Shown one piece after another: positions 1 through 64,000 of a DNA stretch of 64,000 nucleotides. This DNA is from Candidatus Poribacteria bacterium. Lineage in GTDB: Bacteria; Poribacteria; WGA-4E; WGA-3G. Position 1 is the stretch's first letter, and each line of letters starts with the position of its first letter. The DNA is taken from contig OY282386.1 in the NCBI GenBank assembly GCA_958295945.1, positions 2,970,204-3,034,203 of the forward strand, given 5' to 3'. The notes beneath the pieces were generated by a model. That model worked only from the letters and a program-made list of their open reading frames with translations. It did not search any database and was not told the DNA's origin. The translations under genes and the position numbers were made by a program.

Positions 1-811
<811 letters not shown>

Positions 812-909
812 CTATTTCACCTTGTCTTACGATTAATCCCACCTTTCCTGGTTGGTATGACCTGAGTCAATACTTGACCGGTATATGGCACATCTGAACA
901 TCCAATTAT

Positions 910-1065
910 TCATAGTAGAAAGATAGGTATCATACAAATAAACTGAAATATATTATCAAATACTTTTGCATTCACTACAAGCATTATGTTAGAGATTATC
1001 CTATTTTTATTTTTATTTGTCTCTTTTCCTGTCATAGCGTCTGTAATCCTTTTTACATTACCCAT
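910..1065 (-). CDS. possible 51-residue small protein with a strong ribosome binding site
   Basis: The ATG at 1065 is preceded on the reverse strand by AAAGGAGTG, with about 8 nt between the AAGGAG and the start. The frame runs 51 codons to a TGA. The N-terminal half is basic and polar (MGNVKRITDAMTGKETNK), and the C-terminal half is hydrophobic and ends PIFLL. No family is recognised. It could be a real small protein or the stump of a decayed gene. The ribosome binding site is the only positive evidence. The rest of 788-1225 shows nothing else. Confidence 0.3.
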   Translation of the reverse strand: MGNVKRITDAMTGKETNKNKNRIISNIMLVVNAKVFDNIFQFICMIPIFLL

Positions 1066-1225
1066 TCAAGACACTCCTTTGTTTTGTTTGATTTACCGAC
1101 AGGCTCTTTCCACGCATCTTTTTTCAATCTTCCTAATGAGCAAGTTCGTCCAATGTCTATTGCACAAATGAAGTTAGAATAGAAAATAATCCTAAATAAT
1201 ATCCATATAACGATTAATTCCGATT

Positions 1226-1414
1226 TCAGTTGACCATTTCACCATGTGGAAATTCATATTTACATGACAGACATATAGAATAGTGTTCACGCATGACAAA
1301 TCCACAATGAGGACATACACGTTTTGCTCGCAGTTGAGTCACTATACGAGATATGATAATCACCCCAACGAGAAGGATAATAAGGAATGCCACCTCCCAT
1401 ATTCCTATATGCAT
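1226..1414 (-). CDS. small membrane-anchored zinc-ribbon protein
   Basis: This 62-residue protein has one N-terminal hydrophobic segment (roughly residues 7-24, VAFLIILLVGVIIISRIV). A short cytoplasmic domain follows with two CxxC pairs (CPHCG and CLSCK), a typical zinc-ribbon arrangement. No enzymatic residues are visible. It probably sits in the inner membrane with the ribbon in the cytoplasm. It lies between nfo and obg on the same strand, but gaps on both sides do not force an operon. The exact function is unknown. Confidence 0.6.
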   Translation of the reverse strand: MHIGIWEVAFLIILLVGVIIISRIVTQLRAKRVCPHCGFVMREHYSICLSCKYEFPHGEMVN

Positions 1415-1462
1415 CTCATTACCAAAGATAAGGACATTCCTACGCTAAGGAAACGCGAATAA

Positions 1463-2308
1463 CTATGTTTCATTAACCAGACCACGTAAGGTTGTCAAAT
1501 TTTTACCATGCATAGTATTCATTTTTGGTGTTTCTATAATCAAGGGAATTTTGGCAAAACGATTATCATTTAGTATATATGTAAATGCAGTTGTTCCAAT
1601 ATTTCCTTCACCAATGTGTTCGTGTCTATCCACACGACTTTGATATTCCGACTTTGCGTCGTTTATATGGAATGCCTTTAATCGTTCCAATCCGATTATT
1701 TCATCAAACTTCTCAAAAGTTGAATTACAATCAGATTCGGTCCGTAGATCATATCCCGCTGCAAATACATGGCAGGTATCCAAACATACTCCAAATCTAT
1801 CAGAATGCTTTGACATACCAATCACATCACGTAAATGCTCAAAACGATACCCCAAGTTAGTTCCTTGTCCAGCGGTTGTTTCAAGTAAGATTTCAACATC
1901 AGGTGCATCTGAAGTTTCAAACAGCTGATCAAAACTATCACTCAACTGTTTTATTCCGAACGCTTCTCCTTCACCGAGATGTGCACCTAAATGGGTGACG
2001 ATATGTTGAACTCCAGTTAGCTGTGCAAGTTCCATCATTCTCTTAAACTGTAGACGTGATTTTTGTAGAACTTCTTTTTTAGGAGATGCAAGATTACTAA
2101 GGTGGATATCGTGTACTATCACATCCTGAATTGGTGAATCTTTCCATGCATCAGAGAATTTCTCTATAACTTCCTCCGTTGGCGGTTTGGACTCCCACCG
2201 GTTTGGATTTGCAAGAAAAATTTGGATCGCATCACATTGAAGTTTATCACCATTTTCAATTGAGTTGTGTATACCACCTGCTGTGGAAACATGTGCGCCG
2301 AGAACCAT
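1463..2308 (-). CDS. nfo: endonuclease IV (AP endonuclease)
   Basis: Endonuclease IV is a zinc-dependent enzyme that cuts DNA at abasic sites in base excision repair. At 281 residues it has the usual family length. Family motifs appear in order: GAHVS at the N-terminus, THLGAHLGEGE, ILLETTAGQGTNLGY, GVCLDTCHVFAAGYDL, FHINDAK, RVDRHEHIGEGNIG and LIIETP. The metal-binding His, Asp and Glu residues of the TIM barrel lie in these motifs. The start MVLGAHVS fits the family. The 370-bp stretch upstream (2309-2678) shows no gene or clear repeat. Confidence 0.96.
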   Translation of the reverse strand: MVLGAHVSTAGGIHNSIENGDKLQCDAIQIFLANPNRWESKPPTEEVIEKFSDAWKDSPIQDVIVHDIHLSNLASPKKEVLQKSRLQFKRMMELAQLTGVQHIVTHLGAHLGEGEAFGIKQLSDSFDQLFETSDAPDVEILLETTAGQGTNLGYRFEHLRDVIGMSKHSDRFGVCLDTCHVFAAGYDLRTESDCNSTFEKFDEIIGLERLKAFHINDAKSEYQSRVDRHEHIGEGNIGTTAFTYILNDNRFAKIPLIIETPKMNTMHGKNLTTLRGLVNET

Positions 2309-2678
2309 ATCATCTTGGAAATTTTGAAAATTACTATTCCAAAATTTTCCATCTCCTAATTGTGTTTGTGTTAGTTAATGCTCTACTATTTAAACAAGTG
2401 AACACTGAGTTCTTGAACGTTTTTCTTTTATTTATCTTAAGATTAATTGCTGGAAGACCGCTAAATTAGACTATGTAAATTTCTTTTTCTGTGTCTACAC
2501 TTAAGACGTTAAAAATAGGTTAGGGGTTACAGCACCAGAACCAATTATCTGATTTAGGTTCGTTCGCGTAGAACGTGTTTAACCGATAATCATGCTGCCC
2601 AGAGTAACAGAAACGAAGGGAGTTCTGGTATATGGTGAGACATAGTGCTTTTTGTTATTAGTCCAAAATGTTGAAGTT

Positions 2679-3698
2679 TCATTGAGGAAACAACACCGTT
2701 TTGACACCGCGATGGGTAATAGCATTGTCAAATGCTTCCAAACCTTGAACCAAAGGATATTTATCAGTCAAGAGAGGTTCAAAGTTGATGGTTTTTTCAA
2801 GAATATATTGGCGGGATTCTTCCAGACTGGCACGTGAAAATGCCCACGATGCCATCAACTTGTGTCCGGTATAATGGAATTCCTCCAAATTAATATGGAG
2901 AGTTTCACCTTCGGGAGATAGACCAAAAAAGTTAATACATCCACCCTTACGGACAAGCTCAAATGCAACAGAAATCACAGAAGAGTTATTTGTTGTTGAA
3001 GAAACAACTGTATCAACCCCTCCATCTGTGATTTCAATCAGATTGTTGATATCTTCTTGTGTAATAGCAAAACAATCATCTGCTCCAACAGTTTCTGCGG
3101 CGAATCTGCGATGGGGTATTGGTTCAAACACATAAACAGATAAACCTTTACGTTTCAACAACTGGGTAAAAATCAGTCCAATAGGACCAGCACCCAGAAT
3201 CGCAACAGTGTAATCGAAAAGAGTTTCATGCATTGCATTCAGACAGCAACCCAACGGCTCAAGAAATAGCAGTTCTTCTGGTGGTATAGTATCAGGTACA
3301 CGGATGAGTTTATCTGTATCTACACCGTGTTTCGGCATTCTAATGTATTCTGCATAACCACCATCAATATCGTGCCCGATTCCTACAATAGAATCACAGT
3401 ATTTGTCTCTGTCATTGATGCAGTTGTAACACTTTCCACAGGAAAGCATTGGATTTACCGTAACACGTTCGCCAATCTTTACATCTTGATGCCGACTTTC
3501 AACTACAATTCCTGCCAGTTCATGCCCCATTACAATAGGAGGTGAATAGTCCGATACATCTCCTCTTAATGCTGCAAGATCGGATGCACAGATGCCACAC
3601 AACTCCATCTGTATAAGAACATCACCAGAATTGAGTTTTGGGATTGGGATATCTTGTAGACGCAACTGTCTTGTTTTATCAAATACGATTGCTTGCAT
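2679..3698 (-). CDS. zinc-dependent medium-chain alcohol/polyol dehydrogenase
   Basis: This is a 339-residue NAD(P)-dependent dehydrogenase of the MDR superfamily, close in pattern to sorbitol, threonine and galactitol dehydrogenases. Catalytic zinc ligands are visible as C37 (in CGICASD) and H59/E60 (in GHE). The structural zinc lobe has C87, C90, C93 and C101. The Rossmann motif is GAGPIGL. It lies downstream of a Gfo/Idh dehydrogenase on the same strand, with a hairpin between them, so the two may act in one sugar or polyol oxidation route. The substrate cannot be read from the sequence. Confidence 0.9.
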   Translation of the reverse strand: MQAIVFDKTRQLRLQDIPIPKLNSGDVLIQMELCGICASDLAALRGDVSDYSPPIVMGHELAGIVVESRHQDVKIGERVTVNPMLSCGKCYNCINDRDKYCDSIVGIGHDIDGGYAEYIRMPKHGVDTDKLIRVPDTIPPEELLFLEPLGCCLNAMHETLFDYTVAILGAGPIGLIFTQLLKRKGLSVYVFEPIPHRRFAAETVGADDCFAITQEDINNLIEITDGGVDTVVSSTTNNSSVISVAFELVRKGGCINFFGLSPEGETLHINLEEFHYTGHKLMASWAFSRASLEESRQYILEKTINFEPLLTDKYPLVQGLEAFDNAITHRGVKTVLFPQ

Positions 3699-3723
3699 TC
3701 TTGATATAGGGTAGGTATAAATG

Positions 3724-3759
3724 GTAGTTTGAGCGAAGCGTAAACTCCGCTCAAACTAC
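3724..3759. repeat. 12-bp-stem hairpin between two dehydrogenase genes
   Basis: GTAGTTTGAGCG (3724-3735) pairs perfectly with CGCTCAAACTAC (3748-3759) around a 12-base loop. There is no run of T after the stem on either strand, so it is not a classic terminator. It resembles other dyad repeats in this window that end in a CTAC/GTAG motif. Confidence 0.6.
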
Positions 3760-3776
3760 AAAGGTTGCTTTATTTC

Positions 3777-4805
3777 TTATTCAAACTCATAAGGCACTGT
3801 TTCAGACTGGTGTGTCTTCGCAGATTTTTCTGCCAAATCCATGACAGCAATAACGCGGCGAGCAGACTCAGGAGTAACAAGTAATGGTGTGCCATCGTTC
3901 AAGTGTGAAACGATATTTTCATAATATCTGGGCCCGGGTCTTCCGTGATGACCGACCTTCTGTTCCTTGGGATGTCCTTGAACTTCGGATAGTACGTGGT
4001 ATTGTCCACCTTCAGAAACAATAGATCCGTGTGATCCCAGCATTTTCCATTTCGGTCCACCAACCTTCGCAATGTTAGACATCTGAATATTTGCTGATGC
4101 GCCATCCGTTACAAATTCACCTTCACCAAATCGTATCACAGCTTGCACGTGATCTTCATTCGTAATGTCTTTCCAAACGAGATTAGGTTGGAAAAATCCA
4201 GTGACGTTTATCATTGGACCATCTATAATGTTGAGTAACCAATCAAGGAAGTGTGCTCCCCAATCATAGAATTGTCCACCTGAAACTGCTTTCACACTGC
4301 GCCACCAATTTGGATTTGGTCTACCGTAACCACCACTCCACATCTCTGCACAATAGACTTTTCCAATTACACCCGATTGAACAAGTTCGCGCAGAGTCCA
4401 AAAATCTGCATCCCATCTGCGGTTGTGGTGAACTGATAGCATTACATCGTTTTCTTTAGCCGCAGTTATCATTTCTGTGGCTTCAGCAATTGTGATGCAC
4501 ATCGGTTTTTCAACGACGACGTGTTTTCCAGCATTGTGTGCTGCGACAGTCGGTTCGCAGTGAAGACTGTGTGGAAGCACATTCGCAACGAGATCAACAT
4601 CCTCGTCTGCTACAAGGTCTTCAACTTTGTTATAGGTGCGGATATCAGGAAAATCCTGTTTCGCTGCTTTCGTTCGTTCTGGGTCAATGTCGCACACTGC
4701 AACGCATGTGATGCCTTCTGTTCCCATCATTATATTTGCGTGTGCTTTCCCCATATTAAACGCAGCACCATATCCCAGAACAGCACCTTTAATAATATCT
4801 GCCAT
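3777..4805 (-). CDS. Gfo/Idh/MocA family oxidoreductase
   Basis: Proteins of this family are NAD(P)-dependent dehydrogenases of sugars, inositols and amino sugars. The start MADIIKGAVLGYG at 4805 is chosen because the Rossmann strand begins there and an AAGGAG lies about 13 nt upstream; an upstream in-frame ATG at 4913 would add 36 residues outside the family. The catalytic EKP motif is present (VVVEKPMCIT), as is the active-site region HHNRRWD. The C-terminal domain includes WSGGYGRPNPNWWR and GGQFYDWGAHFLDWL. The protein strongly resembles the dehydrogenase at 46463-47497. The substrate is unknown. Confidence 0.92.
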   Translation of the reverse strand: MADIIKGAVLGYGAAFNMGKAHANIMMGTEGITCVAVCDIDPERTKAAKQDFPDIRTYNKVEDLVADEDVDLVANVLPHSLHCEPTVAAHNAGKHVVVEKPMCITIAEATEMITAAKENDVMLSVHHNRRWDADFWTLRELVQSGVIGKVYCAEMWSGGYGRPNPNWWRSVKAVSGGQFYDWGAHFLDWLLNIIDGPMINVTGFFQPNLVWKDITNEDHVQAVIRFGEGEFVTDGASANIQMSNIAKVGGPKWKMLGSHGSIVSEGGQYHVLSEVQGHPKEQKVGHHGRPGPRYYENIVSHLNDGTPLLVTPESARRVIAVMDLAEKSAKTHQSETVPYEFE

Positions 4806-4993
4806 TAGAATCTCTTGGCTCCTTAAGTGTGTAGGGTTGTTAACCCCGGTTTCTTTAATGTATCGTGTAGTATAGCATGTATGTGAAAGCGAGTCAAAAA
4901 TAAAAATGAACATTTGAAAACAGGTTCTGTTATGTAAATGATTTTGTTAGATGTTTTTGTTTTATATGTCTATTGTAACGTAATTTATTTAAC

Positions 4994-5021
4994 TTGACAT
5001 TTCCCCAAATTAATGTTAAAT
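4994..5021 (+). promoter_or_regulatory. candidate sigma-70-type promoter of the SIR2-Argonaute operon
   Basis: A perfect TTGACA at 4994-4999 is followed after 16 nt by TTAAAT at 5016-5021 (4 of 6 matches to TATAAT). It lies about 120 bp before the SIR2 gene in the 338-bp gap after the divergent dehydrogenase. A TATAAT at 5031-5036 is too far from this -35 to pair with it. Nothing else is evident in 4806-5143. Confidence 0.4.
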
Positions 5022-5143
5022 ATTATAAGTTATAATGTGGTTGTAAAACACTTTCTTATACACTATACCAGAATGTCAGTATGCATTGTAAGATCGTATT
5101 TTATTAATATCTGGAATTGTATAGAAACTGATAGGGTATCAAG

Positions 5144-7927
5144 TTGCAGTTTAATACAAAAAGCATCGGACACCTATGTTCTCTCTTTACAGATGGACCA
5201 GATCCAATCTTCTTACTTGGTGCTGGTACTTCCTACAGTTCAGGTATTCCTCTTGCAGGTGAAATGGTTGAAAAAATAGCAAGATGGGGATACTGTAAGG
5301 AAAATAACCTTCCTATTGAAGATCCACGCATACGGCGCAGTGACTGGTATCCTTGGTTAGAAAAACAGAATTGGTATCGAAAGGATTTGGAATCAGCTGA
5401 TAATTTTCCTTTTGCTGTAGAAAATGTACTTCAACCAAGCGAATCAAGAAGGCAATTCTTTGAGGACATTTTAGATACACAAGTGCCAGCGGGTGAAGGA
5501 TATGAGAATATGGTGAAGTTTATGGAACAGAAACTTATTCATACTATTCTTACCACGAACTTTGATTCGGTATTGTTAAACTTGTGTAGAGCGAACCGTC
5601 GACTTCATCATATTGATGTTGTCCAAACACCATCTGATTTTTCCATTATATCAACAAGTTCTCAACGTCCGCAATTAATTTACTTACACGGTTCTGTTCA
5701 ACATTACACTGACAAAAACACCCTTGCCGAAGTAAATGAAGAACTTAATCCAAATCTTGTTGCAAGATTGATCCCGCTTTTGAGAGATCATCCGTTGATT
5801 ATTATAGGATATCGCGGAGCAGAGCCTTCTATAATGAGACATCTTCTCATTGATAACGCTGCGGCTGCAGATGGTTACCGTCATGGGATTTATTGGTGCT
5901 CGCGAAATTATATAGAGGGCGATTCTGATAATTTTCCTTCGTTAGTTCAGGCACTCGCTGGTGAAATCCAAACAAACTTTCAAGTTGTTTCTATTGATGG
6001 ATTTGACGAAGTGATGTGTACTTTATGGCAGCATGTTCATCAGCAGGGCACGGATTATCAGCCGCAAATTCCTTCTGTGTCTGAAGAATTATCATTACTT
6101 CCTTTTGATTTCCAGAAACTTACCGAAGCTGCCTTGGATGATTTTGATTGGCCGACAATGAGAGTTCGGGTGTTTCAGTACTGCGACAGGATAGATATCC
6201 GGGTACCGCCAACTGTCAACGACGATTGGATTATTCGATTGCTGTGCGATTTAGATCTTGCCTCACCTACTGAAGAAGATAATATTTTTCCAACGGTAGG
6301 TGGTTACTTACTTTTTGCTGCGACTCCGCAACACTGTATCCAAACCGCTAAAGTCATCGTACGTATAAATGGGGATCCTGAGTGGATCCAAAGCGTTTTT
6401 GATATTTCTACCAATCAAGTAGAACAAAAAATCGAGGGTAATCTTTGGCATCAACTTGACGAGATTTATGTGCTGCTTTCTCACATTAACCGATCATTCC
6501 TCCTAAAGGGTGGACAACACTCAAAATCTGTGTATCCCTATCCCCCAGATGCTTTGCGAGAAATAGTTGTTAACGCACTTGTACATCGGGACTATGAAAA
6601 GAATGAGCCAATCGTGGTTGAAATTGAGCAAAATTGTATCCGTGTCCGCAATCCAGGCGGGTTAGTTCAAGACGTTATAGAGCAGATGACGGCCACACCT
6701 CATAGCGAGATAAGAGACACGTTTGAAACAAAAATCAAAGGCGGAGCACGGGGCATTCAAGGATATCGGAACCCTGTGGTGTCAGACTTGTTTTATGGAA
6801 CAGCAGATATGGAAAGAGCCGGTTCCGGATTACCGGACGTTTGGCAGAAATGCAATGAAAACAAAAATGAAGTAAATTTTGGACCGAATGATGACAATAC
6901 TGCTTTTGAAATAACAATTTCGCGGCGCCCTGAAGCAGTAGATACAATTACTGGCACTGCCTCCAGCAGTAATCACTTCACCCGCTACGCGAGCAATCTT
7001 CTTGAAGTAGTTAATCTACCAGATGTAGTTTGGCACGCTGGAACTACTGCACGAAGAGCAAAGGATATATGGGAAAGCACAGAAGCAGATTGGCTACCTC
7101 CATTCATGGCTTATGCAGAAAGGCTTTTTACTTTCGAGAATCTTTTGACTTCTGCTAACCCACTTTACACTGCGATTGACACTAACGATATAGGAAAGAT
7201 AACCATTGAAGAATTTATTAACACCTATGATGAGAAGACTTTTGTCTGGCTACTCAATACATGTTTTTTCAGACATCTTGAAGCACAAGGTCTATTGATA
7301 GACAAAGATCGAAAACGTGCTTATTTTCCTAAAACGGATGAAAACTTTCGAAAAATCACCTACAAGGCGCGCGTTCGTCGAGCTACCCGAAAAGTGGTGA
7401 AAAAGGTAAATAATTACTGGGAGCACAAGTCTTTTTGGTTCCGGTTTGAACGCTATGGAAATGTCTGGACCCTACTCTTACTTCCAAGTTATGTTTTTAC
7501 TACTGATGGAAAAGCATCGTACTTGCCTGGTGATTTGACCAATAAATATTCCACACGACTTCAGAGTCACGATTATAACAATGTGGTGCACAACGATCTT
7601 GTATTTTGGGCGTGGGTGCTTTCAGGCGGAAAACATGGCACTTTTGCGCTAAACACAGGTGCCCCAGATATAAAATCAAATACGGTTTCAGGAAACAGAA
7701 TCCATAAAGGCAACGGTCATCAAATCCTTATTAGAAATAACTTGTCAGCGGTTGTTGCTCCTGTGATGGACTTAGATGAAGCATGGGGAATTGGAGAAAT
7801 TGAGAAATTGGATACAAGCGAATTGGCACAGTTAGAGTCAGAAATCTCACAGACGATTTCGCAATTAGCAGAGGAAGAAGATGTTAATTCAAATGGAAAT
7901 CAATCAATTACCTACGCCAGAGATTGA
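5144..7927 (+). CDS. SIR2 - RecG-like GHKL ATPase - APAZ fusion, partner of short Argonaute
   Basis: This 927-residue protein appears to have three parts. Residues about 20-300 are a SIR2 NAD-hydrolase-type domain: LLGAGTS at 24-30, TTNFD at 137-141 and YLHGS at 180-184, which supply the expected Asn and His. Residues about 330-600 resemble the C-terminal region of COG2865-type regulators (HATPase_c_4): GGYLLFA, then DALREIVVNALVHRDY near 470, NPGGL, and ERAGSGL. Residues about 640-900 look like APAZ, the domain that binds short Argonautes, including YFP and VWTLLLLPSYVFTTDG near 775-790. The start is TTG at 5144; it is needed because the SIR2 glycine motif precedes the first internal ATG. 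The gene overlaps the Argonaute gene by 47 bp. By analogy with SPARSA systems, guide-directed recognition of invader DNA would switch on NAD depletion. Confidence 0.82.
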   Translation: MQFNTKSIGHLCSLFTDGPDPIFLLGAGTSYSSGIPLAGEMVEKIARWGYCKENNLPIEDPRIRRSDWYPWLEKQNWYRKDLESADNFPFAVENVLQPSESRRQFFEDILDTQVPAGEGYENMVKFMEQKLIHTILTTNFDSVLLNLCRANRRLHHIDVVQTPSDFSIISTSSQRPQLIYLHGSVQHYTDKNTLAEVNEELNPNLVARLIPLLRDHPLIIIGYRGAEPSIMRHLLIDNAAAADGYRHGIYWCSRNYIEGDSDNFPSLVQALAGEIQTNFQVVSIDGFDEVMCTLWQHVHQQGTDYQPQIPSVSEELSLLPFDFQKLTEAALDDFDWPTMRVRVFQYCDRIDIRVPPTVNDDWIIRLLCDLDLASPTEEDNIFPTVGGYLLFAATPQHCIQTAKVIVRINGDPEWIQSVFDISTNQVEQKIEGNLWHQLDEIYVLLSHINRSFLLKGGQHSKSVYPYPPDALREIVVNALVHRDYEKNEPIVVEIEQNCIRVRNPGGLVQDVIEQMTATPHSEIRDTFETKIKGGARGIQGYRNPVVSDLFYGTADMERAGSGLPDVWQKCNENKNEVNFGPNDDNTAFEITISRRPEAVDTITGTASSSNHFTRYASNLLEVVNLPDVVWHAGTTARRAKDIWESTEADWLPPFMAYAERLFTFENLLTSANPLYTAIDTNDIGKITIEEFINTYDEKTFVWLLNTCFFRHLEAQGLLIDKDRKRAYFPKTDENFRKITYKARVRRATRKVVKKVNNYWEHKSFWFRFERYGNVWTLLLLPSYVFTTDGKASYLPGDLTNKYSTRLQSHDYNNVVHNDLVFWAWVLSGGKHGTFALNTGAPDIKSNTVSGNRIHKGNGHQILIRNNLSAVVAPVMDLDEAWGIGEIEKLDTSELAQLESEISQTISQLAEEEDVNSNGNQSITYARD

Positions 7928-9365
7928 ATTTGGTGCCCCAGGTACATTTATAGATCCAAAAGTAGGTTTAACTGAAGCTGGTCCTTTTGACCGACGTTTC
8001 GGAGCCGCTCATAAAAGAGAGGTCCGCGTTGGTTTCGTTGGCAATACAGAAATATTAAATAAAGGCTGTAAATGGATTGAAAGGTGTTGCAAAGTAATTC
8101 CAACCGAGATTAAAGACTCTCCACAATATCAAAATTTTCCTGGTTTTCAAGATATTTTTCACGCTAAACTTGAGTTTAGAAACCAGTGGATAAAAACAAT
8201 TGATAACAAAAAACTTGAAAGAGCATTAGCAATACAGAATTTAAAAAGTCGTTTTGAGGATGTATTGAATCTTTATACCGATGGTATAGATAAGTTAGTC
8301 AATTGCACTGAAACGCGTCCTGACATTGTAATATGTTGTTTGCCTAATGAAGTAGTCCAAACATGTTGGAGCATTTCAAGTAATTTGACTCCTCAGCAAC
8401 TTAAATCCATCAAGAAACGTAAGGCTGAGCGTGAGCGTGGACAACTCCCTTTATTTGAAGATATAGAAGAAACCGAAGAAGACCTGCTTAATCGGAATTT
8501 TAGACGAGTATTGAAAGCACGGACAATGAAATATGAAATGCCAATTCAAATTGGAACTGATAGATTGTTTGAAGATATGGAAACAAGTCAAGAAGCGGCT
8601 ACAAGAGCATGGAACATGAGTGTGGCACTCTATTACAAAGCGGGAGGAATACCGTGGCGTTTTAAGGTAAACGGACCAGAAACTTGCTTTGTCGGTATCA
8701 GTTTTCATCACTTACGAACCCCTTCACAACATCTTGTGTATTCAAGTTTAGCACAAGCATTTTCAAGCCGTGGTGAAGGTTTCGCACTGCGTGGAGAAGC
8801 TATTCCGTGGGATGAAAAACAGGGTAGAAATGTGCACTTAACAGCAGACCAATCAGCTAAACTTGCAAGCCAAATCCTTCAAGAATATAGTGAACAGACA
8901 GGTGGCAATCCACAACGTGTTGTACTACATAAGACATCAAGATTTGACGACTCTGAACAAGAAGGGTTCCGACACGGCTTCCGTGATATTCCCATAGTCG
9001 AATTAATTAACATTATGCCGACACAATTTCGGCTATTAACTTATGGAGCATATCCCCCGAGAAAAGGCACCTTGTGTACGGTCAATAAGGAAGCCACATA
9101 TCTATTCACCACCGGTTACATGCCCGAATGGCGGACATATCCTGGGCCTCACATTCCTGCTCCAGTAAGACTAATGAGTAACGATGATGTTGACATGCAT
9201 CAGGTTGCCTCAGACATATTAGGACTCGCCCGCATGAACTGGAATACGGCAAGCATGAGCAGTTCTCACCCTGTAACCCTATTTTTTTCTCGGCGGGTTG
9301 GAGGTATCATGGCAGAAGTAAAAGATGGTGAAAAACCACATCCATCTTTCCGTTATTATATGTAA
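7881..9365 (+). CDS. short prokaryotic Argonaute (MID-PIWI), predicted catalytically inactive
   Basis: At 494 residues it has the length of a short pAgo, which carries only MID and PIWI domains. The MID region begins near EVRVGFVGNTEIL (about 47-59). PIWI hallmarks follow: YYKAGGIPWRF (251-261), CFVGISF (269-275), RVVLHKTSRF, and the C-terminal ILGLARMNWNTASM with PVTLFFSRRVG. The first catalytic Asp position of slicing Argonautes appears to be Ser in VGISF, and the VLHKTSR segment lacks the second, so target cleavage is not expected. The ATG at 7881 has AGAGGAAG just upstream and overlaps the end of the SIR2 gene, which implies translational coupling. It probably binds guide and target and relays the signal to its SIR2-APAZ partner. 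Confidence 0.88.
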   Translation: MLIQMEINQLPTPEIEFGAPGTFIDPKVGLTEAGPFDRRFGAAHKREVRVGFVGNTEILNKGCKWIERCCKVIPTEIKDSPQYQNFPGFQDIFHAKLEFRNQWIKTIDNKKLERALAIQNLKSRFEDVLNLYTDGIDKLVNCTETRPDIVICCLPNEVVQTCWSISSNLTPQQLKSIKKRKAERERGQLPLFEDIEETEEDLLNRNFRRVLKARTMKYEMPIQIGTDRLFEDMETSQEAATRAWNMSVALYYKAGGIPWRFKVNGPETCFVGISFHHLRTPSQHLVYSSLAQAFSSRGEGFALRGEAIPWDEKQGRNVHLTADQSAKLASQILQEYSEQTGGNPQRVVLHKTSRFDDSEQEGFRHGFRDIPIVELINIMPTQFRLLTYGAYPPRKGTLCTVNKEATYLFTTGYMPEWRTYPGPHIPAPVRLMSNDDVDMHQVASDILGLARMNWNTASMSSSHPVTLFFSRRVGGIMAEVKDGEKPHPSFRYYM

Positions 9366-9429
9366 ATTATTATACAACTAATGATGCTCAAGCGTTTTGA
9401 TTGACAAACAGTGAAATGGCGGAGAAACT

Positions 9430-10302
9430 ATGAAAGAGAAAACACTGCCAAAATTGCTTGTAACTAGAGAAGAAGCAGAAGAGAAAATACAAGAACGGAT
9501 AGATGTTGGGAAAATACTTAGGGAAAAACCTATCGATTCAGATGATGAATATGAGTTAACTGGTAAGGATGCAGTTAATTGGTCAAAGTACAACAGAGAC
9601 CTATTAATCAAATTATCTGGAAGTTCCGCTTTAACAGAGGATTACAGAGACTTCATCTATGAAGATCTTGATCTTAATGATTTTGAGGGTCAGCTTTTTA
9701 TAAACCATATAGAAGACTACGAAGATTATATAAAAAAGAAAATATATAATTATAGAGAATATTTGACTGAGAGTCTGAAGAGTTTGGAAGGAATCCGTGA
9801 CAGACTTGAACTGTTTGAAGAACCAGATCCACCTGAGCAGATCTTCGGTGATAAGATCTTCATCGTACACGGACATAATGAGGGAGCTAAACACAAGATT
9901 GCAAGGTTCATCACAGACTTGGACTTAACCGAAACTATACTTGACGAACAACCAGGCAAAGGGCAAACAATAATTGATAAATTTGAAGAGCATGCAGGCG
10001 AAGCAGGTTTTGCCATTGTTTTGTTGACAGGCGATGATGTCGGCGCACCAAAAGAAAAACTTGACATTTCCGAACCACGAGCACGCCAAAATGTCATTTT
10101 AGAACTCGGTTATTTTTTGTGTGGTTTAGGACGTGAACGTGTTCGTATTCTCTACGAAGAAGGTGTTGAATTACCTACAGATATTTACGGCTTAAGTTAC
10201 GTTCAGATGGATAAGAGTGGCGGATGGAAATTGGAATTGGCTCAAGAGATGGCATCTGTTGGAATACCTGTTGACCTAAACAAACTTGTACAGAAAAAAT
10301 AA
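9430..10302 (+). CDS. TIR-like (Cap12/PycTIR-type) domain protein, first copy
   Basis: The protein has 290 residues. Residues 1-135 are a charged, mostly helical region of unknown function. Residues 138-285 match the TIR-like domain found in CBASS Cap12 and Pycsar TIR effectors (Pfam PF10137 by pattern): GDKIFIVHGHNEGAKHKIARF, LDEQPGKGQT, then IIDKFEEHAG, where E186 is the likely catalytic glutamate. ARQNVILELGYF follows. GGAG lies 5 nt before the ATG. It starts 64 bp after the Argonaute gene on the same strand, so it may be a third operon member or a separate effector. A close paralogue lies at 53857-54714. NAD cleavage is expected from the family but not shown. Confidence 0.82.
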   Translation: MKEKTLPKLLVTREEAEEKIQERIDVGKILREKPIDSDDEYELTGKDAVNWSKYNRDLLIKLSGSSALTEDYRDFIYEDLDLNDFEGQLFINHIEDYEDYIKKKIYNYREYLTESLKSLEGIRDRLELFEEPDPPEQIFGDKIFIVHGHNEGAKHKIARFITDLDLTETILDEQPGKGQTIIDKFEEHAGEAGFAIVLLTGDDVGAPKEKLDISEPRARQNVILELGYFLCGLGRERVRILYEEGVELPTDIYGLSYVQMDKSGGWKLELAQEMASVGIPVDLNKLVQKK

Positions 10303-10462
10303 ATTCATTTTCCCTAACACTACCTGAAAGGAAACTCAATGCCCACATTTGACTTCAAAGGCAAATAATTTGTTTACACATACCATATTACTGTCCCAAA
10401 TATGAATTTCCAGCAGTAATAAAGCGATTTTTCTTAAAGTATTCATACATACTGATAACACT

Positions 10463-11353
10463 ATGCAAACATCACACAAATATCTCGACCCAGTAGCACT
10501 CTCACGAATCGGTGGCATGGAACTCGTTGCCCGCCTCGTCGTAGAAGGTTTCGTCACAGGTCTACACAAAAGTCCATATCAAGGATTTAGCGTAGAATTT
10601 GCCGAACACCGTCAGTATATGCCGGGTGATGAAATCCGTTATATTGATTGGAAAGTTTTCGGAAAATCTGATAGATATTATGTCAAAAAGTTTGAAGAAG
10701 AAACCAACCTGAGAGCATATATCCTGTTAGACACAAGTGCATCAATGAATTACAAACACAATGATAACACATTGACGAAGTTTGAATACGGATGTTATCT
10801 TGCAGCGACACTCACATATCTAATGCTAAAGCAAAGAGATTCAGTCGGATTAGCCCTATTTGATAAAGATATTCATAAATACATTCCACCAAGAGGGGCT
10901 GCAACGCACCTTCGTGCAATTGTGTCTGCATTAGAAAATGCATCCCCTGGTGAAGAAACAGAATTGAGTAGTCTGTTCCACGAACTTGCAAAACGGATCG
11001 TCCGACGGGGTTTAGTTATAGTAATATCCGATCTACTTGACGAACCTTCAAACGTCATCTCCGCACTCAAACATCTCAGACATCAAAAACATGAGGTCAT
11101 CGTATTGCACCTTCTTGACCATGCTGAAATGACTTTCCCATACAACGGTTCAGTCATTTTTCGTGATATGGAAACTGGACAAACTCTCTCAACACAAGCT
11201 GATTCACTAAAATCAGCATATCTTGATAATCTTAATCAATTTATACAAAACTATCGTCGCGGGTGTGGTGCTAGCCAGATTGACTATGTTCAAATGGACA
11301 CTATTACTCCCTTTGACCATGCATTGTCGGCATATCTATCCAGACGCAAGTAA
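10463..11353 (+). CDS. DUF58 domain protein (VWA-like)
   Basis: This 296-residue protein follows the DUF58 pattern: QGFSVEFAEHRQYMPGD, EIRYIDWKVFGKSDRYYVK and EEETNLRAYILLDTSASM. DTSAS is a MIDAS-type metal-binding motif of von Willebrand A domains. DUF58 proteins usually sit beside a MoxR AAA ATPase and are thought to act in protein maturation or envelope stress. No MoxR gene is adjacent here, so it stands alone. The N-terminus MQTSHKYLDPVALSRIGG fits the family start. Confidence 0.9.
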   Translation: MQTSHKYLDPVALSRIGGMELVARLVVEGFVTGLHKSPYQGFSVEFAEHRQYMPGDEIRYIDWKVFGKSDRYYVKKFEEETNLRAYILLDTSASMNYKHNDNTLTKFEYGCYLAATLTYLMLKQRDSVGLALFDKDIHKYIPPRGAATHLRAIVSALENASPGEETELSSLFHELAKRIVRRGLVIVISDLLDEPSNVISALKHLRHQKHEVIVLHLLDHAEMTFPYNGSVIFRDMETGQTLSTQADSLKSAYLDNLNQFIQNYRRGCGASQIDYVQMDTITPFDHALSAYLSRRK

Positions 11354-11482
11354 ATATTTTGACCAAACCATCCTAAATCTCCATATATGTAAACCGGACA
11401 ACAAGATTATTCGTTTCCTGTAAAAGTGTTGATGTTCTTTCTAATTTCTGATGAACATAAATTACAAAAGGGAGTGAAAAAA

Positions 11483-12061
11483 ATGAGATTCTTAATATTT
11501 TTTATGTTAGTTGCAACGATATTCGTCTCCGGTTGTGGAGAAGATATGGAAGAAGAGAAGGTGGAGGAAACTCAAACATCGCTGGAAAAAGCGGAAGAAG
11601 CGATGGGAGGGGTGAATGATAGGAGAATGGAAGCTTACCAAAAAGCAGAAGAAGCTGGTGATTTTTCGGTACTGTTCACTTCTATTGGACTAATCTTCCA
11701 AGAAGAACTCGGTTTTGGTCCAGAATTCTGGAATAAAATTTTTGATACATGGGCAGACGCGCATGATGAACGCGTTCAAGGACTCTTTGCAGCTGGTAAA
11801 GAAGATGAGTCCAAGGCAGAGGCACTAGAATATGTGAACTTCATAGGCTATTACTTCATAAAATTTGATTTTGAAAGTCTGAGTGGCGGCGAATTTTACT
11901 TTGAATACTTGGCAGCTTATGATGATATAGTCATAGAATATTTGTGGATTACTTATGAATATCCAGATTCTACTCAGGAAAAGCATCTTGCTTTACTCAA
12001 GAAATCCATAGTTGATGGAAAAGTAAGCATTCAGTACCCTGAAGAATACCCTGAAGAATAG
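11483..12061 (+). CDS. hypothetical lipoprotein
   Basis: The start at 11483 is preceded by GGGAG with 8 nt spacing; an upstream in-frame start at 11426 would bury the signal peptide. MRFLIFFMLVATIFVSGCG is a lipoprotein signal peptide with a VSGC lipobox, giving a mature protein of about 175 residues tethered by lipid. The mature part starts very acidic (EDMEEEKVEE) and is rich in Glu and aromatic residues; it ends with a short EEYPEE repeat. No domain is recognised. It is probably exported to the periplasm or outer membrane. Confidence 0.75.
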   Translation: MRFLIFFMLVATIFVSGCGEDMEEEKVEETQTSLEKAEEAMGGVNDRRMEAYQKAEEAGDFSVLFTSIGLIFQEELGFGPEFWNKIFDTWADAHDERVQGLFAAGKEDESKAEALEYVNFIGYYFIKFDFESLSGGEFYFEYLAAYDDIVIEYLWITYEYPDSTQEKHLALLKKSIVDGKVSIQYPEEYPEE

Positions 12062-12122
12062 TGATATTGAGATAATTTCTTGTGGATGGGTTTATAGACC
12101 TGCTCCTACGAGGAAGTAACCT

Positions 12123-13274
12123 ATGAAAACATACCGGATAGCAATATTAGGTTGTAGAGGAAGGGGAACTGCTGCAGCGCGGGCATACTTTGCCCACCCA
12201 CGAACAGAAGTCCTTGGTCTCTGCGATCTAATTGCAGAAAGATACAATACATTGGGAGATGAACTCAACGTCTCAGCACGTTTTACCGATCTTGATGAGA
12301 TGATTGAGCAGACCTCACCAGACATTGTAGCGATTCCCACAGCAACAGAACTTCACTATGATTTATGCATGCGTGTTTTAGAACACGGTGTGAATATTGA
12401 AGTTGAAAAGCCGATGTGTATTGATCTAAGACAGGCAGATGACGTAATTGACAAAGCAGCAGAAAAAGGTGTACAGGTGGCTGTCCATCATCAAGGGAGA
12501 GTTGGCGCGTCAATGCAAGCCATTGCCCGCGCATACAATGCCGGGAAGATCGGCAACTTACGCTACATTTACGGTAGCGGCAAAGGCTATTACGGTGGAT
12601 ATGGCTTGATGAATATCGGCACCCACATGCTCAACAACATGCTCCATTTTGGGAAACGTTGTAAAAGTGTTGTCGCACATCTCACAACAGGCGGAAAACC
12701 GATTACACCCGAGGACGTTGCCCCATCGCCAAGTGGTATGGGAACAATTGCAGGAGAATATATCACCGCGACAATGCAATATGAAGGCAATGTAACTGGA
12801 ACATTACTTCAACACCGATTTGAAAAAATGGACACAAACGCCTACACGATGGAACTGTTTGGAACTGAAGGAAGACTATTCTGGAGGATGGGTGGGGCAT
12901 ATTATTTGCCAACGCCTCACTATCTTCCTGATGGCAACAATGACAAATGGGAATCGTTAGAATTAATGTTTCCTGAACATTACGATCCGAACAGCAGTGC
13001 ATCTGAAATGGATTATTGGTTTGTTGAGGATTATGTCAACGCATTGGATGAAGATAGACCGCATGTGTGCAGTGGTCATGAGGGGAGACATGTCATTGAG
13101 ATGATGATGGGTATTTTTGAATCTGCTGCTTACGGTAAGCGGGTAACTTTACCACAGACTGATCGAACACATCCGTTGTTACGGTGGTGTGAGGAAAATG
13201 GATTAAATCCTCCTGAAAATATGCCGCGCGGATACGGTGAATGGTTAACGCAAGCAACTAAGCGAATCGGTTAA
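12123..13274 (+). CDS. Gfo/Idh/MocA family oxidoreductase
   Basis: This is a 383-residue NAD(P)-dependent dehydrogenase. The N-terminal Rossmann fold reads MKTYRIAILGCRGRGTAA, the catalytic EKP motif is VEVEKPMCID, and AVHHQGR follows. The C-terminal domain begins near LRYIYGSGKGYYGG and includes NIGTHMLNNMLHFG. GAGGAAG about 9 nt before the ATG supports the start. It differs clearly from the other four copies here, so the substrate is probably different. The neighbour at 13326-14297 is also Gfo/Idh but convergent, and the two gene ends lie only about 50 bp apart. Confidence 0.92.
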   Translation: MKTYRIAILGCRGRGTAAARAYFAHPRTEVLGLCDLIAERYNTLGDELNVSARFTDLDEMIEQTSPDIVAIPTATELHYDLCMRVLEHGVNIEVEKPMCIDLRQADDVIDKAAEKGVQVAVHHQGRVGASMQAIARAYNAGKIGNLRYIYGSGKGYYGGYGLMNIGTHMLNNMLHFGKRCKSVVAHLTTGGKPITPEDVAPSPSGMGTIAGEYITATMQYEGNVTGTLLQHRFEKMDTNAYTMELFGTEGRLFWRMGGAYYLPTPHYLPDGNNDKWESLELMFPEHYDPNSSASEMDYWFVEDYVNALDEDRPHVCSGHEGRHVIEMMMGIFESAAYGKRVTLPQTDRTHPLLRWCEENGLNPPENMPRGYGEWLTQATKRIG

Positions 13275-13325
13275 TATCTTGTTAATCGGTAAACTCGTTG
13301 GAGGGGTTTTAAACCACGATTATTT

Positions 13326-14297
13326 TCATTCACCATTATAGATTTCTGCCATAATCGCGTTCGTCTCTAAACCCAATACACCAGAACATCGGACAGGTTC
13401 ACCAGTCCTAATATGATTAACAAAATCTTGGACAAGTCCAGTATGCGTATGCGGTAAAGGTGTTTGAGAAAACCCCAACACACCATCAGATTTTGTTTCA
13501 AGTGTCAGATTCCCAGAATTCAAAGGTGAACATCTTAAACTACCATTTGTACCATATACCTCAACATCGTCAATTCCAACACCTACATTCCAATTGATAT
13601 TCGCAACGGCATGTCCACCATTTTCAAAACGGAGAGTAAACACAGCAGAATCGTCAACGGTAGCATCTAAATGCACAGTTTCTGCATATCCTTTTACTGA
13701 CGCTACATCTCCCATCAGGGACTGCAGCAGACTGATACGATGACTCCCAATATCCATCAACACACCGCCACCGCTTATTTCAGGATTGATACGCCAATTC
13801 TTCAAGTCTTGACGATTCGGGTTATAGTAACCGGTGCAGTTGATACGAGCAAGCACCACATCACCGATTGCACCATCATTCATTAAGGCTTTCATCTTCT
13901 CAATATTCGGATAGTGATTTCGGTAGTAGGCAAGCATCAAGGTAACACCTGCTTCACGGCATGCCTCCACCATCTGTTGACACTCGCTAACAGACAATGC
14001 CATCGGTTTTTCACAGAGTATATGCTTACCAGCACGTGCGGCACAGATCGTCTGTTCACAGTGCACATGTGGCGGGGTTGCAATGTATATTGCATTTATT
14101 TCATCATCTGAAAGAAGCTTATCAACATGCGCATAGGCGCGTTTTGCACCGTGTCTTTCAGCAAAGTCTTCTGCTTTTGCCTTATCCCGCCGCATCACTG
14201 CGATGAGTTCTGAATCCTCAACGGAATACAACGGTGGTCCGCCTTTATGTTCAGCAACATTTCCGCATCCGAGTATACCCCATCTGAGTATTGCCAT
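13326..14297 (-). CDS. Gfo/Idh/MocA family oxidoreductase
   Basis: This 323-residue protein has the glycine motif GILGCGNVAEHK at the N-terminus, YIATPPHVH, and the catalytic motif CEKPMALS. The second domain has YYNPNRQDLKNWR and GGGVLMDIGSHRISLL. The pattern resembles 1,5-anhydro-D-fructose reductase and related sugar dehydrogenases, but the exact substrate cannot be called. It is divergent from the VOC gene at 14347, and the 49-bp space between them must hold both start signals. Confidence 0.91.
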   Translation of the reverse strand: MAILRWGILGCGNVAEHKGGPPLYSVEDSELIAVMRRDKAKAEDFAERHGAKRAYAHVDKLLSDDEINAIYIATPPHVHCEQTICAARAGKHILCEKPMALSVSECQQMVEACREAGVTLMLAYYRNHYPNIEKMKALMNDGAIGDVVLARINCTGYYNPNRQDLKNWRINPEISGGGVLMDIGSHRISLLQSLMGDVASVKGYAETVHLDATVDDSAVFTLRFENGGHAVANINWNVGVGIDDVEVYGTNGSLRCSPLNSGNLTLETKSDGVLGFSQTPLPHTHTGLVQDFVNHIRTGEPVRCSGVLGLETNAIMAEIYNGE

Positions 14298-14346
14298 GAA
14301 TTGTAATCCTTTCTAATTCACATCGTTTAATTGGAAGAGGAGAATT

Positions 14347-14745
14347 ATGATGACTAACGATACTACACTTGAGAAAATATACCCATTTTTCATCGTTGAC
14401 AACCTTGCCGCCTCTATTGACTTCTACAACAGTAAACTCGGCTTTCAGACAGATTTACTTGTGCCTGAAGACGACCCATTTTTCGGTATAGTGGCTCGCG
14501 ATAACGTCAAGATACTGTTGAAACAGATAACGGAGTATATCCATCCAGTGCCAAACCACACACGGCATGAGTGGGCACGCTGGGATGCGTTTATTTATAC
14601 GCCAAACCCTGACGGTCTGTATGCAGAGTATCAGTCTCGTGGATTAGAATTTCACGAACCGCTTGCGGATACTAGCGATGCCTTACGCGCTTTTGAGTTG
14701 AAGGATCATGATGGTTATGTGTTGTGTTTTGCAAAACCCCTGTGA
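14347..14745 (+). CDS. VOC (glyoxalase/bleomycin-resistance) superfamily protein
   Basis: This 132-residue protein has the paired beta-alpha-beta-beta-beta layout of VOC proteins: EKIYPFFIVDNLAASIDFYN, SKLGFQTDLLV, and the C-terminal DHDGYVLCFAKPL. VOC members bind metals and act as lyases, dioxygenases or drug-binding proteins; the residues here do not settle which. AGGAG lies just before the ATG at 14347. Its 3' end has been copied twice downstream (15955-16074 and 17340-17422), marking a tandem duplication. Confidence 0.85.
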   Translation: MMTNDTTLEKIYPFFIVDNLAASIDFYNSKLGFQTDLLVPEDDPFFGIVARDNVKILLKQITEYIHPVPNHTRHEWARWDAFIYTPNPDGLYAEYQSRGLEFHEPLADTSDALRAFELKDHDGYVLCFAKPL

Positions 14746-14767
14746 TTGGAGATTTTGATTGTCTCTA

Positions 14768-15841
14768 TCACAAATTCGCAAGGACTTGTTCTTCAAAATC
14801 AGTACGTGTAATTTGTTGAAACCGATTATGACGCAGATTTTTATAAAAAACCCAGGAGTCTGGATTTATACTGGAAGCAAATATACCATACAGTGCGTCC
14901 GTAGCACAGAGATAACTCTTCAGTGGTTCTTGACTAGACTCACTATGATCGGAACTTGGGATCAGTTTGCATTCTACAATAGTGATATAGTTTCCTTCTG
15001 CATCGCAAAGCACTAAGTCAACTCGGCTATGGAGTGTTCCTATCCGTATTCTACACTCTCTGATTACTGAAAGTTCTGCGAATTTTGAGTCAGTAAAATA
15101 TTCGGAAGCAGCCTCTACGATATCAAACTCCTTAAGTCGTTCCTTTATTACAAAACTGAATTCATTCTCAGCCTGTTTTTCTGTAAGTTTCAATGCCTTA
15201 TGCAAATCCACTTTGGCACCTATAAAGTCATTTAGACCGGACTTTGCTTCACCTCGACTTGTATGTATTATGGCGTTATCAGGGTTGATACTTATTGCTA
15301 AGTCAAAGGCGGAAATGGCTTCGTCTGACTTACCTTCCTTACTAAGTAGACAACCAATAACATATAAAACGTTGACAAAACTTGCGTCAGTCTGTCTTGT
15401 TTGGTGAGTAGCTACATCACTACAACTGCTTGATGTTTCAACGATCACATCCTCAGTTAGTTTAGGAAAATTCCGATCTTCATAAGTTTTAATTAATTCA
15501 CCAACAAGTGTCATAGTTTCCGTTAAAGGATGGTTTTCATCTTCACCGACACTATGAATTAAATCATCTAATATTTCTAAAAGCTGATGGTATTCGGTTT
15601 CCGTTACTTCAACTTGATTAAGATCTTCGTTATGATTTACGATACTTGTGACCAAATTTAGCAACCGTATTAACCATTGTGTAGCATTTTCTGGCAGTAT
15701 AACATCAACATATCCTATAGAGATTGGGTATGTGAACATAAGTAGAGTCGGATTTGATAATATATGCTCATTTAAATTATGTGGCACAAAAGGTATAATT
15801 GTTGACAATTCATTTTGTGGATATGGTATTCCTCGCAGCAT
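14768..15841 (-). CDS. TPR protein with C-terminal PD-(D/E)XK nuclease-like domain
   Basis: The 357-residue protein starts with a region of about 115 residues (YPISIGYVDVILPE, then a helical part ending LVGELIKTYEDR). At least two TPR-like repeats follow (VLYVIGCLLSKEGKSDEAIS and HTSRGEAKSGLNDFIGAK). The C-terminal 110 residues resemble type I restriction HsdR N-terminal nuclease domains: RVDLVLCDAEGNYITIVECK has the Asp and the ExK of the PD-(D/E)XK fold. The same nuclease domain recurs at 16142-16642, and the N-terminal region recurs at 17008-17330. It converges with the VOC gene. A role in DNA defence is possible but unproven. Confidence 0.75.
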   Translation of the reverse strand: MLRGIPYPQNELSTIIPFVPHNLNEHILSNPTLLMFTYPISIGYVDVILPENATQWLIRLLNLVTSIVNHNEDLNQVEVTETEYHQLLEILDDLIHSVGEDENHPLTETMTLVGELIKTYEDRNFPKLTEDVIVETSSSCSDVATHQTRQTDASFVNVLYVIGCLLSKEGKSDEAISAFDLAISINPDNAIIHTSRGEAKSGLNDFIGAKVDLHKALKLTEKQAENEFSFVIKERLKEFDIVEAASEYFTDSKFAELSVIRECRIRIGTLHSRVDLVLCDAEGNYITIVECKLIPSSDHSESSQEPLKSYLCATDALYGIFASSINPDSWVFYKNLRHNRFQQITRTDFEEQVLANL

Positions 15842-15954
15842 CGTCTATTACCTCTTTTTATTCCATACATCGTACTCAGCGTGTGTCAGTACTTCATGAA
15901 TTACAACTTGCTGTGCATTATATCGTATTACTGTGATTAACCGTGCCTTAGGTG

Positions 15955-16074
15955 GAGTATCAATCTCGTGGATTAGAATTCCATGAACCGCTTGAGAATA
16001 CTGATGACGGCTTACGTGCTTTTGAGCTGAAGGATCATGATGGTTATGTGTTGTGTTTCGCAAAACCGTTGTGA
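15955..16074 (+). pseudogene. duplicated 3' fragment of the VOC gene (copy 2)
   Basis: About 120 bp closely match the last third of the VOC gene at 14347-14745, including the segment for DHDGYVLCFAKPL and the stop codon. There is no start region, so this is a remnant. It lies just upstream of the start of the TPR-nuclease gene. The bases between (15842-15954) encode on the reverse strand a tail reading ITVIRYNAQQVVIHEVLTH, which looks like the end of another broken gene. Confidence 0.8.
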
Positions 16075-16141
16075 GAATCATTCCTATTTAATTCCAATGG
16101 TAGTCAATCCAGAAAGGAATATTCCCAATTTACGTATTTGA

Positions 16142-16642
16142 CTATCCAAGAATTTGTTTTTCAAAAGTAGCACGATCAATTTCTTGAAACTTATTGTGTC
16201 TTAGATTCTCATAGAACTTCCATGAATCTCTATTTGTACTAGTAGCAAGTATACCATAAGGAGTGTCGGTCGCACAGAGAAAACTCTTGAGTTGTTGTGT
16301 GCCGCGGTTTGAATTTCTCAGGGACTTGCACTCTACAATAGCAAGAAAACTTCCTTCTGAATCGAGAAGAACAATATCAGTTATGTAACTAATTGGACCT
16401 ATCTGAATAGGACATTCTCTATCAGTGGAAAAATCCGAGAATTTGGGTTCTGAGAAATATTTAGCAACCGTGTCAGCAATACTAGCCTCTGGTATATAAG
16501 ATCTTTCAATGTTATTTGTGATAGGTAAACGTGCCCCGCGGACAACTCTCTGAATTGCCTCGGCATCTTTGCGTGCCCTCTCACTGTTACCAACACTCCA
16601 TCCAGATATTGAAGAAATATAATCTCTTTTTTTACGTGGCAT
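16142..16642 (-). CDS. PD-(D/E)XK nuclease-like protein, short paralogue
   Basis: This 166-residue protein starts at 16642 (MPRKKRDYISS), with AAGGAG about 10 nt upstream. The basic N-terminus leads into the same nuclease-like domain as the C-terminus of the 14768-15841 protein: AKYFSEPKFSDFS, CPIQIGP, ITDIVLLDSEGSFLAIVECK, LKSFLCATDTPYGILATSTN, and LRHNKFQEIDRATFEKQIL. The Asp and ExK residues are intact. It lacks the TPR part and may be an independent small nuclease or a trimmed duplicate. Confidence 0.72.
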   Translation of the reverse strand: MPRKKRDYISSISGWSVGNSERARKDAEAIQRVVRGARLPITNNIERSYIPEASIADTVAKYFSEPKFSDFSTDRECPIQIGPISYITDIVLLDSEGSFLAIVECKSLRNSNRGTQQLKSFLCATDTPYGILATSTNRDSWKFYENLRHNKFQEIDRATFEKQILG

Positions 16643-16787
16643 GTAAGTATTCTCCTTCTGAGCATCTAATAACATTAATTATATACTCATTTTTTAGAAA
16701 TATCTACAAAATTCGGTTTATATCTGTGAAAAAATAAAGTAAATTGACTACTGTTATTCTATATCATTAAGTTCGCGAATATGTTCC

Positions 16788-17007
16788 TCAATAATTGTAA
16801 GGAATGTTCTCATTTCTCAAAAAACGATTGAGTTGATCATGGCTCCATTTATCGGTGTGATCAGCAAAATAGGTTTGTGTCCAATTCGTGAAACTTGATA
16901 ATAAAAATTGACAATAATCGGAAAATAGGTTTTCCTTCTTTTTAGATTGGGTAAATGTAGTCATAATAGAACATTGGACACCATTTTACAAAAATGCGTA
17001 AGTCCTG
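16788..17007 (-). mobile_element. 5' end of a degenerate insertion sequence: terminal repeat plus transposase N-terminus
   Basis: Reading on the reverse strand from 17007, the sequence begins with CAGGACTTACGCA. An ATG at 16964 then opens a 58-codon frame: MTTFTQSKKKENLFSDYCQF, then TYFADHTDKWSHDQLNRFLR, ending in a stop at 16788. This matches my memory of the N-terminus of an IS701-like DDE transposase common in cyanobacteria and other environmental bacteria. The remainder is missing. The terminal repeat abuts the broken TPR-nuclease copy at 17008. The C-terminal part of the same kind of transposase lies at 55992-56315. Confidence 0.7.
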
Positions 17008-17330
17008 GTTTTAATTAATTCACCAACAAGTGTCATAGTTTCCGTTAAAGGATGGTTTTCATCATCACCAACGCTATGGATTAAATCATCTAATATTTCT
17101 AAAAGCTGATGGTATTCGGTTTCCGTTACTTCAACTTGATTAAGATCTTCGTTATGATTTACGATACTTGTGAATAAATCCAGCAAACGAATCAGCCATC
17201 GGGTAACACTTTCCGGAAGTATAACATCAACATATCCTACAGATATTGGATACGTGAACCTATTTAGAGACGAAATTGACAATAAACGATTACCTAAATT
17301 ATGCGGTACACAAGGTGTTTTGGATGACAT
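17008..17330 (-). pseudogene. N-terminal fragment of the TPR-nuclease gene (third copy), cut by an IS end
   Basis: From the ATG at 17330 the reverse strand reads MSSKTPCVPHNLGNRLL. It then closely follows the 14768-15841 protein (YPISVGYVDVILPE to LVGELIKT). The match stops exactly where the insertion sequence terminal repeat begins, and the frame then runs out through IS sequence. The TPR and nuclease parts of this copy are lost. Confidence 0.8.
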
Positions 17331-17339
17331 TGTACTAAT

Positions 17340-17422
17340 CGGTTGAGAATACAGATGACTTACGAGCTTTTGAGTTGAAGGATCATGATGCATATGTGTT
17401 GCGTTTCGCAAAATCACTGTGA
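17340..17422 (+). pseudogene. duplicated 3' fragment of the VOC gene (copy 3)
   Basis: About 80 bp match the end of the VOC gene, including its stop region. It shares the variant CTTGAGAATAC/GTTGAGAATAC segment with copy 2 rather than with the intact gene, so copies 2 and 3 are closer relatives. It sits immediately upstream of the truncated TPR-nuclease copy, the same order as copy 2 and the intact nuclease gene. Confidence 0.75.
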
Positions 17423-17506
17423 TTGGAAATGGATGAAAATGAATATTTATTTTACATCTTTCCGTTCCCAATAAGACAAGACAAAATGTATATCGCAGAT
17501 GACCAA

Positions 17507-18427
17507 TCAAAAAGCTGTCACACGAGATAGGAAAACTTTATGCAATTTTTCAAGATTTAAATGAAGCCACTCAAACTGATTGGACCAATCTGTTTCATAA
17601 GGTGAGTCCATGTTCTTGTATAAACCTACTTGAGGAACTGTTGTGTTGTAACTAGGCGATTTTTTCCATTCGAGAGCTGCATCTATCTCAGTTTCAATCT
17701 CATTTTGCTGCTCTTTCAACTTATCAAAATATAATTGAGCATTTTGCCCCTTCAGGTGGAGGTTAACAGCAAAATATTTATTATTCTGATGTCTCCATGC
17801 TGCAAGCCAGATGTCGGAGATTTCTCCGATGCGAAAACCAAAATATTGAAGATTTTCACATGGTCCTTGAGGATCAAGCGAACTGTTGTTTTCAGTCAAG
17901 TGTTCGTGAAACTTAGACCAAAATCGTGTACGTGAATCTCCCTCTATCTCTGGACAAATCCAATTGTTAGGTTTGGCAATAACGGTGAACTTCGGTGTCG
18001 GATGCGAAGTATCAACTTGGATTAGCTCAAGTTTTACTCCAAAGAATTGAAAGTGATCGCTCATATTCTCATTTAGCCAATTAAGAGTATTACTGTGTTC
18101 ACTTGCGAATTCAGCTGCAATCCAGATAACTTTAGATGCCCGTAAGTTAGCTGCATAAGCCAAGACTTTACCAAGATGGTCATGGTCAGTTTCTCCCAAC
18201 TGATTTTCAATAACAACAAGAGAATTATCGGTTGTGTTACGGCATACAATATCCGCATAAAATTGCCCTACCTCCATCTCTTTCTCCAAAGGGTCAAATT
18301 TCATATTCAAAACATCGGCTAGCCGGGTAAGGTTTTCTTTCTCAAACAGCCACGGTGTGAAATCTTCATCCTCACGAGGCCAGATGTGACGTAAGTCAAT
18401 AGATTTAAGGTTGCCAAACTCAAGCAT
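17507..18427 (-). CDS. DUF4268 protein with PD-(D/E)XK-like N-terminus
   Basis: At 306 residues, the N-terminal half has EVGQFYADIVCRNTTDNS followed by LVVIENQLGETDHDHLGK. This is the Asp and ExQ arrangement of a PD-(D/E)XK-type fold seen in DUF4268 proteins. The C-terminal half (TRFWSKFHEHL, LQYFGFRIGEISDIWLAAW, EIDAALEWK) fits the DUF4268 domain itself. AAAGGAGATA precedes the ATG at 18427. It starts 15 bp after the stop of the TPR gene at 18443, so the two are co-transcribed. Such proteins often occur in restriction or defence settings, but the role is not established. Confidence 0.8.
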   Translation of the reverse strand: MLEFGNLKSIDLRHIWPREDEDFTPWLFEKENLTRLADVLNMKFDPLEKEMEVGQFYADIVCRNTTDNSLVVIENQLGETDHDHLGKVLAYAANLRASKVIWIAAEFASEHSNTLNWLNENMSDHFQFFGVKLELIQVDTSHPTPKFTVIAKPNNWICPEIEGDSRTRFWSKFHEHLTENNSSLDPQGPCENLQYFGFRIGEISDIWLAAWRHQNNKYFAVNLHLKGQNAQLYFDKLKEQQNEIETEIDAALEWKKSPSYNTTVPQVGLYKNMDSPYETDWSNQFEWLHLNLEKLHKVFLSRVTAF

Positions 18428-18442
18428 AATTTGGTATCTCCT

Positions 18443-20059
18443 TTATTTTTCTTTATTGATTTCTTGAAGCAGTTGTTCCACATTGGCTTTGAGATCTTTA
18501 TTACCTTGCCGTTTCGCGAGGTCCAAAGCAATCTGGGTATCTGATTCTGCTTCCTCACATCTACCAAGGGCATACTTGGCAGCAGCGCGATTATAGTAAG
18601 CATCAGCATGATTTGGATTTACACGTATAACTTCGTTAAAATCTATGATGGCAGCATTGCACCGTTTAAGAATGCCCTTCGCAGCTCCACGAATATTGTA
18701 AGCATCAGTATAATCTGAGTTTAAGCGTATAGCCTCATTAAAGTCAGCAATTGCAGCTTCATGTTGATCAAATAACATTCTTGTAGTACCACGACAGTAG
18801 TGAGTCTCAGCAAGATTTGGATTGAGTCTAATAGCTTTTTCATGATCAGACATGGCTTCTTTATATTTGCCAAGTTTAGCGTTTGCATTACCTCGATTTG
18901 TGTAAGCCCTAACTAAGTCTGGTGAGTCTGGATTTAGATTGATTGCTGCATCATAGTCCGAAATGGCAGACTCAAATCGATCAAGTTCTGTCTTTGCTGC
19001 ACCTCTATTGATATATACTTCAGCATCGTTCTTTTTACCCCTAAATGCTACATCATAGTCCGAAATGGCAGACTCAAATCGCCCTATTTTACTTTTTGCA
19101 TTTCCGCGATTGTAATATGCATCAGCATAGTCAGGATCAAGTCTAATAGCTTCATCAAAATCTTTTATCGCCTCTTCAGGTTGTCCTAGTTTGGTTTTGA
19201 TAATACCTCTATTGGAATATGCCAATGCAAAATCTGATTTTAAAATGATTGCTTTGTCATGGTATCTAATGGCCCCCTCAAGTTGACCTAATTTTTGCAT
19301 CGCTACGCCACGATTTGTATAGGGAACTGCCAAATCCGGATTCAGTGAAATAGACATATCAAAGTCTTCAATAGCATCTTCATATTGTCCTAGTTCATTT
19401 TTTGCTGAGCCACGATTACTGAATGCTTCTGCATATTCTGGTTTCATGTGAATTGCTTTGTCAAAGGCAGAAAGTGCTTCCTTTTCTTCGTGTTGCTCAG
19501 AGAACAGATAGCCAACAGAAAACCAGGCACGGGCGGCAAGGTCGTTGTCATCTCCTTCCGCGTAATTAGCAATGTCCTGCCATTTTTGGCAAGCTTCATT
19601 AATTTTCTTGTCCGCCTGCAATCTATAAGCATGAGCTATTGCTTTATCCGCAAAAGAAGACCTACTATTTCGCTCAACATACCGGACGACGTTCTCAACT
19701 CGCGAAGATTCTTGGGATTGTTCATCTTTAAGAAACTTATTAATGTCTTCACTGGTTGCCAGTAATATTTGAATTGATGGTTGTTTACGATGGATTAAGA
19801 AACGAAAGCCTGCGAAAATAGCAACTACGAGTGCTGTAATACCACCCACGAACCCGCCGATACTACCAAGGTCTCCTAGACTTATACCGCTTCCAAATAA
19901 ACCTATTCCCTTTGCTGTATCACTTGATAATTCATCTATATCAACTCCGTCGTCTTCGGTTGTTTGTGCTAACAGACCCACCATGCCCGTTATGAAAATC
20001 AGGGCAAAGATTATTACTGATACCATAAAACGCTGCCAAATTTTAAGGGACTGAATCAT
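18443..20059 (-). CDS. membrane-anchored TPR repeat protein
   Basis: This 538-residue protein has two N-terminal hydrophobic segments (VSVIIFALIFITGMVGLL near 14-31 and GGFVGGITALVVAIFAGF near 68-85). About ten TPR units follow, of the AYxNRGxAKxxLGxxExAIxDFDxAIxLNP type. TPR arrays hold partner proteins, so this is a scaffold anchored in the inner membrane with its repeats probably in the cytoplasm. It sits between a second membrane TPR gene (67 bp upstream) and the DUF4268 gene (15 bp downstream) in one orientation, suggesting a three-gene unit. Confidence 0.85.
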   Translation of the reverse strand: MIQSLKIWQRFMVSVIIFALIFITGMVGLLAQTTEDDGVDIDELSSDTAKGIGLFGSGISLGDLGSIGGFVGGITALVVAIFAGFRFLIHRKQPSIQILLATSEDINKFLKDEQSQESSRVENVVRYVERNSRSSFADKAIAHAYRLQADKKINEACQKWQDIANYAEGDDNDLAARAWFSVGYLFSEQHEEKEALSAFDKAIHMKPEYAEAFSNRGSAKNELGQYEDAIEDFDMSISLNPDLAVPYTNRGVAMQKLGQLEGAIRYHDKAIILKSDFALAYSNRGIIKTKLGQPEEAIKDFDEAIRLDPDYADAYYNRGNAKSKIGRFESAISDYDVAFRGKKNDAEVYINRGAAKTELDRFESAISDYDAAINLNPDSPDLVRAYTNRGNANAKLGKYKEAMSDHEKAIRLNPNLAETHYCRGTTRMLFDQHEAAIADFNEAIRLNSDYTDAYNIRGAAKGILKRCNAAIIDFNEVIRVNPNHADAYYNRAAAKYALGRCEEAESDTQIALDLAKRQGNKDLKANVEQLLQEINKEK

Positions 20060-20125
20060 AGTTCGACCTCATACTCAAAATATCATCATCTTTTTATCTT
20101 GCCTAAAACTCTCTCCTCCAAACCC

Positions 20126-21271
20126 TTACTCACCAGCCTCCCCACCCTCCTTCAACTCCTTAGTCAAATCCAAAGCCTTATCCATATCCTTCTTCCATCC
20201 ATCCATATCCCCAAGTGCACGCTTCGCAGCCCCACGATTAATATATGCATCAACATATTTCGGATCAAGTCTGATAGCCTCATCATGGTCAGCAACTGCC
20301 TCCTGATGCCGTCCAAGTGCCCCCTTCGACACCCCACGATGTGTCCATGCAACTGGAGAATTCGTATCCAATCGGATTGCCTCATCAAAGTCAGATATCG
20401 CCGCCTCATGCTGATTTAGAGAACGATTCGCAGTCCCACGATTGATATATGCCTCAACAAAATTCGGATTCAGTCGGATCGCTTCACTGTGGTCAGCAAT
20501 AGCCTCCTCAAGATTACCAAGTGAACTTTTCACTACCCCACGACTGGTATATGCATCCGCGAAAGTCGGCATCAATTCAATTGACTGATCATAAGCAGAA
20601 ACAGCCTGATCATTCTCATTTAGTTGTATATGGAGAAAACCTATTGAAAAGAACGCACGAGCAACCAACTCATTATTAACACCTTGTGCTGTGTTCGCAA
20701 TAGAACGCCATTTCTCAATAGCATCTGTGAGTTGACCTTCCTTCTGAAGTCTATACGCTTCAATGATTGCCTTGTCCTCAAAAGAAATTGCTGGATTATT
20801 TAATATATCTTCTATCGTTGATTGAAGAATGGCTATTTTATTAGGATTCGTGAAATCTTTACTTGTCAATTTAGCTACAATACCTTTGACTTTAGTATGA
20901 TGTTCCTTGATTTCCTTGAGATATTTACCCGCTTCAGATGCTTTTGTTGCAGCGTCCGAGGAATGTTGTTCTGCTGCTTTCACATGGATTAACATTTGTT
21001 CCTGTAAATCCCAAAACCGATCATAAATAACATACGCAGCAATCCCTGTTACAATCGGAATGAGTATAGTGAAAAATAGTAACACTATACAAATAAACGC
21101 CAACCATCTGTTGATAGATTTCGACCGAGAATCCAAATATTCACTCCGTAAATCATTAAATCGTTGCTGTATTGATGCATATACATCTTGCTTTTCATCC
21201 GTCTCGTTTGACTCTTGCTCAATTTGGTGTTCAGTTTCTTCACCTGACTCATCAGATGTATTATCTTTCAT
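20126..21271 (-). CDS. membrane-anchored TPR repeat protein
   Basis: This 381-residue protein has an acidic N-terminal tail (DESGEETEHQIEQE), one strong hydrophobic segment (WLAFICIVLLFFTILIPIVT near 49-68) and a helical linker. About five TPR units follow, such as AYTSRGVVKSSLGNLEEAIA and AYINRGAAKRALGDMDGW. It is a diverged relative of the TPR gene just downstream and likely its co-transcribed partner. AAAGGTGG precedes the ATG. Confidence 0.84.
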   Translation of the reverse strand: MKDNTSDESGEETEHQIEQESNETDEKQDVYASIQQRFNDLRSEYLDSRSKSINRWLAFICIVLLFFTILIPIVTGIAAYVIYDRFWDLQEQMLIHVKAAEQHSSDAATKASEAGKYLKEIKEHHTKVKGIVAKLTSKDFTNPNKIAILQSTIEDILNNPAISFEDKAIIEAYRLQKEGQLTDAIEKWRSIANTAQGVNNELVARAFFSIGFLHIQLNENDQAVSAYDQSIELMPTFADAYTSRGVVKSSLGNLEEAIADHSEAIRLNPNFVEAYINRGTANRSLNQHEAAISDFDEAIRLDTNSPVAWTHRGVSKGALGRHQEAVADHDEAIRLDPKYVDAYINRGAAKRALGDMDGWKKDMDKALDLTKELKEGGEAGE

Positions 21272-21457
21272 TATTCACCACCTTTCTCTATATGAATTGT
21301 TTTGTTTTAAGGTATAGTTAATTGTTGCAATATTAATTGATGGACTGTTTTACGGAATGTAAATCTACGGATGTAGATGACTATAAGATGATTTCCCAAA
21401 TATAACATTTGGATTCTAACACATCCGTATGTTTAGGTCAAATTTATTATCCATAAA

Positions 21458-21480
21458 GGGTGTGTAAAGTTCTTGGCACA
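21458..21480. repeat. solo end of the GGTGTGTAAAG element
   Basis: GGGTGTGTAAAGTTCTTGG, followed by CACA, matches the terminal repeat of the elements at 32856-33010 and 54745-54919. No second end is found nearby, so this is probably a decayed copy. A weaker match (GGGGTGTGTAAATGTTTG) lies near 26502. Confidence 0.5.
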
Positions 21481-21536
21481 CATTAGACATTATATATATT
21501 TAACTGATATTTATCAAAAAATGTCCTAAATCAATC

Positions 21537-21696
21537 AGAGGTATTCAATTGTCGAGTTTTCTTATCCTAAAGTGAAATAAAACATTTCCAAAGGATAAAA
21601 TAGGTGCGTGAATTGCGCGAGGACGACTGATTTTGTTGTTAAATCGGGGTTGGAAACTCCTCCCACGATAGAGAGTATTGACAATTGAATGCCTCT
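21537..21696. mobile_element. 160-bp element with 17-bp terminal inverted repeats
   Basis: AGAGGTATTCAATTGTC at 21537-21553 and GACAATTGAATGCCTCT at 21680-21696 are inverted repeats with one mismatch. Inside are a degenerate copy of the GCGCAA..TTGCGC palindrome (about 21603-21627) and a GGGGTTGGAAACTCC motif. No coding frame is present, so it looks like a MITE. It lies in the 507-bp gap before the glycosyltransferase operon. Confidence 0.6.
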
Positions 21697-21714
21697 GACG
21701 CACACCTGTTAGAT

Positions 21715-21743
21715 TTGCCTTTCAATTCTCCTTGTGCTATAAT
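21715..21743 (+). promoter_or_regulatory. candidate promoter of the glycosyltransferase operon
   Basis: TTGCCT at 21715-21720 and a perfect TATAAT at 21738-21743 are separated by 17 nt. They lie 36 bp before the ATG of the first glycosyltransferase gene. Confidence 0.6.
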
Positions 21744-21778
21744 TATTTAGCATTCACCTTACTTTCAAGGAAAACGGT

Positions 21779-22843
21779 ATGCAAAATCGGAATTCAACAG
21801 ATGGAGAGATACTCCCAAACATTGACAAAATCCTAATTATTCGTACAGATGGTATAGGCGACTTGCTGAATTCAACCCCGGCGATAGCATTACTACGACA
21901 GAACTATCCATCTGCAGAAATCACGGTCTTGGCACGTCCACTTAATGCTGATGTGCTAATCGGGAATCCTGATGTTGATAAAGTGCTTGTGTTAGACCGA
22001 CAAGGGGAACATCGTCAAGTAACTGCGCAGTTGAAATTCTATCAATCTTTGCGTAATGAACAGTTTCATCTCGTTGTTGCGATGCAGACTGCTACCTTAT
22101 CACATCTCATTGCTTTTCTCTCTGGAGCGTCCTATCGCTTAGGTCGCTATCAAAAAAGGTTCAGATCAACGTTAACGCATGCATGGAAGGGAAAATATCG
22201 AAAAGGTGAAACTCACGAGGTTGATAGGAACTTAGCATTAGTCAAGTTGGTTTGTAAGGGTGAAGGCACACGAAAATTGGTTTTCAATCTGTTACCCGAT
22301 GAAACTATGCATGCTGAATCGGAGCTTGTATCTTTGGAAGTTGGGAGTGATGCTTTTCTTATTGGGATTCATCCGGGTGGAAGTTCTTTTGATAAACGGT
22401 GGCCAGAAAAACAGTATGCTGAACTTGCTGACAAACTCGTACGGCAATATAATGCAACGACACTTCTTTTGCACGGTCCGAATGAAAAAAAATTGGCATA
22501 TAATATACAGAAGTCAATGCATTCTAATGCTATCATTTATGCGCCAAAATCAATCAGAGAATTGGCTGCTCTATTATCTTGTTGTAATATGGTCGTATGC
22601 AATGACTCGGGTCCTATGCATCTCGCTGCGGCATTGGAAGTACCAACGGTAGCCATTTTCGGTCCGACGGATCATGTTGCGTGGAGACCGATGAATGAGA
22701 ATGCATCTGTCGTACGAATGGATATGCCGTGCTGGCCTTGCAGTGCACACAAATGCAAGATCGGATGGGAATGCACTAAGAAATTGCCGGTTGAAATGGT
22801 TTTGAATACTGCAATGACGACTTTAGACATGAGGAGAAAATGA
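21779..22843 (+). CDS. glycosyltransferase family 9 (heptosyltransferase-like)
   Basis: This 354-residue protein has the GT9 pattern: ILIIRTDGIGDLLNSTPAI at the N-terminus and, in the C-terminal nucleotide-sugar domain, IGIHPGGSSFDKRWP, LLHGPNEKK and CNDSGPMHLAAALEVPTVAIFG. GT9 enzymes add heptose or related sugars to lipopolysaccharide cores at the inner face of the membrane. It is the first gene of a three-gene operon with 4-bp ATGA overlaps. The acceptor and donor sugar are unknown. Confidence 0.92.
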   Translation: MQNRNSTDGEILPNIDKILIIRTDGIGDLLNSTPAIALLRQNYPSAEITVLARPLNADVLIGNPDVDKVLVLDRQGEHRQVTAQLKFYQSLRNEQFHLVVAMQTATLSHLIAFLSGASYRLGRYQKRFRSTLTHAWKGKYRKGETHEVDRNLALVKLVCKGEGTRKLVFNLLPDETMHAESELVSLEVGSDAFLIGIHPGGSSFDKRWPEKQYAELADKLVRQYNATTLLLHGPNEKKLAYNIQKSMHSNAIIYAPKSIRELAALLSCCNMVVCNDSGPMHLAAALEVPTVAIFGPTDHVAWRPMNENASVVRMDMPCWPCSAHKCKIGWECTKKLPVEMVLNTAMTTLDMRRK

Positions 22844-24087
22844 AAATAGCGATAGCTGCTTGGGGAACAACAGGGGATGTCTACCCTCTCTTAGCACTCT
22901 CTGAACGATTGCTAAACAATGGACATCAGGTGTGTGTGTGTGCCCCATCTATCTATAGAGACAGGATTGTTGAGATTGGTGCGGAATTCTACGAAGTTGG
23001 CGGCAGTTTTGATTTTGCTGAATTCCATCAGACGATGGACACAATGATAGCAATGCGTGACCCGATGGCTCCATTGTTGCTAATTGCCAAGGAAGGTGTT
23101 CTAAAACGTGGAGAAAAGTGGTATAACGATTGTCTTGCAGCTATGAAAGGTTATGATTTAGTTATATGTCATTCCATTGACATTCCTGCTCAGGAAGCTG
23201 CCATCCGAAATAATTTGCCGTGGATAACAGTAACGTACTGCCCTGGCTTCATAAAAGCATCTGACCATGCTCCATATCCATTTCCAAATTGGGGTCGGAT
23301 GTTCAACGTATTCGTATGGAAGTTAGTAAGGTTGCGGCTCAAGAATTCTGTTGATCCGCTTTTCAATCAGTTTATCGTCTCTATCGGTGGGAAACCGAGG
23401 GCTTTTATGTCTTCTGACGAGATGTATTCCCCGTATCTGAATCTGCTAGCAGCCTCTCCTTCTCTTTGTTCAGCAATAAGATTTAAACCGAACCACAAAT
23501 GGACAGGTGTTTGGCATCTTGGACAACCGGATTACGAACCACCATCTGAACTCAAAGATTTTCTTTCGGACGGTGCTCCACCCATCGTGATTTCGTTTGG
23601 ATCAATGGGAGGCAGTGATGGGAAAGAGACAACGGAGATATTGGTTGATGCTGTCAAAATCATAAATCAACGTGCTATTATCCAAGCGGGTTGGGGATTG
23701 TTAGGTACACAGGATGTTAATCCGAATATCTACTGTGCAGAATATATTCCGCATCAATGGTTGTTTCCACAAGCGCGTTGTGTAGTGCATCATGGGGGTG
23801 CGGGGACAACGGCTTCAGTTTGTCGTGCGAAAGTGCCATCAGTCGTTGTGCCACACATCGTTGATCAATTCTATTGGGGAAAGTTGCTTTATGAGTTAGG
23901 GATTGCCCCGAAAAGTCTGCCTCGACGTGAACTCACTGCGAAACGGCTTGCACAACGGATTGAACAGGTTTTAGAGACACCTACCATGACTGAGCGTGCA
24001 GAGTCCTTAGGCACACAGATGGAATCTGAAGATGGTTTGACTACTGCTGTTGACCTGATTGAATCTTTTCATATTTCTGAGAAATGA
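22840..24087 (+). CDS. glycosyltransferase of the GT1/MGT type
   Basis: This 415-residue protein starts MKIAIAAWGTTGDVYPLLAL, the typical N-terminus of sterol and macrolide type UDP-glycosyltransferases. The C-terminal domain has PPIVISFGSMGG, AEYIPHQWLFPQARCVVHHG and GAGTTASVCRAKVPSVVVPH, with the HHGGAGTT nucleotide-binding signature. It overlaps both neighbours by 4 bp, so all three genes are translated together. It may glycosylate a lipid or small molecule within the same surface-glycan route. Confidence 0.9.
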   Translation: MKIAIAAWGTTGDVYPLLALSERLLNNGHQVCVCAPSIYRDRIVEIGAEFYEVGGSFDFAEFHQTMDTMIAMRDPMAPLLLIAKEGVLKRGEKWYNDCLAAMKGYDLVICHSIDIPAQEAAIRNNLPWITVTYCPGFIKASDHAPYPFPNWGRMFNVFVWKLVRLRLKNSVDPLFNQFIVSIGGKPRAFMSSDEMYSPYLNLLAASPSLCSAIRFKPNHKWTGVWHLGQPDYEPPSELKDFLSDGAPPIVISFGSMGGSDGKETTEILVDAVKIINQRAIIQAGWGLLGTQDVNPNIYCAEYIPHQWLFPQARCVVHHGGAGTTASVCRAKVPSVVVPHIVDQFYWGKLLYELGIAPKSLPRRELTAKRLAQRIEQVLETPTMTERAESLGTQMESEDGLTTAVDLIESFHISEK

Positions 24088-25043
24088 AAAAAATCCTAGT
24101 ATTCAGCTTCAGTTTTATCGGTGATGCGGTGCTATCTACTGCTGTTATCCAACCACTCCAATCTCATTTCCCTGATGCTCATCTTACCTTTCTTGTCGGA
24201 CCAAGTGCGTGCAACCTTCTTGCTAATGACCCACAAATTGATGCAACTCTTGTTTATGATAATCGGGGTGAACATAGAGGATTGAGAGGGCGATTGAAAC
24301 TGATAAATACGTTGCGCAGTGAACATTATGACCTTGTTGTGAATTTACGAGATAGTTTTGTTGCTCGTTGTATTGGTGCGGAACATTGGGGTTTGGTGCG
24401 CGGAGATAGGGAACGGCATGCTGTTGTCCGTTACTTGGAAGTGCTGTGCAAGCGAGGTGTGGATATAACGGATGCTAATCCTTGCTTACAATTGACTGAA
24501 ACAGAGCAATCGGCTGCATTTCATTTTTTTACGGATTCAGGAGTTAATTCGGAAAAGACAATAATAGGTATTCATCCGGGTGGAAACTGGATTTACAAGT
24601 TGTGGCATGCTGAGAAATTTGCACAACTCGCGAATGCTTTGGTAAATAAAAAAAACGCTACGATTTTGCTATTTAGCGGTCCCAATGAACGGGAACGACA
24701 AACTCAGGTTGCAGGTATGATGGATACAGCACCAATCCTTGTTGAAACAGAAAACTTACGAGAGGTCGCTGCATTGATTGCAGCCTGCGATGTCTACATT
24801 GGGAATGATACGGGGCCGATGCACATTGCTGCTGCTGTTGGGACTGCTGTTGTCGCATTATTCGGATCTACGCATCACATCCGAAGTGGTCCCTATGGTG
24901 AGCAGCACACAGTTGTGCAGAGTGGAATTGACTTGGGATGTAATCCGTGCCACCCTGGTCGTAATCCGGGTGGGTGTGGTGCAGGGAGTTGTGCGGTGAT
25001 TGATGGGATTTCGGTGGAACAGGTGCTCAAGTTGCTTCTCTAA
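24084..25043 (+). CDS. glycosyltransferase family 9 (heptosyltransferase-like)
   Basis: This 319-residue protein has MKKILVFSFSFIGDAVLSTA, IIGIHPGGNWIYKLWH and YIGNDTGPMHIAAAVGTAVV, plus a Cys-rich end (CNPCHPGRNPGGCGAGSC) common in ADP-heptose:LPS heptosyltransferases. It is a paralogue of the first gene of the operon. Together with the GT1-type gene it likely builds part of an outer-membrane glycan. Confidence 0.92.
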   Translation: MKKILVFSFSFIGDAVLSTAVIQPLQSHFPDAHLTFLVGPSACNLLANDPQIDATLVYDNRGEHRGLRGRLKLINTLRSEHYDLVVNLRDSFVARCIGAEHWGLVRGDRERHAVVRYLEVLCKRGVDITDANPCLQLTETEQSAAFHFFTDSGVNSEKTIIGIHPGGNWIYKLWHAEKFAQLANALVNKKNATILLFSGPNERERQTQVAGMMDTAPILVETENLREVAALIAACDVYIGNDTGPMHIAAAVGTAVVALFGSTHHIRSGPYGEQHTVVQSGIDLGCNPCHPGRNPGGCGAGSCAVIDGISVEQVLKLLL

Positions 25044-25142
25044 CCATTGAGACATTTTCAATCATTTTCAGCAATGTGGTTCTCCTGTAATTTGATAACT
25101 GCAATAGTTATTCTAATGCCTCTGTATATCAGTGATAGATGA

Positions 25143-26030
25143 TTAAAAAGGTGACAATATTTTTAATAGATCATAAAGAGAATTTCCAAAAACTCCAATA
25201 AGTCCGCCTCCGACCAGGGACAACAAGATATATCTATGCTTTCGAGCAGCATCCTTTGAACCTCTGTACTCAACAATCGGGAAAACCCATCTGGCATAGT
25301 GAAACAGTAATTTGAACACATGTAGCATTAAAAAGAATAAGAAAACATAAGCACTATTTTGAACAAATACAGAAAAATCGCCAAACACACTGTCTATCAC
25401 TCCTGATGACTTGTATGCCATCCAAAAAGCGAATGGAATGCCGACGAGAAAAAGAAGTAAATCATACACGCTATGTCTATGAAGAAGGCGACGGTGGGTT
25501 TTTCTTTCCTCGATGAAATCCGTAACTTTCCGATATACTCCACTAACCCAATCAGAATTCAGTCCGGTAACAAGGATGTTGCTTGCATTCGGTGTAGATA
25601 TAGAGGGCGACAATGATAAATTGAAAAGCGCAGGTTTGGTGAAATCTAACAGCAATTCAAAACGGTTCCTCGGTAACCAATTGTACAAATTTCTTAGATC
25701 CAATTCACTGTCAATGTAAAGACTCTTAACTTTATCAGGAAAACGCGGGGAGTTAAACACGGATGGAATTGTGCCATAAACCGTTTCATCATCTGCTCCA
25801 CGTACAGTCACCTTTAATTCAAAACTAGATCTTAATAATGCTTTATCTGCGTAAATTTGCTCTGGGGATCGGTCTATAGGAGCGTAATTGGTTATTTCCT
25901 CTTCCGCGGCTGCATGACTTGACTCTTGCAAAATTTCACAAAGCGTTTTTAAATCCTCTTTAGAAAAAGTGCATGCCGTAATCTGCTGTGATAATTCTGT
26001 TGTCAAGATTGCTCGGTTTTGTTGTTCCAT
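25143..26030 (-). CDS. hypothetical membrane protein
   Basis: This 295-residue protein has a soluble N-terminal part of about 185 residues (EDLKTLCEILQ, VTVRGADDETVYGTIPSVF). Three hydrophobic segments follow: VYDLLLFLVGIPFAFWM, YVFLFFLMLHVFKLLF and YILLSLVGGGLIGVFGNSLY. No family is recognised. The segment before the first membrane span is very basic (RKTHRRLLHRHS), which suggests a cytoplasmic N-terminus. Confidence 0.65.
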   Translation of the reverse strand: MEQQNRAILTTELSQQITACTFSKEDLKTLCEILQESSHAAAEEEITNYAPIDRSPEQIYADKALLRSSFELKVTVRGADDETVYGTIPSVFNSPRFPDKVKSLYIDSELDLRNLYNWLPRNRFELLLDFTKPALFNLSLSPSISTPNASNILVTGLNSDWVSGVYRKVTDFIEERKTHRRLLHRHSVYDLLLFLVGIPFAFWMAYKSSGVIDSVFGDFSVFVQNSAYVFLFFLMLHVFKLLFHYARWVFPIVEYRGSKDAARKHRYILLSLVGGGLIGVFGNSLYDLLKILSPF

Positions 26031-26095
26031 TTCAAATCCTTACGTATTTCGCATGGAAAAGGGCTGCTAAGAATGCTAACGTTTTTGGCATTTGT

Positions 26096-26347
26096 CTACA
26101 GAGAAAGTGTGTTAGGGAGGTGTTCACGTTCAAGTTTGACTCGGTGAAAATCAAATTCAACAAGCCTGATAACCCCGGGCTCCTTGTCGTATACGACACC
26201 GATGGATGCAATTGTCTCGCCGGTTCCCGCAGGATTCTCAAATTCAACAATATCACGGATTTTGCCGGGATTCCCATCTACAATAATCCTCTCACCAACT
26301 TTCCAATCTTTTACGCGTTGAAAAGGGATGTACTTTACATCGGCCAT
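26096..26347 (-). CDS. small hypothetical beta-rich protein
   Basis: This 83-residue protein (MADVKYIPFQRVKDW) has AAGGAG about 9 nt before the ATG at 26347. The pattern of short beta strands around KVGERIIVDGNPGKIRDIV and a later VVYDKEPGVIRLVEFD suggests a compact beta barrel such as an SH3-like fold. No known family was recognised, and no operon partner is evident. Confidence 0.6.
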   Translation of the reverse strand: MADVKYIPFQRVKDWKVGERIIVDGNPGKIRDIVEFENPAGTGETIASIGVVYDKEPGVIRLVEFDFHRVKLEREHLPNTLSL

Positions 26348-26561
26348 AGTTTAAACTCCTTCTTGCACATGTAAAAGGTGTGTGTCTTCATGAAAGCAAT
26401 TTACAAGGATTAAATGTTTTCATTCACACACATTCATGGGTCTTATTTTTCTATTAGTATATCACAAAAATGCAGTAAAGTCAATTTGTAACAAAAATCG
26501 AGGGGTGTGTAAATGTTTGTCAGATTAAGTTTGCCCATTGTTTCAAATATGATATTCTATA

Positions 26562-28787
26562 TCACAATTTCCTCCATTGCAAACGTAGACTATTTAGAAC
26601 AACAGACACACTACTAAATGCCATTGCAAATGCCGCAAGCATGGGATGCAACTCTCGCAACATTAATGGTAAAAACGTAAGTGGAAACAGCACACCTGCA
26701 GCAACAGGAATTAACAACACATTGTAAAAGAATGCCCAAAACAGATTCTGTTTGATAGTACGAAGTGTAGTGCGACTTAACCGAATAGCATCGGGGATAG
26801 ATCGCAGATCGCCATGCATCAACGTTAAATCGGCAGTTTCCATTGCAATATCTGTTCCTGTGCCAAGTGCCATACCGACATCTGCTTGTGCTAAAGCAGG
26901 TGCATCGTTAATTCCATCTCCTACCATACCGACAAATCCATCCGTTGTTTCTTGTGCTTCTTTGATAGCAAATGCTTTGTCTTCAGGCAGTAGTTCCGCC
27001 ATTACAGCGGATATACCAGCACTTTTTGCTATAGCAGCAGCAGTTCCACGGTTGTCTCCTGTCATCATCGTCACTTCGCATCCGAGTTGTCGGAGTTCAG
27101 CGATAGCAGACTTTGCATCTGATTTCAAAGTATCTGCAACTGCAAGAATACCCTTTACTTTGTCATCAATTGCAACCCATAACACTGTTTTTGCTTCACC
27201 TTGTAACCTTTCTGCTTCCGTCTCTAACGTTTGAGTTGGAATGTTGTGTTGTTGCATTAAGGACAGATTACCAATGATTACTTTATTCTCATCCAGTTGG
27301 GTGATGATACCGTTGCCTGCAACGGCAGTGAATTCTGTTGGTGCCGTGGTCTCAATACCTTGTTCAGATGCTGCGCGAACGATTGACTTTCCGATGGGGT
27401 GTTCACTGCCCCGTTCTGCAGATGCAGCAATTTGAAGCAAACGATTTTCATCCCCATCACTTGTGATAATGTCAGTGAGTGAGAGTTGACCTTGTGTTAA
27501 GGTACCGGTTTTATCAAGCACAATTCGAGACAGAGAACCAGCATGTTCTAACGATTCACTATTGCGAAACAAGATACCGCGATGTGCTCCGATTCCTGTG
27601 CTGACCATTATCGCAGTAGGGGTGGCAAGTCCTAAAGCACATGGACATGCAATCACTAAAACGGCTACTAATCGGAGCATGGCATCAGTGAACTCTTGCC
27701 CAGGAATGAACCACCACACGAGGAAAGTCGCAGCTGCAATACATAAAACAACAGGCACAAACACACTTGCGACTGCATCTGCTGTGCGTTGAATCGGTGC
27801 TTTACTCTGTTGTGTTTGTTGGACTAACTGGACAAGTCGTGCAAGGGAAGTCTCTGACCCCACTCGTGTTGCTTCAATTGTTAGCATACCACTCTGATTA
27901 ATTGTGGCACTTGAGACTGTGTCACCTGCCGTTTTATCTACAGGAACACTTTCACCAGTGAATATGCTTTCGTCAACAGCACTTGAACCTTCGCTGACGA
28001 TGCCATCAACAGGTATGCTTTCACCGGGTCGGATAATAAGATGATCGTCAACTGCGACTTGTTCAATCGGTATCTGATGTTCTTTTCCATCTTTCAGTAA
28101 ACAGGCGGTTTTTGGTGAGAGTCGCATCAGTTTTTTGAGGGCTGCACTTGTCTGACCTTTGGCGCGTGCCTCCAAAAGTTTGCCGAGTTTAATCAGTGTG
28201 ATGATAACAGCTGCAGTTTCAAAATAGACGTGGTTGCCAAGACCTTGTATATTTAATGTAGAAGCAACAATCACAACAACGCTATAGAGAAATGCAACAG
28301 ATGAACCCATTGCGACAAGCACATCCATATTGGCTGAACGATTTCGCAGTGACTTAACACTACCGACATAATAGTCCCAACCTACATAGACTTGCACAGG
28401 TAATGCTAAAGCAAACATCAGCCAGTTCACCCAATCGGCATCTTCCCATCCACTTAACCATCCCATATCTATTCCCATGCTGAGTAAGAATAGAGGTAGT
28501 GTGAAAAGTAGACCTACACAGAATTGTAACTTCTGTTTCCTGAGTTCTGCAGCACGTGCTTCTGCTTCAGAATCCGAATCAACGACATCAAATCCGAGGG
28601 AACGGATTTTATCTACGATCTCATTCTCGTCAAGAGCAGATGGGTTATAGGTAACCGCCGCCTGCTCCGTTGCAATGCTAACATTTGCTGCAAGGACACC
28701 CTTCGTCTCTGTGAGACCTTGGGTTATTGTGGCAGCACAACCTTCACAATGCATGCCAGTGATGGGGAGGGTAATCTGTTGTTGCAT
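26562..28787 (-). CDS. copA: copper-exporting P1B-type ATPase
   Basis: The 741-residue protein pumps Cu(I) out across the inner membrane. An N-terminal HMA domain carries the metal site GMHCEGCA (C14 and C17). The transmembrane metal motif is CPC in VIACPCALGLATPTA, the phosphorylation site is DKTGTLT near residue 425, and the nucleotide-binding HP motif is SEHPIGKSI. The hinge is GDGINDAPALAQADVG. These match the CopA class rather than zinc or cadmium pumps. It stands alone, with no copper regulator next to it. Confidence 0.95.
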   Translation of the reverse strand: MQQQITLPITGMHCEGCAATITQGLTETKGVLAANVSIATEQAAVTYNPSALDENEIVDKIRSLGFDVVDSDSEAEARAAELRKQKLQFCVGLLFTLPLFLLSMGIDMGWLSGWEDADWVNWLMFALALPVQVYVGWDYYVGSVKSLRNRSANMDVLVAMGSSVAFLYSVVVIVASTLNIQGLGNHVYFETAAVIITLIKLGKLLEARAKGQTSAALKKLMRLSPKTACLLKDGKEHQIPIEQVAVDDHLIIRPGESIPVDGIVSEGSSAVDESIFTGESVPVDKTAGDTVSSATINQSGMLTIEATRVGSETSLARLVQLVQQTQQSKAPIQRTADAVASVFVPVVLCIAAATFLVWWFIPGQEFTDAMLRLVAVLVIACPCALGLATPTAIMVSTGIGAHRGILFRNSESLEHAGSLSRIVLDKTGTLTQGQLSLTDIITSDGDENRLLQIAASAERGSEHPIGKSIVRAASEQGIETTAPTEFTAVAGNGIITQLDENKVIIGNLSLMQQHNIPTQTLETEAERLQGEAKTVLWVAIDDKVKGILAVADTLKSDAKSAIAELRQLGCEVTMMTGDNRGTAAAIAKSAGISAVMAELLPEDKAFAIKEAQETTDGFVGMVGDGINDAPALAQADVGMALGTGTDIAMETADLTLMHGDLRSIPDAIRLSRTTLRTIKQNLFWAFFYNVLLIPVAAGVLFPLTFLPLMLRELHPMLAAFAMAFSSVSVVLNSLRLQWRKL

Positions 28788-28793
28788 TTGTTC

Positions 28794-28822
28794 TCAGCGC
28801 GCTTACAAAGCGCGCCTACCGT
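28794..28822. repeat. GC-rich dyad AGCGCGCT...AGCGCGC
   Basis: AGCGCGCTTACAAAGCGCGC forms a tight hairpin followed by CTACCG. A similar hairpin with CTACCG is found at 56651-56677. These dyads sit between genes and lack T-runs, so they look like interspersed repeats rather than terminators. Confidence 0.55.
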
Positions 28823-28839
28823 TTGTGTGTAAGTCCAAG

Positions 28840-29808
28840 TTATGTCAGGTGGATAGGTTCACCAGTTTCCAGAGATTGATTCGCTGCAATAGACAAAATT
28901 GCGGTTTTTGCTGCATCGGGATATGGAGACCGAATGGCACTGCCATCTCCTGTGCGAACTGCTTCAATAAAGGTGCTGTCCATATCTATCGTACAGTTAT
29001 TTTCGGGGTTCCAGGTTTCTTTTCCATCTGCAGTGGAAAGGACAAGCGCACGTCGCAGATGATATTCCAACGAACCATCTTCACAGAAGATGTCTAAACC
29101 GGAACGACGCAATCCATTTGTTGTGAAACAAGCGGAGAACATAATACCAAACACACCGCTTTCAAATTGCAATGAAACTGCGGATGCTTCTTCAATATCG
29201 TAGTCGGTATTCGGAATCAGATCGTATCTTGCAACGGCATAGACAGTTTTGACTTCACCAAAGAGATAGCGTGCCATATCAAATTCGTGCGTTGTTTGTT
29301 CCATGAGTTGTCCGCCGGATTTTGCCTTCTCACGCCACCACCCACCGGGCATGCCACCCATCCAGTACCCCATAAAGAAACCGACTCTTCGTGAAGCGAG
29401 CAGTTCTTGTGCCTTGTCAATAATATCAAGATAACGTTCCTGATATCCACAAGCGGTTATGATGCCTTTTTCTTCAACTTCAGCGGCAATTTCCTTTGCT
29501 TCATCGGTATCCATATGGACAGGTTTCTCAACGAACATTGGCACTCCAGCTGCGATAACTGCCTTCTCTGGTGCACCGTGAGCAAAAGGTGGAATGGAAA
29601 TGTAAATCGCATCCAGTTCCTCTTTTGCCAGCATGTCGTTGTAATCTGCATAAGCTTTACCACCGTATTGTTCAACGGCGCGCTCCGCTTTTTCTATGAC
29701 AATATCACAGAAAGCCACAAATGTATTGCCCCCAATTTGGGTTAATTCTCGCAGGTGACGATTCATATTGCCACCTGTGCCGATGAAACCTAATCTTACG
29801 TCTGACAT
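28840..29808 (-). CDS. Gfo/Idh/MocA family oxidoreductase
   Basis: This 322-residue protein has the glycine motif LGFIGTGGNMNRHL near the N-terminus, YISIPPFAHG, and the catalytic motif FVEKPVHMD. The second domain contains WREKAKSGGQLMEQTTHEFD. It resembles dehydrogenases with sugar or inositol substrates but cannot be assigned further. It lies 53 bp upstream of the copper ATPase on the same strand, which is probably coincidental. Confidence 0.91.
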   Translation of the reverse strand: MSDVRLGFIGTGGNMNRHLRELTQIGGNTFVAFCDIVIEKAERAVEQYGGKAYADYNDMLAKEELDAIYISIPPFAHGAPEKAVIAAGVPMFVEKPVHMDTDEAKEIAAEVEEKGIITACGYQERYLDIIDKAQELLASRRVGFFMGYWMGGMPGGWWREKAKSGGQLMEQTTHEFDMARYLFGEVKTVYAVARYDLIPNTDYDIEEASAVSLQFESGVFGIMFSACFTTNGLRRSGLDIFCEDGSLEYHLRRALVLSTADGKETWNPENNCTIDMDSTFIEAVRTGDGSAIRSPYPDAAKTAILSIAANQSLETGEPIHLT

Positions 29809-29909
29809 AAATTCTCCTATATGAAATGTAAATTTATAGTAAATCTAAAACACCTTAATTATCCATCGCAATTGAGTCAAAACTGTTTGAACCAGTATAT
29901 GCTAAAAAC

Positions 29910-31769
29910 TCACTTTCCGTTCTCCCACAGGATCACGGTCCCGTCTACACATCCACTTGCTATCGTATTTCCATCCGGACTAAACGAGACGCTTGTGACA
30001 GTATGCGTATTGCCCAATAGAGTACGGATATGCTTGCCAGTGTGTGCATGCCACAGACGGATGGTCTTGTCCCTACTTCCACTCACAACAGTATTTCCAT
30101 CCGGACTAAATGCCACGCTTCCGATCCAATCCGTATGTCCTGATAGTGTGAGTAGGTGTGTTCCAGTGTGAGGGTGCCATAGGCGTATGGTTTTGTCATC
30201 ACTTGCACTTGCGATGAGATTGCCATCTGGGTTAAACGCGACACTTTCGACCCAATCTGTATGCCCCGATAGTGTGCGTATATGTTCACCTGTGTCCACA
30301 TCCCATAAACGGATGGTTTTGTCCTGACCTGAACTTGCGATTGTTTTTCCATCTGGACTAAACGAGGCACTTGTGACAGAATCTATATGCCCCGATAGTG
30401 TGCGTATATGTTCACCGGTGTTCACATCCCACAGACGGATGCTTCCATCATCACTTGCACTTGCGATGAGATTGCCATCTGGGTTAAACGCGACGCAATC
30501 GACCCAATCTGTATGCCCCGATAGTGTGCGGATATGTTCACCTGTGTCTACATCCCATAAACGGATGGTTTTGTCCTGACCTGAACTTGCGATTATTTTT
30601 CCATCTGGACTAAACGAAACACTAAAGACCCAATCCGTATGTCCTGATAGTGTGCGGAGATGTGCCCCTGTGTGTGCGTCCCACAGATGGATGGTTTTGC
30701 CACCGACACTTGCAATATTTTTTTCATCCGGACTAAACGAAACATCATAAGCCCAATCTATGTGTCCGGATAGCGTTCGGAAGTGTGTTCCATCGTGTGC
30801 ATGCCACAGACGGATGGTTCCGTCCCCACTTCCACTAACGATGATGTGTCCATCCGGACTAAACGAGACGCAATAAACCCGATCCGTATGTTCCGATAGG
30901 GTGCGTATATGTTCACCAGTGTGTGCGTCCCATAAACGGATGGTTTCGTCCCAACTTGCGCTTGCGATTGTATTGCCATCTGAATTATACGAGACACCAC
31001 TTACCAAATCCGCATGCCCCGATAGGATGCGGATATTTTCACCTGTATGCGCGTGCCACAGATGGATGACTTCGTCATCATTTCCACTTACGGTTATGAT
31101 TGTTTTTCCATCTGGACTAAACGAGAAGTTACTTACCGAACCCGTATGCTCCGATAGGGTGTGGATATGCTCACCAGTGTGTGCGTCCCACAGACGGATG
31201 GTTTCGTCCCAACTTGCGCTTGCGATGGTGTTGCCATCAGGACTAAACATAACACTATTGACTCGCCTCGTATGTCCCGATAGGGTGCGGATATGTACGC
31301 CTGTATGTGCGTGCCACAGACAGATGGTCTTGTCCCTACTTCCACTTGCGATGATGTTGCCATCAGGACTAAACATAACACTCAGCACCTTATCAGTATG
31401 TCCCGATAGAGTTACGATATGTTCACTCGTGTTAGCATTCCACAGGCGGATGTTATTACCCTGACTGGCACTTGCGATCGCATTGCCATCCGGAATAAAT
31501 GCGACGCTATAGACCTTATCCGGATACCCTGTGTACAGGTCGAGTTCTTCGCCTGTCTGTGCATTGTATATCCAAACTCCTATCGCGCTGCTAACGGCAA
31601 ACTTGGTGCCATCAGGAGAGTAGGCTATTTGGCTTATCGCACCTTTACCGAGTCGCAATTTAGCACCATCGGGCAAACCCCATTGGTTATAATCTTGGGC
31701 GAAGCTGCTCGGGACGGTTGTCAGTACAATGAACATTGTCGTCAAAATTGAACACAACATGTTATTCAT
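29910..31769 (-). CDS. secreted WD40 protein with 14 repeats
   Basis: The 619-residue protein has a signal peptide (MNNMLCSILTTMFIVLTTV, then cleavage near SFAQD). Fourteen WD40 units follow, enough for two seven-bladed beta propellers. The units are unusually alike: several read IRTLSGHTDWV, VAFNPDGNLIASASDD and TIRLWD in succession. It probably works as a protein-binding platform outside the cytoplasm. It shares its N-terminal pattern (QWGLPDGAKLRLGKGAI) with the two giant WD40 proteins at 40591 and 43531, so the three form one family. Confidence 0.9.
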   Translation of the reverse strand: MNNMLCSILTTMFIVLTTVPSSFAQDYNQWGLPDGAKLRLGKGAISQIAYSPDGTKFAVSSAIGVWIYNAQTGEELDLYTGYPDKVYSVAFIPDGNAIASASQGNNIRLWNANTSEHIVTLSGHTDKVLSVMFSPDGNIIASGSRDKTICLWHAHTGVHIRTLSGHTRRVNSVMFSPDGNTIASASWDETIRLWDAHTGEHIHTLSEHTGSVSNFSFSPDGKTIITVSGNDDEVIHLWHAHTGENIRILSGHADLVSGVSYNSDGNTIASASWDETIRLWDAHTGEHIRTLSEHTDRVYCVSFSPDGHIIVSGSGDGTIRLWHAHDGTHFRTLSGHIDWAYDVSFSPDEKNIASVGGKTIHLWDAHTGAHLRTLSGHTDWVFSVSFSPDGKIIASSGQDKTIRLWDVDTGEHIRTLSGHTDWVDCVAFNPDGNLIASASDDGSIRLWDVNTGEHIRTLSGHIDSVTSASFSPDGKTIASSGQDKTIRLWDVDTGEHIRTLSGHTDWVESVAFNPDGNLIASASDDKTIRLWHPHTGTHLLTLSGHTDWIGSVAFSPDGNTVVSGSRDKTIRLWHAHTGKHIRTLLGNTHTVTSVSFSPDGNTIASGCVDGTVILWENGK

Positions 31770-31804
31770 GAGTTCTTATTCCTTCAGTCGAACTCTCATT
31801 GATA

Positions 31805-32752
31805 TTACCATTCAAAAACAGTACCGAGTAACCGCATCGGTTCATCACGGAGCCAATCATATATCTGCGATGCTTCATTGACATGGACACGATGGCGAAT
31901 CAGTGGCGCAATTTTAATTGAACCTTGACGGAGTAATCTGCAGAGATTATCCAGATCGTCACGGGTGAAATGGCTACAGTGCAAAATGCTGAGTTCCTTG
32001 AACTGTCCCGTATTGAAGGTATAGTTGACATCAAATCTTCCTGCGACTAACAGCAACCTTCCACGCGTTTTGCAGGCTTGTATCATTGGCGTAACCATGT
32101 CTGGTGCACCGGCAAAATCCATCACGACATCGTAACTACCCTGAGCGATTTGTGCGTTCCACCCATCACCGCTGGTGTTAAAAACCTGTTCTGCAATGCC
32201 GAGTTTTCGCGCTTCTTCTAATCGTGAGTCATCAATATCACACACGGATACGCGTGCACCCATCGCATAAGCGATCTGTGCTGCAAACATACCGATGCAT
32301 CCTTGACCAACAATGAGCACTTTTTCACCGATACGCGGCTCAACACGTCGGCAACAGTGCATCGCAACACCCGATATGCCAAATAAGGCTGCTTCAACAG
32401 GATCAACATCATCAGGCAATTTATAGAGTAATCCGTTTTCTGGAATGGTGAATCTTTCAACGTGATCCACACTTGCATAAATGAGATCTCCTACTTGAAG
32501 TTGAGACACGTTAGGACCTGTCTCAATGACACGTCCGACATTCTGATAGCCTCCACCGCTAGGAAGACTTTCATCAGATGGTGCATAGTTCCCACCGATA
32601 AGTTGGTTACGCTCAGTGCCGTTGGTTAAGCCGGTAAAAACTGCTTCACACAAGACTTCATTGCCTTTTGGTGCTGATGGTTCTTTCCAGTCGGTGACGA
32701 GGGATTTTTCGCGTCGTTTGTCGGGTAACAATTTGATAACAAGTGCTCTCAC
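31805..32752 (-). CDS. zinc-type alcohol dehydrogenase-like (MDR) oxidoreductase
   Basis: This 315-residue MDR protein has the Rossmann motif VLIVGQGCIGMFAAQIA and the N-terminal GroES-like fold with GGGYQNVGRVIETG. It lacks the four-Cys structural zinc lobe seen in the 2679-3698 enzyme. That resembles the short MDR branch that includes BchC-like and glucose-dehydrogenase-like proteins. The substrate is unknown. It sits 35 bp upstream of the WD40 gene on the same strand. Confidence 0.85.
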   Translation of the reverse strand: MRALVIKLLPDKRREKSLVTDWKEPSAPKGNEVLCEAVFTGLTNGTERNQLIGGNYAPSDESLPSGGGYQNVGRVIETGPNVSQLQVGDLIYASVDHVERFTIPENGLLYKLPDDVDPVEAALFGISGVAMHCCRRVEPRIGEKVLIVGQGCIGMFAAQIAYAMGARVSVCDIDDSRLEEARKLGIAEQVFNTSGDGWNAQIAQGSYDVVMDFAGAPDMVTPMIQACKTRGRLLLVAGRFDVNYTFNTGQFKELSILHCSHFTRDDLDNLCRLLRQGSIKIAPLIRHRVHVNEASQIYDWLRDEPMRLLGTVFEW

Positions 32753-32855
32753 TATTTAGATGACTCCTGCTGATTTGTGTATGTAGAGATAATGATAGTT
32801 CTTACTTATTAACTTAACCTATTCTATCTAAATTGTCAAGTAGATTGAAATGTTA

Positions 32856-33010
32856 GGGTGTGTAAAGTTATTGGCATAATATCCCAGTCACCATTGTAGT
32901 GCGGGGTCTCTGTGCCCCGCCATTCCTTGTCCTGTAAGGCAACGGGCGGGCACAGAAACCCGCCCCTACAATGATTGGTGAGAAGTTAGTGACAAAATCT
33001 TTACACAACC
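32856..33010. mobile_element. 155-bp IS256-type MITE with 9-bp target duplication
   Basis: The ends GGGTGTGTAAAG (32856) and CTTTACACAACC (to 33010) are inverted repeats with one mismatch. GAAATGTTA occurs directly on both sides (32847-32855 and 33011-33019), a 9-bp target duplication. TGTGTAAA at the tips and 8-9 bp duplications are typical of IS256/Mutator elements. The interior is a GC-rich dyad (GGGGTCTCTGTGCCCCGCC and GGGCGGGCACAGAAACCCG). A second copy lies inverted at 54745-54919. Confidence 0.8.
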
Positions 33011-33058
33011 GAAATGTTATTGGTGTGTTACATTTTGTGTGATAACCTCAAAATTCAG

Positions 33059-33086
33059 TTGACAGATAGGCAGACTTTGCTATAAG
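33059..33086 (+). promoter_or_regulatory. candidate promoter of the aldolase/RraA operon
   Basis: TTGACA at 33059-33064 and TATAAG at 33081-33086 are separated by 16 nt, about 70 bp before the aldolase start. The MITE ends 48 bp upstream of it, so the insertion sits directly in front of this promoter. Confidence 0.65.
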
Positions 33087-33158
33087 ATAAAGTCCATAAA
33101 GCAACGAAAGATACATACTCCGATATTTTATAATTACGGAATTTGAAGGAGCATCACA

Positions 33159-34037
33159 ATGCCCATACGGGTGAATAAAGCGATTGAATTGTTAGAACAG
33201 GATCAACCAGTTTTCTATACGGGGAGTCACACAACATCAGATTTGAATTATGATGCAGGTCGTGCAGCGGCAAAAACTTGGGCGGACTATATCAACATTG
33301 GTATGGAACACGGGTGTTTCGATCTTTCTGGTTTAGATAGTTACATGCGTGGATTGGCGGATGGAGGTCCTACAAATAGTGGTCACAAAACACCTGCTGT
33401 GATTGTTGAGTTGCCAGTGGATGGCATCAGCGCGGATGTGATTCGTGCAAACGGTTGGCAGATGCGACAACTATTGGCTCGTGGGGTACATGGACTTCTG
33501 CTCTGCCATGCTGAGTCCCCCGAAGCAGTTAAAGCATTTGTGGAAGCATGTCGTTACCCATTCCAGACAATCGGCGTAGGGTCGCAATTGGATGTCGGTA
33601 GACGTGGTTCTGCCGGACAGGGACCTGCCTCACACATCTGGGGTGTTTCCGTCGACCAATATCTTGATACTGCTGACCCTTGGCCCCTGAATCCAGAAGG
33701 TGAATTACTACTGGGACTGAAGTTTGAAAATAAACGGGCATTAGCTAATGTTGAAATGACTGCGCGAGTGCCGGGAATTGCCTTTGCTGAATGGGGACCG
33801 GGTGATATGAGCATGTCATTCGGATATAAACATCAACCAAACCCGCGTCCACAGGAACTGCAGGATGCTAGAGACAGAATATTCTCTGCTTGTCAATCCG
33901 CAGGGCTTAAGTTTCTGGAAAGTGCCTCAGCAGATACGATTGAAGAAAGCATTGATTCTGGTGTGAGAATATGTGGTTCAGGTGAAGAAACTGCACGCAT
34001 TGGACGTGCATACTCTGGTAGGACAATGCCTGTCTAA
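33159..34037 (+). CDS. HpcH/HpaI-type class II aldolase
   Basis: This 292-residue protein matches the HpcH/HpaI (2,4-dihydroxyhept-2-ene-dioate aldolase) group. Visible parts include YINIGMEHGCFDLSGLDSY, VVELPVDGIS and LARGVHGLLLCHAESPEAVK, plus MSFGYKHQP near the C-terminus. These are TIM-barrel metal-dependent aldolases that split or form 2-keto acids. AAGGAG precedes the ATG. The RraA-like gene follows 36 bp later. HpcH and RraA folds both include 4-hydroxy-4-methyl-2-oxoglutarate-type aldolases, so the pair may act on related keto acids. Confidence 0.83.
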   Translation: MPIRVNKAIELLEQDQPVFYTGSHTTSDLNYDAGRAAAKTWADYINIGMEHGCFDLSGLDSYMRGLADGGPTNSGHKTPAVIVELPVDGISADVIRANGWQMRQLLARGVHGLLLCHAESPEAVKAFVEACRYPFQTIGVGSQLDVGRRGSAGQGPASHIWGVSVDQYLDTADPWPLNPEGELLLGLKFENKRALANVEMTARVPGIAFAEWGPGDMSMSFGYKHQPNPRPQELQDARDRIFSACQSAGLKFLESASADTIEESIDSGVRICGSGEETARIGRAYSGRTMPV

Positions 34038-34073
34038 TTGAAAAGGAAAGACACTATAATAATTGAGGAAAAT

Positions 34074-34808
34074 ATGGCATTAACAGAACAAGAAATGTTA
34101 GCAGAATTACGTAACTATGATACACCTTCAATAACAAATGTTGTGGCAACCTATCCGGGAAACCCACTTTGTCTTGGGTTATACAATCCGTGGACAGAGA
34201 ATTGGTACACAGACACCACTATCCGATGTATGTATCCAGATTTAGGGGCAGTTGTGGGGTATGCTGTAACATGTGTCTACGGTTTGCCAGACCCTGGATT
34301 TTCCGAACTTTCCTTTATGGATGTCATTGATGCAATGGATGCATCTAAAAAACCGACTATATTTGCCTTTCAGCAGAAATTTCCACCTGAGTTAGCGGAC
34401 AAAGTAGGATTAGCAGGAGGAAACATGACAGCTGCGATGAAATCTGTGGGCTGCTTAGGTGCGATTTCAAACGGACCATCACGTGACATTGATGAAATAC
34501 GTCCGATGGAATTTCAGTATCTCTTGAGTGGAATTACTCCTGGACATGGCGGAATGGCAGTTCAAGCAGTTAACGTACCCGTTTCTATTGCAGGTATGGA
34601 CGTTGCACCGGGTGAGATTATACACATGGATGAAAATGGTGCATGTAAGTTTCCGGCGGACAAACTGGAATCGGTGTTGACAAATGTCAAGGCATTGATA
34701 GCAGAGGAAGGTGGTCGAATTGGACAATTGTTGTCAGGACCGAAATCAGCGAAACAGGTTCGAGCTATCTTCAGTGGACATACTTATTCCGAAGATGAGG
34801 ATGAATAA
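34074..34808 (+). CDS. RraA family protein
   Basis: The start at 34074 (MALTEQEMLAEL) is chosen because GAGGA lies just upstream; a TTG at 34038 would extend into the intergenic bases. The protein has 244 residues. It shows the RraA-like pattern with GGNMTAAMKSVGCLGAISNG, SRDIDEIRPM and GDV-like VAPGEIIHMDENGACKFP. RraA-fold proteins are either RNase E inhibitors or, more often in distant bacteria, oxaloacetate and HMG aldolases. The pairing with an HpcH aldolase favours an enzymatic role. Confidence 0.85.
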   Translation: MALTEQEMLAELRNYDTPSITNVVATYPGNPLCLGLYNPWTENWYTDTTIRCMYPDLGAVVGYAVTCVYGLPDPGFSELSFMDVIDAMDASKKPTIFAFQQKFPPELADKVGLAGGNMTAAMKSVGCLGAISNGPSRDIDEIRPMEFQYLLSGITPGHGGMAVQAVNVPVSIAGMDVAPGEIIHMDENGACKFPADKLESVLTNVKALIAEEGGRIGQLLSGPKSAKQVRAIFSGHTYSEDEDE

Positions 34809-34848
34809 ATTCTGTAACGCGGGAAAACAATAGGATCAAGGTGAAAAA

Positions 34849-35946
34849 GTGAGAAGTTTTGGAACCAGAGGTCGTGTATATCCTGATAGGCATTATGTTG
34901 TGTCACGTACAGAAGAAATCAGCGATTTCATCAACCGAATCAAAGAGGGGCGGTACATAGTTCTGTTTGCACCACGTCAAACAGGGAAAACGACCTTTTT
35001 TCGATTTGCCACTGAAGAACTATCTAATCAAGATGAAACCTATCTCCCAATTCAATTGAATTTTGAACCATATAAGAACCTCAATCTTGCCGATTTTTAC
35101 GCAGCATTTTATAGTGATACATGTAAAGAAATTAAGAAGGTATATCAAAGAACTAATGATGTAATACCTGAAACATTACTGTCCTTTCTTGAAGATTCAG
35201 CAATTGTTGATAATGTATCAATGAAGGAATTTTTTGAGAATTTGGCAAGTTTCCTTGAATCGCAATTCAGTATCAGACAAAATGTAGTTATCATAATTGA
35301 TGAGTTTGACGGTATACCAACAAACGTTGTCAGTGAATTTCTACACACTCTCCGTTATGTTTATTTATCGGATGAACCAAGGGCGATTCATAGCGTTTGT
35401 ATCGTTGGTGTAAAAAGCATCACACAACTTAACTATGATCGGTCAATTTCACCATTCAATATACAAGATGAGTTTAATCTGCCCAATTTCACTTTAGAAC
35501 AAGTTCAGGAGCTCTTGTCACAATATACTGATGAAGTCGGACAACCTTTTGCCTCGGAAGTTGTCATCTCATTACATAAACAGACAGCGGGTCAACCTTT
35601 CCTTGTAAATCGCGCAGCACAGATAATGACTGAAGAATTGGACATTCCTAAAACAGATATGATTGAAATGGCACACTTTGCAGAAGCCCATACGCAGCTG
35701 CTTGAGGAAAGAAATGCCAATATTGAGCACCTTCTCACAAATATCCGTAGAGACCATCGTTATGAAAAACTATTGATGAATATCGCATCTGATTCAAACA
35801 AAATAGGTGTTCCTTTTAACCTTGATAATGAAATTATCTATGAACTAAGTATGTATGGAGTGATCAGGAAAGACAGCAATAGAAGATGTGATATTGCTAA
35901 TCCAATTTATCAACACCATATTGTGCAGGAATTTAGAATGCATTAG
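34849..35946 (+). CDS. AAA-type ATPase (AAA-like/ORC-type)
   Basis: The GTG at 34849 opens a 365-residue protein. The P-loop is VLFAPRQTGKTTFFRFA, Walker B is VVIIIDEFDGIP, and a sensor-like VCIVGVKSITQL follows. The C-terminal 100 residues look like a winged helix (YELSMYGVIRKDS). The pattern fits AAA-like proteins related to ORC/CDC6 and to STAND ATPases, often found near mobile or defence genes. No effector domain is fused, and no partner is obvious; the RraA gene ends 40 bp upstream. Confidence 0.8.
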   Translation: MRSFGTRGRVYPDRHYVVSRTEEISDFINRIKEGRYIVLFAPRQTGKTTFFRFATEELSNQDETYLPIQLNFEPYKNLNLADFYAAFYSDTCKEIKKVYQRTNDVIPETLLSFLEDSAIVDNVSMKEFFENLASFLESQFSIRQNVVIIIDEFDGIPTNVVSEFLHTLRYVYLSDEPRAIHSVCIVGVKSITQLNYDRSISPFNIQDEFNLPNFTLEQVQELLSQYTDEVGQPFASEVVISLHKQTAGQPFLVNRAAQIMTEELDIPKTDMIEMAHFAEAHTQLLEERNANIEHLLTNIRRDHRYEKLLMNIASDSNKIGVPFNLDNEIIYELSMYGVIRKDSNRRCDIANPIYQHHIVQEFRMH

Positions 35947-35960
35947 ATCGGTATTCGTCT

Positions 35961-37271
35961 TTATCTTGATTTAATTCTGCTAACCCGGACTTGCCAAAAC
36001 CACCACAAAATGGCAGGAATAAGTGGAAGTGCGGTCATTCCTAATAAAACAAGACGAACCCCAAAGATATCAAGTAATGCACCGACAGTTGCTGTGGCAA
36101 TACCACCCATCAGTGTAAACAAGGCAAACTCAGTGCCAAAGATGCGTCCGCGTATCTCATTAGGAGCCTTTTGAAGAAGAAGCTGCGTTGAAAACACCCA
36201 GGCAATGCCACCACCAACACTCCGTACAAATCCACCAATTACAAAAACAGTGAAGCTCAATAATGGAGCAGCGATTGCAAGACCAACTGCCCCTATCAGA
36301 TATCCGAGACTGATACTCCTTCGTAGCGGTTTGTCTCGGTCACCAGTCCAAATTCTGGCAACAATGGGTCCTAAACCGCTCCCCACTCCACCCATACAAT
36401 ACATCAATCCAAGACTAATCGCACCATCAATTCCTATGACAAAGTGACTCTTTGCTATTTCAACTTGTGCCACCATAAATCCAGATGACAACAATAGTGC
36501 TATAGCCGCCTTATGTAGTGATATAAATAGAATATCAGGATGACGGGACATATATCCCAAAGCAGAAAACCTTGAACGTTCCTGTAATGATGTTTTAGAT
36601 GTGAATTGTAATGGTAGTTTAATCTGGGTGAGTAGAGCAGCAGAAACGAAAAAAGTAAGTCCATCAATTACAAATGCCGTATATACACCAAAGAAACCTG
36701 CTGTGAACCCACCGATAGCCGCACCAAATGCGAGCATCACAGACCACGTTGTAGCACTCAATGCATTGGCTGTACCAAGTTCATTATGAGCCGTAATATC
36801 CGGTAATATTGCACTTCTGGCAGGACTGAAAAATCCACTTACCCCAAATAGAAGTGTCGTGAGGACATAAAGCAGCCAAATATCATTTTTATCTCTGACA
36901 AAGAGATATCCGATAAGCAGTAACCCTCGGATGATGTCAGTGTAAATTAGAATATGTTTACGGTTATAGCGATCAGCACATATTCCCGCCAATGGTGCGA
37001 CAAAGAAAGGGGCAAGCATCCGAATTGTGAATAACACACCTACTGCCAATCCGGAACCCGTAATTTTATGGATCAGTATTGCGGATGCGATGATATTGAA
37101 CCAGTCACCTAAGAGACTGACTAACTGTCCTGCCCACAACCAACGAAAGTTAGAATTCGTTTGAAGTAGTTCAAAGTATCCGACAGTTCGATCTGTTTTT
37201 ACAGACGTGTCCTTATTATCAATGGAGTTATTAGGTGTTTCATCAGCAGATGCATGGACTTTATCGGACAA
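35961..37271 (-). CDS. MFS exporter (MFS_3/EntS-like)
   Basis: This 436-residue protein has about twelve hydrophobic segments and the N-terminal pattern NFRWLWAGQLVSLLGDWFN of the MFS_3 branch, which exports siderophores and drugs. The loop motif GICADRYNRKHILI is the MFS signature after helix 2. The start is TTG at 37271, directly after the stop of the Gfo/Idh remnant, with GGTGGGGG just before it. Translation is probably coupled to that upstream frame. The substrate is unknown. Confidence 0.88.
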   Translation of the reverse strand: MSDKVHASADETPNNSIDNKDTSVKTDRTVGYFELLQTNSNFRWLWAGQLVSLLGDWFNIIASAILIHKITGSGLAVGVLFTIRMLAPFFVAPLAGICADRYNRKHILIYTDIIRGLLLIGYLFVRDKNDIWLLYVLTTLLFGVSGFFSPARSAILPDITAHNELGTANALSATTWSVMLAFGAAIGGFTAGFFGVYTAFVIDGLTFFVSAALLTQIKLPLQFTSKTSLQERSRFSALGYMSRHPDILFISLHKAAIALLLSSGFMVAQVEIAKSHFVIGIDGAISLGLMYCMGGVGSGLGPIVARIWTGDRDKPLRRSISLGYLIGAVGLAIAAPLLSFTVFVIGGFVRSVGGGIAWVFSTQLLLQKAPNEIRGRIFGTEFALFTLMGGIATATVGALLDIFGVRLVLLGMTALPLIPAILWWFWQVRVSRIKSR

Positions 37272-37481
37272 CTATAACCCCCACCGTTCATTGATCGGTT
37301 TTTGATACACCTCAATGGTACCTGAGACAACATCTTCGTAGTTGACTGCTCTGTCTTTGATTTCATCGCACATTGCAACGCATTCTACTTTGTTGGGGAC
37401 AGTGTTATGAATAGTCCGGTATGCGTTGAGATGACCGTTTGCCATGCCACCGCAACCGATAATCCCTATCCGAATTGGCAT
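37272..37481 (-). pseudogene. Gfo/Idh/MocA dehydrogenase with a large internal deletion
   Basis: The frame of 69 codons begins with a proper ribosome binding site (AAAGGAA) and a typical Rossmann N-terminus (MPIRIGIIGCGGMANGHLNA to VECVAMCD). It then jumps to an unrelated tail (YEDVVSGTIEVYQKPINERW) resembling the C-terminal end of a Gfo/Idh enzyme. Around 300 residues including the EKP motif are missing. Its stop codon abuts the TTG of the MFS gene. Confidence 0.7.
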
Positions 37482-37594
37482 TTGTTTTTCCTTTGTCTAT
37501 AGTGGGTTTTCCTGTGAGACATTGTGATATGAAACGAAATTAAGAATACTACAGATACGATTTTTTATTCCTACATTTGATTAGTGAGTGTGTA

Positions 37595-37705
37595 ATACCA
37601 ACTCTAAAAATGATTTTCACTTTTTTTAATGTAAGAGGCGCAATGAATTGCGCGACTACGAACCGGCTATTTCTTTAATGGTATTTTTTTGATTTGAAAT
37701 GGTGT
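37595..37705. mobile_element. MITE with ATACC-type ends, copy 1
   Basis: The left end ATACCAACTCTAAAAATG and a right end TTTGAAATGGTGT are imperfect inverted repeats around a copy of the palindrome CGCAATGAATTGCG (repeat at 37635-37663). The right boundary is uncertain; a second candidate, TTTAATGGTAT, ends at 37685. It sits in the 428-bp gap between the Gfo/Idh remnant and the sigma-like gene. Confidence 0.5.
37635..37663. repeat. 29-bp interspersed palindromic repeat, copy 1
   Basis: A 29-bp sequence starting GAGGCGCAATGAATTGCGCG and ending CTACGAAC. The core CGCAAT-GA-ATTGCG is a perfect inverted repeat. The same 29 bp occur at 40515-40543 and, with one change, at 60457-60485. Confidence 0.8.
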
Positions 37706-37851
37706 AACATTCCTGTTTTCGCAACTAACTTTAAGTAGTTCATGTTACAGCAAAACTGATATTAAAACACTAAAAAGAATCGTAAGAATATCATGTAAAT
37801 TGAAGGTTCTACGGAAGGAAGTAGCCTTATTGGAAAGATTCTTGTTGAAAT

Positions 37852-37884
37852 GGTGAGAGGTAACTATTTCAATTACCTCTCACC
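37852..37884 (-). terminator. dyad after the sigma-region-4-like gene
   Basis: GGTGAGAGGTAA (37852-37863) pairs perfectly with TTACCTCTCACC (37873-37884). It lies just after the stop of the gene at 37910-38284. The T-tract on the reverse strand is poor (ATTTC), so termination is plausible but not certain. Confidence 0.5.
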
Positions 37885-37909
37885 CTGATTAACTGATAAA
37901 TGTTAGTAA

Positions 37910-38284
37910 CTACGGATAGTGTATTCCCATTTTGCGGCACAATTTACGAATTTTGTTTATTGCACCGCCGACTCTCCGACCATCCCGCGTGACACCAAAC
38001 AGATGTTGGCTGACAACTCTACGTGATATACCGAGTATATCACTAATCTCATCCTGCGTTTTACCTTCATAGAAGTATAGTTGTACACAATCGTTCTGGC
38101 GCGCAGTGAGTTCTTTAGCGATAATCTGACGTATCTGTGATAAGACTTTTTGTCGTTTAACTTGACGGATCTTAGTGTATTCGTCAGTCGGGGGTTGATA
38201 CCAGAGGTGGTCTTCCGTAGTTAGTTGGTCAAAATATTCGGGTGCTACCGGAATTTCCCAGAAGTCGGGATTAAACTTGGACAT
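37910..38284 (-). CDS. sigma-70 region 4-like helix-turn-helix protein
   Basis: This 124-residue protein has an N-terminal linker and a clear region-4-type helix-turn-helix: ELTARQNDCVQLYFYEGK followed by TQDEISDILGISRRVVSQHL. No region 2 is present, so it is not a full sigma factor. It may be a DNA-binding regulator or a fragmentary ECF-like factor. The stretch upstream (38285-38602) holds no other gene that I can see. Confidence 0.72.
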   Translation of the reverse strand: MSKFNPDFWEIPVAPEYFDQLTTEDHLWYQPPTDEYTKIRQVKRQKVLSQIRQIIAKELTARQNDCVQLYFYEGKTQDEISDILGISRRVVSQHLFGVTRDGRRVGGAINKIRKLCRKMGIHYP

Positions 38285-38602
38285 AGATATCGACTCCTCT
38301 GTGTGAGGTGAGGTACCTATGCCATATCACATCAATATTATGATAATGGACAGAGGCACCATCGCCTTAGACACAATAAGTTAGGCTTAAGGGTGGTGGT
38401 GTTGTAAGACATCATAATGGTCCCTCCTTGTTATTTATTTAAATGTAAAAGTTTTAAAGTGAATGGATGCTTACAGACATCCATGACATCTCATGTATGA
38501 ACTATACATTTATAAGTATACAATATCGGTATAAAAATTGCAAACTTTCTACGGGTGGTTCCAGAACCCTTCAATTGTGTTATAGTAAATTATAGAAATA
38601 AG

Positions 38603-38631
38603 TTGACAGTTTTTTTCATTTTTGATATAAT
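38603..38631 (+). promoter_or_regulatory. perfect consensus sigma-70 promoter
   Basis: TTGACA (38603-38608), a 17-nt spacer and TATAAT (38626-38631) match the consensus at all twelve positions. The ATG of the transposase remnant lies only 10 bases after the -10 box, so the transcript would be almost leaderless. Confidence 0.8.
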
Positions 38632-38640
38632 GTCCATATT

Positions 38641-38841
38641 ATGAGATATTCAATAGACTTACGTAAACGCGTTTTAGATTTTGTTGAGGCGGGCGGCAGT
38701 CCAGCCGAAACCGCCAGGCGTTTTTCCGTTTCACGCACTATCATTTATAAATGGCTTGATGCCTCAGACCCTTTCAGTTATGAAAAACCAGGTCCTCGTG
38801 GACAAAAAACTTGTCTTAACTTTGCTGATTTTTTGGTCTGA
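38641..38841 (+). pseudogene. IS630-type transposase, N-terminal fragment
   Basis: MRYSIDLRKRVLDFVEAGGS and PAETARRFSVSRTIIYKWL are the helix-turn-helix start of IS630-family transposases. The match ends at PGPRG; the following residues are unrelated and a stop appears at codon 67. The DDE catalytic domain is absent. No terminal repeats are seen. Confidence 0.8.
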
Positions 38842-38931
38842 ATTACCGTTGGCACTTCATGCCGTTATCCAACTGTTGACAATAACTGCATCTGGATTTT
38901 CATTGTAATACTCCTTTATCTGTATGTTCTA

Positions 38932-39045
38932 ATACCATTTCTATAAATGTTTATCCCATTAACATTTGTTAAGAATCTCTTGAAGGACAGCACAAACTGG
39001 CAGTTTGTGGTACAAAAATGGGGCGTTTTCTATTAGAAATGGTAT
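38932..39045. mobile_element. MITE with ATACC-type ends, copy 2
   Basis: ATACCATTTCTATAAATG (from 38932) and TATTAGAAATGGTAT (to 39045) are imperfect inverted repeats. The interior differs from the other copies: it carries the dyad CACAAACTGGCAGTTTGTGG instead of the GCGCAA palindrome. The rest of 38842-39165 shows no gene. Confidence 0.55.
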
Positions 39046-39165
39046 AACAAATAGCGATATTCAGATCACCATCTCAATTTTATATTATGACAAAAAAAAT
39101 ATTAATTGGTAACGTCATTATGAAGAAACGGTTAGTTTGTTGGGTATGAATTGAATTAGGTAGAC

Positions 39166-39197
39166 AAGAAAAAAGGCGGATGTGCAGTCCGCCTTTT
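39166..39197 (-). terminator. rho-independent terminator of the prenyltransferase-like gene
   Basis: On the reverse strand AAAAGGCGGA pairs with TCCGCCTTTT around a 7-base loop, followed by TTTTC. It lies 16 bp after the stop of the gene at 39214-40344. Confidence 0.85.
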
Positions 39198-39213
39198 GAG
39201 GTGAAATATAATT

Positions 39214-40344
39214 TTATTTCGGGTAGGATGTATCAAGAGAGAGAATTGCATAACTGGTTGCAAGGACAGGGAGTGCTTCCATCCAACGGCTATTTTCATT
39301 CATCCAGGAACCGTTAGATTTCTGAACTTGAATGAGTTTTTCAGCAAGTTCTTGGTACCAGTCGTGTGAGACACCTTTGGCATCAACTAAGGTCTCTTTT
39401 CCGTATAGTCGCAAAGCTTTTGCCATGGTGTGATAGTTGTAGTATAGACCTTGTGCACCCATTCCGTAGTTTTCTTCAACGGTAAAGTGCTTTTCAATCC
39501 ATTGGACAGCAGCTTTGACGCGGTCGTCATTTTTATCAACCTTTGCATAGATAAAGCTCAACAATCCGGCATAGGTCATGCTGGCGTAGGATCTTGGACT
39601 TCCTGCTTCGTCTGTTCCTGCTTTGCTTTCACCATCTGGTGTATAGATAAACCCACCATCATTCCCTGACCACGGTTGATCGTTGCTTTCACTGCGGTTT
39701 TGCGTGCGTTCAAGGAATTTTATCGCTTTGTTCCAGACTTCATCGTCATCGGAACCGCTCTCTTTTAATGCTTGAATAGCGAGGTTTAGGTTTGAAAGGT
39801 CATGAACAGATTCGCGACTACCGTAACCGATTCCACCATAGTAGACGCTCTCTTCATCTTGGATTTGGAGGCTTTTTAAGAAACCTTGTGCTTTATTGAT
39901 GACTTTTTCATATTTCTTTGGGTTTGCGGTTGATGAAAGTGCCATCACGGATATTGCGGTGTTGTAGTTCGGTAAAGCAGGTTGTTTAGATATGTCATAT
40001 ATTGCACCGTTTGCCTGCTGCATCGCGATTAGACGGTCAATTGCTTTCTGGATAAAAGGATGCTTTTCATCCGAGTATTTTTTCTGCGGGTGGCGTAAAA
40101 AGGCAGTGATTGCAAGCGCAGTGATACCTGGATGTCCTTCACCTGGAGCCATCTCAAACAAGCCATCTTCACCTTGTTGTGTCTTTAACCACTCTAATCC
40201 TTTGTCAACGCTTGCAATGACGCGTTTATTTAATTCATCGTATTTGGTTGGTTTTGCCACGCCGTAGGAGTCCGCAATGACATGTAAGTTGATACAGACC
40301 AATGCCAATATCAGCATTATTCCGAGTATGTTTTTCAGTTTCAT
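39214..40344 (-). CDS. secreted prenyltransferase/squalene-oxidase repeat protein
   Basis: This 376-residue protein has a signal peptide (MKLKNILGIMLILALVCINL). It then has repeated QW-like units of the alpha/alpha toroid superfamily: GLEWLKTQQGEDGLF, AIDRLIAMQQANGAIYD, AQGFLKSLQIQDEES, and LIQVQKSNGSWMNE. Such toroids occur in terpene cyclases, prenyltransferases and alpha-macroglobulin-like secreted proteins. The signal peptide points to a periplasmic or surface protein rather than a terpene cyclase. GAGGAG precedes the ATG. Confidence 0.85.
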   Translation of the reverse strand: MKLKNILGIMLILALVCINLHVIADSYGVAKPTKYDELNKRVIASVDKGLEWLKTQQGEDGLFEMAPGEGHPGITALAITAFLRHPQKKYSDEKHPFIQKAIDRLIAMQQANGAIYDISKQPALPNYNTAISVMALSSTANPKKYEKVINKAQGFLKSLQIQDEESVYYGGIGYGSRESVHDLSNLNLAIQALKESGSDDDEVWNKAIKFLERTQNRSESNDQPWSGNDGGFIYTPDGESKAGTDEAGSPRSYASMTYAGLLSFIYAKVDKNDDRVKAAVQWIEKHFTVEENYGMGAQGLYYNYHTMAKALRLYGKETLVDAKGVSHDWYQELAEKLIQVQKSNGSWMNENSRWMEALPVLATSYAILSLDTSYPK

Positions 40345-40514
40345 GTGTTTCTCCTCTTGATATAATGAATATAGATGTGCAATTTATATGCCAATATCTG
40401 TTGATTGTAAAAGTGTGGTGTTACTGGGTTTTATGCCTCTCGTGTTTTGATTATCTGTCACAATTTGGACAGTGATGTTCATAATTTGGACAATTTTCTA
40501 CAAGATGAATGTCC

Positions 40515-40543
40515 GAGGCGCAATGAATTGCGCGACTACGAAC
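40515..40543. repeat. 29-bp interspersed palindromic repeat, copy 2
   Basis: Identical to the repeat at 37635-37663 and preceded by GAATGTCC as in the copy at 60457. It lies in the short gap after the first giant WD40 gene and is followed by a variant of the TCGTGGTTGGAAACC motif. Confidence 0.8.
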
Positions 40544-40590
40544 GGTTTTGTTGAACAGTCGTGGTTAGAAACCCTTCCAACAAACGTTTA

Positions 40591-43374
40591 TCAATATGAT
40601 GAGATATCCCAAAGCAGGACTGTCCCATCCGAACTCCCAGTTGCCAATGTTTTGCCATCAGTGCTAAACGCAATAGAGTTAATCTGACCTGAATGTCCAT
40701 AGAACTTTACTAACTGGGCACCAGTTGCTATGTTCCAAAGGTATACAGCAAAGTCCTCAACGTTTCTAACTGCGGCAATTTTGCTACCATCCGGACTGAA
40801 AGCAACGTCCGAAATAATTCCCCAATTATCAGGTTTCGGACCACTTAACGTTGCTATTTGCGCACTTGTGGTTACATCCCAAAGACGTACCTCCCTGTCA
40901 TGACTACTTGCTATTGTGTCACCATCTGGACTAAAGGAAATTCCGTGTGTCCAAAGATCTTGCACTAATTTTTTCGCATTTTCAGCAGCAGGGTTAACAT
41001 TCCAAAGGTATATACTGTCCTTACCTACACTTGCAACCGTCTTACCATCCGGACTAAATTCGAGGCTATCTATACCGTCTTCGTCAAGAGTAATTGTGGC
41101 TTCTTGCTGTCCTGTAGCAGCATCCCACAGAATCATCGTCCCATTTCTACAACCGCTTACAAGCGATTTTCCATCTGGACTGAAGTCAACACTCTCTACA
41201 CAATTGATACTTGCATTCCCCAACGGATATGTGTGCCCCTTCAATCGTGCTTGTTCTTCACCGGTCATTGCATCAAACAGAAAAACATCTGGTTGGAAAG
41301 CCCCGATTGCAATCGTACTTCCTTCTGGACTAAATGCAATACTCAAAGGACGTGGAGAAGTTTTCCTGTAGACTCTCTCGTATTTCTGATCCGTGTTATC
41401 CCACGCATATACTGACCAATAATTTCCACCATGTGCAAATGTTTTTCCATCTGGACTAAATGCAATACTCCACACACACCCTATATGTCCAGAAACTTGA
41501 GAAGAATGTTCTCCACCTTTACTATCCCAAAGACGAACCATCGCATCGTGACCTCCTGATGCAATTGTCTTTCCATCTGGACTAAATGCAACACAATTGA
41601 CATTTGATGTATGTCCTATGAATGTCGCAGTGTGATGTCCTGTGGTAACATCGTAGACATGCACCCCTCTCCAATGTCCAAGTGCTATTTCATTACCGTC
41701 AGGACTGAAGGAAAGGCTGCTGAGAATCGCTGTGTCTAAGTCACCGCCAAAAGTCAACTTTTGTTCACTGGTGGCAACGTCCCAAAGTATCACTTCACCA
41801 CTTCCATTTCCACTTGCAAGTGTCTTCCCATCCGGACTGAATGTTATACTTGTGATATCACGGTTATAAGCTTTGATTTTGGATAGTTGGACACCAGTTC
41901 TTGCATCCCATAGGAAGATCAGACCATCCATACTCCCGCTTGCTAAGATAACTCCATCCGGACTAATTACAACACTTTTGACTTGTTTCGTATGTTCTTT
42001 GAGCACAAATTTTTGTGCCCCAGTACCAAGATCCCAAACGATCACACTGCCATCCTCTTCTCCGCTTGCAAGCGTATTCCCATCCGGGCTAAATGCAACA
42101 CTATGGACAGATCCTGTATGTCCTGTGAGAGTTTTCGATGATACAGCACTATCAAAATACCATAAAAAAATAAGATTATCAGAACCGCACGCAACGGAAC
42201 TACCATCCGGACTAAATGCAACACTGTTCACAGGATCCAAAAAATGTGTATCAAAAGTCAATCTGTTGAGTCCTGTGTCAATATCCCAAAGAGTTACAGT
42301 ACCATCATCACTCCCACTCACAACTGTGCGTCCATTTGGACTAAATGCAACGCTATTGACTTTGTGTTCATGTCCCTTGAGTGTTGCTTTTGGTTTTGCA
42401 CCAGCAATGTCCCAAACAAATACCTCAGTTTCTGTAGCACTTGCTAAAAGACTGCCATTTGGATTGAAAGCAATACTATTAACATGGTTGCTAAATCCAA
42501 ATTTTCGTTCTGCTATTCGTTTACGGGAATTTACGTCCCACAACTGCATCCAATCATCACTACCAAAAGCAAGTGTTTCCCCATCCGGACTGAAACCTGC
42601 ACAGGTAACACTTGACGTTCCCGTCTTAAGTGAATCTATAAATGTTGTATCAAGATCCATTAGCCATACTACACCACGACTCTCTTCGTTCCATCCGGTA
42701 ATTAGGAAAATGTTCTTGGTCGGATGAAACGCAATATCACTTATATCGTCCTTGTATTCACTGAATATTTTTTTCTGTTTACCAGTCTTAACATCCCAAA
42801 GATGAACTAGTTCGTGGTAATTGTAGGATGCAAGTGTTTTTCCATCGGAACTGAAGACTATTTTATTTATACCATGCTTATGTGCAGTAAGAACGTCTCT
42901 TTGCGCACCAGTCATGATGTCCCACAGGATAATTGTGCCATCCAGATTTCCACCTGCTAATATAGTACCATCAGGATTTATCGCAATGCTTGTAACAACA
43001 CTTGATTCGTTTGTAAATGTCGTTTTTTGAGTGCCGTCAGCAACATTCCAAAGCACTATATTTTTGCCGTTGGCAGAAGCAATTGTGTTACTATCCGGAC
43101 TAAATGCTATCCTTCGGATACTTCTTTTATGGGCAGCGAGTAAGAACTGTTCTTGATATGTCTGTGCATCATAAAGCCAAATACCTATACCTGTTGCCAC
43201 AGCGAGTGTCTTGCCATCAGGGGAATATGCAACCGTCTTGACACTACCCTTCCCGAATCGGGCTTTTGCTCCTTCGGGCAAATTCCATTGTAAAGTGTCT
43301 TGAGAATATACGTTTGGCAAACATAACGAAAAGATGAGAAGTAGTATTAAGAGATGAAAGCAAGGATTTTTCAT
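40591..43374 (-). CDS. giant secreted WD40 protein A, 21 repeats
   Basis: The 927-residue protein has a signal peptide (MKNPCFHLLILLLIFSLCLP) with cleavage near VYSQD. Twenty-one WD40 units follow, such as VNSVAFSPNGRTVVSGSDDG and TVTLWDIDTG, fitting three seven-bladed propellers. No enzymatic domain is seen, so it is probably a secreted binding scaffold. Its first 26 residues are identical to those of protein B (43531-46284) because the DNA there is identical, while the propeller parts have diverged. Confidence 0.92.
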   Translation of the reverse strand: MKNPCFHLLILLLIFSLCLPNVYSQDTLQWNLPEGAKARFGKGSVKTVAYSPDGKTLAVATGIGIWLYDAQTYQEQFLLAAHKRSIRRIAFSPDSNTIASANGKNIVLWNVADGTQKTTFTNESSVVTSIAINPDGTILAGGNLDGTIILWDIMTGAQRDVLTAHKHGINKIVFSSDGKTLASYNYHELVHLWDVKTGKQKKIFSEYKDDISDIAFHPTKNIFLITGWNEESRGVVWLMDLDTTFIDSLKTGTSSVTCAGFSPDGETLAFGSDDWMQLWDVNSRKRIAERKFGFSNHVNSIAFNPNGSLLASATETEVFVWDIAGAKPKATLKGHEHKVNSVAFSPNGRTVVSGSDDGTVTLWDIDTGLNRLTFDTHFLDPVNSVAFSPDGSSVACGSDNLIFLWYFDSAVSSKTLTGHTGSVHSVAFSPDGNTLASGEEDGSVIVWDLGTGAQKFVLKEHTKQVKSVVISPDGVILASGSMDGLIFLWDARTGVQLSKIKAYNRDITSITFSPDGKTLASGNGSGEVILWDVATSEQKLTFGGDLDTAILSSLSFSPDGNEIALGHWRGVHVYDVTTGHHTATFIGHTSNVNCVAFSPDGKTIASGGHDAMVRLWDSKGGEHSSQVSGHIGCVWSIAFSPDGKTFAHGGNYWSVYAWDNTDQKYERVYRKTSPRPLSIAFSPEGSTIAIGAFQPDVFLFDAMTGEEQARLKGHTYPLGNASINCVESVDFSPDGKSLVSGCRNGTMILWDAATGQQEATITLDEDGIDSLEFSPDGKTVASVGKDSIYLWNVNPAAENAKKLVQDLWTHGISFSPDGDTIASSHDREVRLWDVTTSAQIATLSGPKPDNWGIISDVAFSPDGSKIAAVRNVEDFAVYLWNIATGAQLVKFYGHSGQINSIAFSTDGKTLATGSSDGTVLLWDISSY

Positions 43375-43483
43375 TGAATTTCCTTATGAGGAAAAAGATG
43401 TTTTGTCTAAGTTGGCATTTCTGTGGATGGGTTTTCAACCCCGAATTAACAAGTTGCGTGGCACAATATCGTGGTTGGAAACC
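43299..43483. repeat. 185-bp identical 5' block, copy A
   Basis: This block covers the first 25 codons of WD40 gene A (signal peptide) and about 109 bp upstream. It is identical, base for base by eye, to 46209-46393 in front of WD40 gene B. Its outer end is the motif ATCGTGGTTGGAAACC, and an inverted partner GGTTTTCAACC lies within. Confidence 0.85.
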
Positions 43484-43530
43484 CTTCCTACCGTGGTAAG
43501 CGAAAGGCATGCGGAGCGTGCCTGCTACTT

Positions 43531-46284
43531 TTATTTGAATTGTTCAATATCCCAGAGTAGTGCTGTACCATCCCAACTACCGCTTGCAAGAATGTTACCA
43601 TCTTTGCTAATAGCGACACTTCTGACCCCTGAGGTATGTCCTTTGAATGAAGTCTTTTGTTTACCTGTTGCCACATCCCACAAATAGATCAAATTTTCAG
43701 CTCCCTCTTCTCCGCTTGCGAGGGTTTTTCCATCAGGACTGAATGTAACACCTAATACCCAACCAGTATGTCCCAATAGTTTTCTTTTTTTTATTCCAGT
43801 TTCAACGTCCCATAAGAAAACTTCTTCTGAACCGCCGGTTGCAAGGATTCTTCCATCAGGACTAAATGCCAGACTGTTCGCACCGTGACTATGTCCTGAG
43901 AGTTTAGTTTTCTGTTTCGTAGCGATATCCCATAGAAACACGTACTCATCTCCACCAGATGCGAGTAGTTTGCCATCGTGACTAAATGCAACACATTGCA
44001 CCCATTGTTCATGCCCTTCAAGGATGTCCTTTGGCTCACCTATTGAAATATCCCATAAGATGATACGTTTATCTCTACTTGCGCTTGCAAGTGTTTTTCC
44101 ATCCGGACTAAATGCGACAGATTCAAGGCTATCCGAATGACCTTTGTAGTTTGCTATTTGTTTTCCAGTTGATGTCTCCCACAGTTCAATGTTGTTAGAT
44201 AACTTTCCAGTTGCTATTACTTTTCCATCCGGACTGAATGCGATGCTCTGTGCACTTGAGGTGTTTCCGAATGAAACATCGTGTTGTCCAGTTTGTGCAT
44301 TCCAGAGACGTACAGGGTGTTTTCCTCCAGTTGTTGCGAGTGTATTCCCATCCGGACTGAATGCGACACTTGCGACAGATTCAATAAAGTTGGTAGTTAT
44401 CAAATTTAATTGTCCGCCACGACTATTCCATACTCGAACTGTTCTATCCCAACCACCACTAACAATTGTACCGCCATGTGAGCTGAAAGCAACACTCTTC
44501 ACTCTCATTGTATGACCAATGAATGCTGCTATGATTTTGCTGGTATTGGCATCACATAAGTGTATTCCATCATCACTTGCAATTGCCAGCGATTTTCCAT
44601 CAGGACTGAATGCAATGTCTTCAAGTAATGAGATCTCTGTTCTAATATTTGAGTGGTCATTAGAAGATAGGTCTTTTATCACAATCCGTCCCCATCTATC
44701 GCCACTTGCGAGCGTAGTACCGTCAGGACTAAAGACTAAACATGTTACATCATCAAGATGTCCGTTATATTTTGACTTTTGCGTGCCGGTTTCCCGATCC
44801 CATATAATAATCTGTCTGTCTACACCAGTGCTTGCGACCGTTTTTCCATCGGGGTTGAATACGATACTATTGACACGATCCGTGTGTCCTCTAAGATGTT
44901 TTTTTCGCTCGCGTGTAGCTACATCCCATAATACAATTGTTCTGTAGTCTCCACCGCCAGCGAGTGTTTTTCCATCAGGACTGAAAGTTACACTTTGGAT
45001 TTCACCTATATTTGTTGTGTGTAATGTAGTGATTTCGTCTGTTTCAATGTTCCATAGATGAATTGCACCTTGTGTCCCAACTGCCAACATATTGCCATCT
45101 GGCGTGAATGCGATAGAATTGACTCTTCCAGTATCGGCAGAGAATTTAGATTTCTGTTCTCCAATTACTGCATCCCATAGAAAGACCGTTCCGTCCGATT
45201 GTCCACTTGCGATTATGTCTCCTATTGGACTAATAGAAACGCAATTCACTGCTTGTTCTTTGTTTGTATTTATGGTTGTTATTGGTAGCGCACCCGTTAT
45301 ATCCCACAATAACACTTCGTGGTCAGTTGCACTTGCAAGTATGCTTCCATCAGGACTAAATGCCACAGAAATTACAATTCCATTATGTCCGTTATGTGTA
45401 GTCATTAGTTCAGCGGTGGTTGCATTTCGTAGGGATACTGAACCTAACCCTCCTGTTGCAAGTATAGAACCATCAGGGTTAATTGCAAGGCTTTGTGTGA
45501 ACCGGCTTTGTAGTTTTGGTTTGAATGTGAGCGGGATACCTTTGTTAATATCCCAAAAGGTTAGTCGTCTTTTTTCATCTTTACTTGCTGCTATGAGAGT
45601 TTTACCATCAGGACTAACCGCAATATCTGTGATAGTCTTTTCGTATTCATCAAGTTTTCTTATTGACTTACCGGTACTAACATCCCACAACTGTATTGCA
45701 GTCGGGTAATGTGTTTTCCCGTAACCTCTATTAACAAGCGTATTTCCATCTGTGCTGAAGTCTATCTCTACGATAGTGTTAATGTATCCATTGGATATAA
45801 TTTCTTGCTTGCCTGTGGTAATATCCCATAAGACGATATTTTTATTATGCCAAATTCCACTTGCCAATGTATTTCCATCAGGACTGAATGCTACACAGGA
45901 TACGGTCTCTGATTGATCGTATGAGAACACTTTTATCTCTGTGCCAGTAATAGCATTCCATAGAATGATGTTCTTTCCAATCCCTGCTGCGAGAATGTTA
46001 TCTTTTGAACTAAATGAGATGTCGCGAACTTTCTCTGTATGTGCCCCTAACAAAGCGCGTTCTTGATGAGTATGTGTATCATATAACCAGATGCCGATAT
46101 CTGTTGCTATGGCAAGTGTATTTCCATCAGAGGAAAAGGCTAACTTGCGGATATTGCCTTTTCCTATCCGGGCAATTGCACCTTCAGGTAAGTGCCAATT
46201 GGATGAATCTTGAGAATATACGTTTGGCAAACATAACGAAAAGATGAGAAGTAGTATTAAGAGATGAAAGCAAGGATTTTTCAT
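43531..46284 (-). CDS. giant secreted WD40 protein B, 21 repeats
   Basis: This 917-residue paralogue of protein A has the same signal peptide and 21 WD40 units (for example VKSVAFSSHGGTIVSGGWDR and TVRVWN), again three sets of seven. It lies upstream of A in the same orientation with a 156-bp gap. Both have their own copy of the same 5' block, so they are probably expressed from equivalent signals. Confidence 0.92.
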   Translation of the reverse strand: MKNPCFHLLILLLIFSLCLPNVYSQDSSNWHLPEGAIARIGKGNIRKLAFSSDGNTLAIATDIGIWLYDTHTHQERALLGAHTEKVRDISFSSKDNILAAGIGKNIILWNAITGTEIKVFSYDQSETVSCVAFSPDGNTLASGIWHNKNIVLWDITTGKQEIISNGYINTIVEIDFSTDGNTLVNRGYGKTHYPTAIQLWDVSTGKSIRKLDEYEKTITDIAVSPDGKTLIAASKDEKRRLTFWDINKGIPLTFKPKLQSRFTQSLAINPDGSILATGGLGSVSLRNATTAELMTTHNGHNGIVISVAFSPDGSILASATDHEVLLWDITGALPITTINTNKEQAVNCVSISPIGDIIASGQSDGTVFLWDAVIGEQKSKFSADTGRVNSIAFTPDGNMLAVGTQGAIHLWNIETDEITTLHTTNIGEIQSVTFSPDGKTLAGGGDYRTIVLWDVATRERKKHLRGHTDRVNSIVFNPDGKTVASTGVDRQIIIWDRETGTQKSKYNGHLDDVTCLVFSPDGTTLASGDRWGRIVIKDLSSNDHSNIRTEISLLEDIAFSPDGKSLAIASDDGIHLCDANTSKIIAAFIGHTMRVKSVAFSSHGGTIVSGGWDRTVRVWNSRGGQLNLITTNFIESVASVAFSPDGNTLATTGGKHPVRLWNAQTGQHDVSFGNTSSAQSIAFSPDGKVIATGKLSNNIELWETSTGKQIANYKGHSDSLESVAFSPDGKTLASASRDKRIILWDISIGEPKDILEGHEQWVQCVAFSHDGKLLASGGDEYVFLWDIATKQKTKLSGHSHGANSLAFSPDGRILATGGSEEVFLWDVETGIKKRKLLGHTGWVLGVTFSPDGKTLASGEEGAENLIYLWDVATGKQKTSFKGHTSGVRSVAISKDGNILASGSWDGTALLWDIEQFK

Positions 46285-46393
46285 TGAATTTCCTTATGAG
46301 GAAAAAGATGTTTTGTCTAAGTTGGCATTTCTGTGGATGGGTTTTCAACCCCGAATTAACAAGTTGCGTGGCACAATATCGTGGTTGGAAACC
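46209..46393. repeat. 185-bp identical 5' block, copy B
   Basis: Second copy of the block described at 43299-43483, covering the signal-peptide codons and upstream region of WD40 gene B. It runs directly into the 25-bp tandem repeat at 46378. Confidence 0.85.
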
Positions 46394-46452
46394 ACCCCAA
46401 CAATCGTGGTTGGAAACCACCCCAACAATCGTGGTTGGAAACCACTCCAACA
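46378..46452. repeat. 25-bp tandem repeat, three units
   Basis: Three consecutive 25-bp units start ATCGTGGTTGGAAACCACC; the third has one change (CACTCC). Single related copies occur at 43469-43483 and 40558-40575, and near 21644. There are no spacers, so it is not a CRISPR array. It lies just after the Gfo/Idh stop and before the WD40 gene B 5' block. Confidence 0.85.
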
Positions 46453-46462
46453 AGATAATTCG

Positions 46463-47497
46463 CTAAAATTGGATTGTTTGGCCAGTTTCAGCGGATTGCA
46501 TGGCTGCATCATAGACCTGCATGACTTTTCGCATCTCTTCCGGTTTAACAACTAACTCCGCGCCTTTGTTCAGAACATCAGCAATGTTTTGGTAATAGGA
46601 TTTCCAAGTGCCATGCACACTCTCAATTACAAGTTCTCGATTTTCTCCACCTGCTGCTGTCCAGACTTTTGCATAGTTTGCAGGGTCTTGTTCGGCAGCA
46701 TCAATATCTCCATCACGCATGGGTCCTTCTTGTGGATCCAAGCCGTATTTGATTAAACCGCCTTCGTCTCCGACGACATACCAACGCGGTTTTTCTGCTT
46801 TAGATAGATTGCTAATCTCAATTTGATAGCGGACACCGTCTTCAAACTTTATGATGAGGTTTGCATAGTTGCCTATGTCGGTGTCCCATTTCGTGTTGTA
46901 GTGGATGTCGCAGAAAACAGATTCAACAGGTGCTTGTCCGAACTGCAGTGCTTGATCTACGAAGTGTGCGGGCCAATCGTATAGGATACCTCCGCTTTGA
47001 CTTTTTACCCCTCGCCAACCGCCGGGTGCACCGTAACGCATTATTGCGACTTGGTAGAGATAAGGTGTTCCTAACAGACCATCGGCGATAACCTTCTTGA
47101 CGGTGAGGTAATCCCAATCCCATCGGCGGTTATGGAATACACTGAGCATCACGTCATTGCGTTCGCTTGCTTCAATCATGGCATCTGCTTCAGCGGCGTT
47201 CATCGCCATGATTTTGTCTGTAACGAGGTGTTTGCCTGCATCCATTGCTTTTATAGCGAGTTCTTTGTGCGTATCGTGTGGAGTTGCTAAGACAACGAGA
47301 TCAATGTTGTCATCAGCAATGACTTCATCAATCGTTTGATATATCTGTGCATCTGGGTATGCTTCGCGCGCGGCTTCACGTCGTTCATCATTCCGGGTTG
47401 CAATGGCATATAGGTTTAACCCATCTGCTAAACCGACGAGATAGGAGTGAAAAGCGCGTCCTGCATATCCGTAACCAATTACTGCGGTATTTATCAT
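46463..47497 (-). CDS. Gfo/Idh/MocA family oxidoreductase with DKI in place of EKP
   Basis: The start MINTAVIGYGYAGRAF at 47497 fits the Rossmann N-terminus; an ATG at 47533 would add 12 residues. The protein has 344 residues. Where family members have EKP, this one reads VTDKIMAMNAAEAD, which keeps the catalytic Lys but changes the flanks. HNRRWDWDYL and GGILYDWPAHFVDQAL match the dehydrogenase at 3777-4805. It lies 43 bp after the DUF547 gene on the same strand. The substrate is unknown. Confidence 0.9.
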   Translation of the reverse strand: MINTAVIGYGYAGRAFHSYLVGLADGLNLYAIATRNDERREAAREAYPDAQIYQTIDEVIADDNIDLVVLATPHDTHKELAIKAMDAGKHLVTDKIMAMNAAEADAMIEASERNDVMLSVFHNRRWDWDYLTVKKVIADGLLGTPYLYQVAIMRYGAPGGWRGVKSQSGGILYDWPAHFVDQALQFGQAPVESVFCDIHYNTKWDTDIGNYANLIIKFEDGVRYQIEISNLSKAEKPRWYVVGDEGGLIKYGLDPQEGPMRDGDIDAAEQDPANYAKVWTAAGGENRELVIESVHGTWKSYYQNIADVLNKGAELVVKPEEMRKVMQVYDAAMQSAETGQTIQF

Positions 47498-47540
47498 AAG
47501 TTTTTTCTGTTGGCAATAGATTCTCACCAACATATTCCTT

Positions 47541-48335
47541 TCATTTTATGTCATTCAAATTCCAGTCATATTCTAAATAATGAAACTCAACATCTTCTGC
47601 TAACACAAATTCTGTATCATCTGGTGATAGATAATCTGAGAGAAAATCTGCGACTCCTTCATAGCCTTCAGTGAAGTCTTCCTTATACCACTTGAAGATT
47701 TTTGAAAGATAGACTCTGCGTTTTTCTCGGACTAACCTCACCTTCTCTGGGTCAGTGACAAATTTGAGTGTGACCGCATCTAATCGTTCTTCAATTGTTT
47801 CAGGTAGATAAACCTTGTTTTCTATAGGAGGACAACTAATTGATGCACATACAAGTGCGAAATGGATTCTCGGGTCAACAAACTCTTTGCGGATGATGTC
47901 GTGTTCAATGTGATCAAGTGAGTATGTTTCACCCGCTACCTGAAACTTTAGACGTGAGAAAAAACCGTTAAACAACTTCACCTTTTTAACGCTCTTTATT
48001 GGATAGTGGTCTATAACGCCTTTGATGACAAGGACATTATATGCATTAATCCAAAAAGCCATTTGTTCGTTGTAGGACATTTCATCTGGTTTTGCCGCTG
48101 CTAATTGATCTAAGGACTTCTCAAATTGTTCTGGGTTTGCTTTGAGTTTTGCGTAGTCTAAACGTCCATCTTCAACGTGTTCTTGCAGGACTTGATTAAA
48201 TAGGTCATGCGAAAAAGAGGTGTTGGGTAAATCGCTGCTTTCACGGGAATCTACTTCAACGCGGTAGTGGTATTGAAAGATCACACTGAGTATTGATAGA
48301 AGTATTAGGGAGATAATTAGTATGCGGTATTTCAT
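47541..48335 (-). CDS. DUF547 domain protein with N-terminal membrane anchor
   Basis: This 264-residue protein begins with a hydrophobic segment (YRILIISLILLSILSVIFQY) that is a signal anchor. DUF547 follows: MSYNEQMAFWINAYNVLVIK, VKLFNGFFSRLKFQVAGE, IRKEFVDPRIHFALVCASIS and CPPIENKVYLPE. DUF547 proteins are widespread and of unsettled function; some are linked to glutaredoxin or envelope processes. It is likely exported or anchored outside the cytoplasm. Confidence 0.88.
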   Translation of the reverse strand: MKYRILIISLILLSILSVIFQYHYRVEVDSRESSDLPNTSFSHDLFNQVLQEHVEDGRLDYAKLKANPEQFEKSLDQLAAAKPDEMSYNEQMAFWINAYNVLVIKGVIDHYPIKSVKKVKLFNGFFSRLKFQVAGETYSLDHIEHDIIRKEFVDPRIHFALVCASISCPPIENKVYLPETIEERLDAVTLKFVTDPEKVRLVREKRRVYLSKIFKWYKEDFTEGYEGVADFLSDYLSPDDTEFVLAEDVEFHYLEYDWNLNDIK

Positions 48336-48596
48336 TGTGGTTTGTCCTCGACTTGTGTTTATTTTAGCATATCTTTAGGATTTTTGTTAGAGAAAATGGA
48401 ATTGGTCAAGAGAACAACTCCTGCAATAATACGTTTCGTAGGAATTGAACATTTCAGTTGATACGGAGAAAATATGTTGATATCCGATGCTGAACGTGGT
48501 AAGATATTAACTGGCAATTATTTTCCATGCTAGACCAAATTATTAGAGAGATTATCTCTCCGTTTACTTGCATTCCCTTGCTTCAAGGAAACGACT

Positions 48597-51500
48597 ATGA
48601 AAAAAGAATTATCCAACTACATAAATTCCCCAAAAGACTTTGAGAGATTTTGTAATCTTTTCCTTAAGAAAGAAGTGTCATCCTTTGTAACTGTATACGG
48701 TGCTGAAGGACGTGATAAAGGTATTGATGCTGAATTCAATGGATGTTATACCGATAGGAATGGAAACAAAAAAAGCGGTCGTTGGATTTTTCAATATAAG
48801 TTCTTTGATCCAACTAAAGACAAAAATAACGCTCGTAGAAGTCTCATTCGTGTCATGGAAGGCACAAAGACTAAAAAGGGTGAATTAGAGAAAGCAAACG
48901 ATTCGAAATGTGAGCATTTTGTCTTGATGACCAATACTCTCCTTACTGCGGGTAATGTCGGCAAAATTGAAAATGCTAAAAACGAAAAAGGCTATACTTT
49001 CTCACTAACCTGTTGGGATGCAGAAAATCTCATCACAATGACTGATGAGTTTCCATACATCTTAAATTCATTCCGAGATCCGCATCTTCCAGTATTCCTT
49101 TCTTATGAAGATATGTTCCGCAATCAAATAAATGGTGGCCATAGACTCTTGAGGTACGACTACGATACTTTTGAACGAGAGGCTGAGATTGAGCAATTTA
49201 GTTCCTTTATCCAAGATATTGACAAAAGATTGTTAGTTATGTTCGGTAGCGGGGGAATTGGCAAAACCCAACTTGCAATTGAATTTGCAAAAATGGTCGA
49301 ACAAAAACACCATGACTATGAACCATTATTTGTTCAAATTGCCGATGATAGTTTTGAAAATGCGTTAGCTGACATTCCGCCAAATAGAAAGTACATCTTC
49401 TTTGTAGATGATGCCCATGACTATTTAGACAACCTTGGTGGCATCAAAATATTGCTTAATAGTGCAGAATATTGTGAATCCAAAGCAGTTCTTATAACAC
49501 GGAAGCCTTTTAAAGCCTCCTTGAAGGGAATTTTCTTATCCGCACTACCAGATCAGGCAATTAGAGAAATAGAAATTCCTAAACTTTCGTTTGAAAAAAC
49601 TAAAGAATTTATCCGCAAATATACAAAGATCCCTGTTGGTTCTCTACTGTCTGGCTTAGCAAAAATCGGGCGAGACACACCATTAATTGCTGTAATGGTG
49701 ATATATTTGTTCAAAAACGGAGTAGATCTGAGAAACTTAACTAAGGATGAATTGGTTGAACTTGCCTTTGAATCCTACTTGAATGACATTTTCAGTAAAT
49801 ACTTACCAAAGTTAACCAGACAACATCGAAAAACGCTTGACTGGTTCAGTGGAATCGAACCAGTTGACGTTGAAGATACTAGGGTGACTGAAAAATTGGC
49901 TGAACTCTTAAAAGTAGAGACTTATGAGATAGAGCGTTACCGTGATGATCTAATAGGATCCGGTTTGCTTGTTCAGTATGGAAGGAAGCAAAGGGTATTT
50001 CCCGGACCACTCAGCGATTATATTTTGCAGAAAGCATGTTTCACATCCGACGGAAGACCTTCTTCTTTTCATAAAAACCTATTGGAAGAGTTCTTACCGC
50101 TTTTCCCAATAAATCTCATTAAAAACCTTGCCCGTGTTGAAGCCATTGCAGGTGAAAAAAGTCTTCTTGACGAGTATATTGATTCTCTTAAAACCCAAGT
50201 GTTAGAAGGAGACAATGCTGTACGGGAGCATATTATAGAAAATATGGAAGGTATTTCTTACTTTCGTCCAGACGATGCAATTGAAATTTTCAAAATTATT
50301 CTAAAGAATCGAAACAGCCAAGACTTTATTAGAATCTCTTTCGGAATACCATTTACGCTTACCCACGAACACTTATTAGAAAAAATCGCAAAGGAAGCAC
50401 AGAAAACTGTTTACACTCTCTCTGGATTTCGCAAGACACTAAAAGTTATACGTAAACTGATACCTCAAAAAGATCTTAACCTTTCCAATTACGATTCCCC
50501 ACAGGCGTTATTAAATAGAATGACAAGTTTCCATACTAACAAACCCAGTTTATTTCAAATGGAAGCTCTTAAAGTATTTGAAGTATGGAAAGAAAAAAAT
50601 GAACCAGAACTCATTTTGGCACTACTCAATGCCATTAATTCAATGCTCGTGTTGGATTTCAGTGAAACATACAGCGAAGGAGCCTCTGTTAGGTTTGGGT
50701 GGCACCATCTAAAATATACACCCGAATTAATCCATCTCAGAACAAAAGCAATTGACATAATTGATTATATATTAAGAATATCCCAACATGGTGTTGTCAG
50801 AGAAAAAGCGATAGGTGCTATCAGCCGTGCTATAAATCCTTTAGAAAGTCCATTTCGAAAGGGAATGGAGCAATCAGATAAGGAACAATTACACAAGGAA
50901 CAAAAACGGTTATTTGACATAGTAGCCAACCACATTCAAGAAGAATCTGATTTCACAGTCCTTAATGCAATTGATCAGTTTCTCAATGGATATGTAGAAA
51001 ACGAACATGTAGAAGGTTATCCAAAAAAGAGGGCTATAGAATTACTTGCAGAATTCGGAGAACGAAAGAATTGTGATAGTTATCTTTTATACCGTCAATT
51101 TACTGGAAAATTCCGAGATTGGGATATGAGTGAAAGTCCTGAGAAAATTCAAGAATTTCTGAAAAAGTACATTGCAAAGTACACACCAACAGAACTTGCA
51201 AATTTAATGAGGAAATACATAGACATTGCTGAAAAAGAGAAGGATTATGAGAACAGCACTAACAGCATTTGGGACGAAAGAGGGTGGAATCAAGGAAGTG
51301 CAACATCCGTTCTTTGGACACTTGGTGAACTTAATCCATCGTACGGAATTGATTTATTGAATGAAATTGTTGCTTGGGAAATAGGTGAATCCCATTGCGC
51401 ATCAGGATTGATCAGCGGTATGCGGGTATCCGATCAAAATTTAGCACAAGAGGCTATTCACAACCTCCTAAAGCAGGATAGTATGATTGCTAAACATATC

Positions 51501-52514
51501 GTTGCCAGAAGTTGTTATGGGATAAGTAGGAATAAACAAGTTATTGATAAGCAAGATTTGGAAATTTTAGATCAATTGTCTGAAGTGCCAGATTCGGAAT
51601 TGTGGACTTACATAGCACAAGCCCTACCCGATTTTTTTGGTGTGGACACAGAACTTGTCCTTGAAATTTTAGTCCGACTATCTACTGATGAAACACCGAG
51701 AGTTTTGAGAGAAGCCATCAGAGCACTCTCCAATAAAAAACTTGAATTCTCACCACAAAGGCATTTGGAAAAATACAAGCAAATTATGCTAAATTGCATA
51801 AGTTTAGAACGACTTGATAATGAATCTGAGCGAGTACTCCACACCATCTTCAAGCATGCCCCAATCTGGGTCATTTCATTTTTTGAGGAACGAATTGCTT
51901 ACAAAGAAAATATATCTGACCGTACCGATTCATATAAGTATGACGCAGTTCCCAATCATCCACACCATCTATTTGATAACGTTGATTGGAATAAGAAGAA
52001 TGCAAATGCAGCGTTAAAACGAGTGAGAGATTGGGTACTTAAATCCTCAAACACACTGAGATTTGAAGCACCTCAACTACTTACATCAATGCTCAGTGGG
52101 AGCGAATCCCGAGGGGGTGATGTCAAGATCAATGAGGCAATGAGGAAACTCTTTGAAGAGTGGATAAACTCAGAAGATATCAAACTGATGCAGTGGGCTG
52201 CTTATTTAATGCGAGGATTCGACACTGACTCTGTTTTTTACACACTTTTAGAAAAGGTTCTCATAAATAGTGATGGAGACGAACAAGTCCGAGGAGGGTT
52301 GACTGCTGCATTGTTTTCGGGTGGTGGATACAGAAACATTGGAGAACCTCCGCCCCGTCTTGTGAAACGCATCAAAGATCTCAAAACACTATACTTCAGA
52401 ACACAGTCTCCGCTCGTTAAACGATTTACCAAAGACCTCATAAAGATGACAGAGCAAGATATTGAAATGCAATTACAAGACGATGAAGAATTTCTTGAAG
52501 GGGAAGAATGGTAA
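48597..52514 (+). CDS. Mrr-like nuclease fused to a STAND NTPase with long helical C-terminus (Avs-like)
   Basis: This 1305-residue protein starts with an Mrr-like PD-(D/E)XK domain (residues about 10-150: GIDAEF with D44 and E46, then WIFQYKF with Q66 and K68). A STAND-type ATPase follows, with P-loop GSGGIGKT at 217-224, Walker B YIFFVDDAHD at 266-275, and GRDTPLIAVM further on, like the GxP motif. The last 850 or so residues are helical repeats without a known family. This order of effector, switch and repeat sensor is that of antiviral STAND (Avs) proteins, which recognise phage proteins and then activate the effector. AAGGA precedes the ATG. It overlaps the HEPN gene by 7 bp. Specific Avs type is not assigned. 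Confidence 0.78.
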   Translation: MKKELSNYINSPKDFERFCNLFLKKEVSSFVTVYGAEGRDKGIDAEFNGCYTDRNGNKKSGRWIFQYKFFDPTKDKNNARRSLIRVMEGTKTKKGELEKANDSKCEHFVLMTNTLLTAGNVGKIENAKNEKGYTFSLTCWDAENLITMTDEFPYILNSFRDPHLPVFLSYEDMFRNQINGGHRLLRYDYDTFEREAEIEQFSSFIQDIDKRLLVMFGSGGIGKTQLAIEFAKMVEQKHHDYEPLFVQIADDSFENALADIPPNRKYIFFVDDAHDYLDNLGGIKILLNSAEYCESKAVLITRKPFKASLKGIFLSALPDQAIREIEIPKLSFEKTKEFIRKYTKIPVGSLLSGLAKIGRDTPLIAVMVIYLFKNGVDLRNLTKDELVELAFESYLNDIFSKYLPKLTRQHRKTLDWFSGIEPVDVEDTRVTEKLAELLKVETYEIERYRDDLIGSGLLVQYGRKQRVFPGPLSDYILQKACFTSDGRPSSFHKNLLEEFLPLFPINLIKNLARVEAIAGEKSLLDEYIDSLKTQVLEGDNAVREHIIENMEGISYFRPDDAIEIFKIILKNRNSQDFIRISFGIPFTLTHEHLLEKIAKEAQKTVYTLSGFRKTLKVIRKLIPQKDLNLSNYDSPQALLNRMTSFHTNKPSLFQMEALKVFEVWKEKNEPELILALLNAINSMLVLDFSETYSEGASVRFGWHHLKYTPELIHLRTKAIDIIDYILRISQHGVVREKAIGAISRAINPLESPFRKGMEQSDKEQLHKEQKRLFDIVANHIQEESDFTVLNAIDQFLNGYVENEHVEGYPKKRAIELLAEFGERKNCDSYLLYRQFTGKFRDWDMSESPEKIQEFLKKYIAKYTPTELANLMRKYIDIAEKEKDYENSTNSIWDERGWNQGSATSVLWTLGELNPSYGIDLLNEIVAWEIGESHCASGLISGMRVSDQNLAQEAIHNLLKQDSMIAKHIVARSCYGISRNKQVIDKQDLEILDQLSEVPDSELWTYIAQALPDFFGVDTELVLEILVRLSTDETPRVLREAIRALSNKKLEFSPQRHLEKYKQIMLNCISLERLDNESERVLHTIFKHAPIWVISFFEERIAYKENISDRTDSYKYDAVPNHPHHLFDNVDWNKKNANAALKRVRDWVLKSSNTLRFEAPQLLTSMLSGSESRGGDVKINEAMRKLFEEWINSEDIKLMQWAAYLMRGFDTDSVFYTLLEKVLINSDGDEQVRGGLTAALFSGGGYRNIGEPPPRLVKRIKDLKTLYFRTQSPLVKRFTKDLIKMTEQDIEMQLQDDEEFLEGEEW

Positions 52515-53338
52515 ATCTCACAAACGAACAAATCATCCTTGAAGAAATTGAACATCTGGCAGGTAGAGGAAAAATTCATGACTCCGCAGGATTAACTCAA
52601 CAAGTCGTTGGTTCAATGTTAACATCTGAAGATGCAAAGTCAACATTGGAAATGTTGATATCTACAACACAACAACGGTTGAACGCTACAGAGTTTTACT
52701 TAGATTTGATGAAGCACACGGACTTTGCTTTTTATCTATCTGATTATTATTCTCTATCTACTGAGCAAAAACCAGTAATTGACTTGCATGGCAGCAATCT
52801 TATAGTCCAAATCAAACTTCTAAATAATGACACTTTTAGGTTGATTCTTTTCGTTATTCTGAATGGTTTTTTCTCAAATTTATCAGGGACTGAGGATTGT
52901 GTGACAAAAATTATCAACATAGTTTATGATTTATTTGAAAAACGTTACAATGGTCTTAATATATGCCAAAAACTGGGTAAAGAAATACCGACTGGAAAAT
53001 TAACTCGTCATTTACAAGCTTTTTATGCAGTAAATACGAAAGGGGACCAAGATAAAAAAGGATCTCCTTTTGCCATATCAACCGAAATCAGGAATCAGTT
53101 AATTCATGACCAAATAGATGATTTGCTAACTTTTTCAGCTCCTGCACCATTATCACTTACCCCATCAAATGCAAAGTTTCATTTTCAAGACTCCTATTTT
53201 CCCGATTCCCCTGATTCTGAAGAAACTGAAATAACTACTTTTTGCATCAATGTATTTAAGGAAACAGTTAAATTTATAGATGGGTGCTATAAACTCATTC
53301 ACGGTAAACTACGGAGCAGCGGAAAACTTCCTGTTTAG
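52508..53338 (+). CDS. HEPN-like protein with RNQLIH motif
   Basis: This 276-residue protein is mostly helical. Near residue 195 it has EIRNQLIHDQIDDLL, which contains R195-N-Q-L-I-H200, the Rx4H signature of HEPN ribonucleases, with Asn after the Arg as is common. No other family is recognised. The ATG at 52508 overlaps the end of the STAND gene and has AAGGGGAAG before it, so it is translationally coupled. It could be an RNase effector or a regulator of the STAND protein. Activity is inferred from the motif only. Confidence 0.62.
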   Translation: MVNLTNEQIILEEIEHLAGRGKIHDSAGLTQQVVGSMLTSEDAKSTLEMLISTTQQRLNATEFYLDLMKHTDFAFYLSDYYSLSTEQKPVIDLHGSNLIVQIKLLNNDTFRLILFVILNGFFSNLSGTEDCVTKIINIVYDLFEKRYNGLNICQKLGKEIPTGKLTRHLQAFYAVNTKGDQDKKGSPFAISTEIRNQLIHDQIDDLLTFSAPAPLSLTPSNAKFHFQDSYFPDSPDSEETEITTFCINVFKETVKFIDGCYKLIHGKLRSSGKLPV

Positions 53339-53545
53339 AAAATCACAAATTATCAATGTAAAGGAACTTGGAACGGATTGATCACAATGTTGAGAATTCA
53401 AATGTAATAACCCATTTCTCTAAACCCTACAACCTTCCTTGATTATAACTTAGGTTTCGCATAAAACTTTAACACATGACAGACAAGAAATCTGTTAGCA
53501 CCAATCCTCGCGAAATTAATGTATAATCCGTTTCAAATATTCTAC

Positions 53546-53574
53546 TTGATTTTTGCGTCAAAACATACTATAAT
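53546..53574 (+). promoter_or_regulatory. candidate promoter upstream of the second TIR-like gene
   Basis: TTGATT at 53546-53551, a 17-nt spacer, and a perfect TATAAT at 53569-53574. The TIR-like start is about 280 bp further on, so there would be a long leader. The rest of 53339-53856 shows no gene. Confidence 0.45.
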
Positions 53575-53856
53575 TTTATATATACCTTATTGTGAAAACC
53601 GAATGTATTAAGTTCTATTATTAAACTAATAATGGGTAATATGAAATTTTTGTTCCATTATAGAATTTTGAGTTTCTTATACAGAACGCACACTGAATAA
53701 TATACCGTGATGTAACTGGCATGATGTAATTAGTGTGTATAAACAAATATAATGGATTCATTATCCAAATCTGAATTGGAGTCATAAACATGGACATGCC
53801 ACATGAATCACACCCTGCTATGGAAGAATTCAAGCGTCCCTATTGACAGAGAAACT

Positions 53857-54714
53857 ATGAAAGAGAAAACACTACCAAAACTGCTTGTAAATAGAGAAGA
53901 AGCAGATAAAAAAATACAAGAACGAATTAAAATGGGACAAAAATTTCGGGATCAACCTATAGATTCAGAGGATGAATATGAATCAGTAGGTAAAGAAGCT
54001 GCCAATTGGTCAACATACAACAAAGATCTTTTAGTCAAATTGTTTGAAAGTTCCGCGATAGCAGAGGATTACGAAAATTATATCTTTGAAAAACTTAGTC
54101 ATGATGATTTTGACAGTCATCTTATTATGAACTATGTAAGAGACTATGAAGGCTATGTCAAATGTAAAATTGATAATTATAGAAGAGATTTGACAGATAG
54201 TCTCAATAGTTTGGAAGGAATCCGAGACAGACTTGAATTGTTTGAAGAATCAAATCCACCTGAGCGTATCTTCGGAGATAAGATCTTCATTGTCCACGGA
54301 CATGATGAAGGAGCTAAACACAAAATCGCAAGGTTTATCGCTGACTTGGACTTAATCGCAACTATACTTGACGAGCTGCCAATCGGACATACAATCATTG
54401 ATAAGTTTGAAGAACATGCAGACGATGCAGGTTTTGCAATTCTCTTGTTGACAGCCGATGATCTTGGCACACCAAAAGATCAAAAAGAAAAACTACAACC
54501 AAGGGCACGTCAAAACGTGATTTTGGAACTTGGATATTTTCTTGCTACGTTAGGTAGGAAAAGAATAGGTGTTCTCTATGAAGAAGGTGTTGAACTACCA
54601 TCAGATATTGAGGGTTTAGAATATATACCACTTGATAATGCGGATGGCTGGAAGATAAAGTTAGCAAAAGGAATGCGCGCCGCAGGTTTCACAGTTGATT
54701 TGAACAAAATTTAG
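53857..54714 (+). CDS. TIR-like (Cap12/PycTIR-type) domain protein, second copy
   Basis: The start at 53857 (MKEKTLPKLLVNREEA) is set by alignment with the first copy at 9430; the longer frame from 53803 adds 18 unrelated residues. The 285-residue protein keeps the same N-terminal helical region and C-terminal TIR-like domain: GDKIFIVHGHDEGAKHKIAR, IIDKFEEHAD with the likely catalytic Glu, and ARQNVILELGYFLATLG. DNA similarity to the first copy is high across the whole gene. It is the third gene of the STAND-HEPN island, or a solo gene behind its own promoter. NAD cleavage is inferred. Confidence 0.82.
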   Translation: MKEKTLPKLLVNREEADKKIQERIKMGQKFRDQPIDSEDEYESVGKEAANWSTYNKDLLVKLFESSAIAEDYENYIFEKLSHDDFDSHLIMNYVRDYEGYVKCKIDNYRRDLTDSLNSLEGIRDRLELFEESNPPERIFGDKIFIVHGHDEGAKHKIARFIADLDLIATILDELPIGHTIIDKFEEHADDAGFAILLLTADDLGTPKDQKEKLQPRARQNVILELGYFLATLGRKRIGVLYEEGVELPSDIEGLEYIPLDNADGWKIKLAKGMRAAGFTVDLNKI

Positions 54715-54744
54715 ACATCTCCACCTATCCAAAGGAACCCCATG

Positions 54745-54919
54745 GGGTGTGTAAAGCTTTTGTCACTAACTTCTCACCAACCATTGTAGGGGCGGGTCTC
54801 TGTGCCCGCCCGTTGCCATACAGGACAAGAAATGGCGGGGCACAGAGACCCCGCCCTACAATAGATTACAGGTTTTTCACTTGAATTGACGCCTACGGTG
54901 ACAAAAACTTTACACACCG
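54745..54919. mobile_element. IS256-type MITE, second copy (inverted)
   Basis: GGGTGTGTAAAG near 54745 and CTTTACACACCG near 54919 are the ends. The interior matches the element at 32856-33010 in reverse orientation, with the dyad GGGGCGGGTCTCTGTGCCC and GGGGCACAGAGACCCCGCC. No target duplication is visible here, so this copy is probably older or rearranged. Confidence 0.7.
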
Positions 54920-55006
54920 GAATTTCAGTTTTCCTTGACAAAAATAATAAAGTAGGTTAATATAGAATTTAGATTAACATTTGCACATTTAACATGGAAT
55001 CCCATT

Positions 55007-55585
55007 GTGGCGATATTTTACAGAGGAGCAGGTATTGGTACTTACTGGCATATCCATGATGCTAGACAGATGGGCTTTCTTGCTCGGGCACCGCAAATGG
55101 AGCCGACCACAGATCGATTGATGCTTCATATTGCCAGAGGAACAGTGAACAGTCCATTTATCTCATTGACGCGCTCCTACGGTATCGCCCTAAATTATGC
55201 AAACTTCTTTGGTACAGAGATTTCTACACCACAGCGTCCAGCGTATGTTTATGAAATAGAGATAAATGAACCGATACCTTCAGGACTTAATTTTCTTGAT
55301 CCGATTAAGGAAGTTGCCCCAAATTTACCATCACCGATCAGTATAAATCCACCGTATCAACATGATGGAGGACCAGTTTTTTTGTTAGGCGTTGTTGACC
55401 CAATAAATATGAGAGAGTTCCTGACACAACCTGCCCCACAACCACCCGCAAGTGCTGGAACACCGAGAACGCCTAATCTTACAATTGCCTTAGAAACACT
55501 TGTGAGAACATTAAGAGATGCAGAGATACTTACAATAGGGACAATACCGGCTGACTGTGTCAAGCATAGGTTTGAGGTGTATTGA
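55007..55585 (+). CDS. possible ADP-ribosyltransferase-fold protein
   Basis: The GTG at 55007 opens a 192-residue protein. FYRGAG near the N-terminus (R6), SPFISLTRSYGIALNYA (49-65) and YVYEIEI (80-86, with E83 and E85) form the R / S-T-S-like / E order of ADP-ribosyltransferase folds. The C-terminal 70 residues are proline-rich then helical. No specific family is recognised. The small gene at 55620 follows 34 bp later and may be a partner or immunity protein. The toxin-like reading is inference. Confidence 0.5.
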   Translation: MAIFYRGAGIGTYWHIHDARQMGFLARAPQMEPTTDRLMLHIARGTVNSPFISLTRSYGIALNYANFFGTEISTPQRPAYVYEIEINEPIPSGLNFLDPIKEVAPNLPSPISINPPYQHDGGPVFLLGVVDPINMREFLTQPAPQPPASAGTPRTPNLTIALETLVRTLRDAEILTIGTIPADCVKHRFEVY

Positions 55586-55619
55586 TTGAAACTTCACAAA
55601 AGTATTAGGAGAAATTTTT

Positions 55620-55979
55620 ATGTCCAATAATCAAATACAATCCATCAAAATGCCACCCTACAAAATCCAGTCTGTTTCTCTTGAGGAACTTGTATCTGGC
55701 AGCGAATTAATAGAGTTCTTGAGAGTAGAGGTCCCCTATGGAAAGGAATACGGAAGAATCCCATTCGCTCGGGTTCTTTATTCCTTTAACGGTGTTGAAC
55801 AAGAAAAAGCGGTTCCCATGGATCTTGATAAGGGAGCGTTTAGTGACAGTAGTTTTGAGAATGTCTTTGAAGATGAAAAACTTGAAAGAATGTTCCGTGA
55901 AATTGCCCCTGATGTTTTTCGTAATGCTGCCCCGCAAATTGTTGAGACAGTAAGCACAGCTGCTGCTTCCCGACAGTAA
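55620..55979 (+). CDS. small hypothetical protein paired with the ART-like gene
   Basis: This 119-residue protein has AGGAG about 8 nt before the ATG. It has an acidic C-terminal half (MDLDKGAFSDSSFENVFEDE, then KLERMFREIAPDV) and no recognisable domain. Its position 34 bp after the ART-like gene suggests co-expression. It could be an immunity protein, but nothing in the sequence proves this. Confidence 0.6.
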   Translation: MSNNQIQSIKMPPYKIQSVSLEELVSGSELIEFLRVEVPYGKEYGRIPFARVLYSFNGVEQEKAVPMDLDKGAFSDSSFENVFEDEKLERMFREIAPDVFRNAAPQIVETVSTAAASRQ

Positions 55980-55991
55980 ATTTCACTATAT

Positions 55992-56315
55992 ATGCCCAGA
56001 AACAGTACTCACACATACTATCCACTAGTCTCCTCTAACGGACGCACGGAATATATTGCGACAAACGATTTATCTCAATCGGATGCGGATGCGACACGCC
56101 AAGAATGTCGCGTGCGTTGGAAGATTGAACAACTTCATCGTGAGATCAAACAAGTCACCGGTATTGGTAAATGTCAATGCCGCAAGTTGCGTGCCCAAAG
56201 AAATCATATTGCCTGTTGTTTTCAAGTCCGGGTCTGTTTGAAAAGTGTTGCGCGCAAACATGGTCCAACAATTGTTCATCTTAGCGGATATTCGTATGGG
56301 ATCGAAATTGTTTGA
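55992..56315 (+). pseudogene. C-terminal fragment of an IS701-like transposase
   Basis: RTEYIATNDLSQSDADATRQ, CRVRWKIEQLHREIKQVTG and IGKCQCRKLRAQRNHIACCF match, from memory, the C-terminal catalytic-Glu region of the same transposase group as the N-terminal remnant at 16788-17007. No start, first catalytic Asp or terminal repeat accompanies it. A non-autonomous element with CAGGACTTACGCA ends follows at 56445. Confidence 0.75.
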
Positions 56316-56444
56316 ATTTGCACCTGATGTGGTTCTAGGAAAAATAGCAAGTCATCAATTCGGCGTGTTTGGTATAATTATCGGGTATGTACTTGCATTT
56401 ATTGGAGCATTGAACATTCCTGCTGACAGCACCCCTAATGTGGT

Positions 56445-56577
56445 CAGGACTTACGCAGTTTCTCTTAAAGTCCCCTTGATAAGGGGGATTTAGGGGGTTA
56501 AAAAGACCAAAAACACTGAAATATTGCACTATTTAACCCCCCTACCCCCCTTATCAAGGGGGAATGCGTAAGTCCTG
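56445..56577. mobile_element. 133-bp fold-back MITE with CAGGACTTACGCA ends
   Basis: CAGGACTTACGCA (56445-56457) and TGCGTAAGTCCTG (56565-56577) are perfect 13-bp inverted repeats. The interior is also largely palindromic (CCCCTTGATAAGGGGGATTT against TACCCCCCTTATCAAGGGGG), so the whole element can fold into one hairpin. The same 13 bp form the end of the IS remnant at 17007, which suggests mobilisation by that transposase. It lies in the 426-bp gap before the small membrane proteins. Confidence 0.85.
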
Positions 56578-56650
56578 GTGGTAAACGAATAGAATATAAA
56601 ATGCGTTATAGTAGATTTTGAAATTACTTGGACACTCTGCATCCGCGAGG

Positions 56651-56677
56651 TCAGGAAACCTCGCCTACCGTGGGTCC
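56651..56677. repeat. GC-rich dyad GCGAGGT...ACCTCGC with CTACCG
   Basis: CGCGAGGTCAGGAAACCTCG forms a hairpin followed by CCTACCG, matching the style of the dyad at 28794-28822. It lies between GGACACTCTG and a CCAAAGTGTC segment, which are themselves imperfect inverted repeats, so it may be another small non-autonomous element. Confidence 0.5.
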
Positions 56678-56741
56678 AAAGTGTCAATTTATATTTATAA
56701 TTCACTATAATGTTGAGTAGATTTTTTTAAAGGAGATTAGA

Positions 56742-57074
56742 ATGAAGATGTCTCAAAGGTTTTTCCTACTTGGTAGTAGTCTATTCACATTTTTTTGCTT
56801 CTGTCTTCCGTGGGTTGATGACGAATCCGGATTTCAACTTATTGTCGGTGAGGGTGCTCTCATCATTCCTTTAGCTGTCACTTTAGTCATAATTGGATGT
56901 CTCCTTATTTGGCAATCAAAGATCATTATTTACATCAGTAGTTTGATCGGTATTTTTCTCCTTATGATATTGTTGTTTAGTAATCTCCTTTTTATTGAAT
57001 ACGGTTTGTCGCTTACAATAGTCGGTTTTTTTCTGACAATAGCTGGTGTAACGTTTTTTCCTAAACCAGAGTAA
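56742..57074 (+). CDS. small membrane protein, first of a paralogous pair
   Basis: This 110-residue protein has about four hydrophobic segments (FFLLGSSLFTFFCFCLPW, IIPLAVTLVIIGCLLIW, IIIYISSLIGIFLLMILLF and LSLTIVGFFLTIAGVTFF). The motif SxxFxFxLPW followed by SGFQL recurs in the next protein as SFALPWESRHSGLQL. No function is known. GGAGATT precedes the ATG. Confidence 0.65.
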   Translation: MKMSQRFFLLGSSLFTFFCFCLPWVDDESGFQLIVGEGALIIPLAVTLVIIGCLLIWQSKIIIYISSLIGIFLLMILLFSNLLFIEYGLSLTIVGFFLTIAGVTFFPKPE

Positions 57075-57127
57075 AGCGTTAAATCAAACGAAAAATGATA
57101 TTGAACGGTTTGTTGAAGAGAAGCAAC

Positions 57128-57736
57128 ATGAAGCAGCATTCAAGGTTTATTTCACTTGTTGGTGGTATAATAGCATTTTTCAGTTTTGCGCTGCCTTGGG
57201 AAAGTAGGCACTCAGGATTACAACTTGCTAACGGGATTGGAGGTGTGATAACTATAGTCTTTATAGTATCATTATTCTTCATCTGTATTAACATATATCT
57301 GATTTCTACAAAATCAAATTCCTATCACTTGGGTAATACATTTGTTTTTATCATAGGACTGATTGGAACTTATGGTAGTATAGCTGCTTTTTCAAGAAAT
57401 CGTGAAATATACATCAACTATGTTACAATAGCGTTTATTGCTTCATTGGTGACTATCGGCACATCAATCTATATGTTAAACCGTCAATCTCCTTACAAAT
57501 CGTTACCGACATTATGGGTGTTGATTAGCAGTATTATCGGTCTATGTTCTTTTTTTATTTTAATTTATGGTGAAATGCTAAACATCGTCCTGAATAATGT
57601 GCATATAGAAGTGATAAAATATGGGGCTTCACTAACTGCAGTTGGATTTATTCTGTCTATCGCTGGTGTTCTGGAGACTCCTCGTAGATTGGAGAAGGCT
57701 GATCCCAAGATAGAAGAAAGTCAGTCAAATCCTTGA
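57128..57736 (+). CDS. membrane protein, second of a paralogous pair
   Basis: The start at 57128 (MKQHSRFISLVGG) matches the N-terminus of the preceding protein; an ATG at 57095 would add 11 residues. The 202-residue protein has about five to six hydrophobic segments and ends with a polar tail (KADPKIEESQSNP). It is longer than its neighbour by an inserted central pair of membrane segments. The gap between the two genes is 53 bp. Function unknown. Confidence 0.65.
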   Translation: MKQHSRFISLVGGIIAFFSFALPWESRHSGLQLANGIGGVITIVFIVSLFFICINIYLISTKSNSYHLGNTFVFIIGLIGTYGSIAAFSRNREIYINYVTIAFIASLVTIGTSIYMLNRQSPYKSLPTLWVLISSIIGLCSFFILIYGEMLNIVLNNVHIEVIKYGASLTAVGFILSIAGVLETPRRLEKADPKIEESQSNP

Positions 57737-57754
57737 GAATTATCAGTATGGTAT

Positions 57755-58546
57755 CTATAGACTGATTTCTGATAACGGGATACCCCTATTGAACATTTTC
57801 TTAGGTGGGAGTTCCTCCGCCACTTCTGTCAACCCGCATAACCAATTCCACGTATATTGACCTCGTTGCCCATCTCTATATGATTCCACCTCAGTTACAT
57901 ACGGATGCCTCCCTTTATGTCGATAATGGGGAATTTCATCGGACTCCCGCTTCCAATCCCGTTTAGGCATTGATGATCGAAAATAGGAAAACTTAATCAT
58001 CCCGCGTCTGTCTGCGTTGAGTTTTGGACCTGCTTTGTGCCAAATTCCGTATCGTGTCATTGCGACGGTGCCTGCGGGAACAGTAAGTGATAGTTGTCCG
58101 AGTATATCTCCATAGTGTGCAATGGCTTCTCTATCAACAAGCCGAAAGTGTGAACCTGGTAAAACCATCGTGGGACCATCTTCAATTTTTACCTCTTTCG
58201 GATAGTAGTAGCACTGAAGATGTGTGATGCCATAACCATATTCAGTGAGACCGTCTGTATGCCATGTCTGTCCACGGTGCGGTGCTTCAAAAAGGTGATG
58301 GTGGGCATTTGTTGGCACATGAAAGTTCTCACCTAACAGTGAACGCACAACACCAGCAACTTCTGGGTGGAGCAGGACGTTTCTACGAAATTCATCTGTT
58401 TGAACGAATCCACCGAGTCCTCCGCCATGAATAGCATCGCATTCTTGATTAAAATCTTCATCAATGATGTTTTCCAATGTGATATATCCGTTGTGTATAA
58501 ACAGCATGACTTGGTCATCATTGAGTGTTGGTTCTACGTTAAACAT
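57755..58546 (-). CDS. phytanoyl-CoA dioxygenase family protein (Fe/2-oxoglutarate)
   Basis: This 263-residue protein has the facial triad of Fe(II)/2-oxoglutarate dioxygenases: H96 and D98 in QTWHTDG and H170 in GIWHKAG. An Arg in ADRRGM (180-181) probably binds 2-oxoglutarate. LPGSHF fits the PhyH fold. Such enzymes hydroxylate varied small molecules, and the substrate cannot be told. A small gene of unknown function lies just upstream on the same strand. Confidence 0.9.
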   Translation of the reverse strand: MFNVEPTLNDDQVMLFIHNGYITLENIIDEDFNQECDAIHGGGLGGFVQTDEFRRNVLLHPEVAGVVRSLLGENFHVPTNAHHHLFEAPHRGQTWHTDGLTEYGYGITHLQCYYYPKEVKIEDGPTMVLPGSHFRLVDREAIAHYGDILGQLSLTVPAGTVAMTRYGIWHKAGPKLNADRRGMIKFSYFRSSMPKRDWKRESDEIPHYRHKGRHPYVTEVESYRDGQRGQYTWNWLCGLTEVAEELPPKKMFNRGIPLSEISL

Positions 58547-58557
58547 ATATGTATTCC

Positions 58558-58917
58558 TCAGATTATTTTTTCTAAGATGTATTCAAAATTGAGATAAGCG
58601 TTTTCAACATCTGAAAAACTGTAAAGTTCTGGTCGTGGAAATTGTACTATTTTCCATCCATCGCGAACAGCATCAAGCACAGAGCCATAGGGTGGATCTT
58701 GTGATGGTAATACTGGATCGTCTGGTGCTGTCGGGTCATATAATGCCCAGGCACCAAGCGGTGAACGCAAGTTGGTTGATTTGGAATAGAGGTAGAGAAT
58801 AATTTGTTTCTCAGTATTAAGGCATTCAATAACACTTTTCAGGTCAACTTCAGTTAACTCACCTGCGTTAAGTTTATTGATGCAAGTATCAAGCCATTCA
58901 TTTAGTGATGTTTTCAC
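58558..58917 (-). CDS. small hypothetical protein
   Basis: This 119-residue protein starts MKTSLNEWLDTCINKLNAGE. It has a helical N-terminal half and a second half with LGAWALYDPTAPDDPVLPSQ and IVQFPRPELYSFSD. No family recognised. It ends 12 bp before the phytanoyl-CoA dioxygenase gene and is probably co-transcribed with it. Confidence 0.65.
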   Translation of the reverse strand: MKTSLNEWLDTCINKLNAGELTEVDLKSVIECLNTEKQIILYLYSKSTNLRSPLGAWALYDPTAPDDPVLPSQDPPYGSVLDAVRDGWKIVQFPRPELYSFSDVENAYLNFEYILEKII

Positions 58918-59040
58918 ACAAAGGTCTCCCTTAAATTGAGTTTCAGCATTATAGCATTAAAACAAAAAATGTGGTATCATAGTTAATTGATGAACATCCT
59001 GATACATTCATGCATATAACAAAATGAAGGAGCATGTATA

Positions 59041-60336
59041 ATGGCGAAAAAACCTGCAAAGAGGCGAAAAAGAAGAGACAGCAGCCAAAAAACATCCACT
59101 AAGAGCAAAAATCCCAAGTATTATTACGAACAAGGAATGGCTAAAACAGATCGTGATAATGAACGTGGTGCAATCAAAGATTTCACCAGTGCCATTCAAC
59201 TGGAACCTGACTATCTTGAGGCATATTATTCTCGCGGTATATCAAAGGTAGCTTTAGGTGAAACAGTAGATGCTTTAGAAGATTTTGATAAAGTCATTGA
59301 ATTAAATCCTGAACACATCAATGCATATATAAAACGTGCTGAATCAAATCTCCTACTTGGGAATGTGGAAGATGGTATTACAGATTGTAACACCGCATTG
59401 ACGTTAAATCCAAAATGTGTTGAAGCCTATTTGAATCGTGCTTGGGCTTTTGAGGATTATGATGATTATGACAGAGCACTTGCAGAATATAACAAAGCAA
59501 TAAGTTTAGATCCGAAATGTGCTGATGCATACTATTTAAGAGGAAACTTAAAAGAAGATTATGAGAAATATGAAGATGCAATTGCCGACTATGACAAGGC
59601 ATTGTCGTTAGACCCTACGCATAAACAAGCACATGAATACCGCCAAGTATGTATAGCAATGTTAAATGAAGAAGAAGACCCGTTTGAATTGGAAGGAGCA
59701 ATTATTTTACCTAATGCTATAAGAGATGGGATGTCTTCGGAGAATTCAGAAATCGTTTTTCCTATATTTCCAGATTTAACTGCTGAATTAACCGATACGG
59801 AGATTGGGGAATATGAAGCTGCAATAGAAATAGCAGAGAACACAATAGAACAAGATCCTGAGAACATTGATGCATATTTAGTACTAGGATTAGTAAAGTA
59901 TCAAATGTCCGATTTTCAAGATGTTGTGGATAATCTTGATAAAGTGATTAGTCGGCAACCGGATAATGTTCAGGCTTACAATTTTAGGGGGTTAGCAAAG
60001 GTGGAACTTCAATTGTATGAAGAGGGGGTTTCGGATTTTGATGAAGCAATACGATTACAACCTGATCATTCTTTTTCATATTACAACCGAGGTGTTGGAA
60101 AATACAAATCTGGATTGATTGAGGAGGCGATTACTGACTATGACAAAGCAATACAGTTAGAACCCAATAACATAATGGCTTACTCACATAGGGCACTTGC
60201 CTATGCTGATCTCGGTAGTGTTGATAAAGCCCTGTCTGATTTCACAAAATCTATGCAATTGATGGAGTTGATAGCAAAAGAAGAAATTGATATTGAGCAA
60301 TTTATGGATAATCCATTGTCAAAAATTGATTTATAG
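59041..60336 (+). CDS. cytoplasmic TPR repeat protein
   Basis: This 431-residue protein has a very basic N-terminus (KKPAKRRKRRDSSQKTSTKS). It then has two TPR blocks of about five units each (for example EAYYSRGISKVALGETVDAL and AYSHRALAYADLGSVDKALS), separated by a non-repeat linker near residues 210-260. There is no signal peptide or membrane segment, unlike the TPR proteins at 18-21 kb. GGAG precedes the ATG. The role is unknown; the basic start could bind nucleic acid or ribosomes. Confidence 0.85.
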   Translation: MAKKPAKRRKRRDSSQKTSTKSKNPKYYYEQGMAKTDRDNERGAIKDFTSAIQLEPDYLEAYYSRGISKVALGETVDALEDFDKVIELNPEHINAYIKRAESNLLLGNVEDGITDCNTALTLNPKCVEAYLNRAWAFEDYDDYDRALAEYNKAISLDPKCADAYYLRGNLKEDYEKYEDAIADYDKALSLDPTHKQAHEYRQVCIAMLNEEEDPFELEGAIILPNAIRDGMSSENSEIVFPIFPDLTAELTDTEIGEYEAAIEIAENTIEQDPENIDAYLVLGLVKYQMSDFQDVVDNLDKVISRQPDNVQAYNFRGLAKVELQLYEEGVSDFDEAIRLQPDHSFSYYNRGVGKYKSGLIEEAITDYDKAIQLEPNNIMAYSHRALAYADLGSVDKALSDFTKSMQLMELIAKEEIDIEQFMDNPLSKIDL

Positions 60337-60390
60337 ATAAATCCTGATGGATTAGAACTAATAGCGTTGATATGCTAACATACCCAAGTT

Positions 60391-60526
60391 ATACCATTTC
60401 TAATAGATAAGGTATCATTGTGCATTTGTAAGCTTATCTTCAATTGCTGAATGTCCGAGGCGCAATGAATTGCGCGACTACAAACACCTATTTTGATAAT
60501 GAGAAGTTTTTATTTAGAATTGGTAT
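60391..60526. mobile_element. MITE with ATACC-type ends, copy 3
   Basis: ATACCATTTCTAATAGATA (from 60391) and TATTTAGAATTGGTAT (to 60526) are imperfect inverted repeats. The interior carries the 29-bp palindromic repeat at 60457-60485. The element lies between the TPR gene and the IS5-type element. Confidence 0.65.
60457..60485. repeat. 29-bp interspersed palindromic repeat, copy 3
   Basis: Same repeat as at 37635 and 40515, with CTACAAAC instead of CTACGAAC at the end. Preceded by GAATGTCC-like AATGTCC as in copy 2. Confidence 0.75.
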
Positions 60527-60563
60527 TATTCTGAATTTGTAGTATATTAGACATTATAATGAA

Positions 60564-61169
60564 TTAAATAGTAGGAGTTTCATAACACCAGGGTCTGAAG
60601 TTTAGTCGAAAATTGTGTAAACCACAACAAGTTTCCATAACTAAGTCACAAAACCCTTTCTTCCAATTTCTGAGTTTATCTTTGACAATACGGTATCTTT
60701 TGACACCACTAATGGCATGTTCAACACGTATGCGTATAGACGCTATCTTTCTATTGATTTCTTTTTCTTTTTCTCTCAGTTCTCCACCTTTCGGTTTTTT
60801 CTTCGGTTGAACGATGTGGACATCAGGAAGAGTGAACCCCTGAAAACCGGTATCTTGATACAAGGTGCTTCCCGGGGGCACACAATAGCCAACCTGATCA
60901 GCTATGTATTTGTCATGGTGTCTTCCTTCAAAAGAGGGTGTCAATAGGACGACTTTGCAGCTTTCATTGATAATCAGATTATTTTTTACTGTATGACATT
61001 TCTTTTTACCGCTATAATATGCCTTTTGAGTTTCTGGGTCTCTTGGACGTCGTATTCGCCGTTCTATACCATCATGAAAAAAAATATTCTTTATCTTGAC
61101 TTTGACTTGATACCTCACAAGTATCACACGTAGATGTGGGAACTGTTTCCCGAGATGGCAGCTCTCCAA
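60564..61169 (-). CDS. IS5-type transposase, downstream frame with DDE residues
   Basis: This frame holds the catalytic core of a DDE_Tnp_4-type transposase. FFHDGIERRIRRPRDPETQK contains the first Asp, LYQDTGFQGF the second, and RIRVEHAISGVKRYRIVKD the Glu. It overlaps the upstream frame (61072-61512) by about 98 bp. A run of eight T's on the reverse strand (about 61078-61085) lies in the overlap, where a one-base slip joins the two frames. The real start of this part is therefore probably by frameshift, not at the ATG at 61169. Confidence 0.78.
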   Translation of the reverse strand: MESCHLGKQFPHLRVILVRYQVKVKIKNIFFHDGIERRIRRPRDPETQKAYYSGKKKCHTVKNNLIINESCKVVLLTPSFEGRHHDKYIADQVGYCVPPGSTLYQDTGFQGFTLPDVHIVQPKKKPKGGELREKEKEINRKIASIRIRVEHAISGVKRYRIVKDKLRNWKKGFCDLVMETCCGLHNFRLNFRPWCYETPTI

Positions 61170-61512
61170 GTTCTGCTAATGCGGTGTTCAATATCGGTAA
61201 AAGCAAGTGAATCCATTTATTCGCAAGAGGTTGAGCCATACCAAAGAGCGTGCCGAATAGAACCTGTTTCGGAGCTTCATGAAGATAAATTAATATAAAT
61301 AGCAACATATCTTCATGTGAAGCAAAACAACTATTTTTGTAGGGTTTATATCTCCGTTTTATGCGCGGTTTTCCATCAAGGGTCCGTGTTTCCATATAAG
61401 CTAAAAAACATTTAGAAAAATGAGGTAATAGTTTTGTAAACTCTTCTAAAGTATATCCAGTGAGAGATAGAAGCGTCCCAGCTTTGTCCTTAATATCTTC
61501 AAAAACGATCAT
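61072..61512 (-). CDS. IS5-type transposase, upstream frame
   Basis: This 146-residue N-terminal part has a helical DNA-binding region: LTGYTLEEFTKLLPHFSKCF, RKPYKN-like YKPYKNSCF, and SHEDMLLFILIYLHEAPKQV, then GTLFGMAQPLANKWIHLLLP. It stops at a TGA just after the T-run, so full transposase needs a frameshift into the downstream frame. This two-frame layout is usual for some IS5 subgroups. Confidence 0.75.
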   Translation of the reverse strand: MIVFEDIKDKAGTLLSLTGYTLEEFTKLLPHFSKCFLAYMETRTLDGKPRIKRRYKPYKNSCFASHEDMLLFILIYLHEAPKQVLFGTLFGMAQPLANKWIHLLLPILNTALAELGELPSRETVPTSTCDTCEVSSQSQDKEYFFS

Positions 61513-61636
61513 GAGAAAACCTCCATTTATAAGATTGTAATTAGAATAACAGAGGTTAACTAAACTTGCAACTAAATCATTATAATGTCTATTGTCAGTC
61601 GTTGTACTTGTTTATTATTCACAGAAAGGATTTTAT

Positions 61637-62467
61637 ATGAGATTGGAAGGAAAGATTGCGATAGTCGCGGGTGCTGCGTGGGGTGGAATCGGTGCTGCAA
61701 CAGCATACAAATTTGCATGCGAAGGAGCGAAAGTAGTTGTCAACACACGCCGCAGAGAAGAAAAGTTGGCAGAAACTGTAGCCCGCATTAAAGATGCAGG
61801 CGGTGAAGCAGTCGCTGTAATGGGTGATGTTGCAGATGAAAAAACATGGGAAACACTCGTGGAAACAGCATTGACAAACTACGGTAAAATAACTACACTT
61901 GTTCATAATGCTGCACATTCTTATACCAAAAAAGCAATTGAATTCACACCAGAAGAATGGAATGAAAGTCTTGCTGTTACACTTGGTGGACCGTGGCTTG
62001 GTGCGAAGTATTGTATCCCAGATATGATTAAAAACGGTGGGGGAAACCTTGTCTTTATCTCAACTGTCAATGCAACAATTACAAATCCGGGTTTTGGACT
62101 TTATGGTGCGGGAAAAGGTGGATTAAACGCATTAACACGGAGTATTGCACTTGACTACGGTAGCGAAGGCATTCGCGCAAATGCTATTGCTCCTGGGCAG
62201 ATTGTTGGGGAACGAGGTGAAGCATCTCTCGCTGCGGATGCACTTGAAGAGCAAGCCTCACGCGATTGTTACCCAATTGGTAGATACGGAAAACCGGAAG
62301 ATATAGCGAATGTAGCACTATTTTTAGCATCTGATGAAGCCGATTTTGTTACTGGAATTGTGTTGACTGCTGATGGTGGTTTGACACTGCAGTCACCAGA
62401 GGCACTTGTGCGTCCCTCTTTCCGTCTTCGTTGGAGAGATGATATTCTTGTGCCACAGGCGAAATAG
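61637..62467 (+). CDS. short-chain dehydrogenase/reductase
   Basis: The start at 61637 (MRLEGKIAIVAGAAWGGIG) has AAGGA just upstream; an in-frame upstream start at 61592 would add 15 residues outside the fold and overlap the IS end. The 276-residue SDR has the glycine-rich loop GAAWGGIG, NAAH, and the active site S...Y-x3-K as FISTVNATITNPGFGLYGAGKG. The variation in the glycine motif (AGAAWGGIG rather than TGGxxGIG) is mild. The substrate is unknown. Confidence 0.9.
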   Translation: MRLEGKIAIVAGAAWGGIGAATAYKFACEGAKVVVNTRRREEKLAETVARIKDAGGEAVAVMGDVADEKTWETLVETALTNYGKITTLVHNAAHSYTKKAIEFTPEEWNESLAVTLGGPWLGAKYCIPDMIKNGGGNLVFISTVNATITNPGFGLYGAGKGGLNALTRSIALDYGSEGIRANAIAPGQIVGERGEASLAADALEEQASRDCYPIGRYGKPEDIANVALFLASDEADFVTGIVLTADGGLTLQSPEALVRPSFRLRWRDDILVPQAK

Positions 62468-62598
62468 GTTTCAACAATCGTATTGATGTGTTTTTAAATA
62501 CTATATTTACAAAATGTAGAGATGGGTCTCCGTACGAGTTGGTTTCCTTGATTGAATTATAGGTGAAGAACCTATTAAACATAAAAAGGAGTAAAATA

Positions 62599-63327
62599 AT
62601 GTGTGGAAGATTTACACTCGCAACCGAATTTGAGAAATGGAATGAACACTTTGACGACTTACAACTGAAGATGGAGTTTTCACCACGATATAATATCACA
62701 CCCACACAAGATGTGGCAGTTATTGCTAACACGAGCGAAGTTGGCGAAGGACATCAGGTAGAATTATATCATTGGGGGCTTATTCCATCTTGGGCAAAAG
62801 ACCCGAAAATTGGAAGCCGGATGATAAATGCGCGTTCAGAAACACTCACAGAAAAACCTTCATTCCGAAGTGCCTACAAACGCAGACGGTGTCTCATCTT
62901 GGCTGATGGATACTATGAATGGCAAACAATTCCAGGTGAAAAATCCAAACAACCGATTTACGTACGTCTCAAATCGCAAAATCCATTTGCTTTTGCTGGA
63001 TTGTGGGAGGAATGGAAGGCAAATTATATGGAGAAACCCCTCCGTTCATGCACTATCATTACCTGTTCACCGAATTCGTTTTTAGACCAATATCACCACA
63101 GAATGCCCGTAATTTTACCTGAAGACGTTTACGCACAATGGCTTGCAACAGGTGAAAAGTCAGCCGAGACGTTACAGCCACTGCTCAAACCTTATCCAGA
63201 TGATCAGATAGAGGCATATCCTGTGTCACGTTTTGTTAATCGTCCTGCAAATGATTCTCCAGAATGTATCCAACGTGTCTCGGAGATGGACACAGATAAC
63301 CAGAAAGTAGAACAAAGTTTATTCTAA
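62599..63327 (+). CDS. SRAP domain protein (YedK/HMCES type)
   Basis: The start at 62599 (MCGRFTLATEFEKW) is required because Cys2 is the catalytic nucleophile that crosslinks to abasic sites in single-stranded DNA; AAAAGGAG lies just upstream. The 242-residue protein keeps MINARSETLTEKPSF, CLILADGYYEW, FAFAGLWEEW, CTIITCSPN and HHRMPVIL, the full SRAP signature including the active-site Asn, Glu and His. It protects abasic sites during replication and complements endonuclease IV at the other end of the window. Confidence 0.95.
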   Translation: MCGRFTLATEFEKWNEHFDDLQLKMEFSPRYNITPTQDVAVIANTSEVGEGHQVELYHWGLIPSWAKDPKIGSRMINARSETLTEKPSFRSAYKRRRCLILADGYYEWQTIPGEKSKQPIYVRLKSQNPFAFAGLWEEWKANYMEKPLRSCTIITCSPNSFLDQYHHRMPVILPEDVYAQWLATGEKSAETLQPLLKPYPDDQIEAYPVSRFVNRPANDSPECIQRVSEMDTDNQKVEQSLF

Positions 63328-63368
63328 TTCGTTTAATATTCATATAACAACTATAGTAGGAAGGGATT

Positions 63369-64000
63369 ATGTCAAAACCGACCAAAGAGCAAATGCTCTT
63401 TATGTATCGCAAGATGATGGAAATTCGTCAATTTGAGGAAGCAGCGGGAACACTCTATCAAAGTGGTCAACTTCCAGGTTTTTTGCATCTATACATAGGT
63501 GAAGAAGCAACTGCTGTAGGTGTCTGTGCACATTTGGCAGATGAAGATTATATTACCAGTACACATCGTGGACATGGACATCTCATTGCTAAGGGTGGCA
63601 GGCGCGACCGAATGATGGCAGAACTATTTGCACGAACGACCGGTTACTGCAAGGGTAAAGGTGGTTCCATGCACATCGCTGATAAAGAAACAGGTATTCT
63701 CGGGGCAAATGGTGTTGTTGGCGCGGGGATTCCGCTTGCAGCAGGTGCTGCCCTCTCTGCGAAATACCGTGGCACGCAACAGATCGCTGTTTCTTTTTTC
63801 GGAGACGGTGCAACGAATCAAGGTGTATTCCATGAAACCCTTAACCTCGCTGCAGTATGGGAATTGCCTGTGGTCTTTGTCTGTGAAAATAACCGATTCG
63901 GTATGGGGACACCCCAAAGCGAGCACCAGCGAGTAGAGGATATCGCTGTTCGTGCTCCTGCTTATGATATTCCCGGGGTTACTGTTGACGGCAACGATGT
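63369..64000 (+). CDS. pyruvate/acetoin dehydrogenase-type E1 alpha subunit, 3' end outside the window
   Basis: AGGAAGGGATT precedes the ATG. The frame reads MSKPTKEQMLFMYRKMMEIR, THRGHGHLIAKGG, GKGGSMHIAD and the thiamine pyrophosphate motif GDGATNQGVFHETLNLAAVW, ending in ENN. It is the alpha subunit of a 2-oxo acid dehydrogenase (pyruvate or acetoin type) that decarboxylates the 2-oxo acid on thiamine pyrophosphate. About 210 codons are in the window; the beta subunit is expected just beyond the right edge. Confidence 0.94.
   Translation, partial: MSKPTKEQMLFMYRKMMEIRQFEEAAGTLYQSGQLPGFLHLYIGEEATAVGVCAHLADEDYITSTHRGHGHLIAKGGRRDRMMAELFARTTGYCKGKGGSMHIADKETGILGANGVVGAGIPLAAGAALSAKYRGTQQIAVSFFGDGATNQGVFHETLNLAAVWELPVVFVCENNRFGMGTPQSEHQRVEDIAVRAPAYDIPGVTVDGND

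What the first reader, a model, noticed from the sequence alone, without database searches (positions are those of the whole stretch)
5144..9365. Short Argonaute system whose SIR2-APAZ partner carries an extra RecG-like GHKL ATPase region
Seen: SIR2 motifs (LLGAGTS, TTNFD, LHG) at the N-terminus, a COG2865/HATPase_c_4-like block (VVNALVHRDY, NPGGL, AGSGL) in the middle, an APAZ-like end, and an overlapping MID-PIWI gene that lacks slicer residues. Known: short pAgo systems of the SPARSA type pair SIR2-APAZ with an inactive Argonaute and deplete NAD on target recognition. RecG/DHS-like regions have been noted in a minority of APAZ proteins in surveys, as I recall. Inference: an ATP-binding module between effector and Argonaute-binding parts could add an energy-dependent switch to NAD hydrolysis. 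I know of no such three-part protein characterised.
Basis: partly seen in the sequence, partly recalled or inferred. Interest (0 to 1): 0.85.

Follow-up and report, generated by a model that had tools for sequence, protein, structure and literature searches.

The report
Argonaute defence pair with ATPase-like module
A sponge-associated bacterium carries a two-gene immune system in which a DNA-sensing Argonaute is paired with a protein joining a probable NAD-destroying enzyme, an ATPase-like domain and an Argonaute-docking part; the architecture is already in catalogues, but I found no test of what the ATPase-like part does.

Summary
Window 5144-9365 (Candidatus Poribacteria) holds a two-gene short-Argonaute operon. 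Gene 1 (927 aa) is SIR2 (1-305), a COG2865-type GHKL/HATPase_c_4 module (about 318-600) and APAZ (about 615-876). Gene 2 (494 aa) is a MID-PIWI Argonaute without the slicer aspartates. The GHKL module is real: a COG2865 profile matches it with 105 bits, and its own AlphaFold model (pLDDT 89) matches 3lmm (Z 21.5), then histidine-kinase-type Bergerat folds. N-box Glu473/Asn477 is invariant in eight homologues down to 29% identity, and all domains are under purifying selection.

Two corrections. The three-part architecture is already catalogued: PADLOC 'SIR2-Kinase-PNTD1-PNTD2', orthogroup og_40 (2018), and 'double-effector' SIR2 + histidine-kinase APAZ (2023). No functional study was found. The 'SPARSA' label is doubtful: Argonaute and APAZ resemble the nuclease-associated S2-type systems (SPARHA/SPARDA).

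Best reading: guide-directed target recognition drives oligomerisation and NAD+ hydrolysis by SIR2, with the GHKL module as a nucleotide-dependent gate or clamp. The NADase step is well supported by homology; the gate is inference. A downstream TIR gene is a neighbour, not a component.

The parts
5144..7927 (+). Gene 1: SIR2-GHKL-APAZ partner protein, 927 aa, TTG start
   Evidence: ORF; PADLOC PDLC02402 1045 bits over residues 9-912 and PDLC02418 SIR2-Kinase-PNTD1-PNTD2 752 bits; six intact Poribacteria copies (window included) plus two distant lineages
5144..6058 (+). SIR2 NADase domain (residues 1-305), Asn139/His182 equivalent to SPARSA N142/H186
   Evidence: Pfam SIR2_2 E 1.7e-10; alignment to 8in8_B; catalytic residues invariant in 24 homologues; fold Z about 20 to KomC, ThsA and DSR2
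6095..6943 (+). COG2865-type GHKL/HATPase_c_4 module (about residues 318-600), without the AlbA_2 domain usual in COG2865 proteins
   Evidence: HATPase_c_4 E 6e-7; COG2865 HMM without any SGA member 105 bits; AF2 model pLDDT 89; 3lmm Z 21.5 over 240 residues, other listed rows GHKL proteins
6560..6595 (+). N-box: Glu473, Asn477 and VHRDY (residues 473-484)
   Evidence: invariant in eight SGA proteins down to 29% identity; N-A-x-x-HRDY invariant in 39 SGA/COG2865 sequences, which were partly fetched by that motif
6650..6664 (+). G1-box equivalent NPGGL (residues 503-507); Asp of DxGxG is Asn here
6767..6832 (+). RNP motif and G2-box GSGL (residues 542-563)
6986..7771 (+). APAZ domain (about residues 615-876)
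   Evidence: 9om4_A E 3.8e-16; VIA-align Z 20.1, rmsd 3.2, 238 residues; REase-PNTD1-PNTD2 E 6e-34
7881..9365 (+). Gene 2: short Argonaute (MID-PIWI), 494 aa, slicer-inactive
   Evidence: pAgo_I 504 bits; 9om4_B E 7e-74; catalytic Asp positions lost; SGA-Ago clade 98/94
5131..9431 (+). Conserved operon block shared with two congeneric genomes; flanks outside it differ
   Evidence: blastn 87-88% over 5131-9431 in L032 and L033 with both edges at these bases; a remnant in L037 starts at 5131 too

Best explanation
This is a two-gene short-Argonaute immune system. Its Argonaute-APAZ core is of the S2 (nuclease-associated) type, and its effector is a SIR2 NADase joined through a COG2865-type GHKL module. 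Most likely the MID-PIWI/APAZ pair binds a guide and recognises invader nucleic acid; target binding drives oligomerisation of the complex; SIR2 domains are brought into an active assembly and hydrolyse NAD+, giving abortive infection. The GHKL module sits between sensor and effector and most likely acts as a nucleotide-dependent clamp or gate (an ATP-bound, dimerisation-competent state) that licenses or stabilises SIR2 assembly. Shown here: domain content, folds, intact SIR2 dyad, lost slicer residues, intact GHKL N-box and glycine boxes, purifying selection, conserved two-gene unit. Inferred from relatives: guide RNA/target DNA, oligomerisation, NAD+ loss. Inferred only: nucleotide binding and gating.
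For: SIR2 dyad N139/H182 aligns with GsSir2 N142/H186, which are essential for SPARSA NADase. APAZ and Argonaute match solved short-pAgo complexes that oligomerise or form filaments on target binding. GHKL fold by profile (105 bits) and model (pLDDT 89; 3lmm Z 21.5; remaining listed rows are GHKL proteins). E473, N477, HRDY, PGGL, RNP and GxGL are invariant in eight SGA proteins down to 29% identity. dN/dS of the GHKL region is 0.10-0.22, as low as APAZ. The fusion is old: SGA proteins are one clade in both the SIR2 tree (100/100) and the Ago tree (98/94). Relatives lie in defence islands with type III R-M, type ISP R-M or NACHT genes. Precedent: the GHKL domain of the Shedu protein VcSduA is needed for defence (E27A abolishes it) and is proposed to control its nuclease.
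Against: No biochemistry. The Asp of the GHKL G1 box is Asn/Ser here and in the COG2865 proteins compared, so ATP binding is not assured and the nucleotide is unknown. Relative orientation of SIR2, GHKL and APAZ is not resolved: the whole-protein model has pTM 0.40. No complex with the Argonaute could be modelled.
Confidence: 0.55

Rival explanations
1. The GHKL module is a purely structural spacer or dimerisation platform, with no functional nucleotide cycle; the system works as an ordinary SIR2-APAZ/short-Ago NADase.
For: G1-box Asp replaced by Asn/Ser; SPARSA needs no such domain between SIR2 (1-309) and APAZ (331-587).
Against: N-box Glu and Asn, HRDY, PGGL and GxGL are invariant in eight homologues down to 29% identity while surrounding residues vary; dN/dS is as low as in APAZ. 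A spacer would not need pocket residues, although the same residues could be kept for folding.
Confidence: 0.25
2. The GHKL module is a second effector, for example a kinase or ATP-consuming activity, alongside NAD+ depletion ('double effector' as proposed in PMC10810196).
For: Proposed for this architecture in PMC10810196; PADLOC names the model SIR2-Kinase; Foldseek lists histidine-kinase catalytic domains.
Against: Pfam found no HisKA/DHp domain; the module is COG2865-type, whose closest solved relative is 3lmm, not a kinase; its position between effector and APAZ suits a coupling part.
Confidence: 0.1
3. It is a SPARSA (S1-clade) system that gained a GHKL insert between SIR2 and APAZ.
For: SIR2 is alignable to GsSir2 over 280 residues; the AU test does not reject SGA + S1 as one side of a branch for Ago (p 0.20) or SIR2 (p 0.30-0.38).
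Against: Ago: 252 bits to SPARHA against 78 to SPARSA; APAZ: best hits are HNH- and DUF4365-APAZ; in the tree SGA Agos lie on the S2 side, behind a long branch from S1.
Confidence: 0.08
4. It is a three-gene system with the downstream TIR-domain gene (9430-10302) as a second NADase.
For: Same strand, 64 bases after the Argonaute stop; CAP12/Pycsar-type TIR domain E 1e-34.
Against: Absent beside the intact operon in five other Poribacteria, Mesorhizobium and the IMG/VR contig. In L032 and L033 the stretches on both sides of the TIR gene lie about 20 bases apart without it. A 79% identical copy lies at 53849-54618 of the same window.
Confidence: 0.02

Closest known systems
PADLOC Aga models PDLC02402 (SIR2-PNTD1-PNTD2) and PDLC02418 (SIR2-Kinase-PNTD1-PNTD2); 'double-effector' SIR2 + histidine kinase APAZ (PMC10810196); orthogroup og_40, SIR2_1 fused with Schlafen (PMC6299218); S2B 'DHS-like-APAZ' (PMC12205087)
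   Same: Same domain order; PDLC02402 matches end to end (1045 bits), PDLC02418 over 152-914 (752 bits).
   Different: These are catalogue entries without functional data that I could find; the labels 'kinase' and 'Schlafen' are refined here to a COG2865 GHKL module lacking AlbA_2. That og_40 and 'DHS-like-APAZ' are this same protein family is my reading of the text, not tested.
SPARSA (GsSir2-APAZ/GsAgo, PDB 8jl0, 8y80)
   Same: SIR2 at the N-terminus, APAZ at the C-terminus, separate slicer-dead Argonaute; SIR2 dyad equivalent.
   Different: No GHKL module in SPARSA; Argonaute and APAZ are much more distant (78 bits against 252 for SPARHA).
SPARHA (HNH-APAZ/short Ago, PDB 9om4) and SPARDA (DUF4365/DREN-APAZ)
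   Same: Closest Argonaute and APAZ by sequence and fold; SPARDA forms filaments after target binding (PMC12205087) and 9om4 is titled a filament form.
   Different: Their effector is a nuclease; here SIR2 plus GHKL.
COG2865 proteins (AlbA_2 + HATPase_c_4), PDB 3lmm (DIP2311)
   Same: Residues about 318-600 are homologous over the region after AlbA_2.
   Different: AlbA_2 is missing and SIR2 stands in its place; SGA adds a stretch after the G1 box; the C-terminal part is APAZ.
VcSduA (Shedu with N-terminal GHKL ATPase), PMC12137116
   Same: GHKL domain coupled to a defence effector and required for defence; a works-like precedent only.
   Different: Canonical HATPase_c, nuclease effector, no Argonaute; not a family relation.

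Membership tests
Short pAgo system (MID-PIWI Ago + APAZ partner) | Operon of a short MID-PIWI Argonaute with an APAZ protein | tested here: met
Short pAgo system (MID-PIWI Ago + APAZ partner) | PIWI without slicer aspartates | tested here: met
   GID to GIS and RDG to KTS
SIR2-Kinase/GHKL-APAZ subtype (PDLC02402, PDLC02418) | SIR2, GHKL and APAZ in one protein | tested here: met
SPARSA (S1B) | SIR2-APAZ protein with intact Asn-His dyad | tested here: met
   N139 and H182
SPARSA (S1B) | Argonaute belongs to clade S1 | tested here: inconclusive
   Placed on the S2 side of the tree, closest to SPARHA Ago, but AU test p 0.20
SPARSA (S1B) | APAZ follows SIR2 directly through a short linker | tested here: not met
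   A GHKL domain of about 280 residues lies between; the SPARSA linker is residues 309-331
SPARSA (S1B) | NAD+ hydrolysis on target recognition | not testable with these tools
   needs biochemistry
GHKL (Bergerat) ATPase superfamily | Bergerat fold | tested here: met
   AF2 pLDDT 89; 3lmm Z 21.5, CheA P4 Z 8.7 and other GHKL proteins
GHKL (Bergerat) ATPase superfamily | N-box Glu/Asn | tested here: met
   E473 and N477 invariant
GHKL (Bergerat) ATPase superfamily | G1 box DxGxG with adenine-contacting Asp | tested here: not met
   NPGGL/SPGGL, as in the COG2865 proteins compared; the pocket may be non-canonical
GHKL (Bergerat) ATPase superfamily | ATP binding or hydrolysis | not testable with these tools
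   needs biochemistry; so 'GHKL fold' is claimed, 'ATPase' is not
COG2865 (AlbA_2 + HATPase_c_4) | N-terminal AlbA_2 domain | tested here: not met
   No AlbA_2 match; SIR2 in its place: a module of COG2865, not a COG2865 protein

The most novel reading that the evidence does not exclude
A nucleotide-gated Argonaute NADase: target recognition by an S2-type Argonaute/APAZ core is relayed to SIR2 through a GHKL clamp whose nucleotide state sets the threshold for NAD+ destruction. As far as I know this would be the first Argonaute system with an energy-sensing checkpoint between recognition and killing, and a first function for the COG2865 GHKL family.
Probability: 0.35. Interest if true: 0.8.

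Novelty: new member of a known kind. Interest (0 to 1): 0.5.

Why it matters
Short Argonautes are the majority of prokaryotic Argonautes, and their nuclease, TIR and SIR2 forms have structures. The SIR2-GHKL-APAZ form appears to be a catalogued branch without biochemistry. It would show whether an ATPase-type domain can act as a checkpoint before a suicidal NADase fires, and would give the COG2865 HATPase_c_4 family an assayable role. Two residues (E473, N477) and a two-gene operon make the test direct.

Tried and rejected
1) A first AU test on SIR2 seemed to reject common origin with SPARSA SIR2 (p 0.0005). It was an artefact of leaving a SPARSA member (L014) out of the tested set; with it included p is 0.30-0.38, so the origin of the SIR2 domain is unresolved. 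2) The first COG2865 profile (123 bits) contained one SGA protein (L148 is the contig of L082); rebuilt without it the score is 105 bits, which is the number used. 3) The TIR gene as third component: rejected from empty sites and copies elsewhere. 4) The full-length AF2 model did not resolve the middle (pTM 0.40); a separate module model was needed. 5) A single-protein scan of viral contigs found nothing; alignment-based scans found one more lineage, L082. 6) A wider taxonomic survey: PDLC02402 over 387 genomes gave no full-length hit outside Poribacteria; the only outside match, G356, is the APAZ part of a DUF4365 protein. E. coli 16S was used to look for Pseudomonadota centres among the handles, but no close one was in the sample. 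7) Literature: no paper with functional data on this architecture in the open library; most subscription papers and preprints are not covered.
Full report
CHECK. The two overlapping ORFs are at the stated coordinates. Pfam finds SIR2_2 (E 1.7e-10) and HATPase_c_4 (E 6e-7), both above curated cut-offs. PADLOC finds an Argonaute-partner model that fits end to end (PDLC02402, 1045 bits), a model explicitly named SIR2-Kinase-PNTD1-PNTD2 (752 bits), and short-pAgo models for gene 2 (504 bits). The host is Candidatus Poribacteria (titles of the closest relatives' records). Below, 'SGA' means the SIR2-GHKL-APAZ protein and its operon.

SIR2. Residues 22-301 align with GsSir2 of SPARSA. N139 and H182 correspond to N142 and H186, whose alanine mutants lose NADase activity, and are invariant in the 24 SIR2 domains compared. 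The model matches KomC, ThsA and DSR2 with Z of 18-21; SPARSA rows score up to Z 28 but with rmsd above 25, because domain placement differs.

GHKL. A profile built from 41 COG2865 proteins of viral contigs (found by an N-box DNA pattern; no SGA member included) hits the window protein with 105 bits, the Mesorhizobium homologue with 93 and the IMG/VR homologue with 86, and none of the other APAZ proteins. The homology starts near residue 318, after the place where COG2865 proteins carry AlbA_2, so SIR2 stands where AlbA_2 would be. The module modelled alone is confident (pLDDT 89, pTM 0.87). Its structural neighbours are 3lmm (Z 21.5, 240 residues) and then, in the 50 rows listed, GHKL proteins: CheA P4, sensor-kinase CA domains, SpoIIAB, PDK (Z about 8). 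E473, N477, VHRDY, PGGL, RNP and GxGL are invariant in eight SGA proteins down to 29% identity. The G1 Asp is Asn or Ser, as in the COG2865 proteins compared, so nucleotide binding is plausible, not shown.

APAZ AND ARGONAUTE. APAZ residues 615-876 match 9om4_A, the HNH-APAZ of SPARHA (E 4e-16; Z 20.1, rmsd 3.2). The Argonaute is closest to 9om4_B (252 bits), then SPARTA and SPARDA (about 160-175), with SPARSA far behind (78). The slicer aspartates are replaced. In a tree of 33 Argonautes the nine SGA Agos form one clade (98/94) on the S2 side, separated from four SPARSA Agos by a branch of 2.2 changes per site. An AU test cannot exclude grouping with S1 (p 0.20), because the attachment point of the distant S1 branch is uncertain. 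The SIR2 domain is also one clade (100/100), with unresolved outside relations. So the fusion is most simply single and old: it is shared by Poribacteria, a Mesorhizobium plasmid (L019) and an IMG/VR contig whose operon follows a serine recombinase (L082).

CONSERVATION AND CONTEXT. Among 85 Poribacteria genomes, six have an intact pair, one is cut by a contig end, and two hold decayed copies. dN/dS in window comparisons is 0.17-0.26 (SIR2), 0.10-0.22 (GHKL), 0.10-0.30 (APAZ) and 0.07-0.11 (PIWI). The block 5131-9431 is shared with two congeneric genomes with sharp edges and different flanks. Relatives lie next to type III R-M, type ISP R-M or a NACHT protein. Only the two genes are constant. 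The TIR gene sits between two stretches that lie about 20 bases apart in G003 and G004, and it has a 79% identical copy elsewhere in the window.

MECHANISM. Related S2-type complexes assemble on target binding to activate their effector (SPARDA filaments; a SPARHA filament structure, row 4). By analogy target binding here should cluster SIR2 domains and start NAD+ hydrolysis. The GHKL module is placed to control that step. Its superfamily's usual behaviour is nucleotide-dependent dimerisation (established knowledge of MutL, Hsp90 and gyrase). One defence precedent exists: VcSduA needs its GHKL catalytic Glu for defence, and its authors propose that the GHKL domain controls the nuclease. The gate is therefore the leading inference, ahead of a passive spacer and of a second effector.

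KNOWN OR NEW. [quoted passage not shown] No functional study was found in the library. What is added here: the module is a COG2865 GHKL domain with intact N-box and unusual G1 box, without AlbA_2; it is under selection as strong as APAZ; the Argonaute/APAZ core is S2-like; and the system is two genes.

Noticed in passing
window 5144-9365 against L032, L033, L035, L038: The operon is a mosaic of exchanged alleles. Window and G004 share SIR2/linker codons 50-400 (3-9% nt difference) where G003 differs by 17-35%; window and G003 share the Ago N-terminal/MID part (3-11%) where G004 differs by 15-37%; G026 and G081 are almost identical for gene-1 codons 1-750 and then diverge by about 30% up to the PIWI part. 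Suggests modular swapping of effector and guide-binding parts.
   Followed up: partly
window 9430-10302 and 53849-54618: CAP12/Pycsar-type TIR gene (PADLOC PDC-S35) inserted between the Argonaute gene and a remnant of what is a DNA-methylase (type III R-M mod-like) gene in L033 (ATG at 10339, stop after 9 codons); a second copy 79% identical lies at 53849-54618.
   Followed up: partly
L001 (own genome C1:2808124-2811378): Another COG2865-type GHKL protein of the same genome carries an N-terminal DUF4062 domain in place of AlbA_2, and its linker resembles the SGA linker (SLDDLD against ALDDFD): a second case of the GHKL module behind a different N-terminal domain.
   Followed up: no
L037 (G015 C81): Decayed SIR2-GHKL-APAZ remnant starting at the same 5' edge as the intact operon, next to two TIR gene copies.
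   Followed up: no
L082 (IMGVR_UViG_3300048589_001394): A 40%-identical SIR2-GHKL-APAZ + Ago pair downstream of a serine recombinase, so the system probably travels on mobile elements.
   Followed up: partly
L040, L041, L042 (other Poribacteria): Separate DUF4365-type short-Argonaute systems in the same phylum (DUF4365 shown for L041; Ago clade).
   Followed up: no
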